NCBI GenBank assembly: GCA_026982395.1
Contig: JALSHD010000019.1
Span: forward strand, 1-32,356
Length of the DNA: 32,356 nt
Direction of reading: 5' to 3'
DNA from: Chromatiales bacterium
Lineage (GTDB): Bacteria > Pseudomonadota > Gammaproteobacteria > Thiohalospirales > Thiohalospiraceae
The translations under genes and the position numbers were made by a program. The notes beneath the pieces were generated by a model. The model had not been told where the DNA came from. It ran no database searches and was given only the letters and a program-made list of their open reading frames with translations. Positions within the stretch are counted from its first letter, which is position 1; each line of letters opens with the position of its first letter. Shown here in pieces: positions 1 to 32,356 of this stretch.

Positions 1-190
1 AGGTTTTTTCCTGGAAATCATGCGCCTTGCACAGTTGCCCGCACTGCGGACACGCATATTCCGAACCCCGATCCGATTTGACCTCCAAATGCAGTTCATG
101 CGGTTTCTTATCTGTATCCAAGTGCTGATCCACCAATTTCCAGGGGGACTGAATCCCTAATCCAAGAAGCAATGTCTCGTTGCCGTCCAC
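1..190 (-). CDS. ISL3-family transposase, N-terminal fragment (continues past the window)
   Basis: Reading leftward from a GTG at 190-188, preceded by a TGAGGA ribosome-binding sequence, the frame stays open to the window edge (about 63 codons). It shows the ISL3 N-terminal pattern: a LLLGLGIQSPWKLV segment, then the zinc-ribbon CPQCGQLCKAHDF and a trailing EKT. This matches the zf-ISL3 domain that precedes the DDE catalytic domain. The catalytic part lies outside the window, so intactness cannot be judged. The start is inferred, because an upstream in-frame TGA limits it. An overlapping ATG at 200 opens another frame that lacks the motif. Confidence 0.6.
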   Translation of the reverse strand, partial: MDGNETLLLGLGIQSPWKLVDQHLDTDKKPHELHLEVKSDRGSEYACPQCGQLCKAHDFQEKT

Positions 191-268
191 GCTTTTTCCT
201 CATGCCAGTATTTTTGGATATACTGGCACAGGTTTTTGGGAGTATTCCACTCAAAACGCCGAAGAGCC
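1..268 (-). mobile_element. Left end of an ISL3-family insertion sequence (cut by the window edge)
   Basis: The leftward reading at 190-1 encodes the start of an ISL3-type transposase. About 80 bp upstream of it lies a sequence that resembles an ISL3-family terminal repeat, reading GGCTCTTCGGCGTTTTGAGT leftward from base 268. I take 268 as the outer tip, so bases 269-276 (AAGAATGG) would be one copy of the 8-bp target duplication usual for this family. An inverted repeat (GCCAGTAT/ATACTGGC at 204-211 and 220-227) lies between the tip and the transposase start. The other end of the element is outside the window. Confidence 0.6.
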
Positions 269-344
269 AAGAATGGCTTGCTCCCCGCCTGGGGGAGGGG
301 CAAGGGCTGTTGCCCTCAGTTGTCGTTTCCGTTTCAATAACACA

Positions 345-361
345 CAGCATTGTGAATGCTG
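345..361 (-). terminator. Possible terminator hairpin after the glycosyltransferase
   Basis: Directly after the leftward stop codon (369-367) is a perfect 7-bp stem, CAGCATT/AATGCTG, with a 3-nt loop. It is followed leftward by TGTGTTATTG, which is only moderately T-rich. Position at the end of a leftward operon supports termination. The weak T-tract lowers confidence. Confidence 0.4.
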
Positions 362-366
362 CCGTG

Positions 367-1551
367 TTAATTGGATTTATGCCCTTCGAGAATCTGTGTC
401 AACTCACAACGCAACTCTTCAGCAACAGTTGCCCAGCTTCTCCCCAGTACACGGGCACGAATGATATCGGCATCCCACTGACGCTCCAGAGCATTATTTA
501 TCTCTCTGGCGAGATCATCTGCATCGCCGGGCCTGGTCATAATGCCAAGCGAAGGATTGTTGACTATCTCAGGCACCCCACCAACCCGCGAGGCTACGAC
601 CGGTTTACCACAGGAAAAAGCCTCCATCAGTACATTTGGCCAGCCTTCAGTAAGGCTGGGAAGCACCATCAGATCCGCAGCATTTACCCAAAGAGGGATT
701 TCGTCATGTGGCTTTGAACCAGGTAATAAAACATGGTTTGACAATCCAAGTTCCTCAACCAGTGTTTTTAATCGCGGCATCTCTTCGCCATCACCAATTA
801 TGACAAGCAGCCGCCCTTCACACCTGACCTGGGCGAATGCCCGGACCAGAATGTCAACCCCTTTTACCGTCTCAAGCCGTGCCACACATACGGTAATTCG
901 ATCTCTCTTGTTCAGCCCAAGTGTTTCACGCACTTTGCCTTGTTCTTGCGGATAAAATTTATCCTCTTCAATTCCGTTGGGAATGACCGTGATCCGCTCG
1001 GCAGGTACTCCCAGTTTACGTGTCATCTCCGTTTTTAACGCTTCACTGACAGAGAGAACCCGACTGCAATTCCCAAGGGTCCAGCTGATTATTTTTCTCT
1101 GAATACAGGGCTTGGTCAGCTGATTGATATCACTCCCCCGGCATCCGATTACCACCGGCAGCTTAAAACATTTTGCTATCAAAACATTGGCGAAACCCTC
1201 AGGGAAACTCCAGAAACCAAGTAAAATATCGGGTTTGTCACGGTTTATCACCTGGCGATAGAACCTGTACACCGAAAGAAACATGAAAGGCCCATGCAAA
1301 AACCTGAAAATCTTCGGTATGATAAAAAACCGTGGATAGTGCACATGAAGCCCGTCCAGATTGTCCTCGACGGGAATGTTCGCGTAAAAGCTTTGCCCCC
1401 TGTTTTTAATGAACGATGGAAAATAAGGAACTGGAACCAGAATTGTCAATTTCTCCCGGCGGGCCAGTTCCTTGACCTGTTTTTTTATGTACACCCCCCG
1501 GTTAGGTTCAAACCGGTTGGGGAAAATAGAAGTGGACAACAGTATTTTCAT
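367..1551 (-). CDS. Glycosyltransferase family 4 protein
   Basis: This 394-aa protein has the usual GT-B length and layout. The N-terminal acceptor domain opens with MKILLSTSIFPNRFEPNRGV. The C-terminal Glycos_transf_1 domain shows VIPNGIEEDKFYP, a nucleotide-sugar pocket around VLPSLTEGWPNVLMEAF (the E-x7-E motif), and SCGKPVVASRVGGVPEIV. It should transfer an activated sugar to a growing repeat unit on the cytoplasmic face of the inner membrane. The sugar donor cannot be told from sequence. It lies 27 bp downstream of the FkbM-type methyltransferase, in the same direction, as the last gene of the leftward polysaccharide operon. The ribosome-binding site is weak. Confidence 0.88.
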   Translation of the reverse strand: MKILLSTSIFPNRFEPNRGVYIKKQVKELARREKLTILVPVPYFPSFIKNRGQSFYANIPVEDNLDGLHVHYPRFFIIPKIFRFLHGPFMFLSVYRFYRQVINRDKPDILLGFWSFPEGFANVLIAKCFKLPVVIGCRGSDINQLTKPCIQRKIISWTLGNCSRVLSVSEALKTEMTRKLGVPAERITVIPNGIEEDKFYPQEQGKVRETLGLNKRDRITVCVARLETVKGVDILVRAFAQVRCEGRLLVIIGDGEEMPRLKTLVEELGLSNHVLLPGSKPHDEIPLWVNAADLMVLPSLTEGWPNVLMEAFSCGKPVVASRVGGVPEIVNNPSLGIMTRPGDADDLAREINNALERQWDADIIRARVLGRSWATVAEELRCELTQILEGHKSN

Positions 1552-1578
1552 GCGAAAAACAGGTGGGTTCCGAAAAAA

Positions 1579-2457
1579 CTATTCGGAGAAAACGCAAATA
1601 TTATGTACCCTATCCGGAAACTGCTGAAAAAACGAGCAGCTAAAATCAATTTCACGGTCAGGGGCTTCAGCAACAACAGCTTTGCATGATCTGATGCTGC
1701 CAAGGAGAGATACCACTTCCAGAGGGTCAATCCCCACCCGCTTTACCTGTTCCGGGTGTGCTTCAAAAATCACAGCAAATTCACTACTTGATGACAAGGT
1801 TTTCAGTGCCCCTTTCACAACAGCAAGTTCACCCCCTTCAACATCGATTTTACAGAGGATTCTATGAGAATCCGGCAAACCCAGTTCGTCTATTTTGATA
1901 ACCTGAATATCGCCCTGCTCCGAGGGAACAATAAATGCGGCGTGGTTATGGGAGTCATGGTCAGGAAACCTCAATTCCCCGGTCCCGTGAAAATCAGCAA
2001 CCGCCATATTTTTGGCCTCCGCCTTGATAGGGAGCAATTCGAGATTGCTTGTCAAGTGACCATAAGATCTGACGTTGGGCTCAAAAGCGATAACTTCCTG
2101 AACACCTTCACAAGCCGATACCAGAAGCGCGCTGAACAGCCCTATATCAGCCCCACAATCCAGCAAGAGGAATGGCTCATCTGTTCTCGAAATACGGGAA
2201 CTGATCAGGTTAATCAGCTTATACTCATAGTGTCGGATATCGCTCAGGTTGTATGAGTCGTTATAAGCGGGAACATCAATTCTGACATCACGATTCAGTT
2301 TGACGCGCACCAAGACATCCAGCAAACCTCTTGAGCGAGCTGCAGCCTCGAGGTGGTGGCCACCCCGAATCCCTTTTTTCTGTAAAAAATGTGCTACTCG
2401 CAGAACCCAGGGAGGTGAATCCACGATTTTATAATCCGGTTTGGTGTTATTCATCAT
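1579..2457 (-). CDS. FkbM-family SAM-dependent methyltransferase
   Basis: This 292-aa protein has a Rossmann-type SAM-binding motif (LLLDCGADIGLFSALL), an acidic second-strand motif (VIAFEPNVRSYGHL) and the KIDVEGGEL motif typical of FkbM methyltransferases, followed by FEAHPEQV. Family members O-methylate sugars or other polar groups, and in polysaccharide loci they usually decorate repeat units. The first 60 or so residues precede the SAM domain. Two consecutive ATG codons open the frame and the upstream SD is weak. A 310-bp gap with a strong hairpin separates it from the J-domain gene, so it may have its own promoter. Confidence 0.85.
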   Translation of the reverse strand: MMNNTKPDYKIVDSPPWVLRVAHFLQKKGIRGGHHLEAAARSRGLLDVLVRVKLNRDVRIDVPAYNDSYNLSDIRHYEYKLINLISSRISRTDEPFLLLDCGADIGLFSALLVSACEGVQEVIAFEPNVRSYGHLTSNLELLPIKAEAKNMAVADFHGTGELRFPDHDSHNHAAFIVPSEQGDIQVIKIDELGLPDSHRILCKIDVEGGELAVVKGALKTLSSSSEFAVIFEAHPEQVKRVGIDPLEVVSLLGSIRSCKAVVAEAPDREIDFSCSFFQQFPDRVHNICVFSE

Positions 2458-2767
2458 TTTATCCAGCGGACAGTCAGTAAGATACGAAAAAACAAAAGTA
2501 ACTACTTATTTTATTAACTCGGCAACAATATATATCGTGTTCAGCCGTGGCGTGCCGGTTCGCAGCAAGGCAGCCCATCGCCGCTGTAGCCACTCTACAG
2601 CAAGATGGGCTAACGCAGTCTGCGGGCCGGCACGCCACGGCCTGTCGTTGAATTCATAGGACCAGGGGCCTCAGGCAGGCCCGGACCTGCGTTTCAGTAG
2701 CAGTCGACCCAGCCAAACAAGCTGTCGACTCCTCACTGTGCGGTTATGTTGCCGGTTCAGTAGCAGA
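2458..2767. other. Gene-free stretch with hairpin and short direct repeats
   Basis: No convincing gene lies between the J-domain and FkbM genes. The stretch holds the nested hairpin at 2545-2640, a smaller inverted repeat GGGCCT/AGGCCC near 2665-2681, a pair of GTCGAC boxes near 2702-2732, and TTCAGTAGCAG twice (near 2695 and 2757). Bases 2480-2540 are AT-rich and could hold a leftward promoter for the methyltransferase, but I see no good -35/-10 pair. Confidence 0.6.
2545..2640. repeat. 96-bp nested inverted repeat (long hairpin)
   Basis: Four nested arms pair in order. CCGTGGCGTGCCGG (2545-2558) pairs with 2627-2640. CGCAG (2561-2565) pairs with 2620-2624. AGCCCATC (2572-2579) pairs with 2604-2611. 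GCTGTAG (2583-2589) pairs with 2595-2601, leaving a 5-nt loop. The outer stem can extend through CAG/CTG with one bulge. It could be a REP/MITE-like element, a structured RNA, or a processing or attenuation signal in the leftward transcript. Nothing in the sequence decides between these. Confidence 0.8.
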
Positions 2768-3508
2768 CTATTTTTTCACCCGAAGGGGCCGCATCGGTGA
2801 GTTATGCCAGCCGGACACCTTTCCGTAGCGGAACTCGATATATGATGGACCATAGTCCCAGCGCAATGTGGTTTTAAACAACGGCTCGCCCTGGATTCGG
2901 GATACATCATCGTAACTTGATCCAATACGAATAAGTTCGCGGTTTGACGAAAAAGGATCCGCGTCTGCTGGCGGTGCTCTGACACCCTCCCGGGTGTCAC
3001 CAAACTCAAACCGTGCTGTTACTGGCGCTTTTCCCACCTCTGCAATGTTCTGATCACCCATGCGGCCACCCGGAACGTGGCTGGCTGCAAAGTGTTCTTC
3101 CGATGAAGACCACAATATCCATGCGGCAAACATTATAAGCGCCCCCGCCAGCAAAGGTCTCCTCCATAGCCGATTGTCTTTACTTTTCTTTTGCAGACCA
3201 GATTCGTTTTCCCCGGCGGCTTCTACAGCGTCACCGGAAAAAACAGGATGGCGCCTCTCGGGGTACGCCCGCAAAGGCATACGCCCATGCGCCTTGTAAT
3301 AGTCAGCTATAGTGCGCATGGCCAGGTTAATCGCACGCTGCTTTTTCTCGGCATTTTCCCTTGCGGAAGGATCATGCGGATGTCTGTCTGGATGCCAGCG
3401 CTGGGACAACAGTTTGTACTGTCGACGCACCTGTTCCCAGCTGCACCCGGGTTTCAAGTTCAATATGCGGTAGCAACGAATAAAATCCGGTTTTTGGCTA
3501 GCTTGCAT
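2768..3508 (-). CDS. Membrane-anchored J-domain (DnaJ-like) protein
   Basis: This 246-aa protein has an N-terminal J domain (residues about 9-72) with the HPD motif at 39-41 (QRWHPDRHPHD) in the expected helix II-III loop. A basic linker is followed by one predicted membrane helix (about 118-134, LLAGALIMFAAWILW). The C-terminal part holds IRIGSSYDDVSRIQGEP and DYGPSYIEFRYG, recalling small SmpA/OmlA-like outer-membrane assembly folds. By family knowledge the J domain stimulates DnaK ATPase. The topology implies a cytoplasmic J domain and a periplasmic tail. It follows the outer-membrane protein gene by 25 bp, so a role in assembling the export machinery is an inference. Confidence 0.8.
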   Translation of the reverse strand: MQASQKPDFIRCYRILNLKPGCSWEQVRRQYKLLSQRWHPDRHPHDPSARENAEKKQRAINLAMRTIADYYKAHGRMPLRAYPERRHPVFSGDAVEAAGENESGLQKKSKDNRLWRRPLLAGALIMFAAWILWSSSEEHFAASHVPGGRMGDQNIAEVGKAPVTARFEFGDTREGVRAPPADADPFSSNRELIRIGSSYDDVSRIQGEPLFKTTLRWDYGPSYIEFRYGKVSGWHNSPMRPLRVKK

Positions 3509-3533
3509 ATTTCATATTCGCGCCCTGACAACA

Positions 3534-4823
3534 TCAGCGTTGATAGCTAAATGCGGCAAAAATCATCAGATCTCTGTAGTCAGAACTGTCCACACTACTA
3601 TCCCGGTTTTCCCATGCTGCACGGAAGCTATAGGAAAGGCGAGGGTTGCGCTCAACAAATATGCCAAGAAAGGGGGATGTTGTATCGTCACTTCGGTCGT
3701 CAATCTCGTAAACGGTACGAGCGAAGGAGATACCCAGGTTGGTATTTATGTTTGCCCCAAAACCCCTGTTCAAACTGACCCGGATATTGAATAGATGTTG
3801 ATCCAGATCCGGACTGTTTAAAAAATCCTGTTTCTGATAGTGCAGAGCGGTCTCCAGAGCAGACTGAGTCCACTCTGTACGATAGGCCAGTTCCAGTTCG
3901 CTGTTTGTAAATACTTGCGATGAGATTATGCTGGCGCTCGCTGGTGCTGCCCTGCTGCTTCTGGCCACCTGCTGGGCCGCATCTGAAAATCCATGGTTGA
4001 ACCCGACTATCAACCGGCTTGCGGATGAGATCAACCGGTTCCACACTAGGCGAGCGGAAGGGCCGAATTCACTGTTGCCGCTGGCGAAATCAATTCCGAG
4101 CCCACCCAGCTCTATTCGCAGGCCTGATCTGCCGTATTGCTGGTCCCATGCGGCAAACAGACCTATCTGCTGATAATCGTCTGCCTCCTCGTTTTTGAAA
4201 TCAACACTGTTCCATATCAGGTTTGCAGACACATCTGTCGAAAGAGCGCGCTCCTGAATCAGGCTGGTGCCAAGATACCAGCGGTTACTGTTAAATGCGG
4301 TGGTCTCCTCGGCGTAGGAGTTCATATAGCGCATGTCGATAGTTGCCCGGGTTGTGCTGCCAATCCGGTAGTCCATACTGGGCCCGGTTGAAAACATGTT
4401 GGTTTGCTGAATATTTCCGGGGATCCACGCCCGGCGACTTGAAACGGGTTCTACAGACAAGTTATTCTCAACTATCCAGAACAACCGATCCCGCAACAGC
4501 GCCCATCTAAGATCTGCATTAAGGTAGCTGCGAATCTCGTTTTCAAACACACCGCTCAAATAGGACAGATGTTCTACGTTGAAACCAACACTTCCTTGCA
4601 GATCGACGCTGTTTTCTTCATAGTGCACACCAAATCGCACCGCATTTGTGTACTCTTCTATCTCCCGGTCGGCCGTGCGGCCAATATTGGTCGAATAGCC
4701 CAGCTCATCTCCGACGGTATAACTCCACTCACCACCATGCACAACGGGCACAGCAGACAACAAAACCACTGCCTGCGCCGGGATTACAATACGGGAAATC
4801 ATCCTTGGTTTTATAATACTCAC
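3534..4823 (-). CDS. Outer-membrane beta-barrel protein of a polysaccharide operon
   Basis: This 429-aa protein has a signal peptide (basic start, hydrophobic stretch to about residue 30). Its body alternates polar and aromatic residues in strand-like segments and ends in FAAFSYQR, typical of barrels inserted by BAM. It resembles the outer-membrane proteins of exopolysaccharide/PEP-CTERM loci (TIGR03016-like) but no PEP-CTERM signal is visible nearby. The start is a GTG at 4823 overlapping the upstream stop codon as GTGA, with GGAAGG just before it. An internal ATG at 4802 would give a shorter leader. A role as surface porin or secretion channel partner is inferred. Confidence 0.75.
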   Translation of the reverse strand: MSIIKPRMISRIVIPAQAVVLLSAVPVVHGGEWSYTVGDELGYSTNIGRTADREIEEYTNAVRFGVHYEENSVDLQGSVGFNVEHLSYLSGVFENEIRSYLNADLRWALLRDRLFWIVENNLSVEPVSSRRAWIPGNIQQTNMFSTGPSMDYRIGSTTRATIDMRYMNSYAEETTAFNSNRWYLGTSLIQERALSTDVSANLIWNSVDFKNEEADDYQQIGLFAAWDQQYGRSGLRIELGGLGIDFASGNSEFGPSARLVWNRLISSASRLIVGFNHGFSDAAQQVARSSRAAPASASIISSQVFTNSELELAYRTEWTQSALETALHYQKQDFLNSPDLDQHLFNIRVSLNRGFGANINTNLGISFARTVYEIDDRSDDTTSPFLGIFVERNPRLSYSFRAAWENRDSSVDSSDYRDLMIFAAFSYQR

Positions 4824-5578
4824 CGCCCTTCCGAAAATACCACGCCTGCCAGTTTATCCTTGCCAATCTCCACTGCTACTTCGGCAATCTGCCTGCGAGT
4901 CGATTTTGCATAACCCACACACAAGATCACTGCGTCGCTCAAATCGGCCAGAACCCTGGCATCCGGGGATTCTGCTACGGAGGGTGCATCGATAACAACA
5001 AACCGCTCTCGGTAACGGGAACGCACCTCTTCAAGAAATGCTTCCATATGAACCGAGGTAAAATAATCAGAAACCGACTCATGTTGCTGCCCGGCCGGTA
5101 CCAGTCGCAGTCGGGGTATACCTGTAGGATGGATCAACTGTTCTACCGACACGTCCTGTGAGTTTTCGATAAAATCGGTAAGACCATATTTGCAGTTGAT
5201 ATCCAGAAGCTCGTGAAGGCAGGGGTTACGGATATTACAATCCACCAGCAAGGCTGTTTTTGTATCATCAAGTGCTATCGCCGCGGCCAGGTTTGATGCG
5301 GTAAAACTGCTCCCGCTATCAGAAACTACCGGGGAAACCATCACTACAAACCCCTCCCCCTGGTTCATGGTGAACAGTTTGGCCCGAAGCCCGCGAAACG
5401 CATTTAGCACATTGCGATCGGTCATCCCCGGGTGAATGATCTTCAATGAACCAAGCTGTTCGGTGGTCTTTATCTCCCCCTCATGCATACGGCTTATCTC
5501 GCGAGCCGATTCCAGCCGCCGCTCTATATTGTTCCCGGTCCCCCGAGCCAGAATCTCTTTATGCACTTGATCGTCCAT
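4820..5578 (-). CDS. BY-kinase/CpsD-like P-loop ATPase with a degenerate Walker A
   Basis: This 252-aa protein matches cytoplasmic tyrosine-kinase partners of Wzz proteins. It has the Walker A' strand ALLVDCNIRNP (109-119), Walker B FVVIDAP (193-199) and an ILCVGYAKSTRR segment. The Walker A region reads SPVVSDSGSSFTASNLA (82-98), so the conserved lysine of GKS/T is replaced by serine. No C-terminal tyrosine cluster is present; the protein ends VVFSEGR. ATP hydrolysis or autophosphorylation may therefore be altered or lost, leaving a structural role. It sits between the chain-length protein gene (60 bp upstream) and the outer-membrane protein (4-bp overlap). No clear SD precedes its ATG. Confidence 0.78.
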   Translation of the reverse strand: MDDQVHKEILARGTGNNIERRLESAREISRMHEGEIKTTEQLGSLKIIHPGMTDRNVLNAFRGLRAKLFTMNQGEGFVVMVSPVVSDSGSSFTASNLAAAIALDDTKTALLVDCNIRNPCLHELLDINCKYGLTDFIENSQDVSVEQLIHPTGIPRLRLVPAGQQHESVSDYFTSVHMEAFLEEVRSRYRERFVVIDAPSVAESPDARVLADLSDAVILCVGYAKSTRRQIAEVAVEIGKDKLAGVVFSEGR

Positions 5579-5638
5579 AGGTTAGAATTTATTATAAATC
5601 GAACTATTGAACCCGTATGTTATTGTTTTTTGTTGTAT

Positions 5639-7183
5639 TTATATTGCGTGGGTATACCGCATATAACCAACATAGCCATAACCGGAAATCACGGCAATAA
5701 CCACAAGCGCCAGACCTATATTGACCAATCGCCCCAGGTTTCTGTCTCGCGGCGTTTTCAGCGTTGGGATCACTGCCAAAATTCGTAGTTTCAGGTCTTG
5801 CTGGAGCACAGCATATTGCCGGACCCTTGGATCAATCTGAATGAGCGTTGCCACCATAGCCAGCGGAATACCGGCACCTAGCAACAGGCCGGCCATCATG
5901 AAATGAAGCAGTCGCAATCCGGTTGGTTTAAGCGGCAGAACCGCGGGCTCCTGGATTTTGAACGATAGCCCTTGCCCCTCCTGATCAAGACTCATCGACA
6001 CACGCGCGTTCTCCCGGCGCCGAAGCAAATCGCTGTATAGAGTACGATTTACTTCATAATCCCGCATCAGCTCCGCGAGTTCTGCCTCCGAATCGGTAAT
6101 GCGAACACTACGCTCCAGTGCCTCTGTCAAAAAACCGTTGGTAATCTGAACCCGGGTTTCCAGAGTGGCTATTTCGGTACGCGTGTCGGAAAGTTGCCGT
6201 CTTAACTGCTGATACAGCGGGTTACGCTGGATGGCAGCCACCCGGGAATCATTTTCACCACTCTGAAGTGCCGCAATAATCTCATTACGCCGCGCTGACT
6301 CGACCAGCACCAGCTCCTCCATTTCGCGAATCTGGTGATTCAGGCGAACAACATCGGGGTGGCTCTCCTTGTAGTTCAGCAGCAGATTATCACGCTGCTG
6401 CTGCAGCTCGGCAATACGTTCACGAAACTGCTGCTCCTTGGTCAACTGCTCCGAGAAGGCAGCTTCTCCGGATAACTGCCTGTTCAGCGCCTTTTCCCGC
6501 TCACGCGCCTCGCTAAGCTGCAAACGGGTCTGTTCGAGTTGCTGCCGTAACTGGGTAATACGCGCTTCAACGTCAGTTTGTGAGCCGGGCCGGGCATCAG
6601 CATTGCTTCCTCGAAACTCTTTCAGGCGGATTTCGGCATCGAGCAGCTTTCTGTGATACAACTTGACCTGGTTATCGACAAACTCAAATGCCGTACGGCT
6701 TTCATCCCTTTTGGCCTGAAGACTTTCATCAATAAACAGCGAGGCAAGGCGCTCGGTGGTTTTGAATGCCCGCTTGGGATCGCTATCCGTATAGGAGATA
6801 CGGAGCAATCCTACTCCAACACTTTCAACACGGGTGCGTTTCGATATCTCTTCAGCCGCCATTTCAATCTGAAGCGGCGTCATTTGGACGAGCGGCCAGC
6901 CGGCATATTCCATCACCTGCTCCAGTACGCGCCGGCTCAGAATGATTTCCCGCGCATTTCCAGCCAGGGACTGAACACCTGTAGCTACCGCTGTACCTTC
7001 CATCAAGGGCGCGATGATGTTTTTTTCACTGGCCAGAATGGTGGTGGATGACTCGTATTTTTTGGGCCAGTATAGCCCGGCGATTAGAAACAGTATTGCA
7101 ACAACGGCAAATATCAGAACCATCTTCCCCTTGTTGGCCCTGATTTCACTACGTGCCAGATAGATCCACTGCTCGATATTCAT
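5639..7183 (-). CDS. Polysaccharide chain-length determinant / GumC-like (Wzz) protein
   Basis: This 514-aa protein has an N-terminal membrane helix (about 20-39), a large periplasmic part, and a second membrane segment (about 424-446) after the proline motif PLKPTGLRLL. A further hydrophobic helix lies near the C terminus (about 480-505). Residues about 170-390 are heptad-rich coiled coil with many Gln/Arg/Glu (for example LRQQLEQTRLQLSEARE). This is the layout of GumC/TIGR03007-type co-polymerases, which set polymer length and bridge to the outer-membrane exporter. The kinase domain found fused in some homologues is here a separate downstream gene. It starts 15 bp after the export protein. 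Confidence 0.88.
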   Translation of the reverse strand: MNIEQWIYLARSEIRANKGKMVLIFAVVAILFLIAGLYWPKKYESSTTILASEKNIIAPLMEGTAVATGVQSLAGNAREIILSRRVLEQVMEYAGWPLVQMTPLQIEMAAEEISKRTRVESVGVGLLRISYTDSDPKRAFKTTERLASLFIDESLQAKRDESRTAFEFVDNQVKLYHRKLLDAEIRLKEFRGSNADARPGSQTDVEARITQLRQQLEQTRLQLSEAREREKALNRQLSGEAAFSEQLTKEQQFRERIAELQQQRDNLLLNYKESHPDVVRLNHQIREMEELVLVESARRNEIIAALQSGENDSRVAAIQRNPLYQQLRRQLSDTRTEIATLETRVQITNGFLTEALERSVRITDSEAELAELMRDYEVNRTLYSDLLRRRENARVSMSLDQEGQGLSFKIQEPAVLPLKPTGLRLLHFMMAGLLLGAGIPLAMVATLIQIDPRVRQYAVLQQDLKLRILAVIPTLKTPRDRNLGRLVNIGLALVVIAVISGYGYVGYMRYTHAI

Positions 7184-7198
7184 CCGCGGACCCGCCAG

Positions 7199-7831
7199 CT
7201 AGAAACGCCGCTCCGGGACAGAAATAATATCACCCGGCATCAACTCGTAATTTGTATCCAACTCCCCTTGGTAAAGGATTTTTTTCAGATATACCGGAAA
7301 AGCCTGGGACTTTTCTGCCTGTTTTCTGTACAAAGTAGTACGGTTGGAGGCCGCAAATTCGGTCACCCCGCCAGCGGCAAGTATCGCATCAAGAACAGTC
7401 ATCCCCGGCCGGTGAGAAATGGATATGGGCTGGGTAACGGCACCGGTAACCCGCACTCTTGTGAGATAGGTGTGGCTGACAAGCTCAACCACACTGACGG
7501 CGACTTGCGGGTCACGAATGTACTCCCCCAGTTTCTCCCGTATGGATGCGGCAACCTGCTCCGGGGTCTTCCCCCCGGCCTGAACATCACCGATAATCGG
7601 CATGGTTATCTTGCCATCCGGACGTACAGGGCCGGTTACCGAAAGTTCGGCATTGCGCCACACTGAAACGGCAATTACATCGTCAATACCGATATGGTAT
7701 TCGGTTGCCGGCGGCATATTCTCTTCAGGTACAACGGCTACCGGCGGAGTAGTGGTACAGCCGAAGGAAAATAACGGAAGCAAGACAATAAACAGAACGG
7801 ATCTAAACAAAAACATCAACGTTTTCAGCAC
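7199..7831 (-). CDS. Polysaccharide export lipoprotein (Wza-like)
   Basis: This 210-aa protein has a lipoprotein signal peptide ending in SFGC, so Cys25 should be lipidated. A Poly_export domain follows (YHIGIDDVIAVSVWRN, RPDGKITMPIIGDVQAGG) and then an SLBB domain (VTGAVTQPISI, GMTVLDAILAAGGVTEFA), ending MPGDIISVPERRF. It is shorter than E. coli Wza and lacks its C-terminal outer-membrane helix, like TIGR03027 proteins of exopolysaccharide loci. It forms or contributes to the periplasmic/outer-membrane export channel. It is the first gene of the leftward operon, downstream of the divergent region. Confidence 0.9.
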   Translation of the reverse strand: MLKTLMFLFRSVLFIVLLPLFSFGCTTTPPVAVVPEENMPPATEYHIGIDDVIAVSVWRNAELSVTGPVRPDGKITMPIIGDVQAGGKTPEQVAASIREKLGEYIRDPQVAVSVVELVSHTYLTRVRVTGAVTQPISISHRPGMTVLDAILAAGGVTEFAASNRTTLYRKQAEKSQAFPVYLKKILYQGELDTNYELMPGDIISVPERRF

Positions 7832-8144
7832 CCCTACATTTATCTAATCTGGCGGCAGTCTGGCGCCCTGTAATTTACGGATTGGCATACCATTTGCTGC
7901 TAATTTAATGTTATACGGCCAGTCGGGTATTGTATAATAGGTGAGTTATCATGGCAATTCTCATGACCGATACAAAATTTATACTTTGTGCTGCTTCTGC
8001 GGGGTTATAATCGGGGGCTGCACCAACTATCCAGGCACGGGGGAACGACTCCATACGCTGAATCTTTCGACTCGGTCCATTTAAAAACAAATATTCGCCT
8101 GGTCCAGCAGGCAAATCACTCAACAATACAAAAAAACGGAAGTA
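7832..8144. other. Divergent intergenic region of the polysaccharide locus
   Basis: These 313 bp separate the leftward export operon from the rightward ligase operon. I find no gene. AT-rich segments around 7890-7940 and 7970-8011 hold TATAAT boxes on the plus strand. I could not find a convincing leftward promoter by eye. Confidence 0.6.
7911..7938 (+). promoter_or_regulatory. Candidate sigma-70 promoter for the rightward operon
   Basis: A perfect -10 box TATAAT lies at 7933-7938, with a weak -35 TTATAC at 7911-7916 and a 16-bp spacer. A second TATAAT at 8006-8011 has no good -35. Either would leave a long 5' leader before the ligase gene at 8145. Confidence 0.35.
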
Positions 8145-9527
8145 ATGCAGACAGCACAGGCCAGAGCCCCTTTTTTTCTCATTCTGCTCTACCTCACACT
8201 GGTATTTGTCCGGCCGCAGGAGTTTTTGCCTGCACTGGAGGGAGTTCCGATCCTCCCCTTGACATTAGCCATTACACTGTTTTCCTGGCTGCTATCCAAA
8301 CAGAAGAGCATTGAGCCTCAGCAGTTTTATGCCGCCACCCTTCTGTTTTTTTTCATCATAGTAACTGTTGCCCTTTCCGGCTGGGTTGGTGGCATGGTTC
8401 CAGCAGCTGCCAAGCTGCTTCCTACCTATGTCCTGTTTATCCTGATTGCGAGCACCGCCACAACACCTGGACGCCAGAGGCTTCTCATGTGGATATTTGT
8501 CGGTGGTGCCACAATGATGGCAGCACATGGGATACAGCAAAAATTTACCGGCACCGGATGGACAGGTGAAGTGCCCATTTTGGGGCGTATACGCTATATC
8601 GGGATTTTCAACGACCCCAATGATGTTGGTCTGCTTCTTGTCTGTTCCCTGCCAATGGCATTTTATCTGTTTTTCTATTATCGCAATGCACCGGGCAAAC
8701 TGTTTATTGCTGCTGCTATCGCGATCATTCTGTACGGTGTGGTATTGACCAACTCCCGCGGTACTACGCTGGCAACAGCCTTATTGGCAGGGCTTTATCT
8801 CTGGCGCCATCAGGGAGTGATCAAAACAATGGTGTTCGGTGCGGCACTAATACCCGTCATACTAATGATGTCTACCCGGATCAACACCATCAGCACCGAT
8901 GAGGCCTCGGCACATGGCCGCATCGAGTCCTGGTATGAAGGGTTTCAGATGCTGAAGTCCAACCCTGTTTTTGGAGTAGGATTTGATCGCTTTACCGACT
9001 ACAACCCCCTCACGGCGCATAACTCTTTCGTATTGGCACTTGCCGAACTGGGGGTGTTCGGCTATATCATCTGGTTCTCTTTCGTATTGTCATGTGTAGC
9101 GATGATGCTATATCTCCAGGCGCCCCCTCAACCCAAAAAAAATGACTGGGATGATCTGGTGGCACAATATAGCAGGGAATCCGAAAGCCGGCCGGTTCTA
9201 TCCCTTAAACCCGAAGAGTGTTGCGATACGAAAAAAACTGCAGTAGCAGTATACGACGTCAGCCCGGAAGACCGCGCCATAGCCAATGTGCTTTTTTTCT
9301 CGTTCATCGGTTTTGCTACCACTGCCTTTTTTCTCAGCCGGACCTATGTGGTAGTGCTGTTTATATTGTGTGCCATGGCAACCAGTCACTATCTGGGGAG
9401 CCGTCAGCGCACTCCCGAGTTGCCGGCATATGGCTTTTTCAGCCATCTGGGGCTCTGGGTCACCCTGTCACTCATTTCGATTGTGATGCTCTACCTCATC
9501 ACTAGAGTCCTGATCCAGTTAGGGTGA
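8145..9527 (+). CDS. O-antigen ligase/polymerase family (Wzy_C) membrane protein
   Basis: This 460-aa, strongly hydrophobic protein has about ten membrane segments. The Wzy_C region holds SRGTTLATALLAGLYLWR and a large loop with HGRIESWYEGFQMLKSNP, then GVGFDRFTDYNPLTAHNSF and LALAELGVFGYIIW, the hallmark of the WaaL/Wzy superfamily. It should polymerise or ligate lipid-linked repeat units on the periplasmic face. It resembles ligases associated with exosortase-type exopolysaccharide loci, but polymerase and ligase cannot be told apart from sequence. A hydrophilic insert (about residues 327-375) interrupts the C-terminal membrane part. The SD before its ATG is weak. Confidence 0.85.
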   Translation: MQTAQARAPFFLILLYLTLVFVRPQEFLPALEGVPILPLTLAITLFSWLLSKQKSIEPQQFYAATLLFFFIIVTVALSGWVGGMVPAAAKLLPTYVLFILIASTATTPGRQRLLMWIFVGGATMMAAHGIQQKFTGTGWTGEVPILGRIRYIGIFNDPNDVGLLLVCSLPMAFYLFFYYRNAPGKLFIAAAIAIILYGVVLTNSRGTTLATALLAGLYLWRHQGVIKTMVFGAALIPVILMMSTRINTISTDEASAHGRIESWYEGFQMLKSNPVFGVGFDRFTDYNPLTAHNSFVLALAELGVFGYIIWFSFVLSCVAMMLYLQAPPQPKKNDWDDLVAQYSRESESRPVLSLKPEECCDTKKTAVAVYDVSPEDRAIANVLFFSFIGFATTAFFLSRTYVVVLFILCAMATSHYLGSRQRTPELPAYGFFSHLGLWVTLSLISIVMLYLITRVLIQLG

Positions 9528-9571
9528 CAAGGCAATATACATAACACAAAAAACTTGAGGATATTTATCAG

Positions 9572-10747
9572 ATGTTTAATTACCTTGGCTTTGCCAGCGC
9601 CGTTTTCCTGCTCCTGATTCTGGCATCCGTTCTGCTCTGGCGTGAAATACGAAATAAACAGATGCATTTGTGGCTGGGCTCCTATATAAAGCGAAAACAG
9701 CGACCAAAACACAGTGGGCCGACCCATATCCTTTTCTGTTTTGTGGATCACTATGAACCGATGTGGTTGAAGGTTCATTATGAACAGGAGGTTGAGCGGG
9801 TCAAACGCTGGGTTCAGGATTATCCCCGACTGGTTCAAACCCACCAGGACGCGGATGGATGTTATCCAAAGCACACTTTTTTTTACCCGGAGGAGGAGTA
9901 CCGAAAGGAACATCTCGATGCAATAGCTGATCTGTGCAGCAAAGGATTCGGTGAACTGGAGATTCATCTTCATCATGATAATGACACTGAAGATGGACTG
10001 CGGGAAAAACTTCACCGGTTTACCAGATTACTGCAGAAAGAACATGGTGCATTGAGTTGTTTTCCCGACACAGGCAAACCTGCATGGGGGTTTATCCATG
10101 GCAACTGGGCACTGGATAACTCTCTCGCTGACGGCAGTGGATGTGGCATCAATAACGAACTGATTATCCTGAAAGAAGAGGGTTGCTATGCCGATTTTAC
10201 TCTCCCTTCAGCCCCCAGCAGCGCGCAGACCAGCAAGATAAACTCCATTTACTACGCCAAGGATGATCCCGAAGCCCCCAAATCCCACGACGATGGGCGG
10301 GATGTTCATGTCGGCGGAAAACCCTGGGGTGATTTGATGATCATTCAAGGACCGCTGATGCTGAACTGGAAAAACCGCAAATGGGGCATCCTTCCCCGTA
10401 TTGAAAACGGGGATATCCGCAGCGTTAATCCCCCCACGCCGGAAAGGGTCGATCTCTGGGTGGATGCGGGAATTCATGTGCAGGGAAGGCCCGAGTGGCT
10501 GTTTATCAAAATATACACGCACGGTACCCAGGAGAGGGACATGGACTGCCTGCTGGGTAAACCGGTGAACCAGATGTTCAGCTATCTGGAGCAGCATTAC
10601 AATGATGGTACCAACTACGTGCTGCACTACGTCAGTGCCCGGGAGATGTACAACATCGCCAAGGCCGCCGAGGCAGGGAACAGTGGCAACCCCGATGATT
10701 ACCGTGACTTTATCCTCCCTCCTCCCGCCAACTGCGCGAAAACATAG
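9572..10747 (+). CDS. Membrane-anchored polysaccharide deacetylase-like protein
   Basis: This 391-aa protein has an N-terminal membrane helix (about 8-24) and a soluble domain with histidine/aspartate motifs. These are FCFVDHYEPMW (56-65), ELEIHLHHDNDTEDG (128-142) and WGFIHGNWALDNS (172-184). The pattern suggests the glycoside hydrolase/deacetylase (NodB-like) barrel, but the canonical TFDDGP motif is absent, so the catalytic class is uncertain. Its place between ligase and flippase suggests modification of the polymer at the membrane. A TTGAGGAT sequence lies about 11 nt upstream of the ATG. Its TAG stop is followed at once by the next start codon. Confidence 0.65.
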   Translation: MFNYLGFASAVFLLLILASVLLWREIRNKQMHLWLGSYIKRKQRPKHSGPTHILFCFVDHYEPMWLKVHYEQEVERVKRWVQDYPRLVQTHQDADGCYPKHTFFYPEEEYRKEHLDAIADLCSKGFGELEIHLHHDNDTEDGLREKLHRFTRLLQKEHGALSCFPDTGKPAWGFIHGNWALDNSLADGSGCGINNELIILKEEGCYADFTLPSAPSSAQTSKINSIYYAKDDPEAPKSHDDGRDVHVGGKPWGDLMIIQGPLMLNWKNRKWGILPRIENGDIRSVNPPTPERVDLWVDAGIHVQGRPEWLFIKIYTHGTQERDMDCLLGKPVNQMFSYLEQHYNDGTNYVLHYVSAREMYNIAKAAEAGNSGNPDDYRDFILPPPANCAKT

Positions 10748-12193
10748 ATGACTATAACTACTCGAGTCATTCACTCACTGAAGTGGTTGACTTTCACAAA
10801 ATTGTTATCCCAGCTTCTTCGCTGGACGGTAACATTTATTGTCATTCGCCTGCTGATGCCAGAAGACTATGGAATTTATGCCATGGCAGAAGTGGTGATG
10901 TATTTTTTCGCCCTGTTCAGCGGTGCCGGATTGGCTTCCGCACTGGTTCAGGTTCGTGACTTCAATAAAAACCAAGTGCGCCAGATTTTCGGCCTGCTGA
11001 TCGTAATCAACCTTTCTCTCACCCTGATCGTATTTCTGCTGGCACCATCAATTGCCGATTTTTACCGGGAAGAACGCATAATACCTGTACTTTATGCGCT
11101 CCTTATCGGTTTCCTGACAGTCACCATTGAAACCTTGCCCACAGCCATGCTGGAGCGGAAAATGCGTTTCAAGGCGCTGTCATTAATTGAACTGGCAGCA
11201 GCAACAATTTCAGCAATCGTAACACTGGTTCTGGCACTATACGGCTATGGAGTATGGAGTCTGGTTTTTGGCCATCTCAGCGAACTGGTAATACGTGCCG
11301 GACTCAAGTTTGCTGCGCACCCGGTCTTGTTGCTACCGCAATTCCGTTTTGGAGAATCCACTCACCTGATTACCTTCGGTGGAATCAAAACCCTGACCTT
11401 TATGGCCTGGTTTTTTCTTGTCAGCATTGACACCATCATTGGCGGCCGGCTTTGGGATGCAAAAACACTGGGGATCTATGCCGTCGCCCTGCAACTCTCC
11501 TATATCCCCCTGAACAAGCTGGTACCATTGGTCAAAAAAGTGGCCTTTCCTGCATATTCAAAGATCAACCAGAGCGAAGGCGATATGGCTCCCTATATCA
11601 TGAAGGCCAATAGTCTGATCCTGATTATGACTTTTCCAGTGTTTTTCGGATTTTCAGCAACAGCATCAAGCCTCGTACCACTTCTGATGGGCGAAAAGTG
11701 GCTGGCGGTGATTCTGCCAGCCAGCCTGATTCCGCTGATACTGCCGCTTCGTGCTTCTCAGGAGTTGATGGATCCGGCCTTTGAAGCATCCGGGCGCCCT
11801 TTGGATGCACTGAAAAACTGGCTGATTGTTCTATCGATACTGGCGCCCATGCTCTATATCGGCGCCCTTCATGGCGGGATAATCGGCATGTGCCTGGCGT
11901 GGGTGATCGGTATCCCGATCAGCTACATCATAACCTCCTGGCGAGCAATCAAATATCTGCATCTTCCCGCAATACCCTACATGGGAGCAGTGTTCAGGCC
12001 CCTGCTTGCGGCTACTGTTATGTTTGCTGCAATCCATCTGTTGCGCTACCTCATTGAAGGGAGCGTTCCTCTGATATTATTGCTGGCACTTGAGATTCTG
12101 CTGGGCGCAGCCGTCTTTCTGGCAATGGCCTGGCTTGTCTGTCGCCAGGAGCTGTTTCAGCTGCTGGAGTTGGGCAAACGACTGAAAAAATAA
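10748..12193 (+). CDS. Lipopolysaccharide/oligosaccharide flippase (MOP superfamily, Wzx-like)
   Basis: This 481-aa protein has about 12-14 predicted membrane helices and an N-terminal polysaccharide-synthesis signature (SLKWLTFTKLLSQLLRW, IRLLMPEDYGIYAMAEV). It resembles the WzxC/colanic-acid branch of the MOP superfamily, which flips lipid-linked repeat units across the inner membrane. Its ATG abuts the upstream TAG stop and there is no independent SD, so translation is likely coupled to the deacetylase-like gene. Together with the ligase/polymerase and chain-length protein it completes a Wzx/Wzy-type pathway. The glycan specificity is unknown. Confidence 0.88.
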   Translation: MTITTRVIHSLKWLTFTKLLSQLLRWTVTFIVIRLLMPEDYGIYAMAEVVMYFFALFSGAGLASALVQVRDFNKNQVRQIFGLLIVINLSLTLIVFLLAPSIADFYREERIIPVLYALLIGFLTVTIETLPTAMLERKMRFKALSLIELAAATISAIVTLVLALYGYGVWSLVFGHLSELVIRAGLKFAAHPVLLLPQFRFGESTHLITFGGIKTLTFMAWFFLVSIDTIIGGRLWDAKTLGIYAVALQLSYIPLNKLVPLVKKVAFPAYSKINQSEGDMAPYIMKANSLILIMTFPVFFGFSATASSLVPLLMGEKWLAVILPASLIPLILPLRASQELMDPAFEASGRPLDALKNWLIVLSILAPMLYIGALHGGIIGMCLAWVIGIPISYIITSWRAIKYLHLPAIPYMGAVFRPLLAATVMFAAIHLLRYLIEGSVPLILLLALEILLGAAVFLAMAWLVCRQELFQLLELGKRLKK

Positions 12194-12285
12194 CCCACAC
12201 AGCTTTGACGCATCCGTGCGAATCGTCAGCAATAACTGGCGTTTTGTAGCAGTGTTTTTGTTGGCTGTTTTCTCTCGCTCGATCC

Positions 12286-12549
12286 TCAAGAAGAAACAAA
12301 CGAGGTTCCCATTCTCATCACATGAGGTACAGAATGCAGACCTTGCTTCCTTTCTATACGACAGGAAACTCTGCAAGGTCCAACGATGGTTTCCTGACAA
12401 CATGTTTTTCTCTCAAGCTCTGGGGGGCGACGACCAGATTCAGGGTGTTGCTCTAAACGGTCAACTACAGAAAAAACCTCCTGATATCGCTGGAACAGAT
12501 GCGGTATATTGTGGGATAATGTGCTGTATAAGAACAGTAGCACAACCAT
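12286..12549 (-). pseudogene. Relic of a ParE/RelE-family toxin gene
   Basis: The leftward frame contains VVDRLEQHPESGRRPPELER, then QETIVGPCRVSCRIER and a final VMRM. This order (RLEQHPESGRxxPEL, then E-x-IVGPYRVxYRIE, then VMRxER) is the C-terminal two-thirds of ParE/RelE toxins. Two tyrosines expected in the VGPYRVxYRIE core are cysteines. The usual N-terminal part is not in frame; a piece reading IIPQYTASV occurs in another frame just upstream, suggesting a frameshift. No antitoxin gene is recognisable. It therefore looks inactivated, though a divergent 87-aa protein cannot be excluded. Confidence 0.5.
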
Positions 12550-12573
12550 TCAGCAGGCATGAAAACCCCAGAA

Positions 12574-12609
12574 TAACTGCTTCAGACTGCTCCTGAAATG
12601 CACCGACTC
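12574..12609. repeat. Diverged end of palindromic repeat family B
   Basis: TAACTGCTTCAGACTGCTCC and the following bases up to CACCGACTC align, with one inserted T, to the reverse complement of the end of the repeat at 18501-18558. They also align to the left arm of the repeat at 25863. Only one arm is recognisable here. Confidence 0.45.
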
Positions 12610-12765
12610 GGGAGAGGAAGCGCAAGCTTGTACCGAACAGAAGGTTTAAATGCAGCATAGCGCACGGATGTAAGGGAGATGGCGCAAGGCCAGGCCGGTC
12701 ACCTACTACAAAACATGGTTCAAATCAACACACCATGCGGAAACAAGGAAAGGAACAGACTCATC

Positions 12766-13887
12766 GTGAATGGAACAACCCACCTCAAGGTATTGCATAC
12801 TATACTTTCCCTGGATTGCGGGGGACTTGAGCGACTGGTACTCCATCTATGCAAAGAGGGAGCCGCGGCCGGTGATAACGTTACCGTATTGTGCCTGAAT
12901 CACCCGGGCGAACTTGCTGAAGAACTGAAAAAAAATGGAATCGAAGTTGTCTGCCTGTATCGCAAGCCCGGTTTAATGAGCCTGCCGGATGCACTGCGCT
13001 TGAGGAAACTCATTAAACAGATTTCACCTGACGTCATTCATTCCCATCAGATGGGAGCAACCCTTTACGTGGGCACTACCGCAAGGAGCCTTCGCATATC
13101 TGCTGTTTTTCATACCGAGCACGGCAATCATGACTACTCAAGCTGGCAGCAACGCTTGCTTGCAACCATCGCTTTCCGGACAGCCAGAAAAATCTACTGC
13201 GTTTCAAGGGACATTGCCAATAATCTCGAGAAACACCGCTTGGTTGGAAAAAGCCGGCTAACCGTACAGGCAAACGGCATCCCATTACCCACTGATAAAG
13301 AGCTTCAGTCAAAAACACTGACTAGAGAACAGCTTGGAATTCAGGAAGAAGCAATAATCTTTGGCACGGTGGGAAGACTTGTCAGAGTAAAACGGCAGGA
13401 ACGGCTCCTGAGTGCTGTCGCAGCACTGGCAAAGCAGGACAGGAAAGTACATTTGATTATTGTTGGCGACGGGCCTCTGCGCAGCGAACTGAAAAGCTTT
13501 GCAAGTAAGCTGGAAATCAGCCACCTGGTTCATTTCGCCGGTTTCCAGCTTGACCCGATCCCGTACCTCACTCTCCTTGATATATTCGTATTAACCAGTG
13601 ACTCCGAGGGGTTGCCAATGGCGCTGCTGGAGGCATGGGCTGCCAGAAAACCGGTGGTAGCAACTGCGGTAGGCGGTTTGCCGGAAGTCATTGAAGATAA
13701 TAAAAACGGCCTGTTGCTCCGCCCGGGGGATCAGGAACAACTGATCGAAGTACTGGCTTCACTGACTACCGATCCGGACAGGCGCAATCGCCTGGGCAAC
13801 AGTGGTCGCTCCCTTGTCGCAGAAAAATACAGTGCGGAAAAAATCGCCCTTTCCTATCGAGAAGAGTATTTGTCGCTGCTGCATTAA
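12766..13887 (+). CDS. Glycosyltransferase family 4 protein
   Basis: This GT-B enzyme is about 373 aa from a GTG at 12766, which has AAGGAAAGGA about 11 nt upstream and is directly followed by the family N terminus (LKVLHTILSLDCGGLERLVL). The frame is open back to an ATG at 12679, but that extension looks unlike the family. Motifs include VIHSHQMGA, a C-terminal domain with GTVGRLVRVKRQERLL and IIVGDGPLRSEL, and the donor-site E-x7-E in DSEGLPMALLEAW followed by KPVVATAVGGLPEVI. It should add a sugar to the repeat unit in the cytoplasm. It is followed 91 bp later by the oxidoreductase gene. Confidence 0.87.
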   Translation: MNGTTHLKVLHTILSLDCGGLERLVLHLCKEGAAAGDNVTVLCLNHPGELAEELKKNGIEVVCLYRKPGLMSLPDALRLRKLIKQISPDVIHSHQMGATLYVGTTARSLRISAVFHTEHGNHDYSSWQQRLLATIAFRTARKIYCVSRDIANNLEKHRLVGKSRLTVQANGIPLPTDKELQSKTLTREQLGIQEEAIIFGTVGRLVRVKRQERLLSAVAALAKQDRKVHLIIVGDGPLRSELKSFASKLEISHLVHFAGFQLDPIPYLTLLDIFVLTSDSEGLPMALLEAWAARKPVVATAVGGLPEVIEDNKNGLLLRPGDQEQLIEVLASLTTDPDRRNRLGNSGRSLVAEKYSAEKIALSYREEYLSLLH

Positions 13888-13978
13888 CCAATGCCATGTA
13901 CAACCAACCCATCTCCATTAAAGAATATAACCAGACCGCTCTCCCCGCAGGAGAATTTAACTTGATGAGCAATAAACA

Positions 13979-15070
13979 ATGATCAACAAACTAAAAACAG
14001 CCATTGTCGGATGCGGACAAATTGCAGACGGTCACATCAGCGAAATCCAGAAGCTGGATTGCGCTGAAATAGTTGGCGTCTGCGATTTGGAAATTCTGAT
14101 GGCTGAGCAAGCTGCTACCCGTTTCGGCATCTCACGGTACTATGATAAATTTGGTGAGATGCTGGAAAAAGAGAATCCGGATGTAGTACACATCACCACT
14201 CCCCCCCAATCTCATCTGTCGCTAGCCTCGGCAGCAATCGATGCCGGCTGCCATGTTTACGTTGAAAAACCATTTACCCCCACATATGATGAAACCGTAA
14301 AACTCATCGAGCATGCAGAGGAGAAAAACCGAAAACTGACCATAGGCCATATTTATTTTTTTGATCCACCCGCTCTGGCTCTGAGAGAGATGGTAAGCAG
14401 GGGCACCATGGGCGAGCCGGTTCATGTAGAAAGCTTCTACGGGTATAATCTTGCCGGCCCTTTTGGCAAGGCCATCATGAGCAACAGCACCCACTGGGTA
14501 CACAATCTGCCAGGCAAATTGTTCCAGAACAACATTGACCATTTGCTAAATAAAATTATTGAGTTTGTTGATGATGAACAACCCTTGATCAAGGTATTCG
14601 GCAAGGTTCAACGAACCTCGCGGCTTGGCGATATCCGCGACGAGATGCCGGACGAATTACGGGTTATGATTCAGGGCAGTTCAACCTCCGCCTATGCAAC
14701 ATTCTCTTCCCATATAAAACCAACAGCCCATTTTATGCGGCTATATGGGACCAAAAACATCGCTCATGCAGACTTCGTTGCCCGTACCCTGACCCTGGAA
14801 CAGGAGCCCACACTGCCCAGTGCGATTGGCAGACTGCTTCCGGCGTTCAATATGGGCAAACAGTACAAACGGGAAGGCTGGAAAAATGTCCGCCGATTCC
14901 TGCGCTCCGATTTCCATTTTTTTGCCGGGATGCACAATCTTGTTTCCCGTTTCTATGACAGCATTCTCCTTGATACACCGCCCCCCATCTCGCACCGGGA
15001 CATCCGGCGAATCGGATGGATGATGGACGAAATATTCCGCCAACTCGAAGAACAAGTGAAAAAATCATGA
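13979..15070 (+). CDS. Gfo/Idh/MocA-family NAD(P)-dependent oxidoreductase
   Basis: This 363-aa protein has an N-terminal Rossmann fold (AIVGCGQIADGH, residues 8-19) and the family signature EKPF at 96-99 (HVYVEKPFTPTYDE). A C-terminal alpha/beta domain follows, with FQNNIDHLLNKIIEF around the usual active-site helix. Members oxidise or reduce hydroxyls of sugars, often nucleotide sugars, and commonly make uncommon sugars for surface polymers. Its stop overlaps the next start as ATGA, so it is coupled to the SDR gene. AGGAG lies about 25 nt before this ATG and instead fits a 5-codon frame whose TGA overlaps the start. Confidence 0.87.
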   Translation: MINKLKTAIVGCGQIADGHISEIQKLDCAEIVGVCDLEILMAEQAATRFGISRYYDKFGEMLEKENPDVVHITTPPQSHLSLASAAIDAGCHVYVEKPFTPTYDETVKLIEHAEEKNRKLTIGHIYFFDPPALALREMVSRGTMGEPVHVESFYGYNLAGPFGKAIMSNSTHWVHNLPGKLFQNNIDHLLNKIIEFVDDEQPLIKVFGKVQRTSRLGDIRDEMPDELRVMIQGSSTSAYATFSSHIKPTAHFMRLYGTKNIAHADFVARTLTLEQEPTLPSAIGRLLPAFNMGKQYKREGWKNVRRFLRSDFHFFAGMHNLVSRFYDSILLDTPPPISHRDIRRIGWMMDEIFRQLEEQVKKS

Positions 15071-16077
15071 CTGTACTTGTAACTGGATCAAACGGTTTCC
15101 TCGGATCAGCCCTGGTTGAGCGGCTGGCGATTCACGGTATACAGGGCATCCGCTGCTTTGTACGCGAGGGGAGTGACCGAGGCCGACTCGAAGCTCTGAA
15201 AAAAAAATACCCCGATGCAGGAATTGAATATTACGTAGGAACATTGATATCCCGTGAATCCCCTGTCCGGGCCGTTCAGGGTGTCGATACTATCTATCAT
15301 TTAGCTGCTTCTCTGGGCGGAGCTCCTGCGGATATGTTTCTCAACACAGTCGTTACGACAAAATATCTGATGGAAGCGGTGATTTCTGAAAACCCTGATG
15401 TAAAAATCATCCATATCAGCTCTTTTTCGGTTTATGGTGTTGCCGACCTCCCGGCCGGAGCGACCATTACAGAACAAACCCCACTGGAAAAACACCCGGA
15501 GAAGAGAGACCCGTATGCATTTGTCAAATGGCACCAGGAAAAGTTGCTTCTGGACTACCAGGAACAACACGGGTTTCCGCTGGTCATCCTCAGACCTGGG
15601 GTCATATACGGTCCGCATGGAGGCGCCATATCAGGCAGAGTTGGACTGCAACTGGGGGGGATCTTTCTCCATCTGGGTGGAAACAATATCCTGCCACTAA
15701 GTTATGTGGATAACTGTGCTGAGGCCATCGTGCTTTGCGCAACTCAGAAATCGGCAGGAGTATCTGTTTTCAATGTGCATGATGACAATCTTCCCACCTC
15801 CCGTGAGTACCTTGGAATCTACAAACGACAGGTGAAAAAGATTTGCTCCATTCCCGTTCCATATTTTGCATTGCAGTTCATCTCCCGTGCAGTGGAACGT
15901 TATCACCACTATTCAAAGGGTCAGCTCCCGGCAATCTTTACTCCATATAAAACAGCAAACCTGTGGAAGGGAAATCGATTTGACAATGCAAAGCTCAAAA
16001 GCACTGGATGGACTCCCATCGTATCCACAGCCGAGGGAATACAGAACACCTTTGACTATTTCAAAGAAAATTCCTAA
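15067..16077 (+). CDS. NAD-dependent epimerase/dehydratase (extended SDR)
   Basis: This 336-aa protein starts at the ATG overlapping the oxidoreductase stop (ATGA). It has the extended-SDR dinucleotide motif VTGSNGFLGSAL (5-16), an ISSFSVYG segment holding the active-site serine (117-124) and the catalytic pair in Y150-AFV-K154. The RPGVIYGPHG substrate-binding segment is also present. Such enzymes epimerise, dehydrate or reduce nucleotide sugars. The tight coupling with the Gfo/Idh/MocA enzyme suggests the two act in sequence on one sugar. The frame is open upstream of this ATG, but the fold begins here. A repeat remnant follows the stop by one base. Confidence 0.87.
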   Translation: MTVLVTGSNGFLGSALVERLAIHGIQGIRCFVREGSDRGRLEALKKKYPDAGIEYYVGTLISRESPVRAVQGVDTIYHLAASLGGAPADMFLNTVVTTKYLMEAVISENPDVKIIHISSFSVYGVADLPAGATITEQTPLEKHPEKRDPYAFVKWHQEKLLLDYQEQHGFPLVILRPGVIYGPHGGAISGRVGLQLGGIFLHLGGNNILPLSYVDNCAEAIVLCATQKSAGVSVFNVHDDNLPTSREYLGIYKRQVKKICSIPVPYFALQFISRAVERYHHYSKGQLPAIFTPYKTANLWKGNRFDNAKLKSTGWTPIVSTAEGIQNTFDYFKENS

Positions 16078-16078
16078 A

Positions 16079-16142
16079 GGGCATCTCTGAAAATAGTGAT
16101 TTTTCGCTAGAGCAAGGAAGCTCCGTGCATTGTATTGAGGTG
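16079..16142. repeat. Shrunken copy of the MITE found at 30127-30363
   Basis: GGGCATCTCTGAAAATAGTG and the next 32 or so bases align closely to the left 52 bp of the element at 30127 (shared TGAAAATAGT, ATTTTTC and GAGCAAGGAAGC). The far side ends in TTGAGGTG, matching the right end of the full element except for its last three bases. About 170 bp of the interior are missing. It fills the gap between two convergent genes, and GAAAAT/ATTTTTC can form a small stem. Confidence 0.6.
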
Positions 16143-17573
16143 TTAGAAACTTTCATCTGCAACAATCGAAGATGGCTGTTCAGCCCTTCCGGTCACAACC
16201 TTTTCCAGAAAATCAGCCAATTGTCCAGCCTGGTGTTGGCGGCTGAACTCCGAGATCTCACGAGGTTCAGCCCTGTCTGGCTCAATACCTGCCATTCGCT
16301 GTCTAATTTTTTTCTCTATCCAGTTGCAAATACCGGCGATGTCACCCCCGGTGTAATGCCCGTCGGGAAAATACCGGGAAACAATATCGGCAGTTTCACC
16401 TTTTGGAGTAATTGCCAAAATTTCCTTGTTCATGGCCAGATACTCGAATAGCTTGGCAGGTACCACGCGTTCGGCTCCATCAACATCACTCAATAACAAA
16501 CACAGCACATCCGCCGAATTCATTAGAGAAATAGCTTCGCTATGCTCACAATAATCCTGAATATGTAAATGACAACCTGTACTCCCGAGCTGTTCCAGCA
16601 ATACCAGTTGATGTGACATTTTTCTACCCACAAAAATCAATTCCAGCTTATCCATCAGCGTTGGCTGTTGTGCAGAAAGCTGTATGATCGCCTTTACCAG
16701 TGGTTCAACGGTAGTAAGATTCCACAACGTCCCGGTATATACAATTCGCAGTTTGCCATCCGTTTTTTTCTCCGTGCTGTGTTCGGGAATAGCGCTAAAA
16801 TCAGCATCATCAAATCCGTTATAAATACAGATCCCGGGTAACCGGGCACCAAACTCTCTGGCGCGCTCGATAACTCGCCAGGTACTCGCCGCTGTGGTAG
16901 CTACCAGGCCATCCGAAGAACGCAAAATAGCACGCTGCATTCTTTGCTGGATGAAAAGCGATATACGATCACGTTTACTGTTCTCCAGATAGGTGCTGCT
17001 AAGATCCCATTCGTCACGATAGTCCAGCACAAGAGGCAGGCCGGTTTTCCGTTTCAACCAGCGGCCAAGCAACAGACTTGAGTAAGGAGGCGCGGTGGAA
17101 AAAATAATGTCATGCGGAGTCTCGCGCAAAACCTCGACTGCTTTGCGGTATGCCGTCGGAAACCAGAGAATTTGCGGATCGGGTTGAAGCAGTATCCCCA
17201 CCACACTGCGCAATACTCTTTTTGCCCCCTGGATAAAAGATACCTTCTTTTCCGGTGATGACACATGCGCTACACCATCCGGTCGGGCAAGCCTGGCTTT
17301 GTACTGATAGCCTGGCTCAAAAGTGCGCGCCTTGTGAATTACTGTAGCCTCCGGAATATCATCAAACAGGCTCTCGTCGAATACCGGCACCGACGGGTTT
17401 TCAACCGTCAGCACAGTGACATCCCAACCAAACCGGTGAAGATATTTAATAAATTTGACCGGCCGCTGAACGCCAGCTCCACCGACCGGCGGAAAAAAAT
17501 AACAGATAAAAAGGACTTTTCGCCGGCCGCCCTCCTTTACGCCGTTTTTTACTACAGTCATCGTTGTACCCAT
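16143..17573 (-). CDS. Glycosyltransferase family 4 protein
   Basis: This 476-aa GT-B protein has the N-terminal VLFICYFFPPVGGAGVQRPV pattern typical of WbuB-like transferases. A long acceptor domain and a C-terminal donor domain follow (LRIVYTGTLWNLTTVEPLV, ADVLCLLLSDVDGAERVVPA, KLFEYLAMNKEILAI). The classical EGxPxxxxEA motif is replaced by the KLFEYLA form seen in this branch. It probably acts on the same surface polymer, but the sugar is unknown. The start is taken at ATG 17573; ATG 17561 overlaps the upstream TGA as ATGA and is equally plausible. It is convergent with the SDR gene. Confidence 0.83.
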   Translation of the reverse strand: MGTTMTVVKNGVKEGGRRKVLFICYFFPPVGGAGVQRPVKFIKYLHRFGWDVTVLTVENPSVPVFDESLFDDIPEATVIHKARTFEPGYQYKARLARPDGVAHVSSPEKKVSFIQGAKRVLRSVVGILLQPDPQILWFPTAYRKAVEVLRETPHDIIFSTAPPYSSLLLGRWLKRKTGLPLVLDYRDEWDLSSTYLENSKRDRISLFIQQRMQRAILRSSDGLVATTAASTWRVIERAREFGARLPGICIYNGFDDADFSAIPEHSTEKKTDGKLRIVYTGTLWNLTTVEPLVKAIIQLSAQQPTLMDKLELIFVGRKMSHQLVLLEQLGSTGCHLHIQDYCEHSEAISLMNSADVLCLLLSDVDGAERVVPAKLFEYLAMNKEILAITPKGETADIVSRYFPDGHYTGGDIAGICNWIEKKIRQRMAGIEPDRAEPREISEFSRQHQAGQLADFLEKVVTGRAEQPSSIVADESF

Positions 17574-18238
17574 TCCGACAGCCGGACGTAACGGGCACAG
17601 CCGGCTTGATCATTATTGTTTGCCAGAACCCGAACAATATGTGCCGCCCAGGGGTGATTGTCGTGCAATAATACGATATCGCCTCCACGGGGGTGATAGC
17701 TGGCACCCCAATCCACTGCCTGCTGCTGTGATTGCATCTGATAGTCACGGGGATCGATGTTCCAGAGCGCTATACTCATTCCCTGTTTCCACAATCCAAC
17801 TTGCTTGCCAACAGTCAATTTTCCTTTGGGTGGGCGTACCAGTTTGCAGGGTTGATTGCCGATATCCTCAAGAAGATCTCGCGTCTTCCGGACCTCGTCG
17901 AGAAATTGCCGTGTTGAAGTCTTGTGTGGCTCCGAATGTGTATAGGAGTGATTTCCCAGACCATGCCCTGCCGAAGCGATTCGATGGACAATATCGCGAT
18001 GACGGACAACTTTTTCACCAATCACAAAAAAAGTTGCAGATATTTGCCATTTCTCCAATAAATCCAGAAGTTTTGGCGTAATATCCGGATCGGGGCCATC
18101 ATCGAACGTCAGTGCTACCTCATGACAACCTCGGCGGCCACCAGGCAACCTTCCCGGAGAAGGGCCACACGTCATAAACATCCGTCGTGGAATAACCGCC
18201 CTGCAGGAAGTTTTTACTACCTGACGAATAAAACTCAT
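17558..18238 (-). CDS. Polysaccharide deacetylase (NodB homology domain)
   Basis: This 226-aa protein carries all NodB motifs: TFDDGPD (44-50, catalytic base and metal Asp), H97-SYT-H101 (metal histidines), RPPKGK (135-140), WNIDPRDY (159-166) and VLLHDN (189-194). Carbohydrate esterase family 4 enzymes remove N- or O-acetyl groups from polysaccharides with a divalent metal. No clear cleavable signal peptide is visible, so its location is uncertain. A good SD (AGGAAAGG, 8 nt before the ATG) supports the start. It overlaps the following glycosyltransferase start by 4 or 16 bp, so the two are co-transcribed. Confidence 0.9.
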   Translation of the reverse strand: MSFIRQVVKTSCRAVIPRRMFMTCGPSPGRLPGGRRGCHEVALTFDDGPDPDITPKLLDLLEKWQISATFFVIGEKVVRHRDIVHRIASAGHGLGNHSYTHSEPHKTSTRQFLDEVRKTRDLLEDIGNQPCKLVRPPKGKLTVGKQVGLWKQGMSIALWNIDPRDYQMQSQQQAVDWGASYHPRGGDIVLLHDNHPWAAHIVRVLANNNDQAGCARYVRLSEWVQR

Positions 18239-18781
18239 GGAACAACCTTTCCTGAAAAGGGCATATCTTTCCCAACGGGAAAATACGGAACCTCTGTTTG
18301 CATTTCACCCCCTACAGCTCCCGCTACTGCAACTGTCATCCAGATGGAATCAGAAAGAAAAACCAAACGAAAACACGGTGGAGATAACCAAAAAAAACAA
18401 CCAGAAACCCCAAAAATCTCCAAATCTTTTTTTAGCAATAGCGGGTACAGCGACTCAAAAACCCTGAAACCGGACTCTCGGTGAGCAGTCAACAGGTTAT
18501 GTAACTGCTCATTTCCAGCGCAGAGGCGGCGCGTTTCAGGAGCAATCTGAGCAGTGACCAAATAATTATCGATAAAATGCCGTTGATAATACCCGAAAAT
18601 CGTGGTTACTGTCCATTCCGCATGATATACCGGTTGCTTTATTATATAATTATTCGGCCTGAATCCCGATTTTCTGCTCCCGGACTTTTCCGGAATCACT
18701 TGCCCCGGATTCTGCCTCCTGAAAATAGCAGCCCTGTTAACAGAAAACAGAGCTTCAACTGCATTATCCAAGGAAAATGCC
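18239..18781. other. Divergent gene-free region with a palindromic repeat
   Basis: These 543 bp lie between the leftward deacetylase and the rightward lipoprotein. Open frames here are antisense extensions with no recognisable domain. The region holds the repeat at 18501-18558 and an AT-rich patch with TATAAT at 18645-18650 that lacks a good -35. Promoters for both genes must lie here. Confidence 0.6.
18501..18558. repeat. Short copy of palindromic repeat family B
   Basis: The 58-bp unit starts GTAACTGCTCA and ends TGAGCAGTGAC, an 11-bp imperfect terminal inverted repeat. The interior (TTTCCAGCGCAGAGGCGGCG and GCGTTTCAGGAGCAATCTGA) matches the right half of the 122-bp unit at 25863-25984. 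An extra GAGCAGT at 18483-18489 can also pair with ACTGCTC at 18504-18510. Confidence 0.65.
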
Positions 18782-20761
18782 ATGCTTATAAAGATACACC
18801 CTGGTCGATTTCTCATAGTCACCATAGTTTCATTTTTGCTGGCCGGTTGCGGAAACCGCTCTGTACGCGATAATCTGTCTGTCATTAATGTGTCCAGCGC
18901 AACTGTTATTGAGGGCAATGACGGCACAACGAATCTTGTTTTTCCGGTTGACCTGAATACCCTCTCAAACAAAGAAATCAGCGTTGACTATGTAACTTCA
19001 GATGGTAGCGCCACTGCAGGTGAAGACTATCGCGCTGTTGCCAGCAAGATAGCCATCCCACCCAACAGCAAATCAGCAACAATAAGCATCGCCATTTCCG
19101 GTGACAAGGATGTCGAAAGTGATGAAACCATTAATCTGACGCTCTCCAATCCTGTTAATACTAAATTAGGTACAAGCACCGCTATTGGTACAATCCAGAA
19201 TGATGATACCCCTCCTCCAGGAGCCTCCAGTCCCTGCAGCCCTACTGGAAGCGGTACTGATTATCCGGTGGGGCCAGGTCAAAAATATACCAGTTTGTCG
19301 CAAATTCCCTGGGCATCCCTGAAAGCGGGTGACACTGTGCGAATCTTCTGGAGAGAGACACCTTATCGTGAAAAAATTCTGATTAGCAGTCGGGCAACAA
19401 AACAACAGCCAATCCGAATCTGCGGTATTGCAGGTAAAAATGGTGAACGTCCGGTCTTGAGTGGCGAAAATGCAATCACCCGTCCCAGGCTGGGAAATCT
19501 GAATAACTATTTTTCCCGCAACTACGATAATTTTCAGGGTTTGGGGCTGATTATTATTTCGGGAAATTATGACGAAAAGCCCGCGAATATCATCATTGAG
19601 GGATTGCGCCTGCAACGTGCACGTAAAGAGTTCAGTTTTACCGATACCAGCGGTAGAAAGAAGAGTTACCACAATGGTGCGGCCTGCATCCGGATACAGG
19701 CCGCCGACAATGTGGTAATCAGAAACAATGAAATTGAGCAGTGTGGTAACGGGATCTTTACCATGTCGCAAGGATACAACGAAGCCAGTTTGACCCGAAA
19801 CCTGCTTGTCGAGGGGAATTATCTGCATGATAACGGGGTGGCCAACAGTTATCGTGAACACAGCCTCTATATTCAGGCAATCGGTACAACCTATCAATAC
19901 AATCGTTTTGGCCCAAATACCCCTGGCGCCCAGGGAGCAACCCTGAAAGAGCGCGCGGCAGGTTCGGTTATTCGTTACAACTGGTTCGACAGCGGCAGCA
20001 CGCGTGTGCTGGATCTGGTGGAAGTGGAGGATGCCGCGCCCTGGTATCTGGAGAAAGCCTATCTGAATGAGCTGAAAGGCAGCGCCCCCGATTCCGACCG
20101 CCTCGCCAAAGTCCGGGAGGCGGAGAAAAGATATCGCAAAACGTACGTATACGGAAACTTCATCAGACACATAGGCAGCACTACCCCGGCATCCAACCTG
20201 ATCCACTACGGCTGGGATAACGAACCAGAATACGCTCGCGAAGGAACGCTCTATTTCTACAACAATACGCTCGCTCTCCTCAATGACCGCGATGACAGCT
20301 GGCGGATCAGGCTGTTTGACATGTACCCGCATGATGAAAATGCCGGTATTCCGGCACGAGAGACCATCGAAGTATTCAACAACATCATCTATCTCAGCAA
20401 CGAAACACCCGGTGCGACTCCCAGCTATTTCTGTCTTGGTCGCAAGAGCGGTACTATCAATCTGGGGATCAACTGGATTTCAGACAGCTGGAAAAACACT
20501 GAAGCCCGGATAGAGTGTTATCCGGATTCGGCCCGGCCAATCGTCAACGGCGCTGAAAACCTGGTAGATATTTCCGGTGCATCCACACCGATAGATATTG
20601 AAACACTGATCCCGAATGATATTCCTGCCATCCAGGGACGTAGCCAGCCCCTGCCGTCTGCTGTCAATAGCAGCAATCCGGTAAAGCATCAATATGTACA
20701 GCATCAAACCGGGGAACCCCGTCCATCTCTGAACGATCTTGGTGCCGCAGAATTGCCCTGA
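18782..20761 (+). CDS. Calx-beta / right-handed beta-helix lipoprotein
   Basis: This 659-aa protein has a lipobox (SFLLAGC, Cys23), a Calx-beta-like domain (about 33-142, with TAGEDYRAV, VESDETINLTLSNP and IGTIQNDD), and a long C-terminal region. The latter resembles right-handed parallel beta-helices of polysaccharide lyases (repeated short turns such as NIIIEGLRLQRA, NVVIRNNEIEQCGNGI and NLLVEGNYLHDN). It is probably anchored to a membrane facing the periplasm or surface and may bind, cut or epimerise the locus polysaccharide. I cannot assign a catalytic class. AAGGAA lies 8 nt before the ATG. It stands alone on its strand after the deacetylase gene. Confidence 0.75.
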   Translation: MLIKIHPGRFLIVTIVSFLLAGCGNRSVRDNLSVINVSSATVIEGNDGTTNLVFPVDLNTLSNKEISVDYVTSDGSATAGEDYRAVASKIAIPPNSKSATISIAISGDKDVESDETINLTLSNPVNTKLGTSTAIGTIQNDDTPPPGASSPCSPTGSGTDYPVGPGQKYTSLSQIPWASLKAGDTVRIFWRETPYREKILISSRATKQQPIRICGIAGKNGERPVLSGENAITRPRLGNLNNYFSRNYDNFQGLGLIIISGNYDEKPANIIIEGLRLQRARKEFSFTDTSGRKKSYHNGAACIRIQAADNVVIRNNEIEQCGNGIFTMSQGYNEASLTRNLLVEGNYLHDNGVANSYREHSLYIQAIGTTYQYNRFGPNTPGAQGATLKERAAGSVIRYNWFDSGSTRVLDLVEVEDAAPWYLEKAYLNELKGSAPDSDRLAKVREAEKRYRKTYVYGNFIRHIGSTTPASNLIHYGWDNEPEYAREGTLYFYNNTLALLNDRDDSWRIRLFDMYPHDENAGIPARETIEVFNNIIYLSNETPGATPSYFCLGRKSGTINLGINWISDSWKNTEARIECYPDSARPIVNGAENLVDISGASTPIDIETLIPNDIPAIQGRSQPLPSAVNSSNPVKHQYVQHQTGEPRPSLNDLGAAELP

Positions 20762-20770
20762 GCTGCATCT

Positions 20771-20784
20771 CGCCGCGAACGGCG
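20771..20784. terminator. Possible shared terminator between convergent genes
   Basis: A 5-bp stem CGCCG/CGGCG with a CGAA loop lies in the 24-bp gap between the rightward lipoprotein and leftward nusB stops. There is no T-run, so intrinsic termination is uncertain. Confidence 0.35.
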
Positions 20785-20785
20785 G

Positions 20786-21220
20786 TTAGCGCCGGGCAGC
20801 TACTTCCGTGCTGCGCAGTTTGAGTGCCACTTTGTCCAGGATGCTGTTGACGTACTTGTGCCCGGCCTCACCGCCAAAAGACTTGGCCAGTTCAACTGAC
20901 TCGTTGATTATCACCCGGTAGGGAATATCCGGGCGTTGCACCAGTTCCCAGGTGCCAAGACGCAGAATAGCGCGTTCAACGGGATCCACTTCCTGCAGAT
21001 CGCGATCCAGAAAGGGAACAATTTCATCATCCAGTGCATAGACCCTCTCAACCACCCCGCGCACCAGTTCCTGAAAATAGGCCACATCTACCCGCGTCAT
21101 GGGATGTTCAGCAATGAAATGATTGCTTATGTCGCCAATATTCTGGCCGGTCATCTGCCACTGATAAATAGCCTGAACGGCACGACTGCGAGCCTTGCTT
21201 CGTTTACTACTACTACTCAT
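20786..21220 (-). CDS. nusB: Transcription antitermination factor NusB
   Basis: This 144-aa protein matches NusB in length and motifs: RSKARSRAVQAIYQWQMTG at the start, DPVERAILRLGTWEL in the middle and VIINESVELAKSFGGEAGHKYVNSILD near the end. NusB with NusE binds boxA RNA and promotes antitermination in rRNA operons. It is the last gene of the riboflavin operon, 26 bp after ribH, an arrangement common in proteobacteria. Confidence 0.96.
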   Translation of the reverse strand: MSSSSKRSKARSRAVQAIYQWQMTGQNIGDISNHFIAEHPMTRVDVAYFQELVRGVVERVYALDDEIVPFLDRDLQEVDPVERAILRLGTWELVQRPDIPYRVIINESVELAKSFGGEAGHKYVNSILDKVALKLRSTEVAARR

Positions 21221-21246
21221 TTTATCCGCACCATTCAGCCAGGGTT

Positions 21247-21717
21247 CTAATCCAGTTGCCTCAGCAGATTGACCATTTCGATGGCGGACAGGGCAGCATC
21301 GCCTCCCTTGTTACCCGCTTTGGTTCCGGCACGTTCAACCGCCTGTTCGATGGTATCCACTGTCAGCACACCAAACGCTACCGGCAAGCCATACTGCTGG
21401 CTCACGGCGGCCAGCCCCTTGGCACACTCTCCGGCAACGTAGTCAAAATGGGGTGTGGCACCCCGAATCACCGCCCCGAGGGCAATGATGGCATCATACT
21501 TTTCGCTGGCAGCCATTCGCTGGGCGAGCAGCGGAATCTCATGGGCCCCGGGCACCTTCACCACCTCGATATCGCTCTCTCTGGCTCCGTGGCGCAGCAG
21601 ACAGTCGATGGCGCCACTCTGCAGGCTGTCCACGATGAAGCTGTTGAAACGGCTCACCACCAAACCAAAACGGGCATCATCCACGACCAGATCCCCTTCC
21701 ACTATGTTTATGCTCAT
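21247..21717 (-). CDS. ribH: 6,7-dimethyl-8-ribityllumazine synthase
   Basis: This 156-aa protein has lumazine synthase motifs: [12 protein letters not shown] (substrate-binding Phe/Asn), [12 protein letters not shown], and [14 protein letters not shown] with the catalytic histidine. It ends in [17 protein letters not shown] with the phosphate-binding lysine/glycine loop. It condenses 3,4-dihydroxy-2-butanone 4-phosphate with 5-amino-6-ribitylaminouracil, the step before riboflavin synthase. Its ATG overlaps the ribBA stop by 4 bp, indicating coupled translation. Confidence 0.96.
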
Positions 21718-22838
21718 TCCTGTTCCCCGTTATCCTGTATGTATTCCACAACCTCAAGACCAAAACCGGACAAGGCGTGCAGATGTTTTGGGGCGCTCAT
21801 TACCCGCATTTTGCGCACCCCCAGATCCAGCAGAATCTGCGCCCCGATACCATAGGTGCGCAGCTCACCGCCCGCGGGCTTTCCGGGCTGGCTGACACCC
21901 TGATCCTCCAGGTGATAATTCCTGATACGGCGTAACATATCACTTTCCGCCTCCGGCTGGCGCAAAATAACCACAATGCCCTGTCCTTCCCTGTCGATGT
22001 AACGCAAAGCCTCACCCAGCGACCAGCTGCTGGTACTGCGCCTGCTTGCAAACACATCGCACAAACTATCCTGCATATGTACGCGAACCAGCGCAGGTTT
22101 ATCACCATCAATATCACCCTTGACCAGCGCCACATGCAGGCGATCATCAATCTCGTCCTGATACACCTTCAGATTGAAATCACCGTATGCGGTTGGCATT
22201 TTACATTCAGCGACCCGGTTGATGGAGTTCTCGTTTTCCAGACGGTATTTAATCAAATCGGCGATGGTGCCAATCTTGAGCTGGTGCTCGGCAGCAAATT
22301 TCTCCAGATCCGGTCGGCGCGCCATGCTGCCATCATCATTGAGAACCTCCACGATTACCGCAGCAGGTTCAAAGCCGGCCAAACGTGCAAGATCACAGCC
22401 CGCCTCAGTATGGCCGGCGCGGGTCAACACCCCGCCAGGCTGCGCCATCAACGGAAAGATATGGCCGGGACGCACCAAATCCTCCGGTTTCGCATCGGGT
22501 GCCACGGCAGCCCGCACCGTCATCGCCCGATCGGCGGCGGAGATTCCTGTCGTTACCCCTTGTGCAGCCTCAATCGAGAGGGTGAAATTTGTGCCGTGTT
22601 TTTCATTGTTATCGCGCACCATCAACGGCAGATTCAACTGCTCACAACGTGCAGGGCTGAGAGTCAGACAGATCAGGCCGCGCCCGAAGCGGGCCATGAA
22701 GTTGATGTCTTCCGGCCGGGCCCAGGTCGCTGCCATAAGCAGATCACCCTCGTTTTCACGTGCCTCGTCATCCATGATGATGACCATCCGTCCCTGACGA
22801 ATATCTTCAATAATCTCTTCTATGTTATTTAATTGCAT
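21714..22838 (-). CDS. ribBA: 3,4-dihydroxy-2-butanone-4-phosphate synthase fused to a degenerate GTP cyclohydrolase II domain
   Basis: This 374-aa protein has an intact N-terminal DHBP synthase (about 1-200) with [11 protein letters not shown] (23-33), [11 protein letters not shown] and the catalytic [10 protein letters not shown] (141-150). It makes the four-carbon unit of riboflavin from ribulose 5-phosphate. The C-terminal part (about 205-374) aligns with GTP cyclohydrolase II, but the three zinc cysteines are gone: the E. coli ECLTGD...RCDC positions read QDSLCD...RSTS (257-270). The HRQEGRNIGL motif is [10 protein letters not shown]. This is the RibBX-type layout known from other gammaproteobacteria, so RibA activity must come from elsewhere. 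It sits 6 bp after ribE. Confidence 0.95.
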
Positions 22839-22844
22839 CTGTTT

Positions 22845-23513
22845 TTAAAGAGCGCTTTTCCCCAGGCCTGCTGCCAGTAACATATCAATGGTCAACCCCT
22901 CATTTTCCGATTGAGCGGCCCGCTCACCCAGTAACAACCGTTCCAGATAACGAGCAATTATATCGACCTCCAGGTTGACCCGATACCCAGGCCGGTATCC
23001 ACCCATCGTGGTCTGCTGCAAAGTATGGGGAACAATATTCAACTCAAACTCCGCTCCCTGTACACCATTGACCGTCAAACTGACACCGTCCACACAGACA
23101 GAACCTTTTTCAGCGATATATTTTGCCAGCACATCCGGTGCACGGATACGAAACTTCACCGAACGTCCCTGTTCTGTCCGCTGCACCACTTCACCTACCC
23201 CGTCCACGTGCCCGGTCACCAGATGTCCTCCCAGACGGGTAGAGAGTGTAAGCGCCTTTTCCAGATTGACAGCAGAACCAACCCCGGTATCTCCCAGTAT
23301 GGTACGCGCCAGTGTCTCACCGGATACATCTGCCCAGAAACCATCACTCAATAACGTGGTGACTGTAAGACAGACACCGCTGACTGCAATGCTGTCACCC
23401 AATGCCACATCCGACAGGTCCAGTCCGGCAGTATCAATCCGCAGACGGATATCAGCCCCTTGGGGCTCCCGCGAAACCACCCTTCCAACCGCTTCAATAA
23501 TACCTGAAAACAT
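22845..23513 (-). CDS. ribE: Riboflavin synthase, alpha subunit
   Basis: This 222-aa protein starts at the canonical MFSGIIEAVGRV; an upstream in-frame ATG five codons earlier is unlikely. Two tandem lumazine-binding barrels are visible, each with the family repeat (SGVCLTV and LVTGHVDGVG; then GVSLTVNGV and a later NLEVDIIARYLERLL). It converts two molecules of 6,7-dimethyl-8-ribityllumazine to riboflavin plus the pyrimidine precursor, working with RibH. It lies 48 bp after ribD. The symbol ribC is used for the same enzyme in some species. I see no FMN riboswitch in the operon. Confidence 0.95.
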   Translation of the reverse strand: MFSGIIEAVGRVVSREPQGADIRLRIDTAGLDLSDVALGDSIAVSGVCLTVTTLLSDGFWADVSGETLARTILGDTGVGSAVNLEKALTLSTRLGGHLVTGHVDGVGEVVQRTEQGRSVKFRIRAPDVLAKYIAEKGSVCVDGVSLTVNGVQGAEFELNIVPHTLQQTTMGGYRPGYRVNLEVDIIARYLERLLLGERAAQSENEGLTIDMLLAAGLGKSAL

Positions 23514-23561
23514 AATGTTGTAACCCAAAGTTAAACTTGTTTGCCTGGAAAGATTCCTGGA

Positions 23562-24659
23562 TCAACTTACTCTCGCACTGATACGCCAACTCTTACCCAC
23601 CGCGCGTATCTCCCGGATATCCAGTTCGATACGCTGATCCATCGTCTCCAGCCCCGGCAGATGAAACAGCCCCCTTGCCGCATCACCCATCAAATGCGGA
23701 GCAAGGTAGATCACCAACTCATCGATCAGTCCGGCCTGCATCATGGCTCCGCTCAATGTTGCGCCTGCCTCCAGCATCACCTCGTTTATCTCTCGTTGTG
23801 CAAGCTGATGCATCACTGCCATCAGATCCAGTCCGTTGCTATCGGCCGGTAGCGGGACAACCTCCGCACCGAGACTGACAATAGCATCAACACGCTGCTG
23901 TGCAGCCTGCCGGGCGGTAAAAATCACAACATTCCCCGGCAAAGAGAACAGATGCGCCTCAGGTGAGATTCTCAACTCCCGATCCAGCACAACCCGCAGC
24001 GGCTGACGCGGATGCTCACCCAGTTCCGGCAACCGCACATTAAGCGAGGGATCGTCAACCATCACCGTGCCAATACCGGTAACGATGGCAGAACTGCGGG
24101 CGCGCAGCCTTTGCACATCCGCACGCGCCTGCTCAGATGTAATCCATTTACTCTCCCCGGAGGCCATTGCCGTCCGCCCGTCGAGACTCATCGCCAACTT
24201 GCAGCGCACCCAGGGACGGCCACGGGACATGCGGCTGATAAATCCTGGGTTCAACCGTTCGGCCTGTTCCTGCAGCAGACCGGACTCAACCTGAATACCG
24301 GCGGCAAGCAGTTCGGTCAGCCCCTGCCCGGCCACCCGGGGATTGGGATCCGTCATTGCCACAACCACCCGTTTTACTCCCGCCTCCACAAGCGCCTTGC
24401 TGCAGGGAGGGGTTTTACCATAGTGGCAGCAGGGTTCCAGAGTGACATATACCGTGGCTCCCCGCGCGCTGCCGCCGGCCTGACGCAGCGCGTTGGTCTC
24501 GGCATGAGGTTCACCAGTACGCTGGTGCCATCCCTCACCGACAACAACACCCTGCCTGACCACGACACACCCAACCCGCGGGTTTGGATCGGTGGAATAG
24601 AGCCCCTTTTCGGCAAGCTGCAGAGCCTGTTGCATAAACTGCCGATCAACACTATCCAT
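23562..24659 (-). CDS. ribD: Bifunctional riboflavin deaminase/reductase
   Basis: This 365-aa protein has an N-terminal deaminase domain with the zinc site HAETNALRQAGG and EPCCHYGKTPPC. The C-terminal reductase domain holds WVRCKLAMSLDGRTAMASGE, SKWITSEQAR and LEAGATLSGAMMQAGLIDEL. It carries out the second and third steps of riboflavin synthesis, deaminating the pyrimidine and reducing its ribosyl side chain with NADPH. It is the first gene of the leftward operon and divergent from the PilZ gene; the shared 94-bp spacer shows no clear promoter or FMN riboswitch. The SD is weak. Confidence 0.96.
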   Translation of the reverse strand: MDSVDRQFMQQALQLAEKGLYSTDPNPRVGCVVVRQGVVVGEGWHQRTGEPHAETNALRQAGGSARGATVYVTLEPCCHYGKTPPCSKALVEAGVKRVVVAMTDPNPRVAGQGLTELLAAGIQVESGLLQEQAERLNPGFISRMSRGRPWVRCKLAMSLDGRTAMASGESKWITSEQARADVQRLRARSSAIVTGIGTVMVDDPSLNVRLPELGEHPRQPLRVVLDRELRISPEAHLFSLPGNVVIFTARQAAQQRVDAIVSLGAEVVPLPADSNGLDLMAVMHQLAQREINEVMLEAGATLSGAMMQAGLIDELVIYLAPHLMGDAARGLFHLPGLETMDQRIELDIREIRAVGKSWRISARVS

Positions 24660-24753
24660 GGCGGTTTCCGATGCTATGAGGACGTGCTAACATTAAGTGC
24701 AGTACTCCAATCGAGATGATATCTTAATTAACCCGGCAGGAGCCTTAGATTTC

Positions 24754-25143
24754 ATGAACTCCAGCAACGACAGCCCGGAGCGAAGACGCTTCACACGCAT
24801 ACCTTTTGCTGCCAGAGTCATCCTTTCCAACAACACGGGAATCTGGCATGGCGATCTGATGGATATCTCCCTGCGCGGCCTGCTGATGTCACGGCCAAAA
24901 AACTGGGACGGTATCATCAACAGCAATTGTCGGGTTGAAATATCACTGGAGCGTGGAGGTCCCTCAATCAACGTCAACGGCCAGATAGCCCACGCCGACG
25001 AGCAGCTGTTCGGGCTCCGTTTTGAACAGATTGATGTGCAGAGCGCTACCCACCTGCGTAAACTGATCGCACTCAATCTGGGCGATGAACATCTGCTGGA
25101 ACGGGAGCTGGCTGAACTCATAAAGGCGCATCTTACCACCTGA
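24754..25143 (+). CDS. PilZ-domain (c-di-GMP binding) protein
   Basis: This 129-aa single-domain protein carries both c-di-GMP ligand motifs: RRRFTR (10-15, the RxxxR arginine patch) and DISLRG (36-41, the D/NxSxxG motif). A beta-barrel pattern follows (VNGQIAHADEQLFGLRFEQI) and a C-terminal helix. Family members bind cyclic di-GMP and control motility, adhesion or polysaccharide output through partners. The ATG at 24754 is chosen because GGCAGGAG precedes it and the domain starts directly after it; an in-frame GTG at 24697 is less likely. Its partner is not evident, but the window has both flagellar and polysaccharide genes. Confidence 0.9.
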   Translation: MNSSNDSPERRRFTRIPFAARVILSNNTGIWHGDLMDISLRGLLMSRPKNWDGIINSNCRVEISLERGGPSINVNGQIAHADEQLFGLRFEQIDVQSATHLRKLIALNLGDEHLLERELAELIKAHLTT

Positions 25144-25197
25144 TCCGGAAACTGTCTGGTTACATCACTAAACACCCGCCAATTTCCGGAATACACC

Positions 25198-25824
25198 ATG
25201 CAATTTTCAATTATTCCTGTCACACCGCTGGCGCAGAACTGCACGCTGCTCTGCTGTGAGCAGACCCGCCGCGCTGCGGTGGTCGATCCCGGCGGTGAAA
25301 TCGATCGCATTATCAGCCTGGCGCAGAGTGAAGATGTGGAGATAGAGAAGATCCTGATTACCCACGGACACTTCGACCATATCGGCGGCGTGAATGAGCT
25401 GGCCGAGCGGCTATCCATACCGGTTGAAGGGCCTCACCGGGAGGACCAATTCCTGCTCGAGTCGCTGCCGCAGCAGTGCAAAATCTATGATTTTCCGCCA
25501 GCGAGATCATTCACTCCGAATCGATGGCTGGAGCAGGATGACCAGGTAATTTTTGGCAATCAACAGCTCGAAGTATTGCACTGTCCCGGCCATACTCCCG
25601 GGCATCTGGTCTATTTTCATCGTGGGGAAAAGCTGGCGCTGGTGGGGGATGTGCTGTTCAAGGGCTCAATCGGACGCACCGATTTTCCGCGCGGCAATCA
25701 CGAAACCCTGATTCGTTCCATACATGAAAAGCTGTGGCCATTAGGCGACGACGTACAGTTCATTCCCGGTCACGGCCCACTGTCCACCTTTGGTGAAGAG
25801 CGGAGAACAAACCCCTATGTGTAA
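25198..25824 (+). CDS. MBL-fold metallo-hydrolase, YcbL/glyoxalase-II-like
   Basis: This 208-aa protein has the metallo-beta-lactamase signature THGHFDHIGG (HxHxDH), a second metal ligand in HCPGHTPGHL, the bridging aspartate in LVGDVLFKGSIGRTDFPRG and the final histidine in FIPGHGPLSTFG. Length and order follow E. coli YcbL, a type II glyoxalase-like hydrolase that cleaves thioesters such as S-lactoylglutathione. The physiological substrate is not certain. It lies 54 bp after the PilZ gene and is convergent with flgL across a repeat element. Confidence 0.9.
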   Translation: MQFSIIPVTPLAQNCTLLCCEQTRRAAVVDPGGEIDRIISLAQSEDVEIEKILITHGHFDHIGGVNELAERLSIPVEGPHREDQFLLESLPQQCKIYDFPPARSFTPNRWLEQDDQVIFGNQQLEVLHCPGHTPGHLVYFHRGEKLALVGDVLFKGSIGRTDFPRGNHETLIRSIHEKLWPLGDDVQFIPGHGPLSTFGEERRTNPYV

Positions 25825-25862
25825 TGCACTCAACGAGTAGTGAGTAGTAAGTATTATGTCGT

Positions 25863-25984
25863 GTAACTGATCAGATTGTTTCTGAAACGGGCCAGATCAA
25901 GGCGAAAAATGTGAGTTTACAATGGGTAAATGAGCATTTTCCAACGCAGAGATGGCCCGTTTCAGGAACAAGCTGAGTAGTTAC
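25863..25984. repeat. 122-bp palindromic repeat, longest copy of family B
   Basis: The left arm begins GTAACTGATCAG and runs through TTTCTGAAACGGGCCA. The right arm, read in reverse, begins GTAACTACTCAG and runs through TTCCTGAAACGGGCCA. The arms match over about 32 bp with four mismatches. A 50-bp middle separates them. No flanking target duplication is evident. It fills the gap between two convergent genes and could also act as a transcription barrier. Related shorter copies are at 18501-18558 and 12574-12609. Confidence 0.7.
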
Positions 25985-25988
25985 ATGC

Positions 25989-27197
25989 TTATCTCATGAA
26001 CTCAAACAGGGAGAGCCCCTGCGCTTTCAGATAGACCTGCTGCGCAGCCTGCATTCCGACCATTTGCAGATTGAGTTTTCCAACCGCCTCTGCATAATCC
26101 AGATCCTCCAGGCTGGACATGACCTCCTGCAGATTGAGCACTGTGTCTTCGTTCATAAACACCTGCCCATCCACGCTGTTCAATCGGCTGCCGATACTGG
26201 CGGATACATTGAGAAAATGCTCCAGAACATTGTCCAGCTCACTGATCGAACGGGTGATATCCATCTCCGCCTTGGTCGCATCCGAAGCCAGACCTGAGGA
26301 CTGATTCAGGGCATCTGCCAGCCGCTTAACCGTGGTAAATACATCCTGGCTACTGGATGGTTTTACAGAAAAGGTATCGACACCGATCGCTGGTTCACCA
26401 CCAATTGTGACTGCCGCCCCATCAAAGATAATCTCTTGTCCAGGGGTATAAGCCTGCGGAAAACCAGCCACCGGGGTACCTAGGGTATCGTTGGTTACCA
26501 ATACCTGACCGGCAGCCGGAAACGAGATGGTGTAGTCATGACGGGTGTAAGCGGTAATATCATCAACCCGTCCCTCGTTAATCGTTGCCGTGCCGGTGTT
26601 CGCGGGGTTGTATTCTGTAGCAAAAATCTTGTTACCGTTCTTGATGCGCATGAACACATCGGAACCGGCATCCCCATTGGCAACAAAGAAATCAGGTCCA
26701 ATTTGCAAACGACGCTGACCATCGTCACCGTTATACACAACCGAACCACCCGCTTCCACGAACGGAGGAGTGGTGCCCCGGTTGCCACCGAAGATGTATT
26801 CACCGTTGGCATCCATCGTGTTGGCCATGCCGAGCAGTGACTCCAGGCGAGTGTACACCTCTTTCGCTATCGACTGGCGGCCAACATCAGACAACGCGCC
26901 ATTGGCGCCCGCCACTGCCAGTTCACGTACCCGCTGGATACTATCCACAACCCCTTTCAGTATGCCCTCTTCCGAGCCAAGACGGTTTTTTACCTGATTG
27001 GCGTTGGACTGGTACTGCTGGAGAATATCAATCGACTCCTTGAACGAATGGATACGGGTAGCCGCAACGGGATCATCAGCCGGTGACAAGATCCGCTTGC
27101 CGGTGGCCATCTGTTCCTGAGTTTTGCTTAACGCATTCTGGCGATCAAGGATGCCTGTAATTGCAGTTTGCTGAAGTTGACGGGTAGATACTCGCAT
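25989..27197 (-). CDS. flgL: Flagellar hook-associated protein 3 (HAP3)
   Basis: This 402-aa protein begins MRVSTRQLQQTAITGILDRQ, with the flagellin-like N-terminal coiled coil (ATGKRILSPADDPVAATRI) and the C-terminal counterpart (LNLQMVGMQAAQQVYLKAQ) typical of FlgL. It has FGGNRGTTPPF and a variable central domain. FlgL forms the second hook-filament junction ring. It is 3 bp downstream of flgK and ends the operon at the family B repeat. Its end LSLFEFMR is close to common FlgL tails. Confidence 0.95.
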   Translation of the reverse strand: MRVSTRQLQQTAITGILDRQNALSKTQEQMATGKRILSPADDPVAATRIHSFKESIDILQQYQSNANQVKNRLGSEEGILKGVVDSIQRVRELAVAGANGALSDVGRQSIAKEVYTRLESLLGMANTMDANGEYIFGGNRGTTPPFVEAGGSVVYNGDDGQRRLQIGPDFFVANGDAGSDVFMRIKNGNKIFATEYNPANTGTATINEGRVDDITAYTRHDYTISFPAAGQVLVTNDTLGTPVAGFPQAYTPGQEIIFDGAAVTIGGEPAIGVDTFSVKPSSSQDVFTTVKRLADALNQSSGLASDATKAEMDITRSISELDNVLEHFLNVSASIGSRLNSVDGQVFMNEDTVLNLQEVMSSLEDLDYAEAVGKLNLQMVGMQAAQQVYLKAQGLSLFEFMR

Positions 27198-27200
27198 AAC

Positions 27201-29165
27201 TTATCTCCTCACCGCCCCGAGCAATGAATCAAACATGCTTTGAGCCGTGCTGATAACCTGAGCCGAAGCCTGGTAGGCCTGCTGAAAGCGCATCATGTTG
27301 GCCGCCTCTTCATCTAGGTTGACGCCGGAAACAGCCTCCCGCGCATTCACTGCCTGACGCAACAGCGTCTGCTGCGCCTGATTGGCAATATCGGCCTGGT
27401 GGGTTTTGGTCCCCACATCAGTAATGATGCCGGCATAGGCATCCAGAAAACTGGCCGCTCCTTCCAGCATGCTGTTTTTGGTCTGCAACTCGGCGAGGGT
27501 AAGCATGTTGCTGTTATCACTTACCCCCTGAGCATTGTATTCGACGCTGAACCTGTCCCCCAGACCGGGTTCACCCTTGATGTGCAGCTCATATCCATAA
27601 CCCAGTGCGTTATCCGCCACCACATCCATACCGGTTGCCGGATCATAGACATTGGGCCCTGAGAGCAGCACCGGAGGACCCGGCAGCGTATTGTCGTAAA
27701 CGTTGTACTGATTCGGAGTCACTGCATCAAACTCGACCAGCAGTGGAGGCGTCAAGGTTCCGGGCGTTGTGGTAAATTCTGCCCCCGAGGTATCGGAAAG
27801 CTTGCTCAGTGCCGCCTGACCGCTACCGATATTGGCCAGGTCAGACTCCACCCGTACCGGACTGGCCGCCGCAATTTTTGCCGTATCGGTAATCAACACC
27901 TCCAGGGAGCGCGCCATTCCGCGGGTCGGACGGATAAGAAAGGAGTCCCCCGCCGCTGGAGGGCCAGCGCTGACATCGATGCTGAAACCATCGGCAGCGG
28001 TAAACGGCAACCCGGCAATCGGCCCCTCTCCCTGACCGTCAGACATCCGGGTCAAGGTGTAATTTGCCCCATCAAATGTCAATCTGTAATCGCTGTTGCT
28101 GAGCAGATTGGGATCAGTGATGGTCGCACTGATGCTCGCAGCGGAGCTGTTGTTGGTACTTGCCAGAACTTGCGGCGCACCCACCGCAAAAAAATCCCCC
28201 CCCAGGGAAGAGTTGAGGTCCATGCCAAGACGGTGCTGTTTGTTAAACGTATCACTCAGGGCAACGGCAATCCGGCCCAGTGAATTTTCACTTGGGGCAA
28301 TAATATCGTTTCGCTGATCAATCAGGCCGCCCAGCCTCCCTCCTGTCAGCAGCGAGGTGATATTTACCGTTGAGGTTCCATTGGCATAGCCAATATCCAT
28401 CTGACTGGAGTCATATGAATTGGGAATCACGCTCAGCTCCTGGCTCTCGGTATCCGTCACCAGACTCTGGCCGTTGCCGATATAGACATTAACGGTAAAA
28501 TTATCCTGCTCCACCGTCTGTACATTGACAAACCGGGAGAGCTGCAATACCAGCTGGTCACGCTTGTCCATCAGGTCATTGGGCATACGCCCGTTGTGAA
28601 TGCCGGGTGAACGGGAGATAGCCGTATTGAGCGAGGCGATCTCCCGCGCCAGGCTGTTAATCTCGGGAACAATATTGCTGACCTCGATATTGACACTGTC
28701 CCGCAGATCATTCATTCGCCGCGACATCACATCAAAACGGTTGGCCAGACTCTCCGCCGAGGTCAACATAACCTGCCGTGCCGGAATTGAAGCGGGATCA
28801 TTTGCCACACCCTGGCTTGCCGCAAAAAAATCCTGCAGCGCCGGAGTCAGCCCCGCCTGGGGATCGGCAAGCAGATTGTCCATCTGTGATGCATAGTTAT
28901 AAGAGACTTCCAGCTGATTACTCAGCGTGGTATTGGAAACCACCTGCCCATTGAGAAACGAATCATAGACACGGCTGATGTTGGTGACGTTGGAACCTGC
29001 CCCGAGATATCCCCCGGCAGAGTAAACCGGTACCCGGCTGCTGATATCGGTACGCTGGCGGGAGTATCCTTCGGTATTGGCGTTGCTGACATTATTACTG
29101 GTAACCGTCAGGGAGCGCTGCGCCGTCAACAGGCCGGATATACCTATATTTAATGGGTCACTCAT
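27201..29165 (-). CDS. flgK: Flagellar hook-associated protein 1 (HAP1)
   Basis: This 654-aa protein has the FlgK N terminus (LNIGISGLLTAQRSLTVTSN, NVSNANTEGYSRQR) shared with rod, hook and HAP proteins. A long variable central domain follows. The C-terminal helix is conserved (GVNLDEEAANMMRFQQAYQ, ASAQVISTAQSMFDSLLGAV). FlgK forms the junction next to the hook. Its length is above the E. coli protein (about 547 aa), the extra being in the central domain. It overlaps flgJ by 4 bp and precedes flgL by 3 bp. Confidence 0.96.
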   Translation of the reverse strand: MSDPLNIGISGLLTAQRSLTVTSNNVSNANTEGYSRQRTDISSRVPVYSAGGYLGAGSNVTNISRVYDSFLNGQVVSNTTLSNQLEVSYNYASQMDNLLADPQAGLTPALQDFFAASQGVANDPASIPARQVMLTSAESLANRFDVMSRRMNDLRDSVNIEVSNIVPEINSLAREIASLNTAISRSPGIHNGRMPNDLMDKRDQLVLQLSRFVNVQTVEQDNFTVNVYIGNGQSLVTDTESQELSVIPNSYDSSQMDIGYANGTSTVNITSLLTGGRLGGLIDQRNDIIAPSENSLGRIAVALSDTFNKQHRLGMDLNSSLGGDFFAVGAPQVLASTNNSSAASISATITDPNLLSNSDYRLTFDGANYTLTRMSDGQGEGPIAGLPFTAADGFSIDVSAGPPAAGDSFLIRPTRGMARSLEVLITDTAKIAAASPVRVESDLANIGSGQAALSKLSDTSGAEFTTTPGTLTPPLLVEFDAVTPNQYNVYDNTLPGPPVLLSGPNVYDPATGMDVVADNALGYGYELHIKGEPGLGDRFSVEYNAQGVSDNSNMLTLAELQTKNSMLEGAASFLDAYAGIITDVGTKTHQADIANQAQQTLLRQAVNAREAVSGVNLDEEAANMMRFQQAYQASAQVISTAQSMFDSLLGAVRR

Positions 29166-30124
29166 TTATCATCTCCCGCAAGCGCAACTTCATAAGACAA
29201 TATCGGATCGGAAGCAGAAAACTTTACTGCATCCACGGCACTCGCCATAACCCGGCCATCCAGAATTCGTTGAATCTTGGCTGCATAGTGAGGATCTGTT
29301 GCGTAACCGGCCTTGTGCAAAGCCGTTACAAAGGCTGCATCATTGTCCGTTTTTTGCAACGCCTCTCCATAGCGAGGATTGGTCCGCAAAAAATTGACGT
29401 AGTCTGAAAAGCTCTCGGCATAACTGTCGTAGACACGAAATGCCGCACGCTGTTTGACCATGGCACCGTTGATATACTCCAGCGTACTGACACCCGCCTT
29501 CTCTCCCTTCCAGCGGCGATCGGCCTTGATATTGAACAGGTTGTGACTGCTGATACCTGGCTCCATCTGGATGATTTTTTTCCCCCATCCCGTCTCCAGT
29601 GCGGCTTGGGCCAGCAGAACCTCCGGGCTGACCCCCAGGTCAGCTGCCGCCTTGCTGGCTCCAGGCCAAAGGTGTTTTACAAAATCGGTCGGCGAATCAA
29701 ACTTCAACGGCTGTCGAGACTGCCGGATCCCGGTTACCGGTTCATTGACCACAGGCGAGATCGCACGCAGTGAAAGCCGGTCCGGCACGGAATAGCTACC
29801 ATCGGAAACTGCCTCCTTTTTCTGCGGTAACTGCTTGCCCAACTGCTGTACCAGCATATCGGCAATCCCCATGCCCCCTTTGTGAGCCAGATCGACAGAG
29901 AGCTGTTTGTCATGCATGTCGCGATAAAAATCCATCTGCTGACTGCCAAACAGAGGGTCGCCAAAACTACTCTCCTGCACACTTTTCAACATCATCTGCA
30001 AAAAGAGAGCTTCAAACTGCTGCGCAACAATATTCAGCGCCTTGCCGGAGTCCTTCCGCGTCAGACTGCGCAATCTGGACAGTCCCTGCAGATCGGTGTA
30101 AACATCAGGTGGCGTTGAAATCAT
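29162..30124 (-). CDS. flgJ: Flagellar rod assembly protein / peptidoglycan hydrolase FlgJ
   Basis: This 320-aa protein has the N-terminal rod-binding domain (VAQQFEALFLQMMLKSVQES, MHDKQLSVDLAHKGGMGIAD) and a C-terminal glucosaminidase domain. The catalytic glutamate is E178 in LLAQAALETGWGKK, and SHNLFNIKADRRW and a YATDPHYAAKI segment follow. It caps the growing rod and locally cuts peptidoglycan. The start is set at ATG 30124 (MISTPPDVYTD). The frame stays open further upstream only because it reads through the MITE-like element. That element's end supplies the GAGGTG in front of this start. Confidence 0.95.
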   Translation of the reverse strand: MISTPPDVYTDLQGLSRLRSLTRKDSGKALNIVAQQFEALFLQMMLKSVQESSFGDPLFGSQQMDFYRDMHDKQLSVDLAHKGGMGIADMLVQQLGKQLPQKKEAVSDGSYSVPDRLSLRAISPVVNEPVTGIRQSRQPLKFDSPTDFVKHLWPGASKAAADLGVSPEVLLAQAALETGWGKKIIQMEPGISSHNLFNIKADRRWKGEKAGVSTLEYINGAMVKQRAAFRVYDSYAESFSDYVNFLRTNPRYGEALQKTDNDAAFVTALHKAGYATDPHYAAKIQRILDGRVMASAVDAVKFSASDPILSYEVALAGDDK

Positions 30125-30126
30125 TA

Positions 30127-30363
30127 GGGCACCTCTGAAAATAGTAATTTTTCTGCGAGAGCAAGGAAGCACCGCGCGCACGACTGCATGGACGCAGGAG
30201 GTACGAGTCCATGGATGGACGAGGTAGAACGAAGCAGGAAGCCAGAGTCGAGAGCAATGTATGGAGCAATTGCCGGGAACCGCAGTGTATAGGGGATACA
30301 TGAGGATTCGAGCACGGAGCTGACGCCGCTATCGCTGAAAAAGTGCATTTTTTTGAGGTGCCC
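30127..30363. mobile_element. 237-bp MITE-like element in the flgI/flgJ junction
   Basis: The ends read GGGCACCTCTGAAAAT (left) and, in reverse complement, GGGCACCTCAAAAAAATG (right), so 9 bp are perfectly inverted and the next bases are A-rich on both sides. ATTA flanks the element on both sides (30123-30126 and 30364-30367), a target duplication. No transposase or other gene fits inside, so it is non-autonomous. The ends resemble IS5-type termini, but the parent family is not certain. A shrunken relative is at 16079-16142. Confidence 0.75.
30130..30135 (-). promoter_or_regulatory. Shine-Dalgarno of flgJ formed by the element terminus
   Basis: Read leftward, the terminal repeat gives GAGGTG followed by CCCTA and the flgJ ATG. 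This is a strong anti-SD match with 5-nt spacing, and it lies wholly inside the inserted element. Confidence 0.65.
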
Positions 30364-30364
30364 A

Positions 30365-31474
30365 TTAGATGATCACCAGCTCGGCACGCAACGCCCCGGC
30401 ACTGCGCAAGCCTTCCAGAATCGCCACCAAATCACCCGGCGCAGCCCCGACGCGGTTTACCGCCTGCACCAGGGAATCCAGCGAAACTCCCGGGTCAAAC
30501 AGGAACATGCGTTTCCCTTCCCGGGTAATCTCCACTTCAGAAGCCGGCGTCACCGCCGTCCTGCCACCGGACAGGGCACCCGGCTGACTCACCTGCGGAT
30601 TTTCCCGAATGGTAACGATCAGATTGCCGTGCGAAATTGCCGCAGGTGTCAGACGAACATTCTTGCCGATAACCACCGTTCCGGTACGCGAATTGATAAT
30701 CACTTTTGCCGCCGCTTCATCCGGCACAACCTGAATGTTCTCCAGCATCGACAGATAGGAGACCCTTTGACCGACATCGAGCGGAGCACTCACAACTACC
30801 GAAGTGGCATCCTGCGCCGTAGCGGTACCCGCCCCCATGGTTTCATTTATCGCCTTGGCCAGGCGGTGTGCGGTAGTAAAGTCCGGGCGATTCAAATTGA
30901 AAATCAGGCTGTTGCCGCGGGCAAACGCCGTTGGCACCTCGCGCTCCACCGACGCACCGTTGGGAATCCTGCCTGCACTGGGGATATTGATCATGATCCG
31001 GGAACCATCCTGCCCATCAGCTCCCAGCCCGCCGACCACCATATTCCCTTGTGCAATGGCATAAATATTACCGTCTGCCCCCCGCAGTGGCGTCATCAAC
31101 AGTGTTCCACCCCGAAGACTTTTGGCATTCCCGATAGATGAGACGGTTACATCGATGGTCTGGCCTGGTTTGGCAAATGGAGGAAGATCCGCATGCACAC
31201 TTACCGCCGCAACATTCTTCAACTGCAGCGTCTGATTGGCCGGCAAAGTAATACCAAACTGGGACATCATGGATTTCAGGCTCTGCGCAGTAAAAGGCGC
31301 CTGACTGGTCTGGTCCCCCGTGCCGCTCAAGCCGACCACCAGCCCGTAACCGATCAGCTGATTACTGCGCACGCCAGCTACTGATGCAATATCCTTGACC
31401 CGCTCGGCGCTCACCGGCGCACTCAACAAAACCGCAGCACAAAAAAACACCCGCAAAAAGTTATGAGCCGTCAT
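30365..31474 (-). CDS. flgI: Flagellar P-ring protein FlgI
   Basis: This 369-aa protein has a signal peptide (cleavage likely after SAPVSA), the conserved start [33 protein letters not shown], then FGITLPANQ and the long P-ring body. It ends [20 protein letters not shown] plus LVII. FlgI assembles the periplasmic P ring around the rod. The GAAGGTAA sequence upstream supports the start. It is the first gene here of the leftward unit: flgH is not directly upstream, and a divergent gene begins instead. Its TAA stop lies in the ATTA duplication at the element's edge. Confidence 0.96.
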
Positions 31475-31507
31475 GATTTACCTTCACAAAGATTGTTGTA
31501 ACAGGAC

Positions 31508-31524
31508 TTGCAATGCTTATGCCA
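31508..31524 (-). promoter_or_regulatory. Sigma-54 promoter for flgIJKL
   Basis: Leftward the sequence reads TGGCATAAGCATTGCAA. It keeps the invariant GG and GC separated by exactly 10 bp and matches the TGGCAC-N5-TTGCA consensus at all but the final C of the -24 box. The predicted transcript start falls about 25 nt before the flgI ATG, leaving room for the SD. Flagellar genes in many gammaproteobacteria use RpoN. Confidence 0.7.
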
Positions 31525-31538
31525 CAGCACTGCCCATC

Positions 31539-31566
31539 ATAACAATCAGACAGTTAGCGTTATAAT
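31539..31566 (+). promoter_or_regulatory. Candidate sigma-70 promoter for the exported protein
   Basis: A perfect TATAAT lies at 31561-31566, with ATAACA (four of six matches to the -35 consensus) 16 bp upstream at 31539-31544. The -10 box lies between arms of an inverted repeat, TCAGACAG (31546-31553) and CTGTCTGA (31578-31585), which could be an operator or transcript hairpin. Confidence 0.4.
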
Positions 31567-31735
31567 TTGCATTTAATCTGTCTGAGAACCGGCAATTATC
31601 TGCCGCCTATCAAAATAGCGGTTGCAGTATCTCCCCGCCCAGAGCCCCATCAGGTGTTATATGGCTGACAGTTACTATGGGTTATCATCAGTAATAATCT
31701 TTACCTTGAAGCTGCTGAAAAGGAGACACGGAAAA

Positions 31736-32110
31736 ATGGTTCCGATAAAAAAAAGCACGATACTGCACTCATCATTTCTATTCCTGTTTATGGCAAGCTT
31801 CACTATCAACACATCAGCCAGACCGGAAAAAATCAAGCCGAACCTGCCCTACTACGCCGATGAGTTCACCATTAAAGATGGTATTTCTGAACTGGGTGAA
31901 GAGAAAAATTATGAAGAGGTATTCAAGAACTATGAGTACTTTGAAACAATCTACGATGAACAGAAACGCCCTTCAATATTCCGGGCCTACAAATGGGGAG
32001 AAATCATCCGGGCTGAACATTACTTCTACAACAGCAGTGGAAAACTGATTAAAAAGAAAATTACCCGAAAGGGAAAGTCAACAGAAACCATCCACTTCAG
32101 TTCAGAGTAG
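31736..32110 (+). CDS. Small exported protein of unknown function
   Basis: This 124-aa protein starts at an ATG with AAAGGAGA about 9 nt upstream; a further open upstream stretch is unlikely to be translated. Residues 1-28 form a signal peptide (MVPIKK, then a hydrophobic core, cleavage likely after TSA). The mature part is charged and aromatic, with FKNYEYFETIYDEQKR, GEIIRAEHYFYNSSGKL and KKKITRKGKS. This reads as short beta-strand repeats of the YDxxG/YNSSG type. I do not recognise the family. It is divergent from flgI and has its own candidate promoter, so a flagellar role is not implied. Confidence 0.7.
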   Translation: MVPIKKSTILHSSFLFLFMASFTINTSARPEKIKPNLPYYADEFTIKDGISELGEEKNYEEVFKNYEYFETIYDEQKRPSIFRAYKWGEIIRAEHYFYNSSGKLIKKKITRKGKSTETIHFSSE

Positions 32111-32127
32111 AAACGGCTGCAAAACTG

Positions 32128-32147
32128 GTGCTGCGCTACCGCAGCAC
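32128..32147 (+). terminator. Hairpin after the exported-protein gene
   Basis: GTGCTGCG and CGCAGCAC form a perfect 8-bp stem with a CTAC loop, 17 nt after the stop codon. No T-run follows, so Rho-independent termination is uncertain, but the position fits a transcript end. Confidence 0.45.
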
Positions 32148-32187
32148 TGCCGAACTTGCAGCTCACTCAGCCTCACCGCTCCTGAAT

Positions 32188-32343
32188 TCACTCTCCCTCG
32201 CTGACCATCATGGAGAGCGAAGCGAAGGTGGTTAGTCCCCGATAGGCAACGCCGTCTGCATATTCGCAGTTAGGAGCGTTAGCGAGTGACGGAGAAGATG
32301 CAGCAGCGGCTTTCTGTTGCCGTAGAGTCATTGAGGGAGTCAT
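32188..32343 (-). other. Repeat-like terminal region with a 51-codon open frame
   Basis: Beyond the hairpin the last 200 bp hold no recognised gene. A leftward frame encodes 51 aa (MTPSMTLRQQKAAAASSPSL at its start). The DNA contains scattered near-inverted pieces, for example CTCCCTCGCT against AGCGAAGGTGG and GTCTGCAT against ATGCAGCAGC. This suggests a structured intergenic repeat rather than a gene. Confidence 0.25.
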
Positions 32344-32356
32344 GGCGTAGTGTGGC

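Follow-up and report, generated by a model that had tools for sequence, protein, structure and literature searches.

A MITE terminal repeat as candidate Shine–Dalgarno sequence of flgJ at the flgI–flgJ junction of a Chromatiales bacterium

The element between flgI and flgJ and its relatives

The window, that is, the whole stretch of 32,356 nt analysed here (contig JALSHD010000019.1 of the Chromatiales assembly GCA_026982395.1), harbors flgI and flgJ on its minus strand, both of them intact despite the insertion of a 237-bp element between them (Table 1). Read along the minus strand, the end of flgI (...CTGGTGATCATC TAA TG) leads into the element, which runs over 237 bp from GGGCACCTC to GAGGTGCCC and is followed by TAATGATTTC..., the start of flgJ; the border between element and flgJ reads ...TTTTCAGAGGTGCCCTAATGATTTC.... 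The 9-nt ends (GGGCACCTC) are perfect at both termini and absent elsewhere in the window, the inverted arms extend over 36 nt at 78% identity, and the element is flanked by ATTA/ATTA on the plus strand, which corresponds to TAAT on the minus strand. In the two nearest congeners the site is empty, and the flgI stop and flgJ start share 1 nt (TAGTG, TGATG). We thereby show that the element entered a TAATG overlap of flgI and flgJ and duplicated TAAT, which left TAATG on each of its sides.

Table 1. Positions of the genes, the element and the predicted features at the flgI–flgJ junction, numbered along the window
Feature	Position	Strand	Evidence
flgJ, 320 aa, rod-binding and glucosaminidase domains	29162..30124	-	
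Bridging open frame 1, 86 aa; ATG overlaps flgI stop (TAATG)	30105..30365	-	predicted
Target duplication TAAT, flgJ side; includes AT of flgJ ATG	30123..30126	-	sequence
Bridging open frame 2, 74 aa; ...GAG GTG CCC TAA, stop overlaps flgJ ATG (TAATG)	30124..30348	-	predicted
MITE, non-autonomous IS5-family, 237 bp, between flgI and flgJ	30127..30363	-	terminal inverted repeats, 4-bp duplication, multicopy, empty congener site, shared ends
Downstream terminal repeat, toward flgJ (GAGGTGCCC)	30127..30135	-	sequence
GAGGTG, candidate SD of flgJ, 5 nt before ATG	30130..30135	-	sequence; predicted duplex -9.5 kcal/mol
Upstream terminal repeat (GGGCACCTC), complementary to downstream end	30355..30363	-	sequence; pairing predicted
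Target duplication TAAT, flgI side; includes flgI stop TAA	30364..30367	-	sequence
flgI, 369 aa; stop TAA within target duplication	30365..31474	-	
GGTGATC, native SD-like site in flgI end, now ~240 nt from flgJ	30371..30377	-	sequence; congener conservation

The element is not a chance motif, because the 237-bp unit is repeated in the genome bin, where it gave 49 alignments and where near-exact ends number 69, whereas the reversed control gave 1. Our catalogue for the source genome comprises 64 copies or lone ends (about 60 relatives of the flgI–flgJ element), although near-identical copies on two contigs (C38 and C52) may be a single locus. The copies range from 85 to 243 bp, with size classes near 237, 140 and 85 bp, and an exact 4-bp duplication borders 18 two-ended copies. 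In a class-wide search, the same end was present in 15 of 274 gammaproteobacterial genomes, in dozens of copies in some; the target duplication is constantly 4 bp long, with both sides identical at flgJ and around 78 two-ended copies. The flgI–flgJ element encodes no transposase. Identical 16-nt ends flank a 346-aa IS5-family transposase (NF033581, E 6e-80) in a 1254-bp element of another genome, a decayed 1149-bp relative with the duplication ATAA is found in a congener, and elements of ~1.24 and ~1.29 kb with the same type of ends and the duplication TTAA occur in other genomes. Judged by its sequence, the flgI–flgJ element is an IS5-type MITE.

No transposase able to move the MITE was found in the source genome bin, which appears fragmented (193 contigs) and may be incomplete. 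The PF01609 genes of the source genome were rejected as parent transposase, being without MITE ends, as was a further transposase (L225) that has no match in the source genome. Rfam gave no match above threshold for the element. Elsewhere in the window, a decayed lone end of the family lies at 16079-16128 on the minus strand, 1 nt past the stop of a 1062-nt gene, and a 33-bp near-perfect palindrome in the source genome (L089, G000:C17:17557-17589) consists almost entirely of two MITE ends (GGGCACCTCCAAAAAAGTACTTTTGAGGTGTCC). Element positions 113-162, in its middle, resemble a 48-50-bp unit, matched in two genomes (G020, G033), which stands alone, and is sometimes tandemly repeated, in other families within the class. 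The flgI–flgJ junction of other gammaproteobacteria (L114, L117, L142, L143, L154) holds other, unrelated-looking inserts of 131-430 nt, palindromic or repeat-flanked; in L142 and L154 the insert contains an ORF between GGGGCTAGGGG-type repeats.

Start and stop codons beside element ends

On the minus strand, GAGGTG (30135-30130) is separated by the 5-nt spacer CCCTA from the flgJ ATG (30124-30122). Its predicted duplex with the canonical anti-Shine–Dalgarno sequence (-9.5 kcal/mol) is in the top 8% among 190 genes from the source genome; the canonical anti-SD was assumed because no 16S rRNA gene was detected in the genome bin. Taken alone, a 6-nt SD match is weak evidence. When the element is removed, the joined flanks read CTGGTGATCATCTAATG, in which GGTGATC stands 5 nt ahead of the ATG with a predicted -14.5 kcal/mol, and GGTGAT is kept at the flgI–flgJ junction in the two congeners. 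Since the empty junction already had this strong SD-like site in flgI, the element appears to have swapped one SD for another. A second case of a native SD replaced by an element end is, from the sequence comparison, that of obgE in the source genome, where the end of a 115-bp element gives GAGGTGCTCTGAGT-ATG and where congeners have GGTGATC beside the ATG; the sequence directly upstream of this element (L076, G000:C75) resembles a group II intron 3′ end. The orientation of insertion does not matter, since GAGGTGCCC is read outward from either inverted end. The proposal of the first-pass annotation that the terminal repeat gives flgJ a well-spaced SD match is thus borne out, with obgE as a putative second example. 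Its description of the native junction was right in that there is no spacer, stop and start overlapping by 1 nt, but not in leaving the start to coupling, as a native SD is present and the junction did not rely on coupling alone.

The same annotation had asked whether copies are enriched just upstream of start codons. Genes were called with a home-made hexamer model that ignores SDs, a window of 0-8 nt from element end to start codon was fixed before other genomes were examined, and null expectations were drawn from the sequence flanking the copies. In the source genome alone the expected bias did not appear (2 of 64 copies versus 2.2-2.4 expected). In the 11 other genomes, a start lies 0-8 nt past the end in 16 of 157 elements against ~5 expected (P=5e-5), mainly owing to G121 (8 vs 2.35) and G123 (5 vs 1.44), with no start-codon enrichment in G169. 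Pooling the 12 genomes gives 18 of 221 against 7.0 (P=2.6e-4) when the null is weighted for the 16-nt target motif, so that the positional bias holds at this level. The target motif as the entire cause of the start bias was rejected under this null; it explains part of it. The distances from end to start comprise 18 cases at 0-8 nt, none at 9-12 nt and 43 at 13-48 nt, and the gap at 9-12 nt (P=0.008, spotted after seeing the data) fits two tolerated situations, one in which the end provides the SD and one in which the native SD is retained. Of the 18 start-proximal ends, 17 retain GAGG, compared with 274 of the 366 other ends (P=0.04), whereas exact GAGGTG is not significantly more retained at start-proximal ends; both comparisons involve one end per element chosen as near-exact, and copies in other genomes were found via near-exact ends, which biases end conservation.

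The enrichment at stop codons is stronger than that at start codons (39 vs 5.5; 18 vs 7.0). A stop codon lies within the target duplication in 39 of the 221 elements (G000 and L265-L449) when 5.5 are expected, and the distances from stop to element end peak sharply at 0 and 1 nt. The target motif is palindromic, C-TTAA-G, and accounts for only about a twofold rise. The stop preference contributes to the start effect. Gene truncation as the origin of the stop peak is unlikely, the cut frames ending at least 12 nt inside the element. The frames of several genes do continue into the element and terminate within its first 12 nt (GGG CAC CTC TAA), which means that the ends also give stops to 3′-cut genes; across all copies, frames end at -12 and -19 relative to the elements.

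Rather than in ordinary leaders, the start-proximal copies mostly sit in tight co-directional junctions. In 13 of 17 start-proximal copies, a co-directional stop lies no more than 20 nt from the far end, versus ~10% of equivalent sites, and junctions of at most 30 nt hold 19 of 135 elements when 2.5 are expected, the junction and far-end tests, like those of the gap and of the bridging frames, having been chosen after viewing the data. Those flanking genes that matched a family are intact or extend beyond the fetched stretch. Many of them form pairs of known partners (queE-queC, fabH-fabD, pth-ychF, tusD-tusC, a branched-chain permease pair and an ABC ATPase-permease pair) and others are mere neighbours, e.g. 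valS-cysE. The tight-junction excess suggests that related elements can reside within operons and leave these active.

RNA folding, translational coupling and competing explanations

In the predicted fold of the read-through RNA, GAGGTG forms base pairs with GGGCACCTC of the opposite end. The predicted accessibility of the SD in this RNA is 0.00 at flgJ and has a median of ~0 over the 18 start-proximal cases, compared with 0.42 in other genes. Removing the far arm raises the median to 0.30 and the value at flgJ to 0.16. When a ribosome is placed on the upstream stop, the predicted accessibility is 0.23-0.39 where that stop is at most 2 nt from the element, and the flgJ SD, closed in the read-through RNA, is accordingly predicted to be partly open when a ribosome is at the flgI stop. 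With a predicted accessibility near zero, a ribosome would have to open the SD, and an explanation based on GAGGTG would therefore rest on coupling. Two open frames bridge the element at flgJ, the first of which crosses it and reaches 20 nt into flgJ in a different reading frame. Over the set of relatives, 12 of the 19 tight junctions contain bridging frames, compared with 98 of the 274 control directions (P=0.018, in a test chosen afterwards). The suggestion that element ends act as portable SD sequences draws support from the start excess across 12 genomes but is too simple as it stands, GAGGTG being predicted to pair with the other end and the bias being mainly toward operon junctions and stop codons.

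The sequences show that an IS5-family MITE landed at the TAAT of the flgI–flgJ stop/start overlap and duplicated it, that the insertion displaced the native flgJ SD, located in the end of flgI, to a distance of ~240 nt, and that the terminal repeat placed GAGGTG, a strong SD match, where its spacing to the flgJ ATG is suitable. We propose that translation of flgJ starts from GAGGTG, which ribosomes coming from flgI would render usable by either of two routes: a ribosome ending flgI may immediately restart on an element-crossing frame, unfold the hairpin and terminate at the flgJ start, or it may open the upstream arm directly. SD-bearing ends would let related copies persist in tight junctions, where most insertions presumably remove the next SD. 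That the MITE replaced the flgJ SD with its own end, made usable through coupling, and that this lets its kin persist in junctions, seems to us just about probable. A wider claim, held more tentatively, is that of a widespread gammaproteobacterial IS5/MITE lineage adapted to operons, with ends serving as mobile translation-start modules; such a lineage would carry GAGGTG in its ends, settle at stops and starts, and maintain coupling by its hairpin or by a bridging frame.

The SD geometry might instead be a by-product of target choice, flgJ being reinitiated from flgI or from a frame of the element and GAGGTG doing little. If the element favours C-TTAA-G-like sites and stops, then an insertion at TAATG necessarily puts an end beside a start, and flgJ itself sits at TAATG. 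The C-TTAA-G motif and the sharp stop peak (39 vs 5.5) are what such a choice would produce, an ATG 2 nt past the end is common (36 ends, only 7 of them called starts), and bridging frames could in principle work without an SD. However, the start excess survives the 16-nt motif null (18 vs 7.0), under which it also persists when the 2-nt distance is excluded (11 vs 5.2, P=0.016), and it remains when insertions at stops are left out (11 of 127, P=0.003). Moreover, the native SD is missing at the flgJ and obgE starts, so that a replacement would be needed. We therefore regard target choice as the whole explanation as rather unlikely.

The predicted accessibility, which is 0.00 at flgJ and near 0 in the median of the 18 cases but 0.42 in other genes, could also mean that the insertion harms flgJ expression, the SD being locked in a hairpin and little FlgJ being made, a situation either tolerated or recent and to be lost. 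Yet flgJ and flgI are intact, the same arrangement precedes obgE, tsaD and fabD, genes usually needed for growth or fitness, and tight junctions are enriched rather than avoided, all of which makes harm improbable. A promoter within the element would give a transcript without the upstream arm, in which GAGGTG is free, and the predicted accessibility indeed rises without the far arm (median 0.30). It does so to just 0.16 at flgJ, however, and no sigma-70-like promoter toward flgJ was seen inside the element in a simple scan for such sites, which leaves an internal promoter as a very remote prospect.

Mobile elements bring promoters, terminators and RNA-processing sites to their surroundings. 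If our preferred reading, that an element end can replace a ribosome-binding site, is true, it would explain how insertions survive in tight operon junctions, and would constitute a second, independent answer, beside that of the mycobacterial interspersed repetitive units (MIRUs), to how repeats invade translationally coupled genes. Since many natural junctions of housekeeping gene pairs carry such elements, a simple test is possible.

Comparison with known mobile repeats

A literature search that covered few subscription papers gave no match for the end sequence and no SD supplied by a MITE end. The element resembles IS5-family MITEs and their parent IS in having the 16-nt ends of the NF033581 element and a 4-bp duplication without a transposase. 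We know of no description of the IS5 family that includes a strong preference for stop codons or tight junctions or a role as SD, nor, to our knowledge, has an SD or a stop/start preference been noted for the Chunjie MITE of Geobacter uraniireducens. Chunjie is similar in size (235 vs 237 bp) and multicopy, and, according to a title cited in PMC10969869, one copy sits inside an operon that it does not disturb. The ends of MITEAba12 and of Correia-type elements alter the expression of neighbours (PMC6382973, PMC10969869), but they act via promoters, IHF sites or RNase cleavage and not via translation initiation. ERIC, RU-1 and related enterobacterial repeats are transcribed, intergenic and hairpin-folding, and it has been argued that a ribosome-induced change in the structure of ERIC RNA influences the neighbouring mRNA (PMC2229807); the reported effect is, however, on RNA cleavage or stability and not SD supply, and the ends differ.

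The nearest parallel is with MIRUs, short mobile repeats that insert at start codons of translationally coupled genes and whose internal ORF is coupled to the downstream gene via a small stop/start overlap (PMC12548453). Similarly, the flgI–flgJ element sits at a coupled stop/start junction (TAATG), and 19 of 135 of its kin are in tight junctions versus 2.5 expected. The two frames predicted at flgJ, which would bridge to or past the downstream start, may be counterparts of the MIRU ORF. We classed the element as MIRU-like in its working and not as a MIRU, since with IS5-type ends kinship is unlikely. It differs in being an IS5-type MITE, with inverted termini and a 4-bp target duplication, and in belonging to gammaproteobacteria, and its family has bridging frames in only 12 of 19 tight junctions. 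Unlike in MIRUs, the ends of the present MITE themselves match the anti-SD. The flgI–flgJ arrangement fits the RNA-unfolding model reviewed in PMC12548453.
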